Assembly (NCBI RefSeq): GCF_012932565.1
Contig: NZ_JABBYJ010000001.1
Coordinates: forward strand, 1 to 64,000
Direction of reading: 5' to 3'
Length of the DNA stretch: 64,000 nucleotides
Origin: Sneathiella limimaris
GTDB taxonomy: Bacteria; Pseudomonadota; Alphaproteobacteria; Sneathiellales; Sneathiellaceae
Part shown: positions 1 through 64,000 of the stretch, in pieces
How the letters are laid out: each line of letters starts with the position of its first letter
Position numbering within the stretch: the stretch's first letter is position 1
Made by a program: the position numbers and the translations under genes
The notes under the pieces: generated by a model
Seen by the model: the letters and a program-made list of their open reading frames with translations, nothing else
What the model was told of the DNA's origin: nothing
Database searches by the model: none

Positions 1-578
1 CCACATATTCACGCTGACAAATTACTTTCATAACTATCAAGATACGCTGCAACAACAAAAACTCGTCAACAAATTCACAAGCAATCGCCGCCCGCGCATC
101 TCTTCTTCTTATCAACAATGTCAATCAGCAAACAGGAACCAAATTCCCGTAAAAAAAACCACCCGTTCAGCTCCTAATCCCTACCAGTCTCGCTGGCCTC
201 AGGACCGTTGCCCCCCAAGCGGCGTGGGGCGGTTTATAGGCCCCTCACAACAAACCGTCAAACCCTTTTTTTAAATTTTTTTGACTTTTTTAAAATTCCG
301 CAGAAAACCGGGAAATTTCCATTTTCGATCTCAAAGAAGCCCCCTCTCAATTCCCTTTTCACTCCTCGTAATGCCCCTACCCATACAGATCGCCTCAACA
401 GATCATTGAATCAGATCAGCAGGTGAGCAGAAAAAATAAGCCACAGTGATGAATTCGTTAACCTTCTTACGTTAAGGATAGCTTGACAAAGCGGCCTCTG
501 ATCCGCATTGTTTCAACAAACTAATTTAAGGTTAACAAACAGGGTTAACGCCCTCGCTAGGTTACAGGTATCGTTTTA
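1..578. other. Intergenic region without a supported gene
   Basis: I see no convincing gene here. A 72-codon open frame at 208-426 is low in complexity, has no ribosome binding site and resembles no family I know. A GC-rich stem (CCCCA at 213-217 with TGGGG at 225-229) is followed by T-rich tracts at about 257-290. A TTGACA at 483-488 could be a -35 box for the peptidase downstream, but there is no good -10. The left part may be the 5' region of a gene outside the window. Confidence 0.5.
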
Positions 579-1964
579 GTGTTAAACTTTTTATCAGGTC
601 ACCAAGGATATTCCCGAAAATCCAAGAAAGCGGCAGTCCCCGCAGCAGTCCTCTTTACTGGAGGATTACTGGGTGGGTTAATCGCCTATGCATTCATTCC
701 TGGTGAAGTTTCCGTGGAAGCGAAAGTCGCTCCGTCCCAGGAAATTGTTATTGAGGCTGATACGCCCAAGAATACTGAAACTTCCGAAACAGCCACGGAG
801 CCTACACCGGCAGGCCCAACCATCAAGACAGTGTCCGTTGAAAAAGGGGACACTCTTATGAAGGTCCTGACCCGCGCAGGCGCCAACCGTCAGGAAAGTC
901 ATGAAGCAATTACTGTCTTGTCCTCTGTATTTGATCCAAGGCGGCTTAAAATTGGTCAGGATGTAACCCTAAGCTTCACCGAAGAAGCTTCTGGCGACGA
1001 TGCAAACGCTGAACCTGAGTTCAAATTGCTCAGTATCTCTTTGAATGAAGACGTCGATCGCGAGGTTGCTGTTGTTCGTAATCCTGACGAAGGGTTTAAA
1101 GCGCAGGAAACAGTTATTTCATTAGAGAAGAAGATGGCCCGCGCTGGCGGCACCATCGATAATTCTCTGTTTCTGTCCGCATCCCAGGCCGGATTACCAA
1201 CCAGTGTAATCATCGATCTCATCCGGATCTTCAGCTACGACGTGGACTTCCAGAGGGAAATCCAGCCCGGCGACAGTTTCGAGGTTTTCTTTGAACGCTT
1301 TGTCGATGAAGATGGACGCCCTCTCAAAGAAGGAGAGATCCAGTGGGCCTCAATGACCTTGAGCGGCACACAGATTTCCCTTTATCGCTATAAGACAAGT
1401 GATGATGGTGTAACAGACTATTATACGGAAAAAGGTCATAGCGTTCGTAAGACACTGATGCGGACCCCAATTGATGGCGCCCGACTGACATCCAGCTTTG
1501 GCAAACGCAAACACCCGATCTTGGGTTATACCAAGATGCATAAAGGTGCGGATTTTGGCGCGCCTCGCGGAACACCAATCATGGCGGCTGGTAATGGCGT
1601 TGTGGAAGTCGCGGGTCGTAACGGCGGTTATGGCAACTATGTCCGGATCCGCCACACAACCGAATATAAAACCGCCTATGCGCATATGAAGGGGTTCGCC
1701 AAGAAAATCCGCAAAGGCGCTCGGGTCAAACAAGGCCAGATTATCGGGTATGTTGGCTCAACCGGCCGTTCAACAGGACCACATCTGCATTATGAAGTAC
1801 ATAAAAACGGACGGCAGATTAATCCTATGTCCGTTAAACTGCCTGCAGGCCGGAAACTCAAAGGTAAAATGCTGACAGCATTTGAAAATTATACCAAAGA
1901 CGTGGATCAAGAGGTTGCCTCTATTCCGTTGTCAACTCAGGTTGCCCGCCTTGGCAGCAATTAA
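579..1964 (+). CDS. M23 family metallopeptidase, membrane-anchored
   Basis: This is a predicted murein endopeptidase of the LytM/M23 type. It starts at GTG, has a single N-terminal membrane segment (about residues 19-41), a Thr/Glu/Pro-rich periplasmic linker, a LysM/OapA-like stretch (about 82-135) and a C-terminal M23 domain. The zinc ligands are visible: His321 and Asp325 in the MHKGADFG stretch and His402/His404 in PHLH, so the domain should be active rather than an EnvC/NlpD-type activator. Its length of 461 residues is usual for alphaproteobacterial M23 proteins. It stands alone and converges on clpB across a shared terminator. The substrate and the division or elongation role cannot be read from the sequence. 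Confidence 0.9.
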   Translation: MLNFLSGHQGYSRKSKKAAVPAAVLFTGGLLGGLIAYAFIPGEVSVEAKVAPSQEIVIEADTPKNTETSETATEPTPAGPTIKTVSVEKGDTLMKVLTRAGANRQESHEAITVLSSVFDPRRLKIGQDVTLSFTEEASGDDANAEPEFKLLSISLNEDVDREVAVVRNPDEGFKAQETVISLEKKMARAGGTIDNSLFLSASQAGLPTSVIIDLIRIFSYDVDFQREIQPGDSFEVFFERFVDEDGRPLKEGEIQWASMTLSGTQISLYRYKTSDDGVTDYYTEKGHSVRKTLMRTPIDGARLTSSFGKRKHPILGYTKMHKGADFGAPRGTPIMAAGNGVVEVAGRNGGYGNYVRIRHTTEYKTAYAHMKGFAKKIRKGARVKQGQIIGYVGSTGRSTGPHLHYEVHKNGRQINPMSVKLPAGRKLKGKMLTAFENYTKDVDQEVASIPLSTQVARLGSN

Positions 1965-2015
1965 GAAATAACAATAAAAAAGATAACTTCTCTGAAATTC
2001 GTGTGTGCTAACAAA

Positions 2016-2044
2016 AAGGGTGGCTTTCGCCACCCTTCTTTTTT
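2016..2044 (+). terminator. Bidirectional intrinsic terminator between M23 gene and clpB
   Basis: A perfect 9-bp stem (AAGGGTGGC at 2016-2024, GCCACCCTT at 2029-2037) with a TTTC loop is followed by a T-rich tract on the plus strand. The A tract at 2013-2017 gives a T tract on the minus strand, so it can serve both convergent genes. Confidence 0.85.
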
Positions 2045-2065
2045 GGAGTTTTTTGCTAAACCGGG

Positions 2066-4651
2066 TTAAGCCGCTTCAGCAAGAGATCCATTAATCAGCA
2101 ATCCATCTTCGCCCGCACTCACCTTGACGGTATCTCCATCGGCAATTGTGCCTTTGAGAATTTCACCCGCCAGTGGGTTTTGCAAGGACCGTTGGATAAC
2201 CCGTTTCAAAGGCCGGGCACCGTAAATCGGATCAAAGCCTTTGTCAGCGAGCCAGTCCTTGGCACTCTGTTCCAGTTCGATGGCGATATGTCGGTCTTCC
2301 AGAAGCTTGACCAAATGCTTGAGCTGGATATCCACGATACCATCCATATCTTCGCGCTTCAGGCGATGGAAGATAATCTGCTCATCAAGCCGGTTCAGGA
2401 ACTCTGGGCGGAATGCATCGCGCACCACTTCCATGACCTTGGCCTGAACCAAAGGATCATCCGCATCACCATCGCGAAGATGCTCACTACCAAGGTTAGA
2501 CGTCAGGATAATCAAGGTATTCTTGAAATCCACAGTCCGCCCTTGCCCATCAGTCAGACGGCCATCATCCAGGACCTGCAACAAGATATTGAAGACATCC
2601 GGATGCGCCTTTTCCACCTCGTCAAACAGGATCACCTGGTAGGGACGCCGGCGAACAGCTTCGGTGATAACACCGCCCTGCTCATAGCCCACGTAACCGG
2701 GAGGGGCTCCGATGAGACGGGCAACACTATGCTTCTCCATAAACTCGGACATATCAATCCGAAGGATGGCATGTTCGTCATCAAACAGGAACTCGGCCAA
2801 TGACTTGGTTAGCTCTGTTTTACCAACACCGGTTGGACCCAGGAAAAGGAACGAGCCAATTGGCCGGTTCGGATCCTGCAATCCCGCACGAGAGCGGCGA
2901 ACCGCATTGGACACAGCCGTCAAAGCTTCTTCCTGCCCGATCACCCGAGAGCGCAAACGTGTTTCCATATCCAGAAGTTTCTCACGTTCACCTGAGAGCA
3001 TCTTCTCAACCGGAATACCGGTCCAGCGGGAAACAACACCTGCGATGTCGTCTTCCTTGACGCCTTCTTTCACTAGAGATGAGTTCTCAGTCTCTTCTGC
3101 ATCTGCCAGCTGTTTCTCAAGAGAGGGAATAACTCCATAGGCAAGCTCACCAGCTTTCTGCAAATCACCCTGACGCTGACAAATGGCCAGATCATGACGG
3201 GCTTTTTCCAGCTGCTCCTTAAGACTTTGCGCAGAGCTTAACTTCTCTTTCTCTTCGCGCCAGACTTTCGTCAGCTCCTCAGACTTGGCTTCCAGATTAA
3301 CCAGATCACTCTTCAGTTTTTCCAGTCGATCCTGAGACGCTTTGTCCTGCTCTTTTTCAAGGGCAGAGGCTTCGATCTTCATCTGGAGGATCTTACGGTC
3401 CAACTCATCCACTTCTTCAGGCTTGCTGTCGACTTCCATCCGGCGACGACTTGCAGCCTCATCCATCAGGTCGATAGCTTTGTCCGGTAGGAAGCGATCT
3501 GTGATGTAGCGGTTTGACAAAGTCGCAGCCGCCACAATTGCACTATCGGCAATCTGAACCCCATGGTGAAGCTCATACTTTTCCTTCAGACCCCTCAGGA
3601 TTGAAATCGTATCCTCAACCGTTGGTTCAGAAACCATAACGGACTGGAACCGACGGGCAAGAGCCGCATCTTTTTCAATATATTTGCGATACTCATCCAG
3701 TGTGGTTGCACCCACGCAGTGCAGCTCACCGCGGGCAAGGGCAGGTTTCAAAAGGTTGGACGCATCCATTGATCCTTCGGCTGCGCCAGCACCAACCAGG
3801 GTGTGCAACTCGTCAATAAAGAGAACCACTTCCCCTTCCATTGCAGAGATTTCAGACAGAACTGATTTCAGGCGCTCTTCAAACTCACCACGGAATTTGG
3901 CACCCGCAATCAACTGCCCCAGATCAAGAGACATGAGTTTCTTGTCTTTCAGGCTTTCCGGGACATCACCATTCACAATCCGAAGGGCCAAGCCTTCGAC
4001 AATAGCCGTTTTACCAACCCCTGGCTCACCAATGAGTACAGGGTTGTTTTTGGTCCGGCGGGAGAGAACCTGAATAGTCCGGCGGATTTCCTCATCTCGG
4101 CCAATCACCGGATCCAGTTTTCCTGCCCGGGCAGCTTCGGTTAGATCCCGTGCGTATTTCTTCAGGGCGTCATAGCTGCCCTCTGCTCCGGCACTATCGG
4201 CTGTCCGACCTTTTCGAAGATCATTAATGGCAGCGTTCAGATTGTTGCCGTTGACCCCAGCCTCTTTCAAGATCTTTGCAGCAGGTGTTCCCTCCTCCAA
4301 AGTCAGGGCTAGAAGCAGGCGCTCAGCCGTGACAAAACTGTCGCCAGCTTTTTCTGCAACCTTCTCTGCATTGGCAAATAAACGCATAAGTTCAGGCGTT
4401 GGTGCAACCTGTCCAGCACCGCTTCCGGTCACTTGCGGAAGTTTATTGAGTTCGACCTCAACCATCTGTAAGGCGGTTGACGGCTCACCCCCAGCCTTGG
4501 AGATCAGACCACTGGCGAGACCCTCTTTGTCATCCAGCAAGACTTTCAAGATATGTTCTGGGGTTAGCTTCTGATGGTTTTCACGAAGCGCTAGTGATTG
4601 GGCCGCCTGTATAAAACCGCGCGACCGATCGGTATAATTTTCAAAATCCAT
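2066..4651 (-). CDS. clpB: ATP-dependent disaggregase ClpB
   Basis: ClpB is a hexameric AAA+ unfoldase that rescues aggregated proteins with DnaK in the cytoplasm. Domain order is complete: Clp-N repeats (to about residue 150), AAA1 with Walker A GEPGVGKT and Walker [13 protein letters not shown], the middle coiled coil (about 400-525, rich in Lys/Glu), AAA2 with GPTGVGKT, and the D2-small C-terminal domain. I chose the ATG at 4651 because the protein then begins [13 protein letters not shown], as ClpB usually does, and a GAGG lies just upstream; in-frame ATGs at 4657 and 4666 are alternatives. The length of about 861 residues is normal. It is the last gene of the leftward backbone but has its own upstream region with a possible heat-shock promoter. 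Confidence 0.97.
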
Positions 4652-4751
4652 GCTCATCCTCGACACATAGACCGCTGTCTGAATTGTGCGACTGACCGAC
4701 CCCTATAATAGGCGACCGGGCTCTCAGCCCACCAACGGTTTCCTGATTTAT

Positions 4752-4779
4752 ATTTGGGTCTGGGGTCAGATTTTGCAAG
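4752..4779 (-). promoter_or_regulatory. Possible RpoH-type promoter of clpB
   Basis: On the minus strand a CTTG element (complement of 4776-4779) is followed after about 18 nt by CCAAAT (complement of 4752-4757), about 100 bp before the clpB start. CTTG is the most conserved part of alphaproteobacterial sigma-32 promoters and clpB is a classic member of that regulon. The -10 match is poor, so this is a weak call. Confidence 0.3.
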
Positions 4780-4812
4780 CCATATTATGGAAAAAATCGC
4801 TCTGCTGGACAA

Positions 4813-4837
4813 TAAAAAAGGGAGCCGGAGCTCCCTT
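4813..4837 (-). terminator. Intrinsic terminator after the DUF4167 gene
   Basis: An 8-bp stem (AAGGGAGC at 4818-4825, GCTCCCTT at 4830-4837) with a four-base loop is followed on the minus strand by a T tract. It lies directly after the stop of the leftward DUF4167 gene and separates it from clpB. Confidence 0.85.
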
Positions 4838-4841
4838 CATA

Positions 4842-5549
4842 TTAAGCCGATTGTGGCTCGTCACTACTTTCTTCTTCACCATCCGTCCGGCGACGTGATG
4901 TCCGGCGGCGCAATCCCCGTGTTCGGCTTATCCGACGCTTGGTTTTTGGTTTGTCCTCGCCGTCTTCTGCAGCTGCTTCCTCAGAAGCTTCACCATCATC
5001 AGACTTTTCCTTTATCTCGATGGTTTTTACATCGGCTGCTTCAGGTTCTCCAAGATTGATAATGATTGGCTCCTTGTCAGCCTCATCTTTATCCTCAGAA
5101 GCAGCAACATCCTCAGAAGAGGAAGCGTCGTTTTCTGAGCCATCAGATAAATCCTCAACAGTGTCATTACTGCTGCTATCTTTATCTTCAGCCTCATTAC
5201 TCGCGTTCTGATTTTCCTGTTCGTCATCCTGATTGTCCTGGAACTTGTCCAGCTTAACCAGATTGTTTGCAAGCATGATACGGTAGTAATGTTCAGCGTG
5301 CTGATAGTAGTTCTCTGCAGCAACCGGATCACCGGATGTCTGAGCATCACGCCCCAGTGTTGTGTACTTATCATAAACCTGGGTTGCTGAACCCCTGATC
5401 TTTCCATCAGGTCCGTTACTATCGTAGCTCCGGTTCCCATTATTTGAACGACGGTTATTCCCTGAATTCCGCCCGCTATTTGATCCTGACCGATTACTTC
5501 CAGAATTTGAACGTCCGCCTCTAGACCGACGATTACCGCTAACTCGCAT
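4842..5549 (-). CDS. DUF4167 domain-containing protein
   Basis: This is an alphaproteobacterial protein of unknown function that usually sits between prmC and clpB, as here. The first 45 or so residues are almost only Gly, Ser, Asn and Arg. The DUF4167 core (about 48-95) runs through GSATQVYDKYTTLGRDA and the NYYQHAEHYYR stretch. A long acidic Glu/Asp/Ser segment follows, and the protein ends in an Arg-rich tail. The basic low-complexity head suggests nucleic acid binding, but that is inference. There is no signal peptide or membrane segment. Confidence 0.85.
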   Translation of the reverse strand: MRVSGNRRSRGGRSNSGSNRSGSNSGRNSGNNRRSNNGNRSYDSNGPDGKIRGSATQVYDKYTTLGRDAQTSGDPVAAENYYQHAEHYYRIMLANNLVKLDKFQDNQDDEQENQNASNEAEDKDSSSNDTVEDLSDGSENDASSSEDVAASEDKDEADKEPIIINLGEPEAADVKTIEIKEKSDDGEASEEAAAEDGEDKPKTKRRISRTRGLRRRTSRRRTDGEEESSDEPQSA

Positions 5550-5788
5550 AATAAAATTTAATCCATCTCTATTGAGTTATCTCTGCACACATCCGTAAAC
5601 AAGAATTTGAAATCAGGGCAATCTTATCCCGTACACTTACAGGGCCAGATGCCGGTCATCTATGTGGATTTCAATTAGATTTTCTGTAAAAAGTGGCTCC
5701 CGCCTCTAAAGGGCCGGAACACGTGCGCCTGAGCTTTCATAACCCTAGCGTCGCTCATCTCTTTTTCCAACTCTTTTTTTCAAAAAAT

Positions 5789-6634
5789 CTATTTTTTTAA
5801 TCGGCCACTCACACATCTGACTGTTGACGCTAAATCTTTGTGATACTGAATATCCTCAAAGCCGGCATCTACCATTAACTCTTTCAGGTCATCTTCCTGA
5901 CCCTGGCCGATTTCAAATACCATAAGGCCGAGAGGGTAAAGAAAAGGTGTAATTTTGGATAAAATCGCCTTGTAACAATCTAAACCAGTCACCCCCCCAT
6001 CAAGAGCCAGGTGAGGCTCAAAATCCCGAACCTCCGGCTCAAGGGTGCTGATGTCATCGGTTTCGATATAGGGCGGATTACTGATTACAACGTGATATTG
6101 ACCGCTCACATTTTCCAGCCAATTGCTTTGCACAAACTGAACACGATCCTTCAGGCCAAGCGCATCGGCATTCTGCTTTGCAACCTGCAACGCGTCCTCA
6201 CTGAGATCAGCGCCCATCCCGGTCGATCCAGGTACTTCTGAAAGAAGGGTGAGCAACAGGCAGCCGCTGCCAACACCAAGATCCAGGATCTTTGGGCCGG
6301 ACAGATCATCATCCAATCGCGCAAGGACAGTTTCAATCAAGGTTTCGCTATCGGGGCGAGGATCCAGCACCTTGGAGGAGACCACAAAATCCCGCCCGTA
6401 AAATTCCCGAAGCCCGATTATATGGGAGACAGGCTCTCGGCTTTTCCGCCGCGCAACCCACTCAAAAAACTGGATCTCTTCAGATGCTGTCAGTTGCCGC
6501 TCAGGTTCTCGAAAAAGAGCCTCCCGATCTCCAAGAAGGTGAGACAACAGAACGCGCGCATCGCGCCAGCCATCGCCATCGGGCAAATTGCTCAAATCTG
6601 CCGCAGCCGCCTTCATGGCTTCATCCAAACGCAT
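5789..6634 (-). CDS. prmC: Peptide chain release factor N5-glutamine methyltransferase PrmC
   Basis: PrmC (HemK) methylates the glutamine of the GGQ motif of release factors using S-adenosylmethionine. An N-terminal helical domain that binds the release factor is followed by a Rossmann methyltransferase domain with the SAM loop ILDLGVGSGCLLL (about 116-128) and the catalytic NPPY at residues 186-189. The length of 281 residues is typical. It begins 5 bp after the prfA stop, so the enzyme and its substrate are made from one transcript, as in most bacteria. Confidence 0.95.
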   Translation of the reverse strand: MRLDEAMKAAAADLSNLPDGDGWRDARVLLSHLLGDREALFREPERQLTASEEIQFFEWVARRKSREPVSHIIGLREFYGRDFVVSSKVLDPRPDSETLIETVLARLDDDLSGPKILDLGVGSGCLLLTLLSEVPGSTGMGADLSEDALQVAKQNADALGLKDRVQFVQSNWLENVSGQYHVVISNPPYIETDDISTLEPEVRDFEPHLALDGGVTGLDCYKAILSKITPFLYPLGLMVFEIGQGQEDDLKELMVDAGFEDIQYHKDLASTVRCVSGRLKK

Positions 6635-6639
6635 CGGAG

Positions 6640-7728
6640 TTAAACCGCTTCTTCGATTTCCGCGAGCCGTTCAGCCTGATCTTCAGCGATCAGGGCATCA
6701 ATCACTTCATTGAGCGCCTCACCTGCCATTACCTTATCAAGCTTGTAAAGGGTGAGGTTGATACGGTGGTCTGTGACCCGGCCTTGCGGGAAATTATAAG
6801 TGCGGATCCGCTCGGAGCGATCACCAGAGCCCACCTGCCCTTTTCGTTCAGCTGAACGTTCAGCTGCCTTCGCAGCCCGTTCCGCTTCATAAATCCGGGA
6901 GCGCAGCACAGACATGGCCTTCGCCTTGTTCTTGTGCTGTGATTTTTCATCCTGCTGCTGCACAACAATACCGGTGGGTAGATGGGTAATTCGAACGGCA
7001 CTGTCCGTTGTATTCACAGACTGACCACCCGGTCCAGATGCCCGAAAGATATCAACCCGAATATCTTTCTCATCGATATGAACATCGATTTCTTCTGCTT
7101 CAGGCAGCACCGCAACTGTCGCCGCGGACGTATGAATGCGGCCGCCAGTTTCCGTTTCTGGAACCCTTTGAACCCTATGCACACCAGACTCAAACTTCAG
7201 CTTGGAGAACACATTCCGGCCGGTCACCTTGATCACGGCCTCTTTAATGCCACCGATATCGGATTCTGAGAGAGACATGGTCTCACACTTCCAACCCATT
7301 CCTTCAGCGTAGCGCTGATACATCCGCATCAGATCACCGGCAAAAAGGGCGGCTTCGTCGCCACCTGTGCCCGCCCGAAGTTCGAGGATAGCGTTCTTCT
7401 CGTCCGCATCATCCTTGGGCAGCAGATCAATCTTAATCTGATGCTCCAGATCAGGAACACGGCTCTTCAGCTCTTCGATCTCAAGCTCGGTGAGTTCCTT
7501 CATCTCAGCATCCAGTTCGTCACCGGACAGCATTTCTTCGAGGTCGCTTAGCTCTTCCCGGGCCTTGCGGTATTCCTGAATGGATGTGACCACACCCTTC
7601 ATCTCTGAATATTCGCGGCTCATCTTGACGAAATCATCAGACGCCACATCACCCATTTCACCAGACATGGCAGCTTCCAGTTCATCGAACCGAGCAAGGA
7701 TCATATTGAGTTTTTCTTCTGGCAGCAT
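6640..7728 (-). CDS. prfA: Peptide chain release factor 1
   Basis: RF1 ends translation at UAA and UAG. The GGQ motif that enters the peptidyl transferase centre is at residues 234-236. The stop-codon reading tripeptide is PET at 190-192, where E. coli RF1 has PAT; this marks RF1 rather than RF2. The length of 362 residues is normal and no frameshift is present. It lies between hisS (10 bp upstream) and prmC (5 bp downstream), so the three are probably co-transcribed. Confidence 0.96.
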
Positions 7729-7738
7729 CTGGCGCTCC

Positions 7739-8983
7739 TTAACCCAGGGATTTCAGGGTTTCAGAAATCTTCTCGAGCGGAATTTCTTCCTGTGTTCCTG
7801 CATCCAGATCCCGGAAAGTACAAACATTCTTGGCAAGCTCATCTTCCCCGATCAGGATCGCTGCCCGAGAGCCGAGTTTGTTGGCGCGCTTCATCCGCTT
7901 GCCCACATTGCCCTTATAAGCCATCTCAATGACAAATCCTTCTGTGCGAAGCCGATAGGAAAGCTTCGCCGCCATTTTTTCGGCCACGTCCCCAACGGGA
8001 ACAATCGCAATAGGACGAGGAGCATCCGGAACATTCGCAGCCATCATGGCAAGACGCTCAACCCCACCGGCCCAGCCGATGCCAGGGGTCGGTTTGCCGC
8101 CCAGGGTTTCGATCAGGCCGTCATAGCGTCCCCCCGCAATCAAAGCACCTTGGGCGCCCAGCGCGGTTGTCACAAATTCAAAGGCTGTATGAGTATAATA
8201 ATCGAGCCCGCGAACCAGCCGCCGGTTCAAATTATAGGCAATACCCAACGCTTCCAATCCTTCCAGCACCTCTGCAAAGAAGTCAGTGGAATAACTATTC
8301 AGGTAGTCGGTAAAAATCGGCGCATTTTCCACTAAGACCCGATCACCCTTGTCTTTACTGTCCAGAATACGCAGCGGATTACGGGTCAGTCGGTTGAGGC
8401 TGTCCTCAGACAGCTTGTTCTTGTGATCACTGAAATAGTCGACCAACGCCTGACGGTAAGCTTGCCGGCTTTCTGTATCGCCAAGTGTATTGATCTCCAA
8501 CTCACAATTGGTCATGACCCCAAGCGCATCCAGAATGAGTGCGCCAACAGAAATGACTTCAATATCTGCTTTGGCTTCCGGGGCGCCAATACATTCCAGA
8601 TCAATTTGGTGGAACTGGCGCTGCCGCCCTTTTTGAGGGCGTTCGTAGCGGAACATCGGACCATGCGCAAATGTCTTATAAGGGACATTCTGTTGCAGGC
8701 CATTGCTGATGAAGGAGCGGCAAATACCGGCCGTATATTCAGGGCGAAGCGTTATGCTTTCCCCGCTCCGACTATCGAAAGAGTACATCTCCTTGGATAC
8801 CACATCCGACGTTTCACCCATGGTGCGAGCGAAAACTTCCGTGAATTCAAAAATCGGAGTGGCTGTTTCCAGATATCCAAAACGGGCCGCTATTTCCCGC
8901 GCCGTATTGCTGACATGCGCATGACGCCGAAAATCTTCGGGTAATAGATCATGGGTGCCTCGAACTGGTTGAGGTGATGACAC
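7739..8983 (-). CDS. hisS: Histidine--tRNA ligase
   Basis: HisS is the class II synthetase that charges tRNA-His. The N-terminal [12 protein letters not shown] is characteristic, motif 2 is visible around [17 protein letters not shown], and the histidine-specific signatures [15 protein letters not shown] and AGGRYDGL are intact. A C-terminal anticodon-binding domain fills the last 90 residues. At 414 residues it is full length. It sits in the ispG-hisS-prfA order; ispG beside hisS is a common bacterial arrangement. Confidence 0.96.
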
Positions 8984-9048
8984 TTCTTGTCTCCGTTTTG
9001 TCTTTGTTCTGGATTGGGTGGAAGAATAACGCTGGCCGATAAATTTCG

Positions 9049-10164
9049 CTAGCTGTTTACCGCCGCGGCTTCCTTTTCAAGCTCTTCAGCCTTTGCTTCC
9101 ACAAGCTCGACAATATGATCAACCATATGTTCGCTATCAATCTTGTGATCCGTCACGCCACTCAGGTAAACCATATGACTGCCTTTGCCGCCACCGGTCA
9201 GGCCAATGTCGGTTTCTCGGGCTTCACCCGGGCCATTGACCACACAGCCAATGATGGAAAGGGTCATAGGTGTTGAAATATGTTCAAGCCGCTCTTCCAG
9301 CTTTTCGACCGTTTTGATAACTGGAAAAGCCTGCCGCGCACAGGAAGGGCAGGAGATAATCGTCACACCGCGACGTCTCAGACCAAGGCTTTTGAGGATC
9401 TCATATCCAACTTTGATTTCCTGTACAGGATCAGCAGACAAAGACACCCGAACCGTATCCCCGATCCCGGACCAGAGTAGCATACCAAGTCCGATTGAGG
9501 ATTTCACCGTTCCGGACATCAGCCCGCCTGCTTCCGTGATCCCCAGATGCAGGGGGTAATCACACGCCTCCGCAAGGCCCTGATAGGCCGCAACAGATAA
9601 AAATACGTCTGACGCCTTTACGCTGATCTTGAAATTGGTGAAGTCATTATCTTCCAAGATCCGTGCGTGATTGAGGGCAGATTCCACCATCGCTTCCGGG
9701 CAGGGCTCTCCATATTTCTCAAGAAGCTCCCGCTCCAATGACCCGGCATTAACCCCAATGCGCATTGAACAGTTGTTATCAACGGCTGCCTTGACCACAT
9801 CGCGGACCCGATCGGCTGAGCCGATATTGCCTGGATTAATTCGAAGACAGGCAGCGCCAGCCTCTGCGGCTTCAATCCCACGCTTATAATGAAAATGAAT
9901 ATCAGCAACGATCGGAACTGTTGTCTCGCGGATAATTTCCTTCAGGGCTTTTGTGCTTTCCTCGTCCGGGCAGGACACCCGCACGATATCGGCACCGGCC
10001 TCTTCCAGAGCATGGATCTGGGCGATAGTAGCTTTTGGGTCTGACGTCAGGGTATTTGTCATGGACTGAATGCTGATCGGGGCATCGCCACCAACCTTTA
10101 CATCACCAACGGTCACCTGACGGGATTTACGGCGAATGATATCGCGATAGGGTCTGACACTCAT
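9049..10164 (-). CDS. ispG: 4-hydroxy-3-methylbut-2-enyl-diphosphate synthase (IspG)
   Basis: IspG reduces methylerythritol cyclodiphosphate to HMBPP, the penultimate step of the non-mevalonate isoprenoid pathway, with a [4Fe-4S] cluster. The N-terminal TIM barrel starts with [17 protein letters not shown]. Cluster cysteines are visible in [12 protein letters not shown] and in [12 protein letters not shown] near the C-terminus. At 371 residues it is the short two-domain bacterial form. Its presence argues that the HMG-CoA-synthase-like protein further right is not needed for isoprenoid synthesis. Confidence 0.95.
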
Positions 10165-10338
10165 GAGACTGATGTTTCACTGATCTGGTTGTGCCTGGCA
10201 ATCAGGCAATTCGAAGCCTAAAATGGCGACTTCACTTCAAAAATTCAACCATTCATTAGCGAAGCAGACGCCCGCAGTCAAACACCCATTTATGATGTGA
10301 TCCTCCAGACGGACAAGATTATACCGAAAAAAAGAAAA

Positions 10339-11913
10339 TCACTGACTTCCCGAGCCGAACTGTTCTCGCAAATTCTGTGGATTTAAAGACAGGTCCCTGA
10401 CGATCTCACCATACCCACCAAGGGAGCCAAGTGGCGTTCCGTCCAGTCGAAGTTCAAGACCCGCAGCATTTGCGCTACTTAATGTCAAACCACTTTCATC
10501 TGGCAACATGAAGGTGTCCCCTGCATTCATGATCCGATCCAGCAATGTCTCTCCGCCTGCTGTTTTCACCTGAACCCATGTTTCTTGGCGAACCATCAAC
10601 ATCAATCGCGCTTCCGCATTTTCAACGCCGAGGGTAACTGGCGCCGTAGTCACCGGGGCTGCATCAGGAACGGCAGCAACCTGCTCAGTTGTCTCTTCGG
10701 CCGCTGTCGCCGTTTCAGTTGTTGGCTCAGGTGTATCCGCTACGGGGGCGGAACTGTTATTGTCGGCCTGTTGCTCGACCTGGGGCGCGGCTTCGCTGAC
10801 AGTCTCCGCAGTGCTACTACTCTCTACTGCCGATGACGCTGCGGCAACGGGTTGATCACTCGCAGTCTGGGTTTCAGCCTGAGTTTCAGCCTCTGTGGTC
10901 TCAGCCGGTGCAGGCGCTTCAGCGCTTTGGGGTACGGAAACCGTTGTCTCTTCTGCACTTGTAGCAGATCCCGGAGCTGCTTCTGCAGGTTCAGTCGTTT
11001 CGGTCGGTGCAGCCGCTTCGCTTGAAGCAGTATCACCCATATTTGCAGATGAAGACATTTCAGAGCCTTCAACTTTAGCCGTCTCCGAAGACTCCAGTAT
11101 TTCAGGTTTTGCGACTATGGGAGCCGCTTCCTGCTGAGCAGGCTCAACCGCTGGATCACTTGAAACAGTATTCGTCGTATCGCTTTGCGCAACAATGGGC
11201 TCTTCAGATGAACTGGTCACTTCATTGAACTTTTCGACCAGTCGATCAGGGATATCCTCAACCACTTCCAGTTCGAAAGATGTGTCTTTTAGATAAAAAT
11301 ACCACGCGCCAAATAAGGCGGCTGCAACCAGAATACTCCCCACCAGCAACCCTGTTCCAGGTAAGCGGCCTTCAGGCGTTGGCTCTGGAAAGGCAAGATC
11401 TGTCTTCAACTGGCCAATAGAGTTTTCCTGCTTGTAAAGGTCCACAACTGACACGGCATCCAGACCAAGCGTCGTCGCGTAAGAGCGAATAAATCCGGTG
11501 ACGAATGTTTGCCCGGGAAGGCTTTCATAGTCAGCATCCTCAAGGGCTTGCAGCTGACTTGGACGCAAACGCAATTTCTCTGCCACCTCATGAAGGCTAA
11601 GCCCTTGCCGCTCCCGCTCCATTCTTAGGTGAGCGCCAACCGTCAATTGCTGCTCTTCTTCCACCCCAAGCAAGGGATCTGATGCAGATGGTTCTGAAGT
11701 CACAGACAGCTCATCCATCGTCCCAGCTTCGGTATTCGACTGAGCTGTTTCCATGTTAGACTGTTGGCCCACCTCAAGCTTGGCCTGAGGCGTTTCATTT
11801 TCCTTCTCAGTTTTTTTTGAGATGGAAGCCTCCTGATCGGTTTCATTTCCCGGTATTGCCAGTTTCAGACGGGACTTATCCTCGCCCAAAGGAAGTTTTC
11901 CCTGCTTGGACAT
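10339..11913 (-). CDS. RodZ-like helix-turn-helix membrane protein with DUF4115
   Basis: This resembles RodZ, which links the MreB cytoskeleton to the elongation machinery. A cytoplasmic HTH_25 domain (about 91-160, starting GAHLRMERERQGLSLHEVA) precedes one membrane helix (about 187-208). A long periplasmic stretch of Ala, Glu, Thr, Ser and Pro (about 220-430) leads to a C-terminal DUF4115 domain (about 435-510). It lies upstream of ispG and hisS, the same order as rodZ-ispG-hisS in E. coli, which supports the call. The polar N-terminal extension of about 90 residues is unusual. The spacing of about 170 bp to ispG leaves room for a separate promoter there. Confidence 0.82.
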   Translation of the reverse strand: MSKQGKLPLGEDKSRLKLAIPGNETDQEASISKKTEKENETPQAKLEVGQQSNMETAQSNTEAGTMDELSVTSEPSASDPLLGVEEEQQLTVGAHLRMERERQGLSLHEVAEKLRLRPSQLQALEDADYESLPGQTFVTGFIRSYATTLGLDAVSVVDLYKQENSIGQLKTDLAFPEPTPEGRLPGTGLLVGSILVAAALFGAWYFYLKDTSFELEVVEDIPDRLVEKFNEVTSSSEEPIVAQSDTTNTVSSDPAVEPAQQEAAPIVAKPEILESSETAKVEGSEMSSSANMGDTASSEAAAPTETTEPAEAAPGSATSAEETTVSVPQSAEAPAPAETTEAETQAETQTASDQPVAAASSAVESSSTAETVSEAAPQVEQQADNNSSAPVADTPEPTTETATAAEETTEQVAAVPDAAPVTTAPVTLGVENAEARLMLMVRQETWVQVKTAGGETLLDRIMNAGDTFMLPDESGLTLSSANAAGLELRLDGTPLGSLGGYGEIVRDLSLNPQNLREQFGSGSQ

Positions 11914-12032
11914 CGCAATACACCATTCACAATCCAGGCACCCGAACCCCCAAATACTGCCACCATGACAACAACAGCGGGCGCCCTGTCGAGATTCATT
12001 ATTATCAGCAAAAGCGGATAAGGTTCAACGAT

Positions 12033-14297
12033 TTAAATGATTACCGCGTGATCCTTGGCGAACGCCTTTAGCTGTGGTCGAACGCTATGCTCATTTACAA
12101 TACAGAGTGAATTTACAAAATCTCGGATTTTTGCCGTATCCATGCTACGGACCATTTCCTTGACGGGGCCCAACCCTTCAATGGACATGGAGAGGCTGCG
12201 ATACCCAAGGCCGATTAGGGTCATGGCCTCAAGCGGCTTGCCAGCCACATCACCACATACGGAAACAGGCACCCCTGCCTTTCGGCACTCATCCGCAATA
12301 AATTTCATAACGGACATGAACCCCGGGCTCAGCATGTCATACCGATCCGTTACCCGCGAGTTTCCTCGATCAACGGCAAAATAAAACTGCATCAGATCGT
12401 TGGAGCCGACGGATACAAAATCGACAACTTTGAGAAGCTGAGGCAATTGCCAAACGATCGATGGCACCTCAATCATAGTACCGACTTCGACCTTACGGGG
12501 TCGCTGGCCGGAACGCGCCTCTTCCTTTTCAATTTCCTTCATCAGAAGGCTTTTGGCTTCGAGAAATTCGGCAACCTCGGCGATCATCGGGAACATCAAC
12601 GACAGGTTACGTCCCACTGATGCCCGCACCATAGCCCGAAGCTGGGCCTTCAAAAGTGCAGGCCGGTCCAACCCAATTCGGATCGCCCGCCACCCAAGCG
12701 CTGGGTTCTCTTCTTCTTTCATTTCCAGATATGGAAGCGCTTTATCACCGCCCACATCCAGGGTTCGGAAGATAACAGGATTATCCTCCATTCGATCGAG
12801 AACTTTGGCATATAGCTCGGTCTGTTCATCCACTTTGGGCATTTGAGAGCGAACCATAAATTGCAGCTCGGTTCGAAAAAGGCCAATTCCTTCCGCACCA
12901 GAATCCTGGAAATTCTCAAGATCAATCAACAGGCCAGCGTTCATGTTGAGAGAGACTTTTTCCGCATCCTTGGTAACCGCTTCTTCGCTGCGGAGGGCCG
13001 CATATTTAGCCTGCCGCTCCGCCCGATGGCGCATACTTTTTTTGAAGATCTGGATGACATCATCGCTCGGCCTCAGAAAGGCTTGACCATTTTCTCCATC
13101 CACAAGGACAAGGTCGCCCTCTTCCACCGTGTTGTAGATTTCCCGGCATTGACCCAGAATAGGAATGCCCAGCGCCCGCGCAACGATGGCAACATGGCTG
13201 CTGCGAGTTCCTTCGACAAGAACAACAGCCTGCAGGTGAACCCGATCATAATCGAGCAATTCAGCAGCGCCCATGTTTCGGGCAATCACAACCGTATCCT
13301 CGGTTAAGTGCTGACGATCAATCCCGTCCCCATTCTCCAGCTGCAAGTAGAGCCGGTTGGCCAGATCATCAAGATCGGACAGCCGCTCCCGAATATAGGG
13401 ATCGGTGATTTGTTTCATTCGGCTGCGGGTTTCGTCCTGAACACGCTTAATCGCCGCTTCCGCCGTCAGACCGGAATCAACCGCCCCTTCCAGTTTCCGA
13501 AGCCAGCTCTTGTCATGGGCGAACATTTTATAGGCTTCAAAAATATCCCGTGACTCGCCAGTGATGAGCGTATCACTGGAAGAGAGCATCTCATCGATCC
13601 CCTCCTGCAAGCGGCTGATTGCCACCTTCAGTCGGTCCAATTCTTCCCCGATATTCTCGGCGATGGTTCTGCGGACGACGATATGCGGCTCATGCAGCAG
13701 CGCTGTTCCAATACCAAGCCCATCAGCAAGCGGACGTCCCGTCAAGCGATGCGGCTTGGTTGCATTTCCAGCAGTATCCAGAAGTTCGGTGGATGCAATA
13801 ATCTCTTCGGAACTAATCAGTTCCGCAACCACCATGGCGATGGTCTGAAGGGCTTCGGCCTCTTCCTCAGTATAGTGGCGCATTGTCCGGTTCTGAACAA
13901 CCAGAACACCGATAACGCGCCCACCCCTCTTGATGGGAACACCCAATAGCGAATGAAAGACTTCCTCGCCTGTTTCTGGACGATAAGCAAACTGAGGATG
14001 AGCCTGCGCATCAGGCAAGTTTAATGGGCGCGCATGAGCAGCAATATCACCGACAAGTCCCTCACCCACCCTGAGGCGAGTATTGTGAACCGCTTCCTGT
14101 TTCAGGCCTTCGGTGGCGAACAGTTCCAGCATTTCACCAGCCCGCATCAAGTAGCAGGAACACACCTCCGCGATCATATTGGAGGCAATGAGTTGGACAA
14201 TTCGCTGTAAACGGCGTTCAGGATCCCCTTTGCCCGCCATCACCTCACGGATCTGACGGAACAGAATTCTAGGGCCGCTTAACGCCGCACTGCTCAT
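12033..14297 (-). CDS. ptsP: Phosphoenolpyruvate--protein phosphotransferase PtsP (enzyme I-Ntr)
   Basis: EI-Ntr takes phosphate from PEP and passes it to NPr in the nitrogen phosphotransferase system, which signals nitrogen and potassium status. An N-terminal GAF domain (about 25-165) senses glutamine in studied homologues. The PEP-utiliser swivel domain carries the phospho-accepting His368 in GTRSSHVAIVAR, and the TIM-barrel PEP domain ends with the catalytic cysteine in VSVCGD. The 754 residues are full length. The ATG directly follows the stop of the nitronate monooxygenase gene, so the two are translationally close. Position next to lysC and prfA is typical of Alphaproteobacteria. Confidence 0.95.
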   Translation of the reverse strand: MSSAALSGPRILFRQIREVMAGKGDPERRLQRIVQLIASNMIAEVCSCYLMRAGEMLELFATEGLKQEAVHNTRLRVGEGLVGDIAAHARPLNLPDAQAHPQFAYRPETGEEVFHSLLGVPIKRGGRVIGVLVVQNRTMRHYTEEEAEALQTIAMVVAELISSEEIIASTELLDTAGNATKPHRLTGRPLADGLGIGTALLHEPHIVVRRTIAENIGEELDRLKVAISRLQEGIDEMLSSSDTLITGESRDIFEAYKMFAHDKSWLRKLEGAVDSGLTAEAAIKRVQDETRSRMKQITDPYIRERLSDLDDLANRLYLQLENGDGIDRQHLTEDTVVIARNMGAAELLDYDRVHLQAVVLVEGTRSSHVAIVARALGIPILGQCREIYNTVEEGDLVLVDGENGQAFLRPSDDVIQIFKKSMRHRAERQAKYAALRSEEAVTKDAEKVSLNMNAGLLIDLENFQDSGAEGIGLFRTELQFMVRSQMPKVDEQTELYAKVLDRMEDNPVIFRTLDVGGDKALPYLEMKEEENPALGWRAIRIGLDRPALLKAQLRAMVRASVGRNLSLMFPMIAEVAEFLEAKSLLMKEIEKEEARSGQRPRKVEVGTMIEVPSIVWQLPQLLKVVDFVSVGSNDLMQFYFAVDRGNSRVTDRYDMLSPGFMSVMKFIADECRKAGVPVSVCGDVAGKPLEAMTLIGLGYRSLSMSIEGLGPVKEMVRSMDTAKIRDFVNSLCIVNEHSVRPQLKAFAKDHAVII

Positions 14298-15344
14298 TTA
14301 GGCATCAACCTTCCTGCCAACAGGGTTCACCAATGCGTCCGCAGCTTGTGTAACCAGCTCCTGCAGGATTTCACTTGTCGGCTGTTCCTTCTTGACCATG
14401 CCAACACTTTGACCTGCCATGACAGAGCCATGCTCCACATCGCCATCAATAACTGCCCGGCGCAAAGCTCCGGCCCAGTAATGTTCAATAGCGAGCTGCG
14501 CACTTTCCATATCCATCTCGCCCGCACGGTACTTGGCTATCACCTCATGCTGGGTTTCGATGAACTTCTTGGATCCCTCATTTCCAAGAGCACGAACGGG
14601 AATGACCGGAAATTGCGGATCAACCTGAACTGTTGTGATCGCATCTCTGGCACTCGCCCGAATAAAGGCCCGTTTAAAGTCTGGATGTGCAACACATTCT
14701 TCTGCACAGACAAAGCGGGTTCCAAGCTGAACACCGGCAGCGCCCATCCGCAGGTAATTGGCAATCGCTTCACCCCGTCCAATACCACCGGCCACAAAAA
14801 TTGGCACATCCGTGATATTGGGCAGAATTTCCTGCGCCAGCACACTGGTGGATACCGGTCCGATATGACCACCAGCTTCCATTCCCTCAATAACCAACGC
14901 ATCCACACCGGAGCGAACCAGTTTCTTGCCAAGCGCCAAAGTCGGCGTAAAGCAAATGATCTTTGCTCCCCCCTCTTTGACCCGGGCAATCGTGTCTTTG
15001 GAAGGCAAGCCCCCCGCCAGAACAACATGGCCCACGTTGTTTTCCAGGCAGATATCCACCAGGGTATCCAGCTCTGGATGCATGGTAATTAGATTAACCC
15101 CAAATGGCTTCGTTGTCAGCTCTTTGGTTGCCTTGATTTCAGCATCCAGCAAGTCAGGCGTCATGGCACCACATGCAATGACGCCAAAACCACCGGCGTT
15201 TGAGATCGCTGCAACCAGGTTCCGCTCGGAAACCCAGGACATGGCTCCGCCAAGGATTGCATATTCTGTTCCCAGAAACGTGCAGCCACGCTCCCAGGCG
15301 TTATTCAGGGCCTCAAGCCCTTCAGTCGATGGTGTTTCACTCAT
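14298..15344 (-). CDS. Nitronate monooxygenase family flavoprotein
   Basis: This is an FMN-dependent TIM-barrel enzyme of the 2-nitropropane dioxygenase family, which oxidises alkyl nitronates; related members are enoyl reductases. Seen in the sequence are AILGGAMSWVSERNLVAAISNAGG near the start (the FMN-binding loop region), EGMEAGGHIGP and PIFVAGGIGRGEA (phosphate grip) in the middle. I place the start at the ATG at 15344 (MSETPSTEG), four bases after the lysC stop; an upstream extension to 15425 would overlap lysC by 77 bp and looks spurious. It is inserted between lysC and ptsP in a tight leftward operon. The true substrate is unknown. Confidence 0.85.
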   Translation of the reverse strand: MSETPSTEGLEALNNAWERGCTFLGTEYAILGGAMSWVSERNLVAAISNAGGFGVIACGAMTPDLLDAEIKATKELTTKPFGVNLITMHPELDTLVDICLENNVGHVVLAGGLPSKDTIARVKEGGAKIICFTPTLALGKKLVRSGVDALVIEGMEAGGHIGPVSTSVLAQEILPNITDVPIFVAGGIGRGEAIANYLRMGAAGVQLGTRFVCAEECVAHPDFKRAFIRASARDAITTVQVDPQFPVIPVRALGNEGSKKFIETQHEVIAKYRAGEMDMESAQLAIEHYWAGALRRAVIDGDVEHGSVMAGQSVGMVKKEQPTSEILQELVTQAADALVNPVGRKVDA

Positions 15345-15348
15345 GAGA

Positions 15349-16569
15349 TCAGGCAGCGTCCAGACCGAAGGCAGAATGCAGGGTTCTGACAGCAAGCTCT
15401 GTATACTCTTCGGCCAGAAGCACACTTACCTTAATCTCAGATGTGGAGATGACCTGGATGTTGATGTTTTTCTCAGCCAGGGCAGCAAACATGGTTTGGG
15501 CAACACCTGCGTGGCTCCGCATTCCCATTCCAACGATGGAAACCTTGACCACGTTCGGATCTGGGACCAGCGCCTTGCAGGCCACTTGATCTTTCAAGCC
15601 TTCCAGGACCTTGAGAGCCGGATCCAGGTCTTTCTTGCCAACAGTGAAGGTGAGATCGGTTGCTTTCCCATCTTCGGACACATTCTGGACAATCATGTCC
15701 ACATTTACATTGGCATCTGCCAGCGCACCAAAAACGGTTGCCGCCACGCCTGGGGTGTCATTCACCTGCTGAAGCGTCACTTTCGCTTCATCACGTGTGT
15801 AGGTCACACCGCTTACTACTTGTTGTTCCACAATGTCTTCCTCATCAACAACCAAAGTTCCGGGGATCTCTTCAAAGCTGGAAAGCACCTGAAGTTTGAC
15901 CCGATGTTTCATTGCCATCTCGACGGATCTGGTCTGCAGAACCTTTGCCCCGAGGGACGCCAGTTCCAGCATTTCCTCGTAAGTGATCCTATCAAGTTTG
16001 GAGGCTTTTGTCGCGATCCGCGGATCTGCGGTGTATATGCCATCCACATCCGTATAAATATCACAGCGATCAGCCTCCAGCGCAGCTGCCAAAGCAACCG
16101 CTGAAGTATCAGATCCCCCACGCCCAAGGGTAGTGATCCGGTTATCGGAGCCAATTCCCTGAAAACCTGCACAAACGGCAACCTGGCCATCTGCGAAGCG
16201 CGTTATGATATCCGAGCAGTCTATCCCCTCAATACGGGCCGAACCGTGAACGGCGTCCGTCTTCACTGGAACCTGCCAACCCAGCCAGGAGCGGGCATTG
16301 ATTCCAAGATCCTGAAGGGCCATGGACAGTAGCCCAACCGTAACCTGCTCCCCACTGGAGACCACGACATCATACTCACGGGCATCATGCAGCGCCGCAA
16401 CCTCTGACGTCAGACCGACCAGACGATTTGTTTCACCGGACATGGCAGAGACAACAACCGCCACCTCATTTCCGGCATCCACTTCTTTTTTCACACGTTG
16501 GGCAACATTCTTAATCCGGTCGATTGACCCGACAGATGTGCCTCCGAATTTCATTACCAGCCGTGCCAT
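15349..16569 (-). CDS. lysC: Aspartate kinase
   Basis: Aspartokinase phosphorylates aspartate in the first step of lysine, threonine, methionine and diaminopimelate synthesis. The N-terminal KFGGTSVGSIDRI nucleotide-binding motif and the GRGGSDTSAVALAAAL segment are intact. Two C-terminal ACT domains (about 265-400) give feedback control by lysine and threonine in this class. At 406 residues it matches the single-gene alpha subunit that usually also encodes a beta subunit internally. It is first in the leftward operon with nitronate monooxygenase and ptsP and is divergent from ubiG. Confidence 0.96.
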   Translation of the reverse strand: MARLVMKFGGTSVGSIDRIKNVAQRVKKEVDAGNEVAVVVSAMSGETNRLVGLTSEVAALHDAREYDVVVSSGEQVTVGLLSMALQDLGINARSWLGWQVPVKTDAVHGSARIEGIDCSDIITRFADGQVAVCAGFQGIGSDNRITTLGRGGSDTSAVALAAALEADRCDIYTDVDGIYTADPRIATKASKLDRITYEEMLELASLGAKVLQTRSVEMAMKHRVKLQVLSSFEEIPGTLVVDEEDIVEQQVVSGVTYTRDEAKVTLQQVNDTPGVAATVFGALADANVNVDMIVQNVSEDGKATDLTFTVGKKDLDPALKVLEGLKDQVACKALVPDPNVVKVSIVGMGMRSHAGVAQTMFAALAEKNINIQVISTSEIKVSVLLAEEYTELAVRTLHSAFGLDAA

Positions 16570-16748
16570 TGCTGCACAAACCTTTCAACATCCAGTCACT
16601 TAATTCCAGAGTGGTTCCACCACATCAATTTTGAAACGGGGTACCTTTTCATCCTGAAGGAGCGTATACATATACTTAACACAGGTTGCTCGGCAAGCTT
16701 TGCAACCATTTAATTAGCATTTTGAGAATTTTTTTTGAACGAACTGTT

Positions 16749-17510
16749 ATGAGTGACGCTGCCACCGCCAAATCCGTTGATCCGTCTGAGATTTCAAACT
16801 TCGCCGCCATGGCTGATGAATGGTGGGATGAGACGGGGAAATTCAAACCTCTTCACAAGTTCAATCCCTTAAGGATTGGATATATCCGAGATACAGTAAT
16901 CTCTCATTTCAATCTGGTCGAAGAGGGATCTGCCATCCCCCTAAAACCGCTCAAAGGGCTGCGCGTTTTGGATATCGGCTGCGGGGGCGGACTGCTGTCC
17001 GAACCAATGGCTCGTATGGGTGCAGAGGTTGTTGCCGCCGATGCCTCTCAAACGAATATTAAAGTTGCTTCCCTGCATGCCGAGAAATCAGGCCTTTCCA
17101 TTGATTATCGCCATACCACCGCAGAAGAGCTTGCTGCGAGCGGCGAACAGTTTGACGTCATCCTGAACATGGAAGTCATTGAGCATGTGGCCGATCTGGA
17201 GGGATTTGCCGCAGCTTGCTGCAGCATGGTCAAACCAGGCGGGTTGATGTTTGTCGCAACCCTGAACCGAACGATGAAAAGCTACGCGCTCGCCATCATT
17301 GGTGCTGAATATATTCTTCGCTGGCTGCCCCGCGGAACCCATAATTGGAAGAAGTTCCTGCGTCCATCCGAAGTTGTCGGCTTGGTTCGCCAGAATGGCC
17401 TCAGCGTCAAGGACATGACTGGTGCCACGTATAACCCACTGAACAGCACTTGGTCACTTAGCCGGGATTTCAGCGTCAACTATATGATCTGCGCCACCCG
17501 CAATTCTTAA
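16749..17510 (+). CDS. ubiG: Bifunctional 2-polyprenyl-6-hydroxyphenol methylase / 3-demethylubiquinol 3-O-methyltransferase
   Basis: UbiG carries out both O-methylations in ubiquinone synthesis. The SAM site [20 protein letters not shown] and the downstream [10 protein letters not shown] and [10 protein letters not shown] segments are the family's typical ones. I start at ATG 16749 (MSDAATAKS); the frame is open upstream to 16686 but that extension is not like UbiG. There is no strong Shine-Dalgarno. The 253-residue length is normal. Divergence from lysC is a conserved alphaproteobacterial arrangement. Confidence 0.93.
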
Positions 17511-17603
17511 GCCCTGCCGATATCTGCAGTTCACTTCGCTGTTTGCGTCGACGGTCAATTGCGTGTATCTCAAGCAGGATCATCTAATCCGTGAGGCAAA
17601 GAA

Positions 17604-18830
17604 ATGAAAAAATCGCCCCTGGCACCTGCAAGCTTCCCTGAACTCCCCGCCATCGAAGGAGCAGCCTTCGCGACGACCAATTCAGGGATGCGCTATAAAG
17701 GCCGTGACGATTTGTTCTTTGCCACCTTTGCACCGGAAACAACGGTCGCAGGTGTCTTTACCCGCAACAGCATGCCAGGCGCGCCTGTTGACTGGGGTCG
17801 CCGGATCCTGCCTTCAGGCGTTGCACGGGGTTTAGTCGTGAACGCCGGTATTGCCAATGTCTTTACCGGCCAGGCCGGCGCGGAGACTGTTGAACAAACA
17901 GCTACTGCTGCAGCAAACGTCATTGGGTGCGCACCTGAGGAAATCTACATCGCTTCAACCGGTGTGATCGGCGATGCGATCCCGACCGAAAAAATTACCA
18001 ATGCGCTCCCTGCGCTTCACAACCAGATGCGTGCCGATGCCCTTAACAAGGGGGCTGACGCGATCCTGACCACGGATACCTTCGCCAAGGGGGCAACCGC
18101 AACCTGCTCTCTGAACGGGGAGACAATCACCATCGCCGGGATCGCCAAAGGATCTGGCATGATTGCCCCAGACATGGCGACCATGCTCTCCTTTATCTTC
18201 ACGGATGCGGCTATTCCCGCCAACATTCTGCAGATTTTGCTGACCGAAGAAAATGATCGCAGCTTTAATTGTGTCACAGTCGACAGCGACACATCGACGA
18301 GTGATACCGTTCTGCTATTCGCAACTGGCGCCAAAGATAATTCCCGGCCTATTGATGCCGGGGATCCAGGTCTTGATGAATTCAGAATTGCCTTGCGGCA
18401 GGTCATGCAGGACCTGGCCCAGCAGGTTGCCCGTGATGGCGAAGGTGCCACCAAATTCATTACGGTTAAGGTCAGCGGCGCTGAAACTGACAAATCTGCG
18501 AAAACCATCGCCCTTGCCATTGCCAACTCACCCTTGGTGAAAACCGCAATTGCAGGAGAGGACGCCAATTGGGGCCGGATCGTCATGGCCGTTGGCAAAA
18601 GCGGAGAGCCTGCAAACAGGGACGCTCTCAACATTTCCGTTTGCGGAATTGAGATTGCCCGGGATGGTGCCAAGCTCGCCAGCTATAACGAAGCCGATAT
18701 CGTCCCTCTGATGAAAGGGGATGAGATTGAAATTGCTGTTGATGTGGGTGTTGGAGAGGGAACAGCTTTTGCCTGGACCTGCGACTTGACCCACGGCTAT
18801 ATCGAAATCAACGCCGATTATCGGAGCTAA
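17604..18830 (+). CDS. argJ: Bifunctional glutamate N-acetyltransferase / amino-acid acetyltransferase ArgJ
   Basis: ArgJ transfers the acetyl group from N-acetylornithine to glutamate, recycling acetyl in arginine synthesis, and many homologues also use acetyl-CoA. The precursor cleaves itself before the nucleophilic threonine, here Thr193 in APDMATMLSF. The GSGMIAPDMATM block, EDANWGRI and the C-terminal DLTHGYIEINADYRS ending are all as expected. It is complete at 408 residues. mutT follows after 9 bp, so both are probably on one transcript. Confidence 0.95.
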   Translation: MKKSPLAPASFPELPAIEGAAFATTNSGMRYKGRDDLFFATFAPETTVAGVFTRNSMPGAPVDWGRRILPSGVARGLVVNAGIANVFTGQAGAETVEQTATAAANVIGCAPEEIYIASTGVIGDAIPTEKITNALPALHNQMRADALNKGADAILTTDTFAKGATATCSLNGETITIAGIAKGSGMIAPDMATMLSFIFTDAAIPANILQILLTEENDRSFNCVTVDSDTSTSDTVLLFATGAKDNSRPIDAGDPGLDEFRIALRQVMQDLAQQVARDGEGATKFITVKVSGAETDKSAKTIALAIANSPLVKTAIAGEDANWGRIVMAVGKSGEPANRDALNISVCGIEIARDGAKLASYNEADIVPLMKGDEIEIAVDVGVGEGTAFAWTCDLTHGYIEINADYRS

Positions 18831-18839
18831 GTCCCTTTC

Positions 18840-19247
18840 ATGAGCAGTTTACCAACCGTACTGGTGGTTGCCGTTGCCCTTGTGGATGATGACAACCGCA
18901 TCATGATTGCCCAGCGCCCGGAAGGAAAATCCATGGCGGGCCTCTGGGAATTTCCGGGTGGCAAGGTCGAGGCGGGAGAAACCCCGGAAGATGCACTTAT
19001 TCGCGAATTGAAGGAAGAGCTCTCCATCGATGTCACCGCGGCCTGCCTGGCACCCTTTACCTTTGCCAGTCATACCTACGAAAAATTTCATCTGCTGATG
19101 CCGCTCTATGTCTGTCGCCGCTGGAGCGGAACACCCCACCCGCAAGAAGGGCAAACCCTGAAATGGGTGCGGGCAAACCAGCTCAAAGACTTTCCGATGC
19201 CACCAGCCGACATTCCGCTCATCGCGATGCTCCGGGATCTCTTGTAG
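18840..19247 (+). CDS. mutT: 8-oxo-dGTP diphosphatase MutT (Nudix hydrolase)
   Basis: MutT removes oxidised dGTP from the nucleotide pool. The Nudix box is complete (GGKVEAGETPEDALIRELKEE pattern G-x5-E-x7-RE-x2-EE). Ahead of it is QRPEGKSMAGLWEFPG, typical of MutT proper. At 135 residues it is the plain form without a thiamine-synthase fusion. The pairing argJ-mutT is common in this class. It converges on the methyltransferase gene 4 bp downstream. Confidence 0.93.
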   Translation: MSSLPTVLVVAVALVDDDNRIMIAQRPEGKSMAGLWEFPGGKVEAGETPEDALIRELKEELSIDVTAACLAPFTFASHTYEKFHLLMPLYVCRRWSGTPHPQEGQTLKWVRANQLKDFPMPPADIPLIAMLRDLL

Positions 19248-19250
19248 GCT

Positions 19251-20150
19251 TTAATCTTTCCCGCCAAGGACGGTTTTAAGACTGCTTTTCGCACTTCCGG
19301 GGCGAAGGGGTTTTTGCTGGCTTTCATGGGGGGCCCATCCAGCCAGATAAATTATCTGGAAAGTGGCCGGGATCAGGCCGTCCTCATCCTGATATTTTTC
19401 CTGGTAGATCTCTGCTGCCCGCATCAGGACTTTGCGACCCGTCAGACCCTTCTGACGTTCAAACAGGCTGTTTGCCTCTCCCATACCCCGCAGCTCCTGC
19501 ATCAAAAGAAACGGATGCCGGTATTTCAGGGTCAGCACATCCGTATCGGTTACTGGTAAGGCAAATCCCGCCCGCTGCAGCAAGGCGCCAGCATCCCGCA
19601 CTTCCGTAAATGGTGAAATTCGCGGACTAACGCCGCCTTTGACTTCAAGCTCCGCCTCGGTTAGCGAGTCTTTCAGCTCTTTCAGGGTTTCAAGCCCAAA
19701 TAACGCCCCGAGGAACAATCCATCTGATTTCAACGCCCGCGCAATTTGCACCAGCGCCCCCGGCAGATCATTCACCCAATGCAACGAGAGGACCGAACCG
19801 ATCAGGTCAAAACTCTTCGGCGCAAAAGGAAGAAGCTCTTCATCTGCCAACACCTTTGATGATGCACGGTCCCGCATCAGATCCAGACCCAGATCCGCGG
19901 ACACAAGATAATCCACCTGATTTCGATCTTTGAGGAGTTGCCCAAAGATACCATCATGACACCCCAAGTCGAGAGCTATGTCATAGGTTCGGGTGATATC
20001 CAAGAGCCGTTCAGCCAAACGATCCGCCACCTCGTGGAACAGAAACTGGTTCTGCGCCCAGTCAAGCTGGGCAGCGCGGTGGCGACGCTGGCGAACAAGG
20101 CCTCGGTCAAACAACCTGGCGCCCTCGGGAATGACAGAAAATGTGCTCAT
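19251..20150 (-). CDS. Class I SAM-dependent methyltransferase, BioC/NDUFAF5-like
   Basis: The N-terminal FDRGLVRQRRHRAA stretch and the region DIALDLGCHDGIFGQLL resemble the alphaproteobacterial and mitochondrial NDUFAF5 family, which modifies an arginine of a complex I subunit. A BioC role in biotin synthesis is the other possibility. I start at ATG 20150 (MSTFSVIPEG); the longer frame to 20201 runs into sequence unlike the family. The motif-I glycine pattern is GCHDG rather than GCGTG. It is divergent from comF. Confidence 0.75.
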   Translation of the reverse strand: MSTFSVIPEGARLFDRGLVRQRRHRAAQLDWAQNQFLFHEVADRLAERLLDITRTYDIALDLGCHDGIFGQLLKDRNQVDYLVSADLGLDLMRDRASSKVLADEELLPFAPKSFDLIGSVLSLHWVNDLPGALVQIARALKSDGLFLGALFGLETLKELKDSLTEAELEVKGGVSPRISPFTEVRDAGALLQRAGFALPVTDTDVLTLKYRHPFLLMQELRGMGEANSLFERQKGLTGRKVLMRAAEIYQEKYQDEDGLIPATFQIIYLAGWAPHESQQKPLRPGSAKSSLKTVLGGKD

Positions 20151-20269
20151 GTCCGCCTTATGACACGAGCCCCTTCCCGGATCAATAGAGCACCGACGCA
20201 TTTCAGCACCCCATCCTCATATTCCGTTGCGGGTATAAATTGGCTATACTCACCCGCTGGGGGTGTCAG

Positions 20270-21037
20270 ATGACAATCGGACTAGCGGCAAAACAGCATT
20301 TGAAATCGGGATTTGACTGGTTGATCAGCAACCTGTTCCCGGCCCAGTGTCCGTCTTGCAGCGCATCGGTCAACACGCCCGGCTCTCTTTGCGCCAATTG
20401 CTGGTCAGCTTTTAATTTCATCAGTGACCCGGTTTGCTGCCAGTGCGGATACCCTTTTGATTATGGCACCGGCAACGACCTGAAATGCGCCTCCTGCATA
20501 ACTAAAAATCCGCCATACACTGCGGGTCGGTCCGTCTTTTCCTATGATGATCAGAGCCGACAGGCGATCCTGTCTTTCAAGCATGCCGACCGAACAGACA
20601 AGGTCCCCGCCTTTGCCTCCTGGATGATTAGGGCGGGCGCAGATCTTTTGCATGACAACCCCTTGCTGGTTCCGGTCCCCCTGCATCCCCTTCGATTGAT
20701 TAGCCGGCGGTTTAACCAATCCGCCTTGTTAGCGAAAGCCATCGGCCGTCAAAGCGGGCTACAAGTTGCAACCCGGCTTTTGAAGCGAACCCGAAATACC
20801 AGTAGCCAGGGGGGTAAAAGTGCAAAAGTCCGCTTTCAGAATGTCAAAGGCGCTTTTTCGGTTACCGCCTCCCAGCGCGAAAAACTGCAAGGTCGGACCG
20901 TGATACTGATTGATGATGTCTTTACAACAGGCGCCACTCTAGAGGCCTGTGCTCACGCTCTTGTGAAGGCTGGCGCAGCAGAAGTTCGGTTTTTGACCTT
21001 GAGCCGGGTTGTCCGCGCCAGTGCTTTGCCTATATAA
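20270..21037 (+). CDS. comF: ComF family phosphoribosyltransferase-like protein
   Basis: ComF proteins are linked to DNA uptake and to ssDNA handling. An N-terminal zinc-finger region has four CxxC-like pairs (CPSC, CANC, CCQCG, CASC). The C-terminal phosphoribosyltransferase-like domain has the PRPP loop VILIDDVFTTGATLEAC. The ATG at 20270 (MTIGLAAKQH) is preferred over a TTG at 20240. No substrate is known for the family. It heads a rightward group with grxC, the amidase and DUF1178, an order repeated in many Alphaproteobacteria. Confidence 0.87.
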   Translation: MTIGLAAKQHLKSGFDWLISNLFPAQCPSCSASVNTPGSLCANCWSAFNFISDPVCCQCGYPFDYGTGNDLKCASCITKNPPYTAGRSVFSYDDQSRQAILSFKHADRTDKVPAFASWMIRAGADLLHDNPLLVPVPLHPLRLISRRFNQSALLAKAIGRQSGLQVATRLLKRTRNTSSQGGKSAKVRFQNVKGAFSVTASQREKLQGRTVILIDDVFTTGATLEACAHALVKAGAAEVRFLTLSRVVRASALPI

Positions 21038-21065
21038 CAGTTTTTTCTTCACCCGAGTACCGATC

Positions 21066-21320
21066 ATGAAACAAGTAGAAATTTACACAACCCTCTTCTG
21101 CCCCTTCTGCTCTCGCGCAAAGGCCCTGCTCAAATCCAAAGGCGTTGCCTTCAAGGAAATTGATGTGAGCAGCGATTTGAAAGGCCGTCAGGAGATGACC
21201 CGCAAAGCTGGCGGTGCCACATCTGTTCCGCAAATTTTTGTAGATGGCAATCATATTGGCGATTGTGACTACATCCATAAACTTGACGCCGCAGGGAAAC
21301 TGGATCAGATTCTGGCTTAA
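21066..21320 (+). CDS. grxC: Glutaredoxin 3
   Basis: GrxC is a small cytoplasmic thiol-disulfide oxidoreductase that uses glutathione. The dithiol active site CPFC is at residues 12-15, and the glutathione-binding SVPQIFVDGNHIGDCDY block is complete. The start at 21066 (MKQVEIYT) gives 84 residues, the normal size; the open frame extends upstream into comF but is not needed. It is 28 bp after comF and 21 bp before the amidase gene. Confidence 0.93.
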   Translation: MKQVEIYTTLFCPFCSRAKALLKSKGVAFKEIDVSSDLKGRQEMTRKAGGATSVPQIFVDGNHIGDCDYIHKLDAAGKLDQILA

Positions 21321-21341
21321 TCACAACTTCAAGGATCTGTC

Positions 21342-22199
21342 ATGACGACTTTCAAAGCTGCCTGCATTCAAATGACCTCCGGCAAGGATCCGGAAGCCAA
21401 TCTGAAAACAGCCCTTGGGCTCATGGAACAGGCAGCTGCGGCTGGCGCGGATTTTATTTCTACGCCAGAAGTGACCAACATGATGGAGCCTCACAAGGCT
21501 TCAGCGCGGGAGAAGGCCTATCTGCAAGAGGATGACCCAACCCTCGCCGCCTTTTGCGAATTTGCCAAAACGCACCAGAAATGGATCCATGCAGGCTCTC
21601 TTGTCATCAAGAAACCGGATGATGATCGACTGGCCAATCGTGCCCTTTTGATTTCGCCGGATGGGCAGGTCCAGGCAAGCTATGACAAGATCCACATGTT
21701 TGACGTGGAATTGGATAACGGTGAAAGCCATAAAGAATCCAGTGCCTATGCGCCCGGTGAAAAAGCCGTTTCAACTCCCCTGCCTTGGGGACAGCTAGGT
21801 CTTGCGATCTGCTATGACGTGCGTTTTGCCCATCTTTTTCAGACATTGTCCACAAAAGGCGGGGCAGAGATTTTCACCCTGCCTGCCGCCTTCACCTATC
21901 AAACAGGCAAGGCGCACTGGCATACCCTGCTCCGGGCCCGCGCCATTGAAAATGGCTGCTTTGTGATTGCCGCTGCGCAATGCGGACAACATACCGAGAA
22001 ACGGCGCACCTTTGGTCACTCCCTGATCATTGATCCGTGGGGTGAAGTGCTTGCCGATGGCGGAGAAGAGCCAGGCTTCATCATCGCGGATATCGACATG
22101 AGCCAGGTCGCCAAACGGCGGGGACAGGTGCCCAACCTCAAAAATATCCGCCCCTTCGACCTGGAGGTAAATCCCGGGGCGAAGAAGGCGGCTGAGTAG
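21342..22199 (+). CDS. Carbon-nitrogen hydrolase family amidase (Nit2-like)
   Basis: This belongs to the nitrilase superfamily branch with omega-amidase/Nit2 and deaminated-glutathione amidase (Nit1). The catalytic triad is visible: Glu43 (TPEVTNM), Lys116 (YDKIHMFDVEL) and Cys157 (GLAICYDVRF). The HMFDVEL stretch is typical of the Nit1/Nit2 branch. Proximity to glutaredoxin makes a repair amidase for deaminated glutathione a reasonable guess. At 285 residues it is full length. No regulatory site is visible. Confidence 0.87.
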   Translation: MTTFKAACIQMTSGKDPEANLKTALGLMEQAAAAGADFISTPEVTNMMEPHKASAREKAYLQEDDPTLAAFCEFAKTHQKWIHAGSLVIKKPDDDRLANRALLISPDGQVQASYDKIHMFDVELDNGESHKESSAYAPGEKAVSTPLPWGQLGLAICYDVRFAHLFQTLSTKGGAEIFTLPAAFTYQTGKAHWHTLLRARAIENGCFVIAAAQCGQHTEKRRTFGHSLIIDPWGEVLADGGEEPGFIIADIDMSQVAKRRGQVPNLKNIRPFDLEVNPGAKKAAE

Positions 22200-22227
22200 T
22201 CTTGGGCTGAGGTAAACTTTTTAATTC

Positions 22228-23496
22228 CTAGTTAGCTTTGATTTGCATTGGTTTTGGCTCGGGTGCCTGTTTAATTTTCAAGGGCATCGGGGCCGGTTTT
22301 GGCTGTGGATTTGGGGCCAGTTTCAACTGAGTTGGACCTTTTGGAGCCTCACATTTCCAGCTATATGTGCCCGTTGGGGTCTGCAGCTGATTTGGGGCAA
22401 CCAGTTCCACTTTCCATGAACCATAGTTGATTTGGGATGGTTTATTGGCCAATCCCTTGATGTCGCCCTTCGGCTTTGAATTTGCTAACTTGGTCTTGCT
22501 AATGCCGTCCTTGGCCGCATCCTCGATATACCGGATAAAATCAAAGGTTTTATTTCCACCATCTGATTTGCTGAAAGTCAGGTTATAGAGCTTGCTCTTG
22601 ATACCTTTTTCATTCACCAGACGGAAATTTACCTTACCCGCCCCTTGCGCTTTCATGGACAGACGGAACTTCAGGTCCACTGGACACTGACCCACATAAT
22701 CTTTTACGTGAGGGACAACCTTGGCTTCGGTCACCTGAAACGGAGCCGTATATTGGCCGTTCAATCCAGCAGCCTGCAGACCACCTTTCAGGTTTGGATC
22801 GCCTTGGTAAAAGATCGTGACCGGTACACTTGTCGTCTCGTAACCCGATCCGGCAACAGATGTATCGAAACCGGTTGCTTCCCGGCAGGTTCCGACAAGG
22901 CTGATCGGACGATTAACAGTAATAATCTGGTCCTTTTTCAGGAATTCCAGCTTGCTTCCACCCTGCCCCATATGGGCCTGCAATTTCTCATTGAAAAGCG
23001 CAACTGGATCAACTCTCAAGGCAGGATGGCCATCTTGAACCGCGGATAATGGAACTTCAAACGCGTCAGCGTTCCCACCTTCTGTAATCCAGCCCCCAAC
23101 AAGACCGGTATATTCGGAAAATGACGGATGGTATTTGGCATCATACAGGCTATTGATGGGAAACACATCCTTGCCAATCCGTTTCACGCTCCCGAAATAG
23201 GCGCGGGCACCAATAAAATCTGTGCTCTTGTCTTTCGCGCATTTCACAAGACCTTTCAGCGGGAACTTTATCACATCGCTCTCAGGCTGGATATTGACCT
23301 TGCTGATATGCTTGTCTTTTGAGACATTTTTCAGCCGGACGTGAAAGTTAATGCCTGGCTGGCTTAAAGTTACATCCAAGACTTGAGATGCGTTGCTCCG
23401 GCTGGAATTCGCTTCAGCCCCGCCGCTAACGGAAAGGGCCATGGCCAACGCCAGAACGCTTGTGCTAACAGCTTTACTCGCAATAGATCCGAACAT
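22228..23496 (-). CDS. Secreted protein of unknown function with Pro/Lys-rich tail
   Basis: I do not recognise this 422-residue protein. It has a clear Sec signal peptide (residues 1 to about 29, ending GGAEA before NSSRSN), so it is periplasmic or outer-membrane associated. The mature part holds four cysteines (LVKCAKD, GTCREA, GQCPVD, WKCEAP), which could form disulfides, and its middle looks like beta-sandwich sequence. The last 35 residues are Pro, Lys and Gln rich with repeated PKP/EPKP. No catalytic motif is seen. It is a lone leftward gene between two convergent neighbours. Confidence 0.75.
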   Translation of the reverse strand: MFGSIASKAVSTSVLALAMALSVSGGAEANSSRSNASQVLDVTLSQPGINFHVRLKNVSKDKHISKVNIQPESDVIKFPLKGLVKCAKDKSTDFIGARAYFGSVKRIGKDVFPINSLYDAKYHPSFSEYTGLVGGWITEGGNADAFEVPLSAVQDGHPALRVDPVALFNEKLQAHMGQGGSKLEFLKKDQIITVNRPISLVGTCREATGFDTSVAGSGYETTSVPVTIFYQGDPNLKGGLQAAGLNGQYTAPFQVTEAKVVPHVKDYVGQCPVDLKFRLSMKAQGAGKVNFRLVNEKGIKSKLYNLTFSKSDGGNKTFDFIRYIEDAAKDGISKTKLANSKPKGDIKGLANKPSQINYGSWKVELVAPNQLQTPTGTYSWKCEAPKGPTQLKLAPNPQPKPAPMPLKIKQAPEPKPMQIKAN

Positions 23497-23587
23497 TTTT
23501 TCATCCTCTCTTCAAAGTCGCTGGCACCTTGATGCCGTTACCCTTAGGTCGACTGTGAATTCGATAAGGTTCAAAAATATTCGGTTT

Positions 23588-24088
23588 TTAACTGACCCGT
23601 GCTACCACACCCTGCCGCAAGGATACCGGGATACGGGTTACAATACTGTGGTGATAATCCAGAATATCGAACCCGCTTAGCTGTTCTTTCAGCTCGCCAT
23701 CCTTGAGCAGGAAATCCGGGTTACGCGGGCGCCCAAACCGTTCATTCCCTTCAGCAAAGGTCTCGTAAATAATGACACCACCGTCTGTTAAAGACTGCCG
23801 GATTTTCGGGAAAAGCGGTCGCCACAAGTAATGGGTGACAATAATTCCATCAAAGCGCCGCCCTTCCAGCGGCCAAGGCTCATTTTCAAGATCAGCTTGA
23901 AGAATTTCGATATCATCGCGACCCAGCTCTTCAAGTTGGCGGGTTTCGATATCCACCGCTGTCACCTGATAGCCCCGATCGGCCAGATAGACAGAGTGAC
24001 GGCCACTTCCTGCCGCCAGATCCAGAACCGTTCCGCCGGGGCGTATCCGGCTGTAATGGCGCTGCAGCCATTCTGAAATCTGTGTCAT
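23588..24088 (-). CDS. Class I SAM-dependent methyltransferase, small TehB-like
   Basis: The compact 166-residue Rossmann domain has a clear SAM motif (GGTVLDLAAGSGRHSVYLADRG), the acidic end of strand 2 (VTAVDIE) and a motif IV region (DGIIVTHYLWRP). The later FGRPRNPDFLLKDGEL segment is shared with TehB/tellurite-resistance-type methyltransferases. The substrate is unknown; the gene is common and uncharacterised in Alphaproteobacteria. It is divergent from the DUF1178 gene. Confidence 0.8.
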   Translation of the reverse strand: MTQISEWLQRHYSRIRPGGTVLDLAAGSGRHSVYLADRGYQVTAVDIETRQLEELGRDDIEILQADLENEPWPLEGRRFDGIIVTHYLWRPLFPKIRQSLTDGGVIIYETFAEGNERFGRPRNPDFLLKDGELKEQLSGFDILDYHHSIVTRIPVSLRQGVVARVS

Positions 24089-24224
24089 TGTTTTTACGTC
24101 TCCAAGGATTTTTCTTGTCAGGAACCCATCGCAAGGGACTTGCGATTTTTGGGAAACATCTTATTTTTGCTATACGGATTACAAAATTTCGACAGTTAGC
24201 AGTAACTTTTGTGACGTTTGTTGA

Positions 24225-24662
24225 ATGATCAAGTATAACCTTAAATGCAATCAAAATCACGTTTTTGAAGCTTGGTTCAAAAACAGCAGTGCCTATGACG
24301 AGCAGGTAGAGCGGGGATTGATCCCCTGTACTCTTTGTGGCTCCACCCAGGTTGAAAAAGCCCTGATGGCCCCTTCAATTGGTAAGAAATCCAACAGCAA
24401 AGAGGCGGAAACAGCCGTTCAGGTCAATGACAGCCCTGAAGTCCAGATGGCGATGAAAGCCCTGCAGGAACTTCGCAAAAATGTCGAGGAAAATTGCGAT
24501 TATGTGGGCAACCGCTTTGCTGAGGAAGCTCGCAAAATCCATTATGGCGAAACTGAGAAACGCGGCATTTACGGAGAGGCAACCAAGGACGAACAGGCTG
24601 AACTCGCCGAAGAAGGCGTGGAAGTTGCCGCCATTCCTTGGCTCCCGAATACAGACGCCTAA
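24225..24662 (+). CDS. DUF1178 family protein
   Basis: This is a 145-residue member of a proteobacterial family of unknown function. The N-terminus MIKYNLKCNQNHVFEAWF and the CTLCGS pair form a putative zinc ribbon (cysteines in LKC and CTLC). The conserved EENCDYVGNRFAEEARKIHYGE block is present. In relatives it follows the grxC-amidase pair, as it nearly does here with two genes intervening. No function is assigned. Confidence 0.88.
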   Translation: MIKYNLKCNQNHVFEAWFKNSSAYDEQVERGLIPCTLCGSTQVEKALMAPSIGKKSNSKEAETAVQVNDSPEVQMAMKALQELRKNVEENCDYVGNRFAEEARKIHYGETEKRGIYGEATKDEQAELAEEGVEVAAIPWLPNTDA

Positions 24663-24688
24663 GACATCAGCACAGAACCAAACAAAAA

Positions 24689-24714
24689 AAGCCCGGAATA
24701 ATCCGGGCTTTTCT
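24689..24714 (+). terminator. Intrinsic terminator after DUF1178
   Basis: A 9-bp perfect stem (AAGCCCGGA at 24689-24697, TCCGGGCTT at 24702-24710) with a four-base loop is followed by TTTTCTC. The A run at 24684-24690 gives a T tract on the other strand, so it can also end the convergent peptidylprolyl isomerase transcript. Confidence 0.85.
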
Positions 24715-24735
24715 CATTTTGGCTTCTCGTTAGCC

Positions 24736-25668
24736 TTATTCTTTTTTCTCTTCAGCCTCTGAACTTGCAGGCGCTTCAGCTTCTGGCTTCTTCTCGACAA
24801 TGTCGATAACAGCCTTTGACTTCAAATCCTCCAGCAGTGTTGTCACAGTCTGGCTAGACAGGGTTTGGCGAAGCTGGCCTTCCATTTCCTCATAGCTGGG
24901 TGGCTGTGTATCCCGAATATCTTCAACCAGAATAACGTGCCAGCCAAACTGGGTTTTTACAGGCTCTGTTGAATGGGCGCCTTTTTCCATGGCAAAGGCT
25001 GCTTCGGAAAATTCTGGAACCATCCGACCTTTCACGAAATACCCAAGATCACCGCCGTTTGGACCAGATGGACCTGTTGAATGTTCTTTAGCCAACGCCT
25101 GAAAGTCACCGCCCTCATTCAACTGGGTGATGATATCTTTCGCCTTGTCTTCTTCCTCTAGCAGGATGTGACGGGCGTGGACTTCTTTTTCCGGCTGGAA
25201 GTCAGCGGTTGTCTTGTCATATTCCGCTTTCACAGCTTCATCGGTAACCGCTTCTTCGATTTTCTTTTGCAGGAAATACTCCTGAAGCAGCTGCAATTTC
25301 ACATCGTCAACTCGATCTGTGAATTCAGCCTGCTGGTCATATTTTTGATCCAGCGCTGCGGATTGCACAACCTTCATGCTGACAAGCTGCTCGACCAACT
25401 GCGCTTTCAGGAACTGATAAGGTGCCTGCTTATATTGAGCTGGCAAACCTTCATAGACTTCACGAACTTCATCTTCGCGAATTTCAACGCCATTAACAGT
25501 TGCCACAACTGGGCTGTCGGACGCTTCCTTGGCTGTCTGCGTAGCCGCTGTCATTTCTGCTTTTGGTTCAGTCTTACCTTCCCAGGGGCGTTCCCCTCCC
25601 AGATAAAACCCTAATCCTCCGGCTGCGCCAGCAACAACAATCACCGCAAGGAGATTTGACACTTTCAT
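24736..25668 (-). CDS. Periplasmic peptidylprolyl isomerase, parvulin/PrsA-like
   Basis: A single N-terminal membrane anchor or signal (residues 5-25) is followed by a SurA_N-like helical chaperone region (about 50-160) and one parvulin PPIase domain (about 163-255; HARHILLEEEDKAKDI, GGDLGYFVKGRMVPEF, TQFGWHVILVED). It probably assists folding of exported proteins at the inner membrane. The C-terminus is acidic and Ala-rich. It is divergent from secA, so a preprotein translocase subunit and an export chaperone lie side by side; this pairing is common in Alphaproteobacteria. Confidence 0.88.
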   Translation of the reverse strand: MKVSNLLAVIVVAGAAGGLGFYLGGERPWEGKTEPKAEMTAATQTAKEASDSPVVATVNGVEIREDEVREVYEGLPAQYKQAPYQFLKAQLVEQLVSMKVVQSAALDQKYDQQAEFTDRVDDVKLQLLQEYFLQKKIEEAVTDEAVKAEYDKTTADFQPEKEVHARHILLEEEDKAKDIITQLNEGGDFQALAKEHSTGPSGPNGGDLGYFVKGRMVPEFSEAAFAMEKGAHSTEPVKTQFGWHVILVEDIRDTQPPSYEEMEGQLRQTLSSQTVTTLLEDLKSKAVIDIVEKKPEAEAPASSEAEEKKE

Positions 25669-25986
25669 ATTTCACTTCCCTGAATTTGGTTCAGAATCAT
25701 TGGGGAAAGACCAGCAATTAGCCTGCGTTCCCCCGTCTTTCAAGCTGGTCGGAAATATAGGTTATTTAGCATCTTTCACAAGCATAGATATTTTTTGCCA
25801 CAAGATTACCTTATTTGACCTCTTTTCCCGGCTGAATCAGTTAATGGGTGGCAGGATAGATTGACAGGGACCCCCATCCCGCTTATCTGTCACGTAGGTC
25901 AACGCGTATTTCCATCAGCAGAGACGTTTTAATTATTAGAGTGGTCGCTCAGAAATTGGGGCGGCGAAATCAAAGTCGGGGCAGGT
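25669..25986. promoter_or_regulatory. Divergent intergenic region between PPIase gene and secA
   Basis: This 318-bp spacer must hold promoters for both genes. On the plus strand TTGACA at 25861-25866 is followed after 17 bp by TATCTG at 25884-25889, a possible sigma-70 promoter for secA about 100 bp upstream; the -10 half matches only three positions. I see no SecM-like arrest peptide or other RNA element. Confidence 0.35.
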
Positions 25987-28677
25987 ATGTTCGGAACATT
26001 AGCCAAGAAAATCTTCGGATCCTCCAATGATCGGGTCTTGAAAGTCATTCAAGCAAAAGTTGACAAGATCAACGCTCTGGAGGATCAGTTCACGCCCCTG
26101 TCCGACGATGAACTGAAAGCCAAGACTGCCGAATTCAGATCCCGCCTGGACCAGGGCGAAAAGCTGGACGCACTCCTCCCTGAAGCATTCGCCGCTGTAC
26201 GAGAAGCCGCAAAACGGGCCCTGGGCGAGCGCCACTACGATGTACAGCTCATGGGTGGTATCGTTCTGCACGAAGGCAAGATCACCGAAATGAAAACCGG
26301 TGAGGGTAAGACGCTGGTCTCCACCCTTGCAGCCTATCTCAACGCACTTGAAGGCAAGGGTGTTCATGTGGTCACCGTCAACGACTATCTGGCCAAGCGT
26401 GACAGCGAATGGATGTCCAAGGTTTATGACAAGCTCGGCATTACCGTTGGCTGTATTGAAGGCGGATTGGACGAACAAGCCCGGCGCGCAGCATACGCCT
26501 GCGACATTACCTACGGCACCAATAATGAATTTGGCTTTGACTACCTTCGCGACAATATGAAGTTTGAAGCTGAAGCGATGGTTCAGCGGGGCTTCAACTT
26601 TGCCGTAGTGGACGAGGTTGACAGTATCCTGATTGACGAAGCCCGGACCCCCTTGATTATCTCTGGTCCTGCTGAAGACAGCTCAGAACTTTATCGGGCC
26701 GTCAACGCCCTGATCCCACAGCTTTCTGAAGACGACTATGAAGTCGATGAAAAGTCTAAGGCCGTCAGCTTCACCGAGGACGGAACAGAAACCATCGAAA
26801 AACTTCTTGATGAAGCCGGCCTCTTAAAAGGCGAAAACCTTTACGATGTGGAAAATGTGGCCGCTGTTCATCACGCCAACCAGGCCCTTCGCGCGCACAA
26901 GCTATTTACCCGTGACAAGGACTATATTGTCAAAGACAACAAGGTTGTCATCATTGACGAATTTACCGGCCGCATGATGGAAGGCCGCCGCTACTCTGAT
27001 GGCCTGCACCAGGCATTGGAAGCCAAGGAAGAGGTTGATATCCAGCCGGAAAACCAAACCCTTGCCTCTATTACCTTCCAGAATTACTTCCGCCTTTACG
27101 ACAAGCTCTCTGGCATGACAGGTACAGCTGCGACCGAAGCGGAAGAGTTCATGGAAATCTATGGTCTTGCAGTTGTCGAAATCCCGACAAACGTTCCCGT
27201 CCAGCGAAAAGACGTAGATGACGAGATTTACCGGACCGCCGAAGAAAAATACGCCGCGATTGTCAAAACAATCGAGGAATGTCAGGGACGGGGCCAGCCT
27301 GTTCTGGTCGGTACAGTATCCATCGAAAAATCAGAGTATCTCTCAGAGATCCTCAAGAAAAAGAAAATCAAGCATAACGTGCTGAACGCCCGCTACCATG
27401 AACAGGAAGCGGAAATCATTGGTCAGGCAGGTCGCCTCAATGCGGTTACCATCGCGACCAACATGGCTGGTCGTGGTACGGATATTAAACTTGGCGGCAA
27501 CACCGATATGATGATCGCTGCCCAGATAGATGGTGTGGAAGATCCAGCCAAGATCGAGAAGATCACAGCTGAGATCGAAGCCGACACTGCTGAGCAGAAA
27601 AAGAAAGTTCTGGAACTCGGTGGCCTGTTCGTGATCGGTACGGAACGTCATGAATCCCGCCGGATCGACAACCAGCTTCGGGGACGTTCGGGTCGCCAGG
27701 GCGATCCGGGAACCAGTCGCTTCTATCTCTCCCTTGAGGATGACCTGATGCGGATCTTCGGATCTGAGCGCATGGATGGGATGCTGCGCAAACTTGGTTT
27801 GGAAGATGGCGAAGCTATCATTCATCCATGGATCAACAAGGCTTTGGAAAAAGCACAGCAGAAAGTGGAAGCCCGGAACTACGACATCCGGAAAAACCTG
27901 CTGAAATTTGATGACGTGATGAATGACCAACGGAAGGTCATTTATGAGCAACGCATTGATCTGATGGGTCAGTCAGATGTCTCTGAAACCATCAAGGATA
28001 TGCGGGCCGACGTCATCGACCAGTTGGTCAGTCGCCACATTCCTGAGAAAGCCTACCCTGAACAATGGGATATTGCCGGCCTGACCGAAGAGGTCCAGCA
28101 GACCCTCGGCATGGATCTGCCGATCCAGGACTGGGCAAATGAAGAAGGCATCGCAGACGAGGAAATTCGCGACCGCCTGAACGATCATATCAACCGCAAA
28201 ATGGCTGAAAAAGCGGCCAAATATGGCCCTGATGTCATGCGGATGGTTGAGAAGAGCCTGCTGCTGCAGATCCTCGATCAGGTTTGGAAAGAGCATTTGC
28301 TTCAACTCGATCACTTGCGTCAGTCCGTGTCCCTGCGTGCCTATGCGCAGAAAGATCCGCTGAACGAGTATAAAACCGAAGCCTTTAACATGTTCCAGGC
28401 TATGCTGGATCAGCTGCACACCAGCGTGACGACTTACCTCAGTCATGTTGAGCTGCAAAACCCAGAGGCCATCATTGAGCGCGAAGAGCCCGATGAGAGC
28501 CAGATGCAGGCAACTCATATTGATCCGCTGACAGGCGAAAATGAAGTCGATCACGGCGCAGCACCTGCTCAGGCTGCTATTGCCTCTGATCCATCGACCT
28601 GGGGCAAAGTGCGCCGGAATGATCCATGTCCGTGTGGATCCGGTAAAAAATACAAGCATTGCCACGGGGCCGTTTAA
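25987..28677 (+). CDS. secA: Preprotein translocase ATPase SecA
   Basis: SecA drives unfolded preproteins through SecYEG. All parts are present: Walker A MKTGEGKT, the [17 protein letters not shown]-like box, the helicase C region with [14 protein letters not shown], the helical scaffold and a C-terminal zinc-binding SEC-C tail with [17 protein letters not shown]. At 896 residues it is full length. TerB-like and fdxA genes follow on the same strand; the 22-bp gap to the terB-like gene suggests co-transcription. Confidence 0.98.
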
Positions 28678-28699
28678 CACATCAGGTTAGGATAGTTTC

Positions 28700-29161
28700 A
28701 TGCTCGCAAAGTTGAAAAACATCTTCAGCGGCAAAGAGACCGCAGATGTCCGCACTCAGGATCCGGAAGAACAGCACGTCGCTACCGCTGCTTTATTGAT
28801 TGAAGCTGCGTTGTCGGATGAGACCTACTGTGAAGAAGAGAAGGAGATGGTCCAATCTCTTTTGCAGCGGCACTACAAGCTGTCGGATGAAGAGATTTCA
28901 GCCGTCATGACCGAAGCTGAAGCTGCCCACAAGAACGCAGATCAAATCCTTTATTTTACGCGGACGGTCAAAGATACGGTTGAGTATGATGACCGGGTTC
29001 ATGTGATCGAGATGCTCTGGGAACTGGCCTATGCTGACGGGGAAATCAGCGATTATGAGGCTAATTTGATCCGCCGGGTCTGCGGGTTGATCTATGTGGA
29101 TGACAAGGAAAGCGGCCGGGTCCGCAAAGCCGTTCAGGCCCGCCTTGGACAGAGTTCCTGA
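28700..29161 (+). CDS. TerB-like (DjlA N-terminal type) protein
   Basis: This all-helical 153-residue protein belongs to the TerB family, which includes tellurite-resistance TerB and the N-terminal domain of DjlA. The acidic stretches ATAALLIEAALSDETYCEEE and LWELAYADGEISDYEANLIRRV are the two repeats typical of the fold, with the ADGEIS metal-binding-like loop. No ter operon is nearby, so tellurite resistance should not be inferred. It follows secA by 22 bp. Confidence 0.85.
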   Translation: MLAKLKNIFSGKETADVRTQDPEEQHVATAALLIEAALSDETYCEEEKEMVQSLLQRHYKLSDEEISAVMTEAEAAHKNADQILYFTRTVKDTVEYDDRVHVIEMLWELAYADGEISDYEANLIRRVCGLIYVDDKESGRVRKAVQARLGQSS

Positions 29162-29273
29162 CCTTTTAAAATCACATATTCGTAAGATAGGGGTTGTTTT
29201 TGATGGTTAATGAAGATAATCCCTTTTACTGTACTAAATATAACTGTGCTAGAGCTGGAGCTGGAGAACAATA

Positions 29274-29606
29274 ATGACCTACGTCGTTACCGAAAATTGC
29301 ATCAAATGCAAGTTCATGGACTGCGTGGAGGTCTGCCCTGTAGACTGTTTCTACGAGGGTGAGAACATGCTGGTTATTCATCCTGACGAATGTATTGATT
29401 GTGGTGTGTGTGAGCCGGAATGCCCTGCCGAAGCCATCGTCCCTGATACCGAAGATGTGGGGGAAAATTTCCTCGAACTGAACCGGGAATATTCAGAAAA
29501 ATGGCCAAACATCACCCAGAAAGGCAATCCGCCTGAGGATGCTGAGGACTGGAACGGTAAGGAAGGTAAACTTTCTGAGTTCAGCTCAAATCCCGGCGAA
29601 GGCTGA
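29274..29606 (+). CDS. fdxA: 7Fe ferredoxin FdxA
   Basis: This is a small electron carrier with one [3Fe-4S] and one [4Fe-4S] cluster. The first cysteine set is C9, C17, C21 and C25 with CP following C21; the second is [12 protein letters not shown] from residue 40. The C-terminal extension of about 50 residues ([13 protein letters not shown]) is typical of alphaproteobacterial FdxA. It precedes carD, an arrangement found throughout the class. Redox partners cannot be told from the sequence. Confidence 0.94.
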
Positions 29607-29899
29607 TAATTTAGACCCGAAAACAGCCATGCGGGCCTGGAATGGCAGGTCCGCAACATTTTCAGTGGTTTCTTATTAGCAATTTTCCATAAATTGTGTT
29701 ATGCTCCGAGCAGTGGTTGTGCTGACATGATCGCTTCCCTTACCTATTTTGGGTGTTTAGGGACATGTCACCATAGCGTTTTCGGTTGCGAAATTTTCGC
29801 CTTTATTTGTGAGACCCGCCAAAGTTAGCGTCCCGTGATATTCTGGTCGCTCTTTTTTTGTCACTTTGTCAGGCCCTCACACTGAAGAGAAGGATTTGA

Positions 29900-30397
29900 A
29901 TGTCTAAAGAGTTGGAATTCTCACCACAAGAACATGTCGTTTATCCAACACATGGTGTGGGTCAGGTTGTCAGCATCGAGGAACAGGAAATTTCAGGAAT
30001 GAGCCTGAAACTGTACGTTGTTGACTTTATGCACGAAAAAATGACTCTTCGGGTTCCCATTGCCAAAGCCAAAAGCGTTGGAATGCGGGCTCTGTCTTCT
30101 CCAAAGAAAATGAAAACTGCCCTCGACACGCTGAAAGGGAAAGCCCGCATCAAACGGACGATGTGGAGTCGGAGAGCACAGGAATATGAAGCCAAGATCA
30201 ACTCTGGCGACCCAATCCAGATTGCGGAGGTTGTTCGTGACCTGCACCGCAACGAGGACCAGCCGGACCAGTCCTACAGTGAACGGCAGATTTATGAAGC
30301 CGCACTGGAACGCCTGTCCCGCGAATTGGCAGTTGTCGAGAAGATTGAAGATGATGCAGCAACAGAAAAGCTGCAGAAGGTTCTGAAAGCGGCTTAA
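29900..30397 (+). CDS. carD: CarD/CdnL family transcriptional regulator
   Basis: CdnL/CarD proteins bind the RNA polymerase beta subunit and stabilise open complexes, mainly at rRNA and ribosomal genes. The N-terminal Tudor-like domain contains VVYPTHGVGQVVSIEE and the helical C-terminal domain includes the RRAQEYEAKINSGDP and VVRDLHRN segments. At 165 residues it is complete. A 293-bp spacer upstream and a terminator directly downstream indicate a single-gene transcript. Confidence 0.94.
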   Translation: MSKELEFSPQEHVVYPTHGVGQVVSIEEQEISGMSLKLYVVDFMHEKMTLRVPIAKAKSVGMRALSSPKKMKTALDTLKGKARIKRTMWSRRAQEYEAKINSGDPIQIAEVVRDLHRNEDQPDQSYSERQIYEAALERLSRELAVVEKIEDDAATEKLQKVLKAA

Positions 30398-30421
30398 CCC
30401 CCGTTTTTTGTCAGAATTTGA

Positions 30422-30451
30422 AAGCCCGGCCCCTCAGCCGGGCTTTTTTTT
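30422..30451 (+). terminator. Intrinsic terminator after carD
   Basis: A 9-bp stem (AAGCCCGGC at 30422-30430, GCCGGGCTT at 30437-30445) with a six-base loop runs into eight T residues. It is one of the strongest terminators in the window. Confidence 0.9.
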
Positions 30452-30520
30452 GGTTAAATTTTCGTAAATTTGAAATATAGGGCTTGATAAACCGAATCAG
30501 ACGATTCATTGTGGGTTTCG

Positions 30521-31336
30521 ATGAAACCGAACGCACATAGTGAAAAATTTGGATGTCTCTCCACCGCCCAACGGGTTTGGGCCGTATCCTGCATTCATGG
30601 AGAGGCTGAAAAGCTCATCGAGCTGCATGATCTTCTGGCAAAGCGCTGGCAAAATGGCGACCGCCTTGTCTATTTGGGCAACTATCTTGGACATGGCAGC
30701 GACATCAAGGGCGTTATGGATGAACTCCTCCGCTTTCGGATCGACCGGCTATGTATGCCGGGCATGATCCCCGAAGACATCGTCTACCTCAGGGGCGCCC
30801 AGGAAGAGATGCTTCGTAAGCTTCTACAAATTCAGCTGGCCAGTGACCCTTGTGGCGTTTTTAACTGGATGATTGACCACGGCCTTGAGGAAACCCTCAA
30901 CGCTTACGGCTCCAGCGAAGCAGAGGCGCGTGGATATCTTCGCGAGGGCATTCTGGCGACAACCCGCTGGACCAGCCGGGTCCGCGACACGATCCAGAGC
31001 TACCCAGGCCATAACGATATCCTGATTTCTCTCCGCCGGGCAGCCTATACGGAAAAAGGCGAACTGCTATTTGTCCATGCCGGCATTGATCCGAGCCGCC
31101 CTGTCACAGAGCAAACGGACACCTTCTGGTGGGGCAGCGGTTACTTTGACAAGATCGGGGAACCCTATTCAGGCTTCAAGCGGGTCGTTCGTGGCTTTGA
31201 CCGGGAACATGAAGGGGTCATGGAAACGGACCACACGATTTCGCTCGATAGCGGATGTGGCTTCGAAGGTCCGCTGACGGCCGCCTGCATCACCCTTGAT
31301 GGTGAGATTGACGACCTGATCACCTCTTCAAGCTAA
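30521..31336 (+). CDS. PPP-family phosphatase-like protein, predicted inactive
   Basis: The fold signature is that of calcineurin-like PPP phosphatases, but the metal ligands are missing. Where active enzymes have GDIHG, this has SCIHG (23-27); GDYVDRG is GNYLGHG (53-59); GNHE is GAQE (92-95). The later LLFVHAGIDP and SLDSGCGFEGPLTAACI segments are kept. It is therefore probably a pseudoenzyme with a binding or regulatory role. Start is ATG 30521; a TTG at 30509 adds four residues. It follows carD behind a strong terminator and so has its own promoter. It could still bind metal by an unusual ligand set. Confidence 0.75.
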   Translation: MKPNAHSEKFGCLSTAQRVWAVSCIHGEAEKLIELHDLLAKRWQNGDRLVYLGNYLGHGSDIKGVMDELLRFRIDRLCMPGMIPEDIVYLRGAQEEMLRKLLQIQLASDPCGVFNWMIDHGLEETLNAYGSSEAEARGYLREGILATTRWTSRVRDTIQSYPGHNDILISLRRAAYTEKGELLFVHAGIDPSRPVTEQTDTFWWGSGYFDKIGEPYSGFKRVVRGFDREHEGVMETDHTISLDSGCGFEGPLTAACITLDGEIDDLITSSS

Positions 31337-31344
31337 CTAACCCT

Positions 31345-32865
31345 TTAATCTGCATTATCCATAATCACGGGCAGCTTATATTTCTGCCCTGATTTGATCT
31401 CGCGGTTTTTAAAGGCTGGATTAAGCAGCAGGAACAGATCTTCTGGATATTTAGCTTCCACCATTCCATCCATCAAATCCTCAAGATCCTCTCCTGATCG
31501 CGCGGTCCGAATTTCCAGACCCACTGGCTTGATCTTCGAGGCTTCTTCATAGCCGAGGGGCCGAAAGCTGAAATAGCTCTCTGCATAGCGATCCTCAAGC
31601 TCCTGTGTCCGGGTTCGGGATTTATAGATAAATCGCGCGACTTTCTCATAGCCGAAATTAACCACAACTGCCGTGATATAAGTTTTCCGGTTGTTATTGC
31701 TCACAATAAAATGGGTGCGTGCACCTTGCGCGCCGCCAACCAAAATGCTTTGCGGCGGGGCATGCTTGACCTTGGAAAGCCACATGCGGGACATATACTG
31801 CCCAGGGCTTAGCCCCTGCAGACCCCGCGGATCCATATCAAAGATCATCTGATTACCGCTTCTATCTTTGGCGAAAACGGCGCGCGTGGAATTGATCAGC
31901 TGAAAGCCTTTTGGCGCCTTAAAGGTTAAGCGCAAATCTGGGTGGAGGAAATCACGCCCCCGGATCACACCCTCACGAATGTCATCTCCAAACAGCATCT
32001 GATCGATATTTTCCAGATATCGCTTGGTCCCATAACTCCGCTGAAGTTCATCCGCCTGCTGCTTCGCCAGAGCTCTTGCCCGGTCAACCCGGTCCTCGGT
32101 TTGCGGATGGGTCGCAAAAAAGTCATACTGACCTGAGGATCCTTCCTTGCCTGCAAGCTTTGCTGAATATTTGGAATGAGCTTCCAGACGGAGGAGAAAA
32201 TCCGCCATGGCCTCGCGCGGATATCCGGCAAGCCCCAAATATTTCACCCCAAGGCTGTCGGCCTCATATTCCTGATCCCGGCTATAATCCGCAAGAAACA
32301 AACCACCAACAGTTTGCCCCAGCCGGGCTACGTCTGCACTTTGGGTCAGGATCCCGGCGATGGCACCCAGCAGCCCCATCCCGGTGGCCCGGGATTGACG
32401 CTCCACCCCATGGCGGGCAATCACATGGCCAACTTCATGGGCCAGCACACCGGCGACCTCCGCCTCATTATTCGCCATGGCCAGCAAGCCACGCGTGACA
32501 TATACGTACCCGCCCGGCAGGGCAAAGGCGTTCACCATCGGGCTGTTCAACACAGTCACATTCCAGGGCTCATTCCGCTTTTCGGTGACCGCGACGATGC
32601 GGAGCACGATATCCAGGACATATTCGTTCAGCCCCTCTTTCTTATACTCACCGCCATATTGCTGAAGGATCCTGCCATGTTGCTGTTTGCCAATCGCCTG
32701 CTCGTCAGAGGGCTCAAAAATATCAAACAGATCTGCAATCTGGTCTCCATCCCGGGCTGAACCGGTGACGGGCTGCAGAACCAAGGCAAGGCCGATACCA
32801 AGCCCCCCGATCAGGGACTTTATAGACATCGCGGATTTCTTCATGCGCATCTTCATCTCGTTCAA
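31345..32865 (-). CDS. M48 family metalloprotease, BepA-like
   Basis: This is a predicted periplasmic zinc protease involved in outer-membrane quality control, as BepA/YfgC in E. coli. A basic N-terminus and hydrophobic signal (about 13-36) lead into the peptidase domain with HEVGH at 143-147 and the third ligand in the later QEYEADSLGVKYLG. After the peptidase a C-terminal region of about 230 residues lacks obvious TPRs and includes a RTARSGEDLEDLM stretch; a LysM-like end (SGQKYKLP) closes the protein. It overlaps the upstream SNase-like gene by 4 bp (ATGA), so the two are translationally coupled. Confidence 0.88.
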   Translation of the reverse strand: MNEMKMRMKKSAMSIKSLIGGLGIGLALVLQPVTGSARDGDQIADLFDIFEPSDEQAIGKQQHGRILQQYGGEYKKEGLNEYVLDIVLRIVAVTEKRNEPWNVTVLNSPMVNAFALPGGYVYVTRGLLAMANNEAEVAGVLAHEVGHVIARHGVERQSRATGMGLLGAIAGILTQSADVARLGQTVGGLFLADYSRDQEYEADSLGVKYLGLAGYPREAMADFLLRLEAHSKYSAKLAGKEGSSGQYDFFATHPQTEDRVDRARALAKQQADELQRSYGTKRYLENIDQMLFGDDIREGVIRGRDFLHPDLRLTFKAPKGFQLINSTRAVFAKDRSGNQMIFDMDPRGLQGLSPGQYMSRMWLSKVKHAPPQSILVGGAQGARTHFIVSNNNRKTYITAVVVNFGYEKVARFIYKSRTRTQELEDRYAESYFSFRPLGYEEASKIKPVGLEIRTARSGEDLEDLMDGMVEAKYPEDLFLLLNPAFKNREIKSGQKYKLPVIMDNAD

Positions 32866-33614
32866 CTCTTTCCCGCCGCTTTCTGATTCTCTTCCAGGAT
32901 TTCCAGCTGCTCCGGAAATTGAATTTCCATAAAGGGTCCGTTATAAGACCTGAGCTGCCCTCGTACCCTTATCCATTTATTCACTAACTCTGTTTCTTTC
33001 CACCCCGATTTTCGAAATTTACCCCTGTTTTTGGGCGAAATTAGGACTGAGAAGTCCCTTTTCCAGTCGGTTCCGAAGTTTAGGAATGTCCCCTTTGTCG
33101 TCACTTTAGCACTGATAACCTTGCCTTCGACAATGTGGAATGCGTGATTAACCTGCACCCCTTCAATCGCCGCAGCCTGTAATATCAGCCCCTCCTTCCG
33201 TCCCCATACGCCGCGTCTAGAGTTCCGCGCGTCAGCCTCCGCGGCTTTCAGCTGGTCATAGGCTTCTGGCTCGTAAGGGCGGTAGCCACTTAATATGGCC
33301 GCACCAGACTGAATCAGATGTCGCTGCAGCCATCCGTATTTTACAAGTTCCAGACGGACAATTGAATTTCCGTATCGGTCCTGTGATGCTGGATACAAAC
33401 CTGTTTTGTAGGGAGATACCGTAAACTGGGCGTCATTCCAGTCTTCTGGGCGGAGTAACTCGGGGAAAAGAATAAGGTCTTCAAGAAGAAGCCGTTGCCC
33501 ATCTTTAAGCGGGACATATCCTCTGACCATAGCGGAAAAATCGAGGATTTCTGCTGCCTTTGGCGAAAATGATGACACCAAAAAGATACACAACAGTCCG
33601 ATCCGCAGCATCAT
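32862..33614 (-). CDS. SNase-like (thermonuclease family) secreted protein
   Basis: An N-terminal signal peptide (MMLRIGLLCIFLVSSFSPKAAE) precedes a staphylococcal-nuclease-like OB domain. The second catalytic-strand signature is recognisable (QDRYGNSIVRLELVKYGWLQ) and so is the later ARNSRRGVWG. The first half, where SNase carries its Asp/Arg/Glu active site in a GIDAPE-like turn, reads LLLEDLILFPEL and has lost the motif, so nuclease activity is doubtful. The C-terminal half (VEGKVISAKVTTKGTFLNFG) looks like a second OB domain. I start at ATG 33614, after a GGGG-rich ribosome site. It is coupled to the M48 protease gene. Confidence 0.7.
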   Translation of the reverse strand: MMLRIGLLCIFLVSSFSPKAAEILDFSAMVRGYVPLKDGQRLLLEDLILFPELLRPEDWNDAQFTVSPYKTGLYPASQDRYGNSIVRLELVKYGWLQRHLIQSGAAILSGYRPYEPEAYDQLKAAEADARNSRRGVWGRKEGLILQAAAIEGVQVNHAFHIVEGKVISAKVTTKGTFLNFGTDWKRDFSVLISPKNRGKFRKSGWKETELVNKWIRVRGQLRSYNGPFMEIQFPEQLEILEENQKAAGKS

Positions 33615-33692
33615 TTCCCCGCCCCCAAGATCAATATTCACCCCTCAGGCGCTAGTTTACGCCCAAACAAATCGGATTGGCAAATATATTTC

Positions 33693-33707
33693 ACATATAT
33701 AATATGT
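33693..33707. promoter_or_regulatory. Inverted repeat upstream of cysH
   Basis: ACATAT (33693-33698) and ATATGT (33702-33707) form a perfect inverted repeat with a three-base centre, 86-100 bp before the cysH start in AT-rich DNA. It could be an operator for the sulfur genes. AT-rich palindromes can arise by chance, so the call is weak. Confidence 0.35.
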
Positions 33708-33792
33708 TGTTTATAGTTTCTACATTTTTATCTTGATATTATTTCGATTCCACATAAATTTCCAAACATCAGAGTTACGAAAGAAGAAATTC

Positions 33793-34542
33793 ATGTCTAC
33801 CACTCAATCACATAAGTCGACCGAAGCCCTGGCGGCCCACCTTCGTGGCGCCTACGGCCATCTGGATGGCGCAGCTCTGCTGGACGCCCTTATTCACAGT
33901 GAAATGGGCGGCAAGATGATGATGACATCCTCTTTCGGCGCAGAAGCGGTTGTCCTTCTGGATCTGGTGGCGAGCGTCGATCCATCCATCCCGGTTATCT
34001 TTCTGGATACCCGGCGCCTGTTCGGTGAAACATTGCGCTATCAACGTCAAATTACGGAACTTCTGGGACTTGAGGATGTGCGGATCATTCGCCCTGACAG
34101 CGGAGATCTGGAGAACCTGGATCCAGATGACATGCTGTTTACTCGCGATTCCGATAAATGCTGCGAAATCCGCAAGGTTCTGCCCCTTCAGCAGGCAATG
34201 GACACATTAGAAGCTGCCGGTTTTCAGGGTTGGATTACAGGTCGGAAACGCTTTCAGAACGCCCATCGACAAAGCCTGGATGTGATTGAGGCAGCTGATA
34301 ATTTCATCAAGATCAATCCCCTTGCTCATTGGCGGGATTCAGATGTGAAAAATGTCTTCCTGTCCAAGAACCTGCCCCCGCATCCGCTTGTGGCAGAGGG
34401 CTTCAAATCCATCGGCTGCATGCCCTGCACCGTCAGAACAGCAGAGGGTGAGGATGCCCGTAGTGGTCGCTGGGCCGGTCAGGACAAAACTGAGTGTGGT
34501 ATTCACCTGATGTCCCGGGCATCATCAACGCCCCTTAATTAA
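33793..34542 (+). CDS. cysH: Assimilatory (phospho)adenylyl-sulfate reductase, iron-sulfur type
   Basis: CysH reduces activated sulfate to sulfite with thioredoxin. Cysteine pairs SDKCCEIRK (near 123) and IGCMPC (near 214) with the catalytic ECGIH at the C-terminus mark the [4Fe-4S] form, which in bacteria usually prefers APS over PAPS. The SFGAEAVVLLDLV P-loop-like segment is intact. I start at ATG 33793 (MSTTQSHKS). At 250 residues it is full length. Here it is the first gene of the sulfur cluster, ahead of DUF2849 and cysI. Confidence 0.93.
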   Translation: MSTTQSHKSTEALAAHLRGAYGHLDGAALLDALIHSEMGGKMMMTSSFGAEAVVLLDLVASVDPSIPVIFLDTRRLFGETLRYQRQITELLGLEDVRIIRPDSGDLENLDPDDMLFTRDSDKCCEIRKVLPLQQAMDTLEAAGFQGWITGRKRFQNAHRQSLDVIEAADNFIKINPLAHWRDSDVKNVFLSKNLPPHPLVAEGFKSIGCMPCTVRTAEGEDARSGRWAGQDKTECGIHLMSRASSTPLN

Positions 34543-34563
34543 TCACATATTATTTGTGTGATT
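34541..34563. promoter_or_regulatory. Inverted repeat between cysH and DUF2849
   Basis: AATCACA (34541-34547) and TGTGATT (34557-34563) form a perfect 7-bp inverted repeat immediately after the cysH stop. Its left half shares TCACATAT with the sequence at the cysH upstream repeat. It may be an operator of an internal promoter; without a T tract it is not a standard terminator. Confidence 0.35.
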
Positions 34564-34611
34564 TAAATTTATTATACATTTTTGTTGCGTAAATAAAATA
34601 ATTCTCTATAT

Positions 34612-34629
34612 ACTCCGTTATATCGGAGT
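34612..34629. promoter_or_regulatory. Short hairpin or operator upstream of DUF2849
   Basis: ACTCCG (34612-34617) and CGGAGT (34624-34629) pair across TTATAT, 39 bp before the DUF2849 start. The 125-bp AT-rich gap here with two inverted repeats suggests that DUF2849-cysI-DUF934 has its own promoter and control. Confidence 0.3.
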
Positions 34630-34667
34630 TAATTCGATCTTTGTTTTGCTTTGGAAGGAGAAAATCG

Positions 34668-34997
34668 ATGGCATTGCAGGTTTATTCAGGATCTTTACTC
34701 AAAGAAGGTCTGGTTGCCTTTCTCTGTCTCGATGACGAAGGCATTAGCTGGACGACCGATCTGAACAAGGCAACAGCTGTTGAAGATGACGGCCTTGACG
34801 CTTTGAAGGAAGCAGCAGAAAAGTCCGAACGGGACAATATCATCATTGCCCCTTATGCGGTGGAGGTTTCGCGTACCGAAACAGGACTGGAGCCCGTCGA
34901 AAACCGGGAGCGGATCCGTGCATACGGCCCAACCATTCGACTGCCACAATCTGCTAAATCAGCTCCCACCTCATCTGGAAGCCGCGTCGCAGCGTAA
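34668..34997 (+). CDS. DUF2849 family protein
   Basis: This 109-residue protein belongs to a small alphaproteobacterial family that nearly always sits directly before the sulfite reductase gene. Its function is unknown; a sulfur-assimilation accessory role rests on context. The family core VYSGSLLKEGLVAFL and IAPYAVEVSRTE is intact. The start at 34668 is set by a strong GGAAGGAG eight bases upstream. It is 38 bp ahead of cysI. Confidence 0.87.
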   Translation: MALQVYSGSLLKEGLVAFLCLDDEGISWTTDLNKATAVEDDGLDALKEAAEKSERDNIIIAPYAVEVSRTETGLEPVENRERIRAYGPTIRLPQSAKSAPTSSGSRVAA

Positions 34998-35035
34998 GAT
35001 CAAGATAAACACCGAACGTTACCGAGCTAGAAAAC

Positions 35036-36688
35036 ATGTATCAATATTCCCAGGCGGATCACCAGCTCCTGCAGGAGCGGGTTGCCCAATTCCGTGACCA
35101 GGTTCAACGCCGTCTAAATGGCGATCTCAGCGAAGATGAGTTCAAACAACAGCGTCTTCGCAATGGCCTTTATCTTCAGATCCATGCCTATATGCTGCGC
35201 GTTGCCGTACCATACGGCCTGATGTCTTCTGAACAGATGCGGACCCTCGCCCACATTGCCCGTAAATATGACCGTGGCTACGGTCATTTCAGTACCCGCC
35301 AGAATATTCAGTATAACTGGCCAAAACTGGAAGATGTCCCGCAGATCCTCGACGATTTGGCGAAAGTGGAAATGCACGCCATCCAGACCAGTGGCAACTG
35401 TATCCGGAATACAACTTCCGATCCACTGGCCGGTGTTGCCAGGGACGAGATTGCGGACCCTCGCCCTTATTGCGAGCTGATCCGTCAATGGTCCACATTC
35501 CATCCGGAGTTCAACTTCCTGCCGCGGAAATTCAAAATCGCCGTTAGCGGTGCTATCAATGACCGGGCGGCTGTTGCGGTGCATGACATTGGCCTGCGCC
35601 TTGTTAAAAACGACGCCGGTGAGTTGGGTCTTGAAGTTTACGTGGGCGGCGGTCTTGGCCGAACACCAATGATCGGCAAGCTGATCCGTAAATTCCTACC
35701 AACTCACGACATGCTGACCTATCTGGAAGCAATCCTGCGGGTTTATAACCAGCTGGGTCGTCGCGATAACCTCTATAAGGCACGGATCAAGATCCTGGTT
35801 CATGAAACCGGCGAAGAGAAATTCCGCGAACTGGTGGAAGCCGAATGGAATGAGATCAAGAAAACAGGTCTCGCGCTGACCGATGCGGATATAGAAGCCA
35901 TTCAGGCTCACTTCAAGGATCCTGATTACGAGACCTTGAGTGACTTTGATGAAGACTTTGATGCGCATCTGCTGGCCAATGCAGAGTTTGCCAAATGGGC
36001 AGAGAAAAATGTGGAGCTGCACAAAAAAGATGGCTACCGCGTTGTTTATCTGTCCCTCAAAAGCCGGAACCAGCCTGCTGGTGACGTGACGGCGGACCAG
36101 ATGGATGCCATTGCAGATCTTGCAGACAAATATTCCCTAAGCGCGATCCGCTCAACCCATCGGCAGAACCTTGTTCTTTCCGACGTGAAGCTAAAGGATC
36201 TTTATGAGCTTTGGCAGGAGCTGAAAGCTCTGGATCTGGCGACACCAAACTATAATCACCTGACCGACCTGATTTCCTGCCCCGGCATGGATTACTGCTC
36301 GCTGGCAACTGCGCGGTCAATCCCGATTGCCCAGGCCCTGACAGAGCGGTTCGACAGCTACGATTACATCAATGATCTTGGCGATATCAGCCTAAACATT
36401 TCCGGCTGCATCAACGCCTGCGGTCATCACCATGTGGCTAATATCGGTATCCTCGGTGTGAACAAAAAAGGGGTTGAGGTTTACCAGCTCACCCTGGGCG
36501 GTAGTGCGCGGGATGATGCCTCTATCGGCAAAATCATCGGACCGGCCTTTACCGCGGATGAAATTGTGGATGCGGTGGCAACCGTTCTTGATGTGTATCT
36601 GGACCAACGCGAAGACGAGGAAGAAGGCTTCCTGACCACTTATCGGCGGATCGGCCAGGAGCCGTTCAAGGAGAAACTTTATGGGTAA
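35036..36688 (+). CDS. cysI: Assimilatory sulfite reductase hemoprotein (nitrite/sulfite reductase family)
   Basis: This enzyme makes the six-electron reduction of sulfite to sulfide with siroheme coupled to a [4Fe-4S] cluster. Two ferredoxin-like/heme domains repeat. The cluster cysteines are CPGMDYC and SGCINACGHH, the arrangement of this family. At 550 residues it is complete. There is no flavoprotein CysJ gene beside it, so ferredoxin or an unlinked reductase may be the donor. It overlaps the DUF934 gene by 8 bp. Confidence 0.93.
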   Translation: MYQYSQADHQLLQERVAQFRDQVQRRLNGDLSEDEFKQQRLRNGLYLQIHAYMLRVAVPYGLMSSEQMRTLAHIARKYDRGYGHFSTRQNIQYNWPKLEDVPQILDDLAKVEMHAIQTSGNCIRNTTSDPLAGVARDEIADPRPYCELIRQWSTFHPEFNFLPRKFKIAVSGAINDRAAVAVHDIGLRLVKNDAGELGLEVYVGGGLGRTPMIGKLIRKFLPTHDMLTYLEAILRVYNQLGRRDNLYKARIKILVHETGEEKFRELVEAEWNEIKKTGLALTDADIEAIQAHFKDPDYETLSDFDEDFDAHLLANAEFAKWAEKNVELHKKDGYRVVYLSLKSRNQPAGDVTADQMDAIADLADKYSLSAIRSTHRQNLVLSDVKLKDLYELWQELKALDLATPNYNHLTDLISCPGMDYCSLATARSIPIAQALTERFDSYDYINDLGDISLNISGCINACGHHHVANIGILGVNKKGVEVYQLTLGGSARDDASIGKIIGPAFTADEIVDAVATVLDVYLDQREDEEEGFLTTYRRIGQEPFKEKLYG

Positions 36689-37169
36689 CTACATCAAGGA
36701 TCGCAAACCCGCAGAAGATAGCTGGGTTCCCTATACGGGCCTTGAGGACGTGGACAACCTGCCAAGCGGGGATATCTATATCCCCTTCGAAGAATGGCAA
36801 ACCCATCGGGACGCGTTTTTAAAACGCAACAGCCGTGTCGGCCTTATTCTGGAGAACACAGACGATGTGTTTGCCCTGAAGGATGACCTGGACCGGCTGG
36901 ATCTGATTGTCCTGCAATTTCCAAAAATGGCGGATGGCCGGGCCTTCACTCAGGCGCGCCTGCTTCGGGAACGGCTTGGCTATAAAGGGGAAATCCGGGC
37001 AACCGGTGATGTCCTGCAGGATCAGGTCTTTTACATGCAGCGCTGTGGTTTCAACTCATTTGAACTTCGCGATGATCAGGATATTCCGTCTGTCCTCGCC
37101 GCATTTGATGAAATGACAGTGACCTATCAACCCGCTGCGGATGAGGCTTTGCCGATCTGGAAACGGTAA
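36681..37169 (+). CDS. DUF934 family protein, sulfite reductase associated
   Basis: DUF934 proteins follow cysI in many Proteobacteria and are thought to help sulfite reduction, but no activity is established. The conserved RVGLILENTDDV and LDRLDLIVLQFPKMADGRAFTQARLLRERLGYKGEIRA stretch is complete here in sense, together with YMQRCGFNSFELRD. The 162-residue length is normal. Translation probably couples to cysI through the 8-bp overlap. Confidence 0.88.
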   Translation: MGNYIKDRKPAEDSWVPYTGLEDVDNLPSGDIYIPFEEWQTHRDAFLKRNSRVGLILENTDDVFALKDDLDRLDLIVLQFPKMADGRAFTQARLLRERLGYKGEIRATGDVLQDQVFYMQRCGFNSFELRDDQDIPSVLAAFDEMTVTYQPAADEALPIWKR

Positions 37170-37230
37170 CATTTTAAAATCCCCAGAGTGAGGTTTCGGC
37201 TTCTTCACCCTTTCGAAATCTCACCCTAAA

Positions 37231-37267
37231 AACACCTGGGCTCCCTGTCTTGCTCAGGTGTTTTTTT
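37231..37267 (+). terminator. Bidirectional terminator after the sulfur cluster
   Basis: An 11-bp stem with one G-U pair (AACACCTGGGC at 37231-37241, GCTCAGGTGTT at 37252-37262) ends in a run of T. The A run upstream gives T residues on the minus strand, so it can also serve the convergent YHS gene. Confidence 0.85.
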
Positions 37268-37285
37268 ATGGGCAATCGGTTGCGT

Positions 37286-37753
37286 TTACAGGTCCTTTCG
37301 AACCTTGGGCCAATTCTCGTCAGCCGACTTGATATATCCAGCCCGGTCCTTGTCCCAGGTATCTTTCACCCCTTTGGAATAATTCAGATACAGCTTACCG
37401 TCGACAATCGTCCAGGCTTCTGGATCAACGCTGGCAGTGTAGCCTTTGGAGACGGCATAGGCGCAGTAGCCGCCATATTGCGGCGCGAATTTTTCAGGGG
37501 CCGCAGCAAATTTATCTTTGTGGGCTGCCGTCGAAAAATACCATTTAACCCCTTTCCATTCGTGGGTGAAATCGCTATCCCCCTCAACCGCCTTGCCCTC
37601 CTCGAAATAGGAGACGACGTCATACCCCTCGGCCGCCTTACCAATGAAGTTTGTGCGATAAGGGCCAGACATCTCCCCAGCCAGTACAAAACTCGTCGCA
37701 CCAAACATAAAAATCGCAGCGCAGATAACAATCAACTGTGGCACTTTGTTCAT
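37286..37753 (-). CDS. YHS domain-containing periplasmic protein
   Basis: A signal peptide (1 to about 25, ending VLAGE) precedes a YHS-type domain: AEGYDVVSYFEEGKAVEG, KGVKWYFSTAAHKDKFAAAPEKFAPQ, YGGYCAYAVSKG. Related proteins are small secreted proteins of unknown role, often beside metal-handling genes; the single cysteine at YGGYCAYA may bind a metal. It has a 155-residue length typical of the family. It is the last leftward gene before the sulfur cluster. Confidence 0.85.
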   Translation of the reverse strand: MNKVPQLIVICAAIFMFGATSFVLAGEMSGPYRTNFIGKAAEGYDVVSYFEEGKAVEGDSDFTHEWKGVKWYFSTAAHKDKFAAAPEKFAPQYGGYCAYAVSKGYTASVDPEAWTIVDGKLYLNYSKGVKDTWDKDRAGYIKSADENWPKVRKDL

Positions 37754-37838
37754 AAGACATCCTCCGGCGAGTCAACTAACTGCTCGTTTCCCTTAATATA
37801 AGGGAAATGCCCTTCACATGCTCATGACAGTCTCGTGA

Positions 37839-38504
37839 TCAGCGCCGGACCATATAAAGTGGACGGAAAATGAGGGAGAGGAGTATCCCGGTCACGAACC
37901 CACCCAAATGCGCAGCCCAGGAGATACTTGCTTCCCCATCGGTGAGCAATCCAGCAAGCGGTGTCAGCCCGATAATCAGGTTGAGGCCCATCATCACGGC
38001 TGCAAAACCGATAATCTTCTGCATCCCAAACTTTGGCAGCAGTAGCCTCAAGGTTGCCCCCATCATGCCAAACACGGCCCCGGACGCCCCATAAAGGATC
38101 CCACCACTCTCTGCGGAGACGACAAACTCTGAAATCGCTCCCATCCAGCCGGTGAGCAAGAAGATAGAAATAAAGGTGCTCACGCCATAATACCGCTCAA
38201 CCATCGAGCCGAACGCCATCAACATGAACGCATTGATCAACAGGTGCATAAAGTCGTGATGCAGGAACATATGGCTTGCCAGGGTAAAGATCAGGTGCCC
38301 CCAGTTGCCCCCCTCACCGTCCAGCAGCATGACCAGCCGGGTCATATCAAAGGCGAAGGTTTCATAGATCCAGACAATGGTATCCCGATCCGTCACCTGC
38401 AGCAGGATATGGATCCCGATCAGCACCGCCACCAGATATTTTGTCAGCGGCGGTACATTAAATATTGGCTGTTCCTGATCCCGATCCTGATCCTGCTCTT
38501 GCAC
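37839..38504 (-). CDS. Rhomboid family intramembrane serine protease
   Basis: A six-helix membrane protease. The catalytic Ser141 lies in GASGAVFGMMG and the catalytic His199 in SWAAHLGGFVTG. The HHDFMHLLINAFML segment holds the conserved His/Asn of helix 2. The soluble N-terminus is short with an unusual run of Asp, Gln and Glu (QEQDQDRDQEQ). The substrate is unknown. It lies 18 bp after the CoA-transferase gene and may be co-transcribed with it, although no functional link is evident. Confidence 0.92.
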   Translation of the reverse strand: MQEQDQDRDQEQPIFNVPPLTKYLVAVLIGIHILLQVTDRDTIVWIYETFAFDMTRLVMLLDGEGGNWGHLIFTLASHMFLHHDFMHLLINAFMLMAFGSMVERYYGVSTFISIFLLTGWMGAISEFVVSAESGGILYGASGAVFGMMGATLRLLLPKFGMQKIIGFAAVMMGLNLIIGLTPLAGLLTDGEASISWAAHLGGFVTGILLSLIFRPLYMVRR

Positions 38505-38522
38505 GACAAACTCACTTTCAAA

Positions 38523-39656
38523 CTAACTCTGCAGCTCCGCCCGGATTGCTGCACTCTGTTCCCCAAGGTCCGGGGCATCCAATTCAGCGCCACCGGTCAG
38601 TGGCAAGGCCGGCAGCTTCAAGGTCCCCATCGCATGCTGCGTGACGGAGCGAAGCAAGCCGCTTTCCATCATCACAGGATCTGCCATGGCCTCTTGCAAG
38701 CTATTGACCTTGTTACAGATCAGGCCCGCAGCTCCCAGCTTTTCCACCCAATAGGCAACCGTTTCCATTTCGATCCGGCCCTGAACCAGCTCCCGAACAG
38801 CGGCATCATTCTCCGCCCGGGCTCCAAAATCTTCAAACCGGGGATCCTCGATCAAATCGGGAACGGCCAAAACCTTTGCCATTTCGATGTAATGATCTTC
38901 GGTGGCCAGTGCAATCATCAATTCACCATCCTTGGCCCAATAGTTCCCGGAGGGCACGTTCAGCTTGGCCGCTGCAACACCGTGCAACTGCTGATCAATC
39001 ATTCTGGCCTTCTGCACTTCCAGCGCGGACAGAACCAGTGAATTGTCCAAAAATTGCGCTTCAGTTGTACGGTTCCGGTTAAAGAGTGCCATGCTCACTG
39101 ACTGAAAGGCATAAAGGCCGGTCAGAATATCGATGATCGGAATATCAAATTTGTGGGCTATGCCATCAACGCCCACATTCCCTGCCATAAACCCGCTATA
39201 GGCTTGGGCAGCGCTATCCGTACATGGGCGTTTTGAATAGGCGCCTTTCTGGCCAAACCCACTAACGGACAGATAAATCAGATCGGATTTGAGGCTTTTC
39301 AGCTTCTCAAACCCAATGCCAATTTTATCAGCCACCCCGGGGCGGGAGCTTTCCAGAAAGATGTCGGCCTCTCCCACCATCTGATACAGCACATCCATAT
39401 CATCCGGTTTTTTCAGATCTAGCATCAGGCCTTCTTTTCCCCGGTTGAAGGCCACAGAATAAACCGATGAGGTTCCGTATTTCCGCCCTACATTCCGGCC
39501 CCAGTCCCCATGAGGCGGATCCACCTTGATTACCCGCGCGCCATACTGGGCCAGCAGCGATGCACAATAGGGTCCCGCAATCCCCTGACTGGTATCCACA
39601 ACCAGTAAGCCCGAAAGCGGGCCATCGACGGCTTTATTCTGTTTGGAAAGTGCCAT
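38523..39656 (-). CDS. CaiB/BaiF family CoA-transferase
   Basis: Class III CoA-transferases move CoA between carboxylic acids through an aspartyl-CoA intermediate. Asp176 in IPIIDILTGLYA is at the expected catalytic place, and the N-terminal LVVDTSQGIAGPYCASLLAQ and VIKVDPPHGD segments are typical. The C-terminal lid domain is present and the 377-residue length is normal. It lies downstream of a strong terminator that ends the badI transcript, so it has a separate promoter. A role in activating the ring acid used by BadH/BadI is an inference from position. Confidence 0.88.
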   Translation of the reverse strand: MALSKQNKAVDGPLSGLLVVDTSQGIAGPYCASLLAQYGARVIKVDPPHGDWGRNVGRKYGTSSVYSVAFNRGKEGLMLDLKKPDDMDVLYQMVGEADIFLESSRPGVADKIGIGFEKLKSLKSDLIYLSVSGFGQKGAYSKRPCTDSAAQAYSGFMAGNVGVDGIAHKFDIPIIDILTGLYAFQSVSMALFNRNRTTEAQFLDNSLVLSALEVQKARMIDQQLHGVAAAKLNVPSGNYWAKDGELMIALATEDHYIEMAKVLAVPDLIEDPRFEDFGARAENDAAVRELVQGRIEMETVAYWVEKLGAAGLICNKVNSLQEAMADPVMMESGLLRSVTQHAMGTLKLPALPLTGGAELDAPDLGEQSAAIRAELQS

Positions 39657-39706
39657 GAGTTTGTCCTTGGTTTTTGTTGTTATCTTTGAGGTTCAGGATC
39701 CGGCGT

Positions 39707-39735
39707 AAAAAAAAACCGGACCTTGACTGGTCCGG
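39707..39735 (-). terminator. Intrinsic terminator after the badI-like gene
   Basis: CCGGACC (39716-39722) and GGTCCGG (39729-39735) form a stem with a six-base loop; on the minus strand it is followed by nine T residues. It closes the aliB-badH-badI transcript and separates it from the CoA-transferase gene. Confidence 0.9.
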
Positions 39736-39780
39736 CTCATCATAACACTGATTATGTTTATTCGGTAAAGCCTGTATCGA

Positions 39781-40563
39781 TCACTTCACATGCTTGCGAA
39801 AATCAGGTTTGCGTTTTTCATTGAACGCCTGAACACCTTCACGGGATTCATCAGTATCGTAATAGAGGCTGAGCGCCTGCATTCCCATAGCCGAAATCGC
39901 CCGAATATTTTCACTGTCCAGGTTAAAGGATTTCTTGGCGATGGAGATAGCGGTTGGGCTTTTGTCCATAATCTCTGCGCACCAGCGCTCCACCTCGGCA
40001 TCCAGCTCCTCATGCGGAACAACTGTGTTTACAAGGCCCATTTTTTCGGCTTCTGCAGCACTGTAGCGACGGCAGAGATACCACATCTCCCGCGCTTTTT
40101 TCTCGCCGACAATCCGCGCCAGATATGCCGTTCCAAATCCAGGATCGACAGATCCCACTTTCGGACCCACCTGACCAAACTGCGCTTTTTCAGATGCGAT
40201 TGTGAAATCACACAGGGTCGCCAGCACATTGCCGCCACCAATGGCAAACCCTTGCACGCGGGCGATCACCGGCTTTGGCACATCGCGGATCAGGCTTTGC
40301 AGCTCATCGATCGGCAGGCCAATGATCCCGCGGCCATCATACTGGCCATCATGGGCAGACTGATCGCCCCCTGTGCAGAAGGCTTTTTCACCCGCACCGG
40401 CCAGAACAATCACCCCGATTTCCTTATTCCAGGCGGCCTTGTTCATGGCATCGATCATTTCCTCAACCGTCTGACCACGAAAGGCGTTGTATTTGTCTTC
40501 CCGGTTAATGGTGATCCAGGCGGCGCCGTTTTTCTCTTCGTATAAAATATCTTCGTATGACAT
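39781..40563 (-). CDS. badI: 2-ketocyclohexanecarboxyl-CoA hydrolase (BadI-like)
   Basis: This crotonase-family enzyme closely follows the BadI pattern as I remember it from Rhodopseudomonas palustris: NAFRGQTVEEMIDA, AFCTGGDQSAHDGQYDGRG, FGQVGPKVGSVDPGFGTAYL and YYDTDESREGVQAF with the same 260-residue length. BadI opens the ring of 2-oxocyclohexanecarboxyl-CoA to pimelyl-CoA. MenB (naphthoate synthase) is the nearest alternative, but no menaquinone genes are present. It is third in the leftward aliB-badH-badI operon. Confidence 0.85.
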   Translation of the reverse strand: MSYEDILYEEKNGAAWITINREDKYNAFRGQTVEEMIDAMNKAAWNKEIGVIVLAGAGEKAFCTGGDQSAHDGQYDGRGIIGLPIDELQSLIRDVPKPVIARVQGFAIGGGNVLATLCDFTIASEKAQFGQVGPKVGSVDPGFGTAYLARIVGEKKAREMWYLCRRYSAAEAEKMGLVNTVVPHEELDAEVERWCAEIMDKSPTAISIAKKSFNLDSENIRAISAMGMQALSLYYDTDESREGVQAFNEKRKPDFRKHVK

Positions 40564-40580
40564 GGGTTTTATCCTTCTTC

Positions 40581-41336
40581 TTATCCGGCCATTGTCAGGC
40601 CACCGGAGACGCTGATGACCTGCCCGGTAATGTAATTAGATTCCTCACTCGCCAAAAAGGCAACAATGCCGCCAAAATCCTCTGGCTGACCCAAGCGTTT
40701 AAACGGGATTGCCCGTTTCAGGCCTTCATAAATCTTCTGGCCCATTTCACCCTCACCAACAAAGTCATTGAGGATCGCTGTATCGCTAGGTCCCGGACAG
40801 ATTACATTCACATTGATATTCTTGCGGGCCAGTTCGCGCGCCAGTGTCTTGGAAAAGGCAACCATGCCCCCCTTACAGGCGGAGTAAACCCCTTCCCCGC
40901 TGGAGCCAACCCGCGCTGCGTCCGAAGCAATGGTGATGATCTTGCCCGTGCCCCGCTCGGACATACCGCTCGCGACCGCATGGGTCATATGCAAGGGACC
41001 CCAAAGATTGATCCCGACGATTTTCTCCCAAAGCGCCTTGTCTGTATCAAGGAAATTACCAACCTTGTCCCAGCCAGCGTTATTCACCAGCACATCTGTC
41101 GGGCCAAAGGTCTCTTCAAATTCCGCGACACCTTTCTTGACCGCATCAAAGTCCGAAATATCGACTGCATAAGCACCAGCGCTTGATAGCTGGTCAGCTG
41201 TTTTCTGGGCCGCATCGCCGTTCAGGTCAAACACACCGACAGTACACCCCGCCTCACTCAGCCGTTTACAAATAGCGGTCCCAAGTCCACCGCCGCCGCC
41301 GGTGACGATCACTTTTTTACCTTCAAGTCCTCTCAT
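40581..41336 (-). CDS. badH: 2-hydroxycyclohexanecarboxyl-CoA dehydrogenase (BadH-like SDR)
   Basis: A classical short-chain dehydrogenase with the NAD motif TGGGGGLG, the NNAG motif and the YSACK active site (catalytic Tyr and Lys). NNAGWDKVGNF and ECPGP-like CPGPSDTAIL segments fit BadH. It would oxidise 2-hydroxycyclohexanecarboxyl-CoA to the 2-oxo compound that BadI cleaves. The neighbours decide the name; the sequence alone would only say SDR. It overlaps the aliB-like gene by 4 bp and lies 17 bp before badI. Confidence 0.8.
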   Translation of the reverse strand: MRGLEGKKVIVTGGGGGLGTAICKRLSEAGCTVGVFDLNGDAAQKTADQLSSAGAYAVDISDFDAVKKGVAEFEETFGPTDVLVNNAGWDKVGNFLDTDKALWEKIVGINLWGPLHMTHAVASGMSERGTGKIITIASDAARVGSSGEGVYSACKGGMVAFSKTLARELARKNINVNVICPGPSDTAILNDFVGEGEMGQKIYEGLKRAIPFKRLGQPEDFGGIVAFLASEESNYITGQVISVSGGLTMAG

Positions 41337-42478
41337 TGGTTTTCTCCCAACTTCTGTCTCGCAATTATCATTTTCATTATCTGGGCTGTGCCATCGCCGA
41401 TCTGCAGACCGAGCACATCCCGAAGCCGCTGTTCAAACGGGTAGTCACGACCATATCCGCCATGTCCATGGGTCAGCAGGCACTGATGGACAATTTCAAA
41501 CGCCAGTTTCGGCGGCCACCATTTGCACATGGCGGCCTCGCTTGTGTGGGGCAGGCCATTATCCTTCAGCCAAAGCGCCTTGTAACAGAGCAGCTTTGCA
41601 GCCTCGAGCTGGGTTTCCGCTTCGGCGAGCGGAAAGACAACCCCCTGATTTTCCGCAATCGGCTTACCGAACGCGACCCGCTCCTGCACATATTTCCAGC
41701 TTTCCTTCAAGGATGCTTCGGCAACCGCCAGACACTGAAGACCGATCAGCGCCCGGCTGAAATCAAAGCCTTCCATCACTTGTGAAAAGGCCCGGTTCTC
41801 ATCGCCAAGGCGGTTTTGCTCGGGCACAAATACCTGATCAAAGAAGATAGATCCCCGCCCGATGCAACGCTGGCCCAGATCATCATACCGTCCCGTTGTG
41901 ATCCCGGCTGAGTTCATCTCCACCAGAAACGCACTCACACCTTTGGCGCGGGCATCCTTTTCACCAGTACGGGCGAAGACAATCATAATGTCCGCCTGAT
42001 CTGACATGGAAATAGAGGCCTTCTCGCCGCTCAGCTCATAACCACCATCGACTTTCTTGGCCTTCAGTTGCAGATTGGCAGCATCTGATCCACCGCCCGG
42101 CTCGGTCAGGGCAACTCCCAGAACGACCTTACCTTCACAGATCTTGGGGGTCCAGATCTTGGCAATTTCCTTGTCCGCGTAGCGGGTGAGGATTTGGGAA
42201 TTCAAAGAGCCCAGCAGCTGCACATAGGCCATATTGAAATCAGCGGCAGCAATCGCCTCCATGATCAGTCCACTTGTCAGGTAGGTGACCCCGCTACCGC
42301 CATATTCCTCTGACTGCTCGGGTGCGATCAGGCCAAGCTGTCCCATCTCCTGACACAAGTCCTTTGAAAATTGACCGCTTTGATCCCGCTCCTGATACCC
42401 AGGCGCCAGTTTTTCAGTCGCAAACTGCCGAGCAGCTGCGACGATATTTTTTTGGTCCTCATCCAGCTGGAACTGCAT
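41333..42478 (-). CDS. aliB: Cyclohexanecarboxyl-CoA dehydrogenase (AliB-like acyl-CoA dehydrogenase)
   Basis: A 381-residue FAD acyl-CoA dehydrogenase: N-terminal helical domain, middle beta domain with GVALTEPGGGSDAANL, and C-terminal helices with GGYGRDYPFEQRLRDV. In most acyl-CoA dehydrogenases the catalytic base is a Glu in EGT; here the segment is IGDGTAQIM with Asp362. To my memory an Asp at this place is described for cyclohexanecarboxyl-CoA dehydrogenases, which supports AliB. It is the first gene of the operon and is divergent from a MarR regulator across a 100-bp spacer with a palindrome. Confidence 0.75.
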   Translation of the reverse strand: MQFQLDEDQKNIVAAARQFATEKLAPGYQERDQSGQFSKDLCQEMGQLGLIAPEQSEEYGGSGVTYLTSGLIMEAIAAADFNMAYVQLLGSLNSQILTRYADKEIAKIWTPKICEGKVVLGVALTEPGGGSDAANLQLKAKKVDGGYELSGEKASISMSDQADIMIVFARTGEKDARAKGVSAFLVEMNSAGITTGRYDDLGQRCIGRGSIFFDQVFVPEQNRLGDENRAFSQVMEGFDFSRALIGLQCLAVAEASLKESWKYVQERVAFGKPIAENQGVVFPLAEAETQLEAAKLLCYKALWLKDNGLPHTSEAAMCKWWPPKLAFEIVHQCLLTHGHGGYGRDYPFEQRLRDVLGLQIGDGTAQIMKMIIARQKLGENQ

Positions 42479-42530
42479 GAATTTTCCTCCAGTATGTTTT
42501 TCTAAAGGATTCCGCAGATTTGAAAGTATG

Positions 42531-42542
42531 TCAATATATTGA
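42531..42542. promoter_or_regulatory. Palindromic operator candidate for the MarR regulator
   Basis: TCAATATATTGA is a perfect 12-bp palindrome in the spacer between aliB and the MarR gene, 53 bp from the aliB start and 37 bp from the marR start. MarR proteins bind AT-rich palindromes of this kind in divergent promoters, and it is well placed to control both genes. Confidence 0.6.
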
Positions 42543-42578
42543 TTGTTTTTTTAAAATTACTCCCTAAAATAGGGACCT

Positions 42579-43034
42579 ATGTTCGATGAATTAAGCAATA
42601 GATTGTTCTTTAGGCTGTATCAGACCGCCAATACGCTGCAAAAAGTTGGGGCGCAGGCACTGGATACGGAACAGATCACCACGCAACAATGGTCAGTCCT
42701 CGGCGCCCTCTCTCGGGAGGTGGCCAGTGATGGGATGAGCGTGACGGAACTGTGCGAATATTTGCGACTGAGCCGACAGAACATCACCGGCGTCCTGAGC
42801 CGGATGGAGGAGCGCGGCCTGATCGATCGAAAACCCTCGCCTGTGGATCAGCGCATTCGGGTTATCTGCATGAGCAAAGAAGGACAGCGCATGTGGGCGA
42901 ACATCACTCCCCTGATCAACAGCTTCTATGAAGAAGCCTTGGAAGGCTTCTCGACAGAAGACCGGATTTCCTTCGCCCATTATCTTCACAAACTAGGTGA
43001 AAAGCTTCACCAGATGGATCAACGGCGAAAGTAA
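42579..43034 (+). CDS. MarR family transcriptional regulator (possible BadR)
   Basis: A 151-residue winged-helix MarR protein: helical dimer parts at both ends, recognition helix LSRQNITGVLSRMEERGLI and wing DRKPSPVDQRIRVICMSKEG. It is divergent from the aliB-badH-badI operon, and in R. palustris the equivalent genes are controlled by the MarR protein BadR. A CoA-thioester or free ring acid would be the natural inducer, which is inference. It is convergent with the second MarR gene. Confidence 0.87.
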   Translation: MFDELSNRLFFRLYQTANTLQKVGAQALDTEQITTQQWSVLGALSREVASDGMSVTELCEYLRLSRQNITGVLSRMEERGLIDRKPSPVDQRIRVICMSKEGQRMWANITPLINSFYEEALEGFSTEDRISFAHYLHKLGEKLHQMDQRRK

Positions 43035-43037
43035 GGT

Positions 43038-43529
43038 CTAGCTTTTTTCTTTTTCCAGAAGGATATCTGTCGCGTTTTTGAGGGCGTAAGGATCCCCTTC
43101 CAGCGCTTCCAGGAGATTTTGCCGTATGGTCAGCATAGTATCCATGAAGGCTTGGGCGTCTTCCTCGGACATATCCTGAAAAGTCATCTCATTTACCTGA
43201 CGACCACATTCGGTCATGATGCGGCCAATGGGTTTGGCCTCTTCTTTCAGGACCACCCGTTTGACCCGGCGGTCTTCTTTATCCACGTGACGTTCGACGA
43301 ATCCTCTTTCCTCTAAACGGCCGATCAGACCACCAACTGTCACCGTTCCCACATCCATCCGCCTTGCGATTTCAGTCTGCGGCAGGTTGTCTTCAACAAA
43401 CAGTTGGGCAAGGACCCAGGCTTGAGACGTGGTCAGACCATGCGGTGCCAATAGTCGATCAAACAGTCGCACTCGAAACCGCGCAATATCGGCAATTATA
43501 AAGCCTGCTCGGTGATCCTTGTAATCCAT
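43038..43529 (-). CDS. MarR family transcriptional regulator
   Basis: A second MarR protein, 163 residues, with HTH segment LPQTEIARRMDVGTVTVGGLIGRLEERGFV and wing DKEDRRVKRVVL. It shares little with its neighbour beyond the fold, so the pair is not a recent duplication. It is divergent from the HMG-CoA-synthase-like/thiolase pair and so may regulate them. The stop lies 3 bp from the stop of the other MarR gene, so the two end to end. Confidence 0.87.
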   Translation of the reverse strand: MDYKDHRAGFIIADIARFRVRLFDRLLAPHGLTTSQAWVLAQLFVEDNLPQTEIARRMDVGTVTVGGLIGRLEERGFVERHVDKEDRRVKRVVLKEEAKPIGRIMTECGRQVNEMTFQDMSEEDAQAFMDTMLTIRQNLLEALEGDPYALKNATDILLEKEKS

Positions 43530-43827
43530 ACCCGTTATCCTTTCTCAAGCCACCGCAACTATAATGCTTGCGCTGGCAATCGCAAGTTTCGTGAAAAAGT
43601 TATATACGACACCCATCTCTCTAGATAATTAGCTTGCGTATTAATAGAGGGATAGATACTTTATGAGCGAGTTGTGGATCAATGGATAAAGCGAACAAGC
43701 AAGAAAAATTGTTTATCCATCAGGTCCTGCCCGCTTCCTGTTCGTTTGCTTGGCTGAACCGTTCTTCCAGTTCGTCCGGCAAGGCAGGGACACACAATAA
43801 CCAAAGAACCCGATAGAGGAGACAATT
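43530..43827. promoter_or_regulatory. Divergent spacer between MarR gene and thiolase unit
   Basis: A 298-bp spacer. The strong ribosome binding site AGAGGAGA (43815-43822) sets the GTG start at 43828. Related AAGCAAG/GCTTGC words appear at about 43573, 43632, 43700 and 43750 and could be regulator sites, but no perfect palindrome stands out. Confidence 0.35.
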
Positions 43828-45294
43828 GTGGAAGTCGGAATTCTAGCTTATGGCGGATACATTCCCAAAAGCAGACTGCAAAGAGAAGATATCTTCAAGG
43901 CACATGCCTGGTTCAATCCTGGATTGAAAGGCCTGGCTCGCGGAGAACGCTCTATGGCCAACTGGGATGAGGATAGTGTTACTATGGCTGTTGAAGCCGC
44001 CAGGGACTGCCTCGGTGAAGATGATCGCACCAATATCAGCGCGGTCTATATGGCCTCAACCACCTTTCCGTTCATGGATCGGCAAAATGCCGGCATCGTT
44101 GCTGATGCCCTGAACCTGCCAAGCAGCCTTCAAACCCTTGACTTTGCCTCCTCCATGCGGGCAGGGACAGCTGCTCTGAATTTGGCGCTGCAGGCCGCAG
44201 GTGCGGCAAGTGGGCCAATCCTGGTAACCGGTGCAGAGCGCCGCAACACCAAAGCCGGTAGCGCGCTCGAGCTCACAACTGGTGACGGCGCAGCTTCTTT
44301 CCTTGTCGGCTCAGGCAACGTCATCGCCAAACTTCTCGGCAGCCATACAGAGTCCGTCGATTTCGTGGATCACTTCCGCGGCGAAGAAGCGCAGTATGAC
44401 TATACCTGGGAAGAACGGTGGATCCGTGATGAGGGCTACATGAAGATCGTGCCAAAAGCGATCGAAGGTGCCCTTGAAAAAGCGGGTGTGAAGGCAGAAG
44501 ACATTTCCGCTTTCTGTTTTCCGGTTGCCGCGCGAAACGTCGCCGCAGGCCTTGCCAAAAAAGTAGGGATTTCAGAAGGCGCTGTTGCCGATAATCTGCA
44601 AGCCAATTGCGGCGAAGCAGGAACGGCTCATGCTCTGATCATGTTGGCCCATGCCCTTGAAACGGCAGCACCCGGAGACAAAATCCTGGTCGCCAGTTTC
44701 GGTCAGGGGTGCGATGCGCTTATTCTGGAAGCGACCGATGCGATCACCTCCCTCCCCAAACGGGCTGGCGTTGGTGGTTCCTTGGCTGCAGGCCGGAAAA
44801 CCTGCAATTATCACCGTTTCCTTGCCTTCCATCAGGGTCTGGATATGGATCTTGGCATCCGGGCCGAAGTGGATAAAAACACAGGTCTCACGACCCATTA
44901 CCGTAATCGCTACATGGCGCAGCGCATGGTGGGCGGCGAATGTAGCAAATGCGGAACGGTCCAGTTCCCGAAAAGCAATATGTGCGTCAATGAAAACTGC
45001 GGCGCCATCGGCACTCAGGAAGACCACCCGTTTGCGGAAAAAACGGCAACCCTTAACTCCTACACCGCTGACCGTCTCACCTTCTCTCCCGATCCACCAG
45101 CTTATTATGGTATGATTCAGTTTGAAGGCGGCGGCCGTCTGATGAGCGATTTCACCGACATATTCCCGGATGATGATCTTCATGTGGGAATGGAACTCAA
45201 AATGGTCTTCCGCGTGAAAGACTTTGATCATAAACGCGGTTTCCGCCGCTATTTTTGGAAAGCCGTCCCCGTGGACGCAACCGGAGGAGAATAA
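43828..45294 (+). CDS. HMG-CoA-synthase-like protein fused to a DUF35 OB-fold/zinc ribbon
   Basis: Residues 1 to about 340 have the HMG-CoA synthase/thiolase fold (DEDSVTMAVEAA, SMRAGTAAL, GDGAASFLVG). The rest is a DUF35 zinc ribbon (CSKC then C-x4-C near 380-395) and OB fold. By alignment from memory the HMGS catalytic residues are gone: Glu becomes Thr78, Cys becomes Met110, and no His is present in the FCFPVAARNV segment. In archaea thiolase, DUF35 and HMGS form one complex; here DUF35 is fused and the thiolase follows after 3 bp. A scaffold role for the thiolase is my inference. GTG start is set by AGAGGAGA. Confidence 0.75.
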   Translation: MEVGILAYGGYIPKSRLQREDIFKAHAWFNPGLKGLARGERSMANWDEDSVTMAVEAARDCLGEDDRTNISAVYMASTTFPFMDRQNAGIVADALNLPSSLQTLDFASSMRAGTAALNLALQAAGAASGPILVTGAERRNTKAGSALELTTGDGAASFLVGSGNVIAKLLGSHTESVDFVDHFRGEEAQYDYTWEERWIRDEGYMKIVPKAIEGALEKAGVKAEDISAFCFPVAARNVAAGLAKKVGISEGAVADNLQANCGEAGTAHALIMLAHALETAAPGDKILVASFGQGCDALILEATDAITSLPKRAGVGGSLAAGRKTCNYHRFLAFHQGLDMDLGIRAEVDKNTGLTTHYRNRYMAQRMVGGECSKCGTVQFPKSNMCVNENCGAIGTQEDHPFAEKTATLNSYTADRLTFSPDPPAYYGMIQFEGGGRLMSDFTDIFPDDDLHVGMELKMVFRVKDFDHKRGFRRYFWKAVPVDATGGE

Positions 45295-45297
45295 GTC

Positions 45298-46503
45298 ATG
45301 GCTTCAGGTATCAAGGATAAAGTCGCGATTTTGGGAATGGGATGTTCCAAATTCGGCGAGCGTTGGAACGATGATGCGGAAGATCTGATCATTGAGGCCT
45401 TTGTTGAGGCGATCGAGGATGCAGGCATTGACAAAAGCCAGATCGATGCGGCCTGGTTTGGCACCGCCATTGAAGAACAGCATGTGGGTAAATCCGCTGT
45501 GCCGCTCTCCATGGCCCTTCGCCTTCCCAACATTCCGGTAACTCGTGTTGAAAACTACTGCGCAAGTGGCTCAGAAGCCCTTCGGGGTGCGGTTTATGCC
45601 GTTGCCTCAGGTGCTGCTGATATTGCCATGGCAGTTGGCGTTGAAAAACTGAAAGACACTGGGTATGGCGGCCTGCCCCAGCGCAGCCGCGGATCGGTAA
45701 ATGATCTGTTCTGGGCCAATGCCTCTGCCCCTGGCTCTTTCGCTCAGCTGGCATCCGCTTATGCAGCCAAGCATAAAGTCAGTGACAAGGACCTGAAACG
45801 GGCGATGGCTCATGTTTCTGTGAAAAGTCACGATAACGGATCCAAAAACCCGAAAGCCCATCTTCGCAACAAAATTGATGAAGACAAGGTGATGAACGCG
45901 CCAATGATCGCTGAACCGCTAGGTCTGTTCGACTGTTGCGGTGTGAGTGACGGGGCCGCGGTTGCCATCGTCGCTTCCCCAGAGATAGCCAAATCCCTTG
46001 GCAAAAAAGATCTGGTGACCTTCAAGGCTATGCAGCTTGCGGCTTCAAACGGTCGGGAAGCCCAGCATAACTCCTGGGATGGCAGTCACTTTGTGACAAC
46101 ACGGGCGGCTGCAAAACGCGCCTATCAGGAAGCTGGTATCACCAGCCCACGAGACCAGATCAGCATGTTTGAAGTGCATGACTGCTTTTCCATCACTGAA
46201 CTCGTGACTATGGAAGATCTGTTCATTTCGGAAGAAGGCCGTGCGGTAAATGATATCATGGATGGCTTTTATGATGCAGACGGCAAGATCCCCTGCCAGA
46301 TCGATGGGGGCCTGAAATGTTTTGGCCATCCGATCGGTGCGTCAGGTATCCGGATGCTTTATGAGATGTATCTGCAAATGTATGGCCGCGCTGGTGAACG
46401 TCAGCGCAAAGAAGATCCGGTCTTTGGCATGACCCATAATCTGGGCGGCTTTCCGCACCAGAATATCTGCTCATTGACCATCGTCGGAAAAGAAGGAGCG
46501 TAA
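45298..46503 (+). CDS. Thiolase (SCP2/acetyl-CoA acetyltransferase type)
   Basis: A 401-residue thiolase with the acylated Cys88 in VENYCASGSEAL, the EVHDCFSITEL segment and the GHPIGASG motif with its catalytic His. The usual CGGG end motif reads GGFPHQNIC, typical of the SCP2-thiolase branch that pairs with DUF35 proteins. It starts 3 bp after the fused HMGS/DUF35 gene, so the two should form one complex. In the local context, cleavage of 3-oxoacyl-CoA from ring-acid breakdown is a fair guess. Confidence 0.87.
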   Translation: MASGIKDKVAILGMGCSKFGERWNDDAEDLIIEAFVEAIEDAGIDKSQIDAAWFGTAIEEQHVGKSAVPLSMALRLPNIPVTRVENYCASGSEALRGAVYAVASGAADIAMAVGVEKLKDTGYGGLPQRSRGSVNDLFWANASAPGSFAQLASAYAAKHKVSDKDLKRAMAHVSVKSHDNGSKNPKAHLRNKIDEDKVMNAPMIAEPLGLFDCCGVSDGAAVAIVASPEIAKSLGKKDLVTFKAMQLAASNGREAQHNSWDGSHFVTTRAAAKRAYQEAGITSPRDQISMFEVHDCFSITELVTMEDLFISEEGRAVNDIMDGFYDADGKIPCQIDGGLKCFGHPIGASGIRMLYEMYLQMYGRAGERQRKEDPVFGMTHNLGGFPHQNICSLTIVGKEGA

Positions 46504-46557
46504 TCGCTCCTTCACCCCCTGCCCAGCCCATGGCTGGCAGTTCATTTTCCAAATAAA

Positions 46558-46587
46558 AAAGGCAGGTCTCGCGACCTGCCTTTCTTT
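46558..46587 (+). terminator. Bidirectional terminator between thiolase and porin genes
   Basis: An 11-bp stem (AAAGGCAGGTC at 46558-46568, GACCTGCCTTT at 46573-46583) with a TCGC loop is flanked by A on the left and T on the right, so it can end both convergent transcripts. Confidence 0.88.
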
Positions 46588-46607
46588 GTTTCTATACCAG
46601 ATCGGCA

Positions 46608-47651
46608 TTAGAAGGAGAGGGCTGTACCCACGAAGAAGATTGTTGCATCTTCGCCTTCAGAACCTTCCAGAGAGCCGTCACCGTCAAAGAACTGTACACC
46701 ACCGAATGCAGTGATGCCTGGGCCGAGAACGTAGTTACCGCCAACAACAACAGCGTTCAGTTCGCCGTCAGCTGCATCGTCTTCTTCAACATAAGCGTAC
46801 TGTACGCCGATTTCCCATGGACCCTGGCCGTATGTAACACCCAGGTTCAGGTCTTGGCGTTCCAGATCGTCAGTGCCACCATCGTTGTCTGTGTATTTGT
46901 AGCCCGCACCGAAAGTGAAGCCAGCAATACCAACGTTGAAACCAGCAGAGATTTCGTCTGTGTCGTCAGAAGTTGTGCGTGTGATCAGGTCGTAACCCAG
47001 TGATGCGTTCAGAGCAACACCAGAGAATTTACCTGTGTAGTTAGCACCGATTGAGTAAGCTTCGTCTTCAGCGCCTTCGTCTTTGATAACAGCGTAAGGT
47101 GATGCACCTGTGCCTGTTTCTTCATCTCCGTCTGGAGTGAAAGATACACCGAGCTGGAAGCCGGAGAAGCGTGGTGTGAAGTAAGTGATTTTGTCTGCGT
47201 CACTAACTTCTGTTGCAGATGTTGCAGGAGTTGTGAAACCAGCAGCTTCAGCATTTGGATCGTTCAGGCCCCAAGCAGGAACTGGTGATGGAGATGCATA
47301 ATGCATCAGGTAAGAAGCTGAGTTTTCAGAACCGATGTTGATGCGGCCGAAAGAGCCTTCAACATACATGTAAGTTTCGTCAACCTGGTCGCCAGTTGTA
47401 CGTGCTTCCAGCTGGATGTTAACACCGAAAGTCAGACCGTTGTCGAGTGTTGTTTCACCTGTGAAGTGAACTTCACCTTCGTGACGGATGTCAGTTGGAA
47501 GCTGATCACCTGAGTCGTAATCTGCAACAACGAAAGAAGTCTGCAGGTAACCGCTAAGGCCCAGCTTAATTTTTTCTGCGGCAGATGTAGGGGCAGCTGC
47601 CAGTGTTGATGCGGCTACAAGTGCACTTGTACCCAAAATCAGTTTTTTCAT
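46608..47651 (-). CDS. Gram-negative porin
   Basis: An outer-membrane general porin of 347 residues. The signal peptide (1 to about 24, ending TSAAEK) is followed by alternating beta-strand sequence with tyrosine/phenylalanine girdles and acidic loops, and it ends in Phe (GTALSF), the BAM recognition signal. The ETTLDNGLTFGVNIQLEA and GRINIGSENSASYLMHY segments match the alphaproteobacterial porin family. Its codon use is markedly T/C-ending and regular, as in highly expressed genes. A 16-bp element shared with the ompA-like gene lies upstream. Confidence 0.9.
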   Translation of the reverse strand: MKKLILGTSALVAASTLAAAPTSAAEKIKLGLSGYLQTSFVVADYDSGDQLPTDIRHEGEVHFTGETTLDNGLTFGVNIQLEARTTGDQVDETYMYVEGSFGRINIGSENSASYLMHYASPSPVPAWGLNDPNAEAAGFTTPATSATEVSDADKITYFTPRFSGFQLGVSFTPDGDEETGTGASPYAVIKDEGAEDEAYSIGANYTGKFSGVALNASLGYDLITRTTSDDTDEISAGFNVGIAGFTFGAGYKYTDNDGGTDDLERQDLNLGVTYGQGPWEIGVQYAYVEEDDAADGELNAVVVGGNYVLGPGITAFGGVQFFDGDGSLEGSEGEDATIFFVGTALSF

Positions 47652-47706
47652 TTTAGTCTCCGATTTACCTGACGGTAAAAATACGTGAGTGAACCAAGAT
47701 TTCAGT

Positions 47707-47722
47707 GAGTAACTAAAGACTC
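47707..47722. promoter_or_regulatory. Element upstream of porin, shared with ompA-like gene
   Basis: GAGTAACTAAAGACTC (plus strand), an imperfect inverted repeat (GAGT with ACTC), lies 56-71 bp before the porin start. The site at 57421-57436 before the ompA-like gene matches it at 13 of 16 positions in the same orientation relative to its gene. Confidence 0.35.
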
Positions 47723-47876
47723 AAAAAAAGGCGTGTTGTCGCCATGGGCCAAAGCCCGTGACAACAACGACGATCACGAATTAATCAGAAAATGTGACGG
47801 AGATATGTGCGCGCCGTTACAAACGATAATTGACATAAAAATCTATGGCAAAAATGCAACAAAAATGAAAGAAAGC

Positions 47877-49271
47877 CTAGTTTTCTGCGGGCTTATAAGC
47901 AAGCCGGAGCCCGCCCCAATGGCGACCCTTGACCATGATCGGCGCACTAAGATCCTTCATCGTGACAAAATTGCCACCCCCCATATCCCGCCGATAGGTT
48001 TGCAGCAGGATGGGATTCGTGTTTTTGGCAGCCGCCATCCCTGTCCGATCATCAAAGATCCGCCGATTACGACAGTTACCAGCGTTCCAATCGCTCTGAC
48101 CCGGTTTTTGAGGGTGAGAGAATTTGTTGTTATGGGTCGGCAAATAAGCGTTCCGATCAACCGCTGCACAAAAAACAACGTTCGGGCTGAAATCCAGAAC
48201 AGGTTCCTGTAACGGCGGCAATACCCGATCCGTAAACTCGGTAAAGCGGGTCATCACCTGCTCGGGATCAGAACCCGGGATTGGCATGTAATTCTCGTCG
48301 AACAAATCATCCATCGTGATTTGGCCAGCATCTAGCGCCGCCTCAAACTCAGAGGTGATAGCAGCAGAGACTTCCTTGACCTTATCAATAAAGGGACTGT
48401 CCTCTGTTTGATGACCACTATTGGCGATCACCTCGATCAGCATTTCGCTGACTTTCAGAAGCTCCTGCGCCTGGTTATCTGCAGTTGCGAGATTTTGCGA
48501 TGTCTGCTCATTGCCTGAAATCAGTTCCGACATTTGCCGGGCGACGGTGTCGCACTGGCTCCGGTTCTGATCTGCCACCGTCGCAATATCCCCCACATTG
48601 GTATTGATCTGGTCGAGATTGCTTCGAAGGCTTTCAAAAATATCTGAAATACTGGTCGTTCCCTGCTGAACCGTTTCCGCCCGTTCTGTGTTGGTATGAC
48701 TTTCCGTCTTCAGGGCATTGACCTGACTGGTCAGTTCCTTAACCGTATCCGAAATTTCCTCGGTCGCTTTGCGGGTTTCCGTTGCAAGGCTCTTGACCTC
48801 GTTGGCGACAACAGCAAATCCTTTGCCCGCTTCTCCAGCGCGGGCAGCCTCAATAGTCGCATTCAGCGCAAGGAGGTTTGTCTGACTAGCAATCCCTTCG
48901 ATCCCAGCCGCAACCTTGGCAACGCTCTCAAGCGCCGCACTTAAACTGCCAAGCTGCGTTTCCATGTTCTGGACACCGGAGACAAGTGAATAAATACCCT
49001 CAACCGCATCCTGAATACTCTTTTGCGAAGTCTGGACATCGCCCGCGACAGCCGCTGTCGACTGACGAGTCCCTTCTACTGTCTGCCCGATATTGTGATT
49101 GGTGGAAACCATTTGCTCCACCTCTGAAATCAGCTGGCTGATCATGCCGCTCTGCGCTTCGCTGCGCTGATGCACTTCTGTAATCTGGCCTGCAATTTCA
49201 GCGGCCGTCACCCCAAGACCACCGGTTCGCTGAGCGATCTGAGCAATAATGTTAGCCTGATCTTCACTCAT
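47877..49271 (-). CDS. Soluble methyl-accepting chemotaxis protein
   Basis: A cytoplasmic chemoreceptor with no membrane segment. The N-terminal two thirds are the coiled-coil MCP signalling domain with the hairpin tip [22 protein letters not shown] and [12 protein letters not shown]. The C-terminal region (from about 315) is a separate domain with [17 protein letters not shown] and [11 protein letters not shown], probably the ligand-sensing part; a similar end occurs in other soluble MCPs. Domain order is thus signalling first, sensing last. I start at ATG 49271 (MSEDQANI) after AAGAAG. No che genes are nearby. Confidence 0.88.
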
Positions 49272-49492
49272 AAACTTCTTACCCTCTAAATACATACACA
49301 CTTCCCCCCTTTGAAGGTGAATAAGGGATCAGGATGACAAGTTTAGGTAAAAGTTTGGTTAAGCAAATCCTAATTGATTAATATTTAATCACATTCTACT
49401 TATGACATCATAAAGCGCGAAACAGGGAGCCGACAAAAGGATTGATTACCACCGCCAGCGTGATATATCTCCAAAAGTCCCTTACGGACAGT

Positions 49493-49569
49493 GGCCCCGT
49501 AGCTCATCAGGATAGAGCATCAGATTCCTAATCTGGGGGTAGCAGGTTCGAGTCCTGCCGGGGTCACCA
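49493..49569 (+). tRNA. tRNA-Arg (anticodon CCU)
   Basis: A complete cloverleaf of 77 nt with the CCA end encoded. The acceptor stem pairs GGCCCCG with CGGGGTC (one G-T pair). The anticodon loop TTCCTAA reads CCT at 49527-49529, for AGG codons. The T arm GCAGG-TTCGAGT-CCTGC is perfect. It is alone, with AT-rich orphan genes on its 3' side; tRNA genes are common integration sites but no integrase or repeat of its 3' end was found. Confidence 0.95.
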
Positions 49570-49590
49570 TTTTGAGTTCACGGTTGTAAG

Positions 49591-49839
49591 CTATTTATCC
49601 TCAAACAGGCGTACTTTTGCTCTCTCAACCGCTACCATGAACAAATCCAAAGAAACAGAATTTACAACGTGATTTCTATCTAACTTAGGATTGGCAAACT
49701 CAATTCTCAGGCGATCACTACCAGCGTCCTGATTGAGTAAAGCAACATATTTGCCTGCGATATATATTTCAGCCACCAGTTGTTCATATTGATAATCGCT
49801 AGACAGAATGATTTCTATTTCACTTTCAATACTCATCAA
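49591..49839 (-). CDS. Small acidic protein of unknown function
   Basis: I do not firmly recognise this 82-residue protein. It begins with two ATG codons, is acidic, and has a beta-rich first half (QLVAEIYIAGKYVALLNQ) followed by a strand RLRIEFANP and a helix SLDLFMVAVERAKVRLFED. I recall short orphan proteins with the same plan (VAEIY, FVALL, DLxxFxxAVExAR), some grouped with immunity proteins, but this is not certain. It is low in GC compared with its surroundings and ends 21 bp from the tRNA gene. Confidence 0.6.
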   Translation of the reverse strand: MMSIESEIEIILSSDYQYEQLVAEIYIAGKYVALLNQDAGSDRLRIEFANPKLDRNHVVNSVSLDLFMVAVERAKVRLFEDK

Positions 49840-49950
49840 TCAATTACTCATCCAAATTATCTTGAGGCATCTATAATGGGCTAACACCTCTTGTAACTTT
49901 CTGAACTCTCTTCCAAACCTGTCCAGCAATGCCATTACCTCAGACCTGGT

Positions 49951-50556
49951 TCATGGAAGTTCGAAAGGTGTCCAGTGATATGTGGCCTTTCTTAACCGAT
50001 TATTTGCAAAAAACAGCTCTACATAAGAATACGTCCTTGGAACAGAGTAAACCCAATGATCAGCTTCCATCAAAAGTCTGATATCTTCACCATTTAGCTT
50101 CGAAAGACTTATGTCTGATTTTACGAAATCGGCCTCTGCTATAGAATTCGGGACACTTTTCAAAAATTCTTCAACCTGAACCCGTACTTCCTGCAGGTGA
50201 TCTCCAACCTTTACATCCATTACTTCCGGATTGTGAAAGTTTGTCATTACCTGGACTACAACTCCTTGCTTTAGAGTTATATGCCGATAATAAGCGCCTC
50301 CGGTGACAGAGATAGCGGGAGTATCCAGCAGAATTTTTAAATCTTCCAGGTTTTTCGGCGTAACGCGCTGTGGCGAAATTTTTTTAATTCTAACACGGTC
50401 AACTGCTGGCGGAAGCCTCAATGCTCTTAAAACAACTTCTTTTGAATCCAATATTTTATAGTTTTCAAACTCACCCGAGCTAGTTTCCCAGTCACAAGCC
50501 GTTATCGCAAATGACAAAGCCGTCAATAAAAAGAGCCAAATGCTTTTAAATACCAT
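49951..50556 (-). CDS. Putative lipoprotein of unknown function
   Basis: The first 21 residues are a lipoprotein signal ending in AITAC, so Cys21 would be lipidated. The remaining 180 residues have mixed strands and helices and no motif I know; VVQVMTNFHNPEVMDVKVGDH and VEEFLKSVPNSIAE stand out. It is AT-rich for this window. It lies upstream of the 82-residue gene on the same strand with a 111-bp gap, so they may form a small acquired unit beside tRNA-Arg. Confidence 0.6.
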   Translation of the reverse strand: MVFKSIWLFLLTALSFAITACDWETSSGEFENYKILDSKEVVLRALRLPPAVDRVRIKKISPQRVTPKNLEDLKILLDTPAISVTGGAYYRHITLKQGVVVQVMTNFHNPEVMDVKVGDHLQEVRVQVEEFLKSVPNSIAEADFVKSDISLSKLNGEDIRLLMEADHWVYSVPRTYSYVELFFANNRLRKATYHWTPFELP

Positions 50557-50639
50557 TCTCTCTCAACCCAACGAATATTCAATTCTCTAACCTTCGCATT
50601 AAGAGTATTATTGAACACTTAACACTCATTAATAGGGTA

Positions 50640-51168
50640 AATTTTCTTAGAGCTGCTTCTTCCCTTTTTCCAATTTTCCATCCCAAAACCCCCGCAAACA
50701 CGGGTTTCGTGCCGGGTGGGAGGTGTCGATAGATGTTGGGTTCGCTGGCTGATCGGGTTGGTTTGATTTTCTGATTTGGATCAAGCCGTCAGCCGCTTTA
50801 CGGCGTGTATTTCTGCATGGTGTCTCATCCCCCAATGAGCGTGTTTATGTACGCAACCGGTAAAAAGACCGGTGATGCGGTTACTTCTGTACTAACAGGT
50901 TACTCGGTATCAAAATTGGTACGCATGCATCACCGGCAAGTTTACTGAATTTTTAAAATGGTTTTGCACGTGTCGAAGATTTGGATCAGACGCTTATCAT
51001 GTCGGTCACTTGTGCCCGACGCCCTGATCACAGGAAACCCAAAGAGACGTAAACTCAGAGGAAGCCCTTTCTGCACAGAAAAGCCCATATGGGAGGGCCA
51101 AACCCGCATTTCAAGAATTTTCTCAACAATCATTCAATTGTATTATTTATTCGCCGTTAAAACCTAAG
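50640..51168. ncRNA. Unexplained structured segment, P4-immunity/Ash-like (tentative)
   Basis: No ordinary gene fits. Several hairpins are packed together: CTCAT/ATGAG around a CCCCCA loop (50824-50839), ACCGGT/ACCGGT around AAAAAG (50856-50873), and CCGGTGATGC (50869-50878) with GCATCACCGG (50927-50936); the last two are mutually exclusive. GGTTAC and GTACGCA each occur twice. A plus-strand 37-codon frame (50835-50948, from ATG without a ribosome site) contains ATGKKTGDAV, and the minus frame 50647-50835 begins MGDETPCRNTRRKAADGLIQ. Both recall, from memory, peptides annotated as Ash/Icd-like in P4-type satellite immunity regions. From 50949 to 51168 I see nothing. Confidence 0.35.
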
Positions 51169-51193
51169 AAAAAGGGCCGGCGGACCGGCCCTT
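51167..51193 (-). terminator. Intrinsic terminator after dabA
   Basis: AAGGGCCGG (51172-51180) and CCGGCCCTT (51185-51193) form a 9-bp stem with loop CGGA; on the minus strand TTTTTC follows. It lies 44 bp after the dabA stop. Confidence 0.85.
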
Positions 51194-51236
51194 ATCTTTG
51201 GTTTCCTGCTGGGTTTTGGATTATTGCCTTGCCAGG

Positions 51237-53645
51237 TTAGGCGACGCGACGCTCGAAAGCGAGGGTATCCGTATCCACTGACTGCCATTGCAGATCACCG
51301 TCATACCGCCAGGCCATCACGCCGTTTTCGTCCAGCGCGAACAGGTGAAGCCACTTGTTATCGAACAGGGCACGGACAGCCTCATGCCGTTTCAAAATCT
51401 CTGTCATGGCTTCCCGCGGGGCTTCAATACAGACAGAGAGGCGCAAAGGATCATGCATGAGCTTTTCGCCATCATGAACGGACTGCCAGGGCAACCCTGC
51501 CCGCAATGTCCCGCCGTTCCCCTCCAGCACGCCAATGCCGCCTGTGACATTATGCAAAAGCTTGTTGCCGCCGCCGAAGACCTCGGGTGACACACTTGAT
51601 CCATAATATTGCAGGCTGATCCAGCTTGCGACAACGACAGGTGCTGTCATGATCAATTCCAGCACAGAAAAATCCTTATCCTGCCGCCAGTTATATTCAT
51701 GCAAAAAGGCGCGACCTTCCAGGTTTTTACCGGAAACCCGGCCATGAGGACTTGCAATAAACGCCTTGCAACCCGCCAAAGCCCATTCTGGACGCACTTC
51801 GGACCAGTCCTGGCTCCGCCGCTTAATATCCTTAGCCGTCTTGGCCCGTGGCAGCCGAAGCGCCCGTTCTGTTGCCGTGACCTTCGTTGCTTTGTTCAGC
51901 CAGCTTTTAACAGACTCAAGCCCTTTGAGGGATTTAGAAACTTCAAGATCTTGCTCAAACAAGGTCACTTCATCGGTCGTGGTATTATGCAAGGCCGCAA
52001 TAAAGTGTGTGTCCTCAGGGATCTGGATCCCCCTGCTTGCCAGGGCGGCTTTGACCTCAGGATCATTGAGCAGACCCGCCAGAAGCCGGGCGTTCACTTC
52101 ACCTGAATAGCCCCCACAGGCACCACACTGCAGGGCGCTGGCATGCGGGTTATTAACGACTTTCGCACCATGTCCAACCAACAGAACAATAGGCGCAAAA
52201 TCCTGAGTTAAGGACATGGCCTGCAAAACCTTTTGCGCAGTTTCAACGCGGGTTTCCAGATCCGGCTGGGGATCGAAAACAGGACGTGGATCTATCTTGT
52301 CACTGGACTTGGTCAGGCCAAGCGCATCAAGGCCTAGTTTAGCGAAATACAAGGGGCCCGCGGCTTCAACAAAAGCGAAGGATGAGACAGCTGCCAGTTT
52401 AAAGCGACCCCATGCCCGTTTTGCCCGAGCGCCATAGCGGGATTGCTGGTCTTCTTGCGGCTTGCCATCTGCACGACTGTGCAATCCCGGATTGAGCAAG
52501 ACGGGCAGACGGTGCTCTGAGACGTCCGAGGCAAATCCGTGATGGGATGTTGGCAAGCCAAAAAAGCCTGCAAAGCCCATTGTCCTGATCCCCGGATGTA
52601 TGCTTTCAAGCGCCCGCCGGAAAACTTCGGAGCGCACATCAATACAAAAGGCAGCCAACAGATCTGGCCGATCAGAAGCAGGCTTTGCAACAGGCTTAGC
52701 CAAAAGCTCACCCAAGCGCCGCTGTTCCGCCCGTTCCGCTGCTTCCTGCAAGATCACATCCAGAACCTGATCCGCTGTTGGCTCCAGCGGGGCGCTATGG
52801 GCATCCTTCGCATTTTGCCATGCCTCCCTAATCGCGTCACCGCAGAGCTTGAACAAGGCTTCTTCCCACAGCAGCCGGATGGCCAGCAAATCAATGATCG
52901 CCTCGTCTGACTGGCCTGCAAGCTCTGCCTGCCATAGCTGATAACGGGCATATTGCGCCCAGCCGCCCATGGACATCAGAAGGGCATGGAAATAGGTTGG
53001 AAGTGCCTCTTCTGACAATCCAAGGGTCTGAACCGCCCGGACAATTGCACCAGCGGCCGTCTCAGGAGCCTGATCCACATGCTGGGCAAAGCCTTTCACG
53101 CCAATAATTCCCGGAGTCAAATCCCGCGTTGCAAAGGCCCGCCATTGTTTGAAGGCACCCCCTTCGCGCGGCGCACCCCATAAAGCCTGCCCCTGATCAA
53201 AATATCCTGCGGCCCAAAACCCGATGCGTTCTGCGACCAAATCAGGGCACTGAATATCAAGACAAGGGGTCGCCAGATCTGCAACTGTTGGCACAGCCTT
53301 CTGAGGAGCAGAAGGTTCCGACAGGTGACCTTTCAGCTCTTCAAGGCTTTCAGGCCGCTGACCAGCAGGAGCCGCCAAGCGGGCCGCTTCAAGATCAGCA
53401 TCCGTGATTTTCCCACTCTCAAGTCTTTTCAGGTACCATTTCCGGGGCATTGTCACCCGGCTTCCAGACACCCGTGCAAGACGGGCACCTGTCATCGCGA
53501 GAGATTCATCCGCCTGTCCCAGATACGGATTGACCGCAACAGTCGAAGACAACGGCCAGGCTGGCGGGATAGACCGCGCTGCCTTATTCGCCGCGCCAAG
53601 ACAGAGATCCAATTCAGCTTTATTCATTGTCAATTGCTCAGTCAT
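51237..53645 (-). CDS. dabA: Inorganic carbon uptake subunit DabA (UPF0753/DUF2309)
   Basis: DabA is a beta-carbonic-anhydrase-like subunit that hydrates CO2 in one direction when coupled to DabB, trapping bicarbonate in the cell. The zinc site is intact: Cys334 and Asp336 in FCIDVRSE and His492 and Cys507 (GHGAK, LQCGAC), with the 15-residue His-Cys spacing of the characterised Halothiobacillus protein. At 802 residues it is full length. It overlaps dabB by 8 bp, so the subunits are translationally coupled. No RuBisCO or carboxysome gene is nearby, which points to bicarbonate supply for ordinary carboxylases. Confidence 0.93.
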
Positions 53646-55248
53646 TGTATGGGTACTCCCCGCTAGATGTAACGCGCCGTTGTGCAGACCAACTGCCTAG
53701 TATTCGATCAAACACCGCCTTGGCATAGAGGCCGTTGAAAAGGTGAACCCGGACATCCCGTGCTGCCGGATGGCTTGACCAGACCGGGAACAGGGACTGA
53801 GCGAAAGCGATGGCCCCAAAAGACAGAAGGGACAAGGCGATCAGCATCCATTCCAGCGGACCTGGAGGCGGTGTCTGAGGCAAGACATCCGCCATCAGAT
53901 ACTGGGCGCCACTTTGCAGAGCGAAATAACTGACTGAAGCGACGAGGGCATAGACTGCCATCTTACGCATCAGCGCCGCAGGTGCCGTATCGGCAAACCC
54001 TTGTGCCAACAGATACGCAACGCCAAAAATGAGGATCCCGCCAAGCGCGATGGATTGAGGCGACTTGCCGTCAAGGCCGAAGGCAAATCCGATCGCTACA
54101 TAAATACCAATTGCCACCAGAAATGCCCGCGTGACCGCCCATCCATTTGGCGGCGCGATCGGTCCCGGGCGCTTGATAGCAGCCACGTTTTCAATGGCAC
54201 TTCCGGATGACAGAAAGGCGTGTGCCTTGTAGAGCGAATGCGCCACGATATGCAGGAGTGCCAGCGGGAACAGGGCAAGGCCACATTGAAAGATCATAAA
54301 ACCCATCTGGGCAATTGTTGACCAGGCCAGAGAGGTTTTAACAGCCGGCTGGGTGAGCATCACCAGGCTACCATAAATAGCCGTAAAGCCACCCACAATA
54401 ACGAGCACCGCCAAAACACCCGGGCTCAGGAGCATCACATCGGCAAACCGGATCAACAGAAACCCTCCGGCATTAATGAGACCTGCATGTAAAAGAGCCG
54501 AGACCGGCGTGGGGGTTTCCATAACTTCGATCAACCAACCATGGGTCGGGAACTGGGCCGATTTCAGCAAGGCCGCGACCGCCAGAAGGCCACATGCCCA
54601 CATCACCGCAACAGAGCTATCCCCGCCTTTTGCCAGGAAGAGGATCTGGGCGATGTCACCCGTTCCGTAACTGATTGCCAAAAGAACCGCCACGATCAGC
54701 AAAGCACCGTCGGCCAGTCTTGCCGTGACATATTTCTTGCGAGCAGCGCGCCGGGCCTGAAATCTTTCTGGATAGAAAAGCAGGAGATTGTGCAAAAACA
54801 AACTTGTGCAAATCCAGGCAATAACAAACTGCACCAGGTTACCGGCCTGCACCAGGAACAACACAGCAGTGATCGTCAATGACATCCAGGCCATAAAACG
54901 GGCTTGCCCGGCTTCACCCGCCAGATAGGTTCTGGAGTATCTGAGAACAACCCAGCCAACGCTTGAGACGAGTAACATCATCACGACACTCAGCGCATCG
55001 ATCCGGGCAGAAAATCCAAAGTCGCTATAGCCAAGAGTTGGGCTTGTGCCCGCACCCTGCCAAATCAGCACGACAAGTGAAGCCAAGGAAACGCCAATCG
55101 TCAAAACACCTGCTACCTCACATAATCTCGTTGCGATTGAGACCTGTGACTTTCGAGCGGTCAGTGCAAAGATTGCAGCCACTACCAGCAGTGCGATTGC
55201 AAGATAAGGAAGTAAATAAATCACAACTGATCCTTCTGTTACGGTCAA
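53638..55248 (-). CDS. dabB: Inorganic carbon uptake subunit DabB (NuoL/MrpA-like)
   Basis: DabB is the membrane partner of DabA, related to the proton-pumping NuoL and Mrp subunits, and is thought to let a cation gradient drive CO2 hydration. The 536 residues form about 13 membrane helices. [20 protein letters not shown] and [13 protein letters not shown] are the antiporter-family core, and [15 protein letters not shown] holds a conserved Lys/His. Size and the dabA overlap exclude a respiratory complex I or Mrp operon. It is the first gene of the dabBA operon. Confidence 0.92.
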
Positions 55249-55303
55249 CTGAGAGGACGTTTAACAGAGGCAAAACATAATAAAAAATACATTGTAATTG
55301 ACA

Positions 55304-55328
55304 ATTCGTTCTATAAAATAGAACGAAT
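55304..55328 (+). promoter_or_regulatory. Perfect inverted repeat overlapping the lysR start codon
   Basis: ATTCGTTCTAT (55304-55314) and ATAGAACGAAT (55318-55328) form a perfect 11-bp inverted repeat with AAA between, a LysR-type T-N11-A palindrome. It covers the first two bases of the lysR ATG (55327-55329), and TATAAA at 55312-55317 would place a transcript start at or next to the A of ATG. It lies in the 78-bp spacer divergent from dabB and can regulate both units. Confidence 0.7.
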
Positions 55329-56211
55329 GAGCCGTCTTAACTATCATCACCTGCGGTATTTCCGTGCCGTCGCCCATGATGGCAACCTGACCCGGACCGC
55401 TGAGCACCTGAACCTGTCGCAGTCAGCGCTGTCTGTTCAGATTAAACATCTAGAGGACAGCGTCGGTCACAAGCTGTTTGAGAGACGAGGTCGGCAACTG
55501 GAATTAACGGAGGCTGGCCGGATCGCCCTCGACTATGCGGATGTGATCTTCACCACGGGCGAAGAGTTGCTCGGCACCTTGAGCGGTGCTGGATCGAAGC
55601 GCAAATCGGTCCGCATTGGTGCCATGGCCACCCTGTCCCGAAACTTCCAGATCAAATTTCTGCAACCGTTGCTGGACCGGGATGATGTGGACATCGTCCT
55701 TCGCTCTGGCACGACCGGCGAGTTATTGAGAGAGCTTGAAGGGCTGAATCTGGACGTTGTTTTGCTCAATCAACCGGCGGCACGAGACCCGGCAAAGTCG
55801 CTTACCTCTCACCGGTTGGCCGAACAGCATGTCAGCTTAATTGGGCGCCCCGATAAATTCGAGCTTTTGAGCAACCTGAAAAGCATACTGGCCGTCAATC
55901 CTGTGATCATCCCAACCCTGGATAGCGGAATCCGCATTGAGTTTGACGCGCTGATGGATCGTTTGCATATAAAGCCGATCATCGCCGCAGAAGTGGATGA
56001 TATGGCGATGCTCCGCCTGCTTACCCGAGAAGGTGTCGGCCTTGCGGTTATTCCGCCCATTGTTGTTAGGGATGAGCTGGATAGCGGGCTGCTTGCTGAA
56101 TATGCCAGCCTGCCTAAGATTGTGGAATCTTTCTACGCAGTCCTTCCAGAGCGAAAATTTCCCAACCCAATTATCCAGGAACTGCTGCAGCAGGACACGA
56201 TTGCGACCTGA
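55327..56211 (+). CDS. LysR family transcriptional regulator of dabBA (predicted)
   Basis: A 294-residue LysR protein. The winged HTH (1-62) reads YHHLRYFRAVAHDGNLTRTAEHLNLSQSALSVQIKHLE and the effector domain starts around 90. It resembles the NhaR/CbbR-type groups in the first helix. Divergence from dabBA makes it the likely regulator, perhaps sensing low CO2 as CbbR-like proteins do elsewhere; the effector is unknown. There is no Shine-Dalgarno, and the start codon lies inside its own operator, so the message may be leaderless. Confidence 0.87.
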   Translation: MSRLNYHHLRYFRAVAHDGNLTRTAEHLNLSQSALSVQIKHLEDSVGHKLFERRGRQLELTEAGRIALDYADVIFTTGEELLGTLSGAGSKRKSVRIGAMATLSRNFQIKFLQPLLDRDDVDIVLRSGTTGELLRELEGLNLDVVLLNQPAARDPAKSLTSHRLAEQHVSLIGRPDKFELLSNLKSILAVNPVIIPTLDSGIRIEFDALMDRLHIKPIIAAEVDDMAMLRLLTREGVGLAVIPPIVVRDELDSGLLAEYASLPKIVESFYAVLPERKFPNPIIQELLQQDTIAT

Positions 56212-56232
56212 ATGACTGCGTTAAGTCATTAA

Positions 56233-56260
56233 AAAAGGGCCGGCAAGCCGACCCTTTTCA
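56233..56260 (+). terminator. Bidirectional terminator between lysR and DUF3012 gene
   Basis: AAAAGGGCCGGC (56233-56244) pairs with GCCGACCCTTTT (56247-56258) with one mismatch and a two-base tip, flanked by A and T runs. It lies between two convergent genes. Confidence 0.8.
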
Positions 56261-56280
56261 TTTTCACATAACTGTTTCCG

Positions 56281-56472
56281 TTAGAGGACACAGTGCTTGG
56301 CGAAGTCTGCAGCTTCCTTAGCGGTCACGTTTTCAACGCCTTTTTCTTTGATGTCCTTACACCATTCTTCGCTGCCAACCTCAGGGGAGCAAGCGCCGAG
56401 CAGTGTTGCGAGGGCAAAAACAGAAGCACCTGCGACAATCGCGGTTTTCAGTTTTGAGAGACTTTTCATCAA
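56281..56472 (-). CDS. Small DUF3012 lipoprotein
   Basis: A 63-residue protein with a lipoprotein signal (lipobox LLGAC, lipidated Cys28) and a short mature domain ACSPEVGSEEWCKDIKEKG...EAADFAKHCVL, which matches DUF3012. Two further cysteines may form a disulfide. Function is unknown; members are common in marine Proteobacteria. Two adjacent ATG codons are possible starts. It lies 55 bp after the ompA-like gene and may be co-transcribed. Confidence 0.85.
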   Translation of the reverse strand: MMKSLSKLKTAIVAGASVFALATLLGACSPEVGSEEWCKDIKEKGVENVTAKEAADFAKHCVL

Positions 56473-56527
56473 TTCATACTTTCAGTTAATCAAAAGGGAG
56501 CGGATGCCCGCTCCCCTTCTCAGACTA

Positions 56528-57403
56528 TTAGCGGCTTTCGACTGTGATTGTCGCGCGGCGGTTTTCCTGCTTCTTCACACCATCTGGTGTTGGAACAGCA
56601 AGACGATCTTCCGCGTAGCTCCGCATGATCACGTTCTTTGGATCCAGACCCATGTCCATTGCCATTTCAGCAACGGCTTCTGAACGACGCTCGGAAAGAA
56701 CTTCGTTGTAAGCTTTTGAGCCGGATGTATCTGTGTAACCAGCAATGGTCACACGAGGACGCTTGAAGTTTTTCACATAGTCAACAGCAGCTTTAATCTG
56801 AGCGTCGCCACCAGGTAGCATTGCTGTGCTATCGAACTTGAACAGCACTTGGAAAGTCTTGGCTTCAGCCATCATTTCTTTTGGTGCAGGAGCTGGTGCT
56901 GGAGCCGGAGCTGGCTTGGCAACCATTGTCATTTTATCAACATCAGCCATTGCAGCGATGAAGGCATCCCGACAAGCTGCGATGTGATCTGGCTGGAAGT
57001 TTTCTTCCTGTTCCTGAACCCAGCAGTCAAAGCTGGTTTGCGCACGGGCGAGCTGCACTGTGGCTTTTTCTTTGGCAGTTCCGTTCAGAGCTGCAACCAG
57101 ACGCTCGTAAGCACCAGTCATCACAGGAACACGGTTTTCTGGAATTTTCCATTCACCTGGGTTGTAAGGTGCGACGTCCTTGCCCATGGCGGCAACCATT
57201 GCTTTTTCAGCAAAACGGTCAGAGTCGGTGTAATCCCCTTCACCATACTCACCTTTGGACAGGGCAATGTAGTCGTTATAGAGCGCAGTGCTGAACGCAG
57301 AACCCTGCGCAGTCATCATTTCGGCTTCACCCAATTTGCCACCACAAGCGGCAAGAGTAACGGAAGCTGCCCCAAGAACAGCAAAGGTCAAAACTTTTTT
57401 CAT
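56528..57403 (-). CDS. OmpA family lipoprotein
   Basis: A 291-residue outer-membrane lipoprotein. The lipobox is LAAC (Cys20). The middle (about 25-160) is helical and of unknown function; a Pro/Ala hinge (KPAPAPAPAPAPKEM) leads to a C-terminal OmpA domain (about 185-290) with FDSTAMLPGGD, TIAGYTDTSGSKAYNEVLSERRSEAV and ENRRATITVESR, which binds peptidoglycan. It should link outer membrane to the wall, like Pal. No tol genes adjoin, so it is not the main Pal. Codon use suggests strong expression. Confidence 0.9.
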   Translation of the reverse strand: MKKVLTFAVLGAASVTLAACGGKLGEAEMMTAQGSAFSTALYNDYIALSKGEYGEGDYTDSDRFAEKAMVAAMGKDVAPYNPGEWKIPENRVPVMTGAYERLVAALNGTAKEKATVQLARAQTSFDCWVQEQEENFQPDHIAACRDAFIAAMADVDKMTMVAKPAPAPAPAPAPKEMMAEAKTFQVLFKFDSTAMLPGGDAQIKAAVDYVKNFKRPRVTIAGYTDTSGSKAYNEVLSERRSEAVAEMAMDMGLDPKNVIMRSYAEDRLAVPTPDGVKKQENRRATITVESR

Positions 57404-57818
57404 ATCTCTCCCCTAACTTTGAGTAATTAAGTACTCAAACAGAGTTTTGGTATCAATTAGGTACTGGGTACTTAAAGTGGCTAAATTAGCCAAAATACTT
57501 AGAACCAACTTATATCAAGGTATCGGCTTCTGTTACTAATTTATAGAACTCCTTTTACTTTGCAACGAACAGTTACAAAAAAGCAGCAAAATCAGCCCCT
57601 AACCAACCAATAAGTTGATAAGTTAATTTATTAGACTATCGGGGATATTGGAGGAAGATGTCAGTAATGTGGCGGATTCTATTTGCAGTCACTTTTCGAA
57701 TTCTAGATGTGTCCTTAAAAGCACTCAATTAACAGGAACACTCGTCACACCCAATTTCCTTCAAATACGCACCAAACTGAACTAACTTAAAAGAACGTCA
57801 AACAGTAAAGGATTAGAC
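57404..57818. promoter_or_regulatory. Leader region of ompA-like gene with three inverted repeats
   Basis: This 415-bp AT-rich spacer has no gene. Near the ompA-like start are GAGTA/TACTC (57421-57436, the element shared with the porin), TTAAGTAC (57427-57434) with GTACTTAA (57468-57475), and the palindrome TGGCTAAATTAGCCA (57478-57492). They may be operators or a structured 5' UTR of the leftward transcript. The right-hand part must hold the promoter of the metal exporter gene. Confidence 0.45.
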
Positions 57819-58790
57819 ATGACTGCCGGCGATGACCTGAACCATAGCCATGCGCATGGACATGCTCATGATCATTCTCACGGGCATGGGCATGTGCAGG
57901 GGCAGGGGCATGGGCATTCTCACCATCATGTCCCTGATGTTACCGAAGACAGTGAGAAGCGGGTTTTCTGGGTCATGCTGCTGACCGGCGGCTATATGAT
58001 CCTGCAAGTTCTGGGGGGACTGTTCGCCGGATCCCTTGCCCTGATCGCGGATAGCGGTCATATGCTGTCAGACACGGCAGCGCTAGGACTTGCCTGGTTT
58101 GGCTTTCGGCTCGCCAAGAAACCGGCCGATGACAAACGAACCTATGGCTATCACCGCTTTCAGATTCTGGCTGCCTTTACCAATGGATTAACCCTGTTTT
58201 TTATCGCCGGCTGGATCGTTATCGAAGCTATTGACAGGCTCATCAACCCGGGGGACGTTCTCTCTCTGCCCATGCTGTTTGTTGCCATCGCAGGCCTGCT
58301 GGTCAACATCATCGGGTTTGTTATTCTGCATAAGGGGGACAGCCATAATGTAAACATGCAAGGAGCGCTCCTTCATGTTCTGGGTGATCTGTTGGGTTCA
58401 GTTGCGGCGATAGTTGCCGCGTTGATCATTATGTTTACAGGCTGGGTGGCGGCAGACCCGATCCTGTCCGTTGTGGTCGCTGTGATCATTCTGAAAAGCG
58501 GCTATGGCATTGTTCGAAAAACCGGGCATATCCTGCTGGAGGGAACTCCGGAACATCTGGATTTAGGTGAAATCAAGGATGATCTGACCCGCGAATTCCC
58601 TGAGGTTTTGGATGCCCATCACCTACACGCCTGGTCATTAACGGCGGAAAGAGTTCTGCTAACCGTCCACGTGCGGATCAGTAAAGAGACGAATATCGAA
58701 AGCCTGCTGCCCCGCATCAACAGTTTCCTCAAAGATGAATATGAAGTGGGTCACGCCACCGTTCAGTTTGAATATGAGGTCTGCTGCTAA
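57819..58790 (+). CDS. Cation diffusion facilitator family zinc exporter
   Basis: A 323-residue CDF transporter that exports Zn2+ (possibly Cd2+ or Co2+) in exchange for protons. The N-terminus is extremely His-rich (about 17 His within residues 9-37), a metal-binding sensor or buffer. Six membrane helices follow, with the transport-site HxxxD motifs SGHMLSD in helix 2 and HVLGD in helix 5. The C-terminal cytoplasmic domain (HHLHAWSLTAERVLLTVHV) dimerises. The repeated CAT codons of the His tract vary, so it is not a recent expansion. The zinc specificity is by family. Confidence 0.92.
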   Translation: MTAGDDLNHSHAHGHAHDHSHGHGHVQGQGHGHSHHHVPDVTEDSEKRVFWVMLLTGGYMILQVLGGLFAGSLALIADSGHMLSDTAALGLAWFGFRLAKKPADDKRTYGYHRFQILAAFTNGLTLFFIAGWIVIEAIDRLINPGDVLSLPMLFVAIAGLLVNIIGFVILHKGDSHNVNMQGALLHVLGDLLGSVAAIVAALIIMFTGWVAADPILSVVVAVIILKSGYGIVRKTGHILLEGTPEHLDLGEIKDDLTREFPEVLDAHHLHAWSLTAERVLLTVHVRISKETNIESLLPRINSFLKDEYEVGHATVQFEYEVCC

Positions 58791-58798
58791 GCTGCAGG

Positions 58799-59233
58799 TT
58801 AATTACTGAAAGTTGGCCGGGCCGTGTGAACGGAGGCGAGAGGTTTCCCCCAAGGTCCGGAACTTCGAACAGCGATCCAGCGAAACGGCGGCTGCATGGC
58901 CTTGACGATTTCGGTGGTCCCACCGCGGATCACTTCAACAGACATGGGTTGCAGCGCGCCTTTTTTCTCAATATTGCAGCGAAAAGCCGTTGTTGGCAGC
59001 CAAAGCTTGGCGGGCAGCTTCCCGCCGATCCGCTGACGGGAAAAATCGCCTGAGATTTTCCGAAGATAACAATCGCCAGCATAAGGCTCCCCATCGGGGC
59101 CATTGATGCGCAGCTCTATCATTTCGTCAGCACTGACACCTGTCGCAAAAACCGCCAAATTGACCAGCAACATAACGCCAACAGAAATTTTTAAAACAAC
59201 TCGCATCATGATCTTCACTTTCGATGAGATCAC
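58799..59233 (-). CDS. Secreted protein of unknown function
   Basis: A 144-residue protein with a signal peptide (about 1-35, ending VSADE). The mature domain has two cysteines (GDCYLRK, FRCNIEKK) that probably pair, and beta-rich sequence with a GDFSRQRIGGKLPAKLWLP stretch. I recall similar small alphaproteobacterial periplasmic proteins without function. ATGs at residues 9 and 10 are alternative starts and would give a more standard signal peptide. It converges on the exporter gene. Confidence 0.7.
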   Translation of the reverse strand: MISSKVKIMMRVVLKISVGVMLLVNLAVFATGVSADEMIELRINGPDGEPYAGDCYLRKISGDFSRQRIGGKLPAKLWLPTTAFRCNIEKKGALQPMSVEVIRGGTTEIVKAMQPPFRWIAVRSSGPWGKPLASVHTARPTFSN

Positions 59234-59243
59234 ACCCTAAAAC

Positions 59244-59272
59244 AAAAACCCGGCTAGAATATGGCCGGGTTT
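59244..59272 (-). terminator. Intrinsic terminator after the DUF3126 gene
   Basis: AAACCCGGC (59246-59254) pairs with GCCGGGTTT (59264-59272), and the minus strand continues with T residues from the A run at 59241-59248. It separates the DUF3126 gene from the secreted-protein gene. Confidence 0.82.
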
Positions 59273-59300
59273 CGTCAATGGAGGGGGTAATAAATCCAGC

Positions 59301-59519
59301 CTAGGAGGTTTCCGGCAGATCGATATCCAAAATTGTCATATGCATGTTGTAGGAGACTTCGCCTTCATCCTCATCCCGAAAGACAACGGCAATAAATTCA
59401 TCACCAAGGAGAACTTCTGCTGATCCGTCAGCGGGGCGACGCTCTTTAACAACAAAGGCGTCATTATTGAATTTTTCCCGCAAATACCGTTGAACCCGGA
59501 GGGCTTCTGTTCTTGTCAT
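59301..59519 (-). CDS. DUF3126 family protein
   Basis: A 72-residue protein of a small alphaproteobacterial family. It opens with a helix (TRTEALRVQRYLREKFNNDA) and continues with a beta meander (EVLLGDEFIAVVFRDEDEGEVSYNMHMTIL). It is acidic and cytoplasmic. No function is known. It follows the cold-shock gene by 16 bp and is probably co-transcribed with it. Confidence 0.87.
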   Translation of the reverse strand: MTRTEALRVQRYLREKFNNDAFVVKERRPADGSAEVLLGDEFIAVVFRDEDEGEVSYNMHMTILDIDLPETS

Positions 59520-59535
59520 ATCACTCTCTTAAATT

Positions 59536-60021
59536 TCAGATGAGTTCCAGTTTGTCCGCAATCGGGCCCTTGAGACCCTGGCGAACTTCGACTTTAACTT
59601 TGGCATCCATGCCAAATTTTTCCATATCCACTTCAGAACGCTCCAGCATGTTCACGTGGAAGAAGATTTCCTTGCCGCCTGCATCTGGCGTGATCAGGCC
59701 ATAGCCGATTTCTTCGTCAAATGTTGTAACGACACCTGTTGCCTCAACTTCCTGGGCAGCGGGACCATCAGCTTCACCTTCTTCAGGTTCATAAACCTTG
59801 GAGACCTGGGCACCCCGATCACCTTCGGTCAGATCCACAACAATCCGCATGCCTTCCGCCAGTTCAGTATAAGACGTATCCTGAAGCGCAGAAATATGGA
59901 TAAAGGCGTCAGACGAGCCGTCAGACGGAGAGACGAACCCGAACCCTTTTCCTTCATCAAAAAACTTTACCGTAGCCGCGATTTGTTTCTTCGCGGGTTT
60001 TGCAGATTTGCGATCAACCAT
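59536..60021 (-). CDS. Cold-shock protein with two cold-shock domains
   Basis: A 161-residue protein with tandem CSDs, the alphaproteobacterial double form. The first (about 11-70) has canonical RNP1-like KGFGFVSPSDG and an FIHISAL RNP2 segment. The second (about 92-158) is less standard, with IGYGLITPDAG and FFHVNML. It should bind single-stranded RNA or DNA and act as an RNA chaperone. The acidic linker EPEEGEADGPAAQE joins the domains. It is upstream of DUF3126 on one transcript. Confidence 0.92.
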   Translation of the reverse strand: MVDRKSAKPAKKQIAATVKFFDEGKGFGFVSPSDGSSDAFIHISALQDTSYTELAEGMRIVVDLTEGDRGAQVSKVYEPEEGEADGPAAQEVEATGVVTTFDEEIGYGLITPDAGGKEIFFHVNMLERSEVDMEKFGMDAKVKVEVRQGLKGPIADKLELI

Positions 60022-60149
60022 CCAGTAAGGACCTCTTTATTAATTTCTAACCTTGCAATACAGAAATCGGCAGAAAATCTCAACTGAATCCTGCCCCCTG
60101 CCCACAAATTCCTTAAGACGTAGCAATTATGTACCGGTAAAATTGCCGG

Positions 60150-60923
60150 TCAATTCTTATCAACCAAAGATGCGGCACGTCGACTGATACTGTCCTGAAT
60201 AAGGCGAACAACCTCGGCCCGCTCCCCAACAGCGCCTTCGTAAAAGACAGCAACACCCGCCTTTGAGCCGGTATCACTTTTCTGCCAGTCAGCGATTTCT
60301 GTCGGGACATCCTGATTGGCATGCGGACCGCCTCCGGCAAAAAGGCCGAGACAAATAATGGTGGCAAAGCGCCCGGCCAAGCGATCAAGACCGTCAGCAA
60401 TAGTTGGGTTTTGTTCGAGAAAGGCGACATCGACCGCCCCAAAGGCACTGATGTTGGCAAGCGCGGATTGTTGAAGCCGGGCCGCCTCTTCAGAAGCCGA
60501 ACTTTTCCCAGACCCATGCGCGATCAGCAGAACAGCAGTTTCTGATGGCTCCAACTTCAAATTCCGGAGCCTTTCCAGTGCCATGGATTTCAGAATCATA
60601 GCCAGTTCAGGGTCTACCCCAAAAGCATCACACATATAAAGTTGACGATCTGCCTCAATCCGCTGTCCATCCTTCAGCGAAAAAACAGAAGGAATGCGCT
60701 GTTTCACAAAAAATCCATCACTCATAAAAAAGGGAAGCAGAAAGATTTCGCCTTCCGGGAGCTCTGGCAAGTCACTTCCTGCCTTCAAGAAATACGTCTG
60801 AATAGTGCCAAACCGATGACTGAGGGACAGTGTTTTCGCATGCTCAATCGCAGCTTCTTCCGCTGTTTTAGAGACAGAAGAACCATGACCAATTATAAGG
60901 AGTGACGGACGGGACGGTTGCAT
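60150..60923 (-). CDS. CbiX/sirohydrochlorin chelatase-like protein
   Basis: Two CbiX-type half domains are fused: SLLIIGHGSS at the start and VLLIAHGSGKSS in the middle carry the catalytic His. CbiX/SirB enzymes insert Co or Fe into sirohydrochlorin for cobalamin or siroheme. A siroheme function would suit the sulfite reductase elsewhere in the window, but the gene is isolated here and homologues without proven activity exist. At 257 residues it is a normal two-domain length. It has its own upstream region. Confidence 0.75.
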   Translation of the reverse strand: MQPSRPSLLIIGHGSSVSKTAEEAAIEHAKTLSLSHRFGTIQTYFLKAGSDLPELPEGEIFLLPFFMSDGFFVKQRIPSVFSLKDGQRIEADRQLYMCDAFGVDPELAMILKSMALERLRNLKLEPSETAVLLIAHGSGKSSASEEAARLQQSALANISAFGAVDVAFLEQNPTIADGLDRLAGRFATIICLGLFAGGGPHANQDVPTEIADWQKSDTGSKAGVAVFYEGAVGERAEVVRLIQDSISRRAASLVDKN

Positions 60924-61183
60924 GCAAATCCTATATCCCAGTGAACAGATCCGGTAAACAGAATTCCCCTAAAAAACGGCAGAAAGCCTGCTCAAAAAAC
61001 AGGCAAAGCCTACATATACGAGTAATAAGAAGATTAAATAAAGCGCAATAGATGTAAAATACCCTGCTATGCTTCCCTTACGTCCAACAACTGGTTGAAC
61101 TCAAAAGAAAAGCGTGCTTTAGTTTCCAACATAATAAAAACCATAAATAACAAACAGCAGTAGACTAATAGGGAGAAAAAACA

Positions 61184-62218
61184 ATGCTCAAGAAGACATT
61201 GCTGTCAGTAGCTGCCGCCTCAACTGTTCTGGGGTTCGCATATAGTGCATCCGCAGCAGACATGGTGGACGGTCCAAGTGTTCGGTGGAATCTATCCGTA
61301 TGGGGTAAATCCCGTGCCTTTACAGCCGGCATCGAAACCCTCAGCAAAGTTGCTGATGAACGCACCGGCGGCAAATTCAAAATCAAGATCCATTACGGTG
61401 AAGCACTTTCCAAGTCCCGTGAAAACCTAGACGGTATCAAGCTTGGCGCTTTCCAGATGGCAATGTTCTGTTCTGCATATCACCCAGACAAGAACCCATC
61501 TTTGACAGGTCTGGACCTTCCATTCCTGCCATTTCCAAACCTGAAAGTTCAGGCAAAAGTGCATGACGCCTATTATAGCCACCCAGCTGTTGCAGCTGAC
61601 CTGGCCCGGTGGGATGCGAAACTGCTGATGAGCTCTCTGCTGCCACAGTATGAATTTACAGGTGTTGGCGATGCGCCAAAAACCCTGGAAGACTGGAAAG
61701 GCATGCGTGTTCGTGCCCTGGGTGGTATCGGTAAAGCGATGACTAAGCTCGGTGCGATCCCAACAACAGTGACAGCCTCTGAAGTGTACACATCACTGGA
61801 GCGCGGTACGGTTGATGCGGCATCCTTCCCGTTCACATATGCCCATGTTGCTTACAAGCTGACTGACATTGGTAAATGGTACACAGCAAACCTGAGCCCA
61901 GGCGCTAACAACTGCCCAGTTGTGGTCAACACAAAAGCTTGGGACAAACTGCCTGCTCAGTATCAGAAACTGTTGGAAGACACAAAACCAGCAGCTTACG
62001 AAGCTCTGTTTGCAGCTTATGAAAAAGCTGACACCAAGAACTTCCCTCTGATGAAAGAAAAAGGCCTGGAAGCCATCACTTACTCTGATGAAGAACTGGC
62101 CCGTTTCCGTAAAGTTGGCGCACAGCCAGTATGGGATGACTGGGTAAAAGACATGAACGAAAAAGGTCTGCCAGCAGAAGAGCTGCTGAACCTGATCATG
62201 ACGACTGCCAAGCAGTAA
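61184..62218 (+). CDS. dctP: TRAP transporter substrate-binding protein DctP
   Basis: The periplasmic receptor of a TRAP transporter. The signal peptide ends at ASAADM (about residue 25). The mature protein has the DctP/YiaO fold, with a conserved arginine region KGMRVRALGGIGKAMTKLGA and VTASEVYTSLERGTVDA, which in the family contacts a carboxylate ligand. Ligand identity cannot be read from this. It is separated from dctQ by a hairpin that may leave dctP at higher level. A GGGAG ribosome site lies just upstream. Confidence 0.93.
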   Translation: MLKKTLLSVAAASTVLGFAYSASAADMVDGPSVRWNLSVWGKSRAFTAGIETLSKVADERTGGKFKIKIHYGEALSKSRENLDGIKLGAFQMAMFCSAYHPDKNPSLTGLDLPFLPFPNLKVQAKVHDAYYSHPAVAADLARWDAKLLMSSLLPQYEFTGVGDAPKTLEDWKGMRVRALGGIGKAMTKLGAIPTTVTASEVYTSLERGTVDAASFPFTYAHVAYKLTDIGKWYTANLSPGANNCPVVVNTKAWDKLPAQYQKLLEDTKPAAYEALFAAYEKADTKNFPLMKEKGLEAITYSDEELARFRKVGAQPVWDDWVKDMNEKGLPAEELLNLIMTTAKQ

Positions 62219-62230
62219 AACTGGAATTGG

Positions 62231-62268
62231 AAGGGTCGGTGAATTTTAACTTTGCCGACCCTTTTTTT
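62231..62268 (+). terminator. Terminator-like hairpin between dctP and dctQ
   Basis: AAGGGTCGG (62231-62239) pairs with CCGACCCTT (62255-62263), followed by T residues. It is inside the operon just after the dctP stop and probably ends part of the transcripts, so that the binding protein is made in excess over the permease. Confidence 0.75.
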
Positions 62269-62376
62269 ACATCTCCAGCTAAGTTCAAATTCAGTCTCAA
62301 GAAACTGAAAATCATAAAAATTTGACTCTGGTTTGGCCGGTGCGTCCCGGTCGTCTCAGCTTTTAAGAGTGCGTCC

Positions 62377-63054
62377 ATGATAATAAACTCCGCTTCGCCC
62401 AACGAGCCTCCCCAAGGGGCATTGGGAAAATTCGACTTCTGGTTTTCTAAAATTGAAAACTTCCTGAACGCGTTTTCGGCCATCGCGATTTTCGCCGTGA
62501 TGATCCTTGGTGTCACCCAGGTATTGAGCCGAAAACTCCTCGACCTGCCGATCTACGGCTATATCGATTTCATCGAACAAGGCATGGTGATCTTCGCCTT
62601 CTTCGGCATTGCCTATTGCCAACGGCTTGGTGGCCATGTCCGAATGGATTTGTTCATGGCCAAGTTTAACGGGCGAACCCTTTACTTTTTTGAAGCCCTT
62701 GCAACCTTGGTCGGTCTGTTTGTTATCACGGTCCTCATTGATACCAGCTATCTGCATTTCCAACGGGCCTTCGAATATGGCGACAGCACAATCGATATTG
62801 GCCTGCCGATTTGGCCAGCCAAACTGATTATTCCGGTGATGTTCTGTTTCCTTTGGGTCCGCTTTGCGGTTCAGCTGGTGGGCTTTACCCGCCTCTTCCT
62901 ATACCCGAACGCATCCATCATTGCCGTTCCGGTCATCGAAGACGTTGAGACACAAGCCCGAAAAGAAATTGAAGATGCGCTCGGTGAGGAAGCAGCCGCA
63001 CAGGCCAAGTTTGATGAAACCTACCGCCGAAAAGCCAGAAAGAGTGGAGAGTAA
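62377..63054 (+). CDS. dctQ: TRAP transporter small permease DctQ
   Basis: The small membrane subunit with four predicted helices (about 28-52, 65-85, 105-130, 150-170) and a long charged C-terminal tail of about 50 residues. IFAVMILGVTQVLSRKLLDLPIYGYIDFIEQ is the typical first helix region. It starts 158 bp after dctP and is followed by dctM after 3 bp. The tail (ARKEIEDALGEEAAAQAKFDE) is longer than usual. Confidence 0.9.
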   Translation: MIINSASPNEPPQGALGKFDFWFSKIENFLNAFSAIAIFAVMILGVTQVLSRKLLDLPIYGYIDFIEQGMVIFAFFGIAYCQRLGGHVRMDLFMAKFNGRTLYFFEALATLVGLFVITVLIDTSYLHFQRAFEYGDSTIDIGLPIWPAKLIIPVMFCFLWVRFAVQLVGFTRLFLYPNASIIAVPVIEDVETQARKEIEDALGEEAAAQAKFDETYRRKARKSGE

Positions 63055-63057
63055 GTA

Positions 63058-64000
63058 ATGGAATTAGATCCTCTTTTGACCGGCGTAATCGGCATGGGCG
63101 CCCTGATCGTCATGGTCTTTTTGGGTGTTCGGGTTTACATCGCGGCAACGATTGTCGGGATGCTGGGCATTGTTTCCATCATTGGCTGGGATGCGGGTAC
63201 AGGTATCGTGGGAACGATCCCTCACTCTAAATCCACGCTCTATTCCTTGAGCGTGTTGCCCATGTTTATCCTGATCGGCTATCTGGCCTTTCATGCAGGA
63301 ATTACCACGGCCGCCTTTGATGCTGCCAAGAAATGGCTGGGCTGGGTGCCGGGCGGACTTGCGGTATCAACCGTCTTCGCGGCCGCAGGTTTTGCGGCTG
63401 TGTCCGGTGCGAGTACGGCAACAGCTGCGGTTTTCACCCGTGTTGCCATCCCGGAAATGCTGAAAAACGGATATGACCGGCGGCTGGCTGCAGGTGTGGT
63501 TGCTGCGGGCGGTACGCTTGCCTCCCTCATTCCACCAAGTGCCATCCTTGTGATTTATGCGATCATCGTTGAGCAATCCGTTGGGGCCCTGCTGCTGGCA
63601 GGCTTTATCCCAGGTATTGTGTCCGCCTTGATTTATGCGTTTATCATTATGGGCCGGGCAACACTTAATCCAAAACTGGGACCACCGGTTCGGGGTTTCA
63701 CATTTAAGGAGCGGGTATCTTCCTTGCCAGGAACACTGCCAATCGTAGCGGTAATCGGGATTATCTTCTCAGCCATTTATGGTGGCTGGGCTACCCCGAC
63801 AGAAGCCGGTGCACTGGGCGCGTTCGTGGTTCTGATCCTTGCCTTCTTCCATGGTATGCGGACGAAGGAGCTGAAAGAGGCGTTGGCTGAAACAGCCAAG
63901 CTGAGCGTCATGATCTTCTCCATCATCTGGGGTGTTCTGGTGTTCGTTCGCTTCCTTGGCTTCTCAGGTTTGCCGGAAGCTTTTGCCGAATGGATTTTGG
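63058..64000 (+). CDS. dctM: TRAP transporter large permease DctM (partial)
   Basis: The large 12-helix permease of the same TRAP system; only about the first 314 residues lie in the window. ATG 63058 follows dctQ by 3 bp. Its start MELDPLLTGVIGMGALIVMVFLGV and the later AAAGFAAVSGASTATAAVFTRVAIPEM and GGTLASLIPPSAILVIYAII segments are characteristic of DctM, including the substrate-site SGAS motif. No stop is present before the end of the window. Confidence 0.93.
   Translation, partial: MELDPLLTGVIGMGALIVMVFLGVRVYIAATIVGMLGIVSIIGWDAGTGIVGTIPHSKSTLYSLSVLPMFILIGYLAFHAGITTAAFDAAKKWLGWVPGGLAVSTVFAAAGFAAVSGASTATAAVFTRVAIPEMLKNGYDRRLAAGVVAAGGTLASLIPPSAILVIYAIIVEQSVGALLLAGFIPGIVSALIYAFIIMGRATLNPKLGPPVRGFTFKERVSSLPGTLPIVAVIGIIFSAIYGGWATPTEAGALGAFVVLILAFFHGMRTKELKEALAETAKLSVMIFSIIWGVLVFVRFLGFSGLPEAFAEWIL

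Follow-up and report, generated by a model that had tools for sequence, protein, structure and literature searches.

A gene pair in Sneathiella limimaris probably encodes an obligate two-component β-ketothiolase in which the HMG-CoA-synthase-like half serves as a non-catalytic scaffold, a reading to which we assign a probability of about 0.7. It draws on the loss of the HMG-CoA synthase (HMGS) triad across the fused relatives, the retention of the thiolase residues, the co-occurrence and adjacency of the two genes, Foldseek matches to DUF35-type complexes and the β-oxidation genes around the pair. Judging by the residues that each half has lost or kept, the synthase half is predicted to have lost HMG-CoA synthase activity throughout the family, and the thiolase half to have kept its own. 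The window, the whole 64,000-nucleotide stretch that was analysed, carries the pair at 43828–46503.

Architecture of the gene pair

The fused gene (43828–45294, + strand, GTG start, 488 amino acids) is separated by 3 nt from the ATG of the thiolase gene (45298–46503, + strand, 401 amino acids), which lies in the same frame; the spacing is as the first-pass annotation had given it. The fused protein consists of a ketoacyl-synthase-III/HMGS-like domain followed by a DUF35 zinc ribbon and OB fold. Pfam places ACP_syn_III_C at residues 216–295, zf-ChsH2 at 365–392 and OB_ChsH2_C at 404–462, and both DUF35 models exceed their cut-offs (PF12172, 25.6 against 23.2 bits; PF01796, 37.3 against 27.1 bits). 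The HMG-CoA-synthase-like (pseudo-synthase) domain spans residues 1–338 (43828–44841, +) and falls below the NCBIfam cut-off for archaeal-type HMGS (NF003274, 200.6 against 244 bits) as well as that of TIGR00748 (151.5 against 353 bits), which leaves it outside both HMGS families. A flexible linker (residues 339–359; 44842–44904, +) leads to the zinc ribbon (44920–45003, +), with all four cysteines present (Cys372, Cys375, Cys386 and Cys391), and then to the OB-fold domain (45037–45213, +). The AlphaFold2 model of the fused protein has a pLDDT of 82 and a pTM of 0.85, with residues 341–359 of the linker disordered (pLDDT < 50). Pfam, NCBIfam and Foldseek thus agree with the earlier proposal that the HMGS fold and the zinc-ribbon/OB end are retained; HMGS-like, DUF35 and thiolase domains are encoded together, and the archaeal/PhlABC-type architecture is kept with the thiolase as partner.

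Family-wide loss of the synthase triad

Aligned with the HMGS of M. thermolithotrophicus (6esq), the fused protein places Thr78 (codon 44059–44061) at the catalytic Glu, Met110 (44155–44157) at the Cys and Pro232 (44521–44523) at the His, all on the + strand. The same assignment follows from the family alignment and from HMMER comparison with four solved chains. The first-pass annotation had reported Thr78, Met110 and no His; alignment with archaeal HMGS does not restore the triad, and the structure search agrees. Across 81 aligned fused proteins, that of the window included, the three positions are Thr (81/81), Gln, Leu, Met or Arg (55, 20, 5 and 1) and Pro (81/81), and Glu, Cys and His occur in none. 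Glu and Cys were again absent from ten further fused proteins in other genomes. The third position is Ala in L087, and the first is Gly in L089. One genome (G191) carries two pairs; the fused protein of its second, distant copy (L096, G191:C10:11861-13237), the most distant one, carries His at the third of these positions, whereas Glu, Cys and the zinc cysteines are all missing.

Within the same alignment, FabH-like proteins show their Cys and His, and the HMGS-like protein L093 shows Glu, Cys and His. Because these controls recover catalytic residues, the triad loss is no alignment artefact; together with the HMMER alignments to solved chains they rule out misalignment. Local decay of the synthase gene is also ruled out, as the loss is family-wide with fixed replacements. 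The genome has ispG, as the first-pass annotation had stated, inside the window at 9097–10134, so the mevalonate pathway is not needed.

Several positions are invariant among the fused relatives: T78, P232, H268, a D191-Y-x-W-E-E-R-W198 block and W46-D-E-D49. The first four are more than a bare scaffold would need. The DUF35 part is less uniform, with three of the four zinc cysteines missing from 11 of the 81 fused relatives, so its role may vary. In these eleven (L030, L032, L036, L039, L045, L046, L049, L054, L074, L076 and L080, several of them Parvibaculum) the ribbon may no longer bind zinc.

An intact thiolase that travels with the fused gene

The second subunit scores 688.2 bits against PRK06157/NF004810 (cut-off 403) and has the Cys/His/His set intact, as Cys88 and the HDCF and GHP motifs. 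Cys88, H294DCF and GH344P are invariant in 69 of 69 thiolase relatives. Mean pairwise identity is 76% for the thiolase, 60% for DUF35 and 57% for the pseudo-synthase. By sequence and by fold it is nearest to archaeal acetoacetyl-CoA thiolase and related thiolases, with PhlC well behind. A retro-aldolase role of the Sal/Ltp2 kind is ruled out, YDCY or a paired Tyr standing there and HDCF here. The S. limimaris genome also encodes a further DUF35 protein next to a thiolase (G000:C2:231320-232122), apparently an ordinary unfused pair.

The thiolase gene begins within 200 nt downstream of the fused gene in 74 of the 77 loci with contigs that permit this check. We searched 399 Pseudomonadota genomes for the fused gene (E ≤ 1e-100) and for thiolases above the PRK06157 cut-off: the fused gene is present in 10, the thiolase in exactly those 10, and there are 11 copies of each (counts uncorrected for phylogeny). 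Among 14 control genomes, one contains a thiolase that passes the PRK06157 cut-off. In G147 the pair is split between contigs and the fused gene is not near the end of its own, so co-occurrence of the two genes is not a matter of linkage alone. Because the two genes share a frame, their products could be co-folded as a single read-through chain with Gly in place of the stops; both folds were recovered, at a pTM of 0.58 that is too low to show an interface.

Relation to known DUF35 complexes

The best Foldseek matches of the fused protein are PhlA (9skh, 5m3k and 5mg5), HMGS (6esq and 6et9) and MucABC (9vbo); PhlA, the archaeal HMGS of 6esq and the MucABC subunit, all from DUF35-type complexes, rank above ordinary HMGS and FabH. 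In the HMMER alignment the triad positions are Cys, Gly and Gln in PhlA. PhlA lacks the catalytic Cys and Glu, acyl transfer uses residues of PhlC only, and activity needs all three subunits (PMC6392133). PhlABC (5m3k, 9skh) therefore resembles the pair in combining an HMGS-like subunit without Cys or Glu, a DUF35 bridge and one active thiolase-type subunit. It differs in having three separate genes and in performing CoA-independent C-acylation in antibiotic synthesis, and PhlA is only about 27% identical to the fused subunit; here, HMGS-like and DUF35 domains share one protein, in a β-oxidation context. The archaeal acetoacetyl-CoA thiolase/DUF35/HMG-CoA synthase complex (6esq) has the same three domains, and its thiolase is the best Foldseek match of the thiolase in the read-through model (34% identity, against 26% for its HMGS subunit), but its subunits are separate and unfused and its HMGS is active, with Glu, Cys and His, and makes HMG-CoA. 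In MucABC (9vbo), the HMGS Glu, Cys and His of the HMGS-like subunit are replaced by Cys, Glu and Gln, according to the same HMMER alignment; the complex carries out acetylation in tetramate biosynthesis (PMC10161427).

The first-pass annotation had compared the plan with the benzoylsuccinyl-CoA thiolase BbsAB (7pxp), which shares DUF35 plus thiolase, a similar thiolase part and a β-oxidation-like catabolic setting. We know of no HMGS-like subunit in BbsAB, and as solved without one it is less close to the pair than PhlABC, MucABC and the archaeal complex. DUF35 is a separate small subunit in BbsAB-type enzymes but is fused to the HMGS-like domain here, and the thiolase scores 153.7 bits against the NCBIfam BbsB model (cut-off 750), which puts it outside that type. 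The model that it does match, NF004810/PRK06157, is named only acetyl-CoA acetyltransferase, and the name is silent on an obligate fused partner.

Fusion of DUF35 to members of the thiolase superfamily was reported in 2010, as was the combination of an active and an inactive member in the phlABC operon (PMC2954200). With PhlA, these reports make the principle of a dead HMGS-like subunit a known one. The earlier suggestion of a dead synthase within a kept architecture holds, and such a subunit is not unprecedented. A literature search that reached few subscription papers found no paper on the fused catabolic form. What is new is that the HMGS-like and DUF35 domains are fused and that the fused protein occurs in β-oxidation modules; the principle is known from PhlA (published structure) and MucA (alignment).

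Genomic context of the pair

Among relatives, three loci (L014, L015 and L018) carry the pair in a module that also encodes an MFE-2-type hydratase, an SDR and a protein of thioesterase size that lacks a Pfam match. The modules of L014 and L015 include a MarR gene, and those of L015 and L018 a family III CoA-transferase; in L014 and L018 the genes immediately upstream encode an acyl-CoA ligase and an acyl-CoA dehydrogenase (profile scans covered L014 and L018; L015 was assigned from homology clusters). Downstream of the pair in Reyranella (L041) come genes for a FAS1-type dehydratase, a MaoC protein and an SDR; in several Sneathiella the pair is flanked by acyl-CoA carboxylase, acyl-CoA dehydrogenases, crotonase and ligase. 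The neighbours in Parvibaculum are not obviously catabolic. No polyketide synthase or NRPS genes occur among the annotated neighbours. These neighbourhoods are consistent with the terminal thiolytic step of β-oxidation.

In two of these loci (L014:266-4411 and L018:3-3583) the module adjoins homoprotocatechuate meta-cleavage genes, with HpaE and HpaH above their cut-offs in L014, which may point to an aryl-alkanoate substrate for these strains.

Upstream of the pair in the window, 38523–42478 (− strand) holds a compact cyclohexanecarboxylate-type cluster that appears to be a separate regulon. It comprises an AliB-like cyclohexanecarboxyl-CoA dehydrogenase (41333–42478; TIGR03207, 570.7 bits, just below the cut-off of 575.35), a BadH-like 2-hydroxycyclohexanecarboxyl-CoA dehydrogenase (40581–41336; TIGR03206, 354.4 bits, cut-off 431.2), the 2-ketocyclohexanecarboxyl-CoA hydrolase BadI (39781–40563; TIGR03210, 482.2 bits, above the cut-off of 467.6) and a family III CoA-transferase (38523–39656; PF02515, E = 1.2e-88), with no AliA or BadK beside them. 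Elsewhere in the window, an 802-amino-acid protein (51237–53645, −) may resemble the DUF2309/DabA inorganic-carbon uptake family. Activation of cyclohexanecarboxylate by a CoA-transferase has been reported in G. metallireducens (PMC9795900).

Two MarR-type regulators, identified by Pfam, lie between cluster and pair. One (42579–43034, +) is, from the operator comparison, probably the bad/ali operon's equivalent of BadR; the other, which we call MarB (43038–43529, −), is divergent from the pair and is kept beside it also in L004, L006 and L007, relatives without bad/ali neighbours. The site CAATATATTG (42532–42541, +) is a BadR-type operator of the bad/ali operon, with the CAAN4TTG form known for BadR operators in bad/ali clusters (PMC9795900), and recurs in 5 of 5 aliB–MarR intergenic regions. 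Before the pair it is found in none of the 8 MarB–pair regions, which apparently places the pair outside the bad/ali regulon; only an exact, positionally conserved site was counted, because one-mismatch relatives are expected by chance in the window. The MarR-to-pair regions instead share an element around AGCTTGC..ATTAA. Its core between MarB and the fused gene, AGCTTGCGTATTAA (43631–43644, +), is a candidate MarB operator; the element aligns in all 8 MarB–pair regions, and the exact copy is the sole match in the window at up to 2 mismatches.

Linkage to bad/ali genes is restricted to the window and four loci of close relatives (L001, L002, L008 and L016, with no aliB match in L002); the other 76 loci, some on short contigs, have the pair without such neighbours. 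We scanned 23 pair-carrying genomes, some of them incomplete, for badI, which is above its cut-off in 8, a near match in 4 and absent at E ≤ 1e-90 in 11, the last including several sequenced isolates. The genomes of L004, L006, L014 and L018 do have badI, apparently on other contigs. A dedicated pimeloyl-CoA cluster was considered and rejected for the S. limimaris genome, as its pimC-like genes all score below cut-off and none lies beside the pair.

Weighing the alternatives

The role in ring-acid (cyclohexanecarboxylate/pimelate) breakdown proposed by the first-pass annotation would make the pair a scaffolded thiolase dedicated to 3-oxopimelyl-CoA and part of the bad/ali pathway. That pathway requires a thiolase, the gene cluster contains no second one, and in the five linked loci the bad/ali genes are 1.3–5.3 kb away. 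We nevertheless consider this role unlikely: the MarR gene beside the pair and the conserved site upstream of it differ from those of the bad/ali operon, most loci are unlinked, nearly half of the scanned genomes lack badI, nine other Thiolase_C matches over cut-off are available in the same genome, and the Aromatoleum thiolase for that step is AabD (PMC9795900). With linkage limited, badI patchy and the operators different, the ring-acid connection is best seen as a local neighbourhood and not a property of the pair.

The invariant blocks W46-D-E-D49, D191-Y and W194-E-E-R-W198, with H268, T78 and P232, could instead mean that the pseudo-synthase plays a novel role of its own, catalytic or ligand-sensing, for instance by holding a second CoA ester and passing it on to the thiolase. 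This is quite improbable, given that conservation is lower in the fused protein than in the thiolase and that position 110 varies among Gln, Leu, Met and Arg, which indicates that the old nucleophile site has not been re-used. PhlA and MucA, with similar triad loss, are among the nearest structural relatives and would suit a CoA-independent or biosynthetic PhlABC/MucABC-type acyltransferase in place of a catabolic thiolase; we hold this to be very improbable, because the thiolase subunit is far nearer archaeal acetoacetyl-CoA thiolase than PhlC and the annotated neighbours point to β-oxidation, with no polyketide synthase or NRPS among them. Finally, although the HMGS fold and a moderate HMGS profile score are what a true HMG-CoA synthase with other residues would show, the absence of all three triad residues from every aligned fused protein and the presence of ispG reduce the chance of one to almost nothing.

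A proposed scaffolded two-component thiolase

For the favoured two-component β-ketothiolase, we infer a physical complex, the scaffold role, the direction of the reaction and the kind of substrate. The 401-amino-acid subunit, as sole bearer of a complete thiolase catalytic set, would cleave β-ketoacyl-CoA with CoA. The most likely task of the pseudo-synthase, together with the DUF35 module joined covalently to it, is to keep the thiolase within a PhlABC/archaeal-type assembly and to contribute to the CoA/substrate cavity; the pair would perform the last step of β-oxidation modules for some bulky or branched acyl-CoA. Co-inheritance of the thiolase with a fused protein that has lost its catalytic residues makes a built-in scaffold the most likely function of the helper. 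More tentatively, invariant non-catalytic residues of the fused pseudo-synthase/DUF35 subunit may shape or complete the active site in a conserved family of dependent catabolic thiolases that act on one common acyl-CoA in marine and soil Alphaproteobacteria.

If the two-component reading is right, a dead HMGS-like subunit is not confined to antibiotic pathways, where PhlA and MucA are found, but would also occur as a fused, obligate thiolase partner in β-oxidation modules. It would be wrong to label as HMG-CoA synthases those members of the fused-protein family that score weakly against HMGS profiles. The pair offers a two-gene system for studying the contribution of a pseudo-enzyme subunit to a thiolase.
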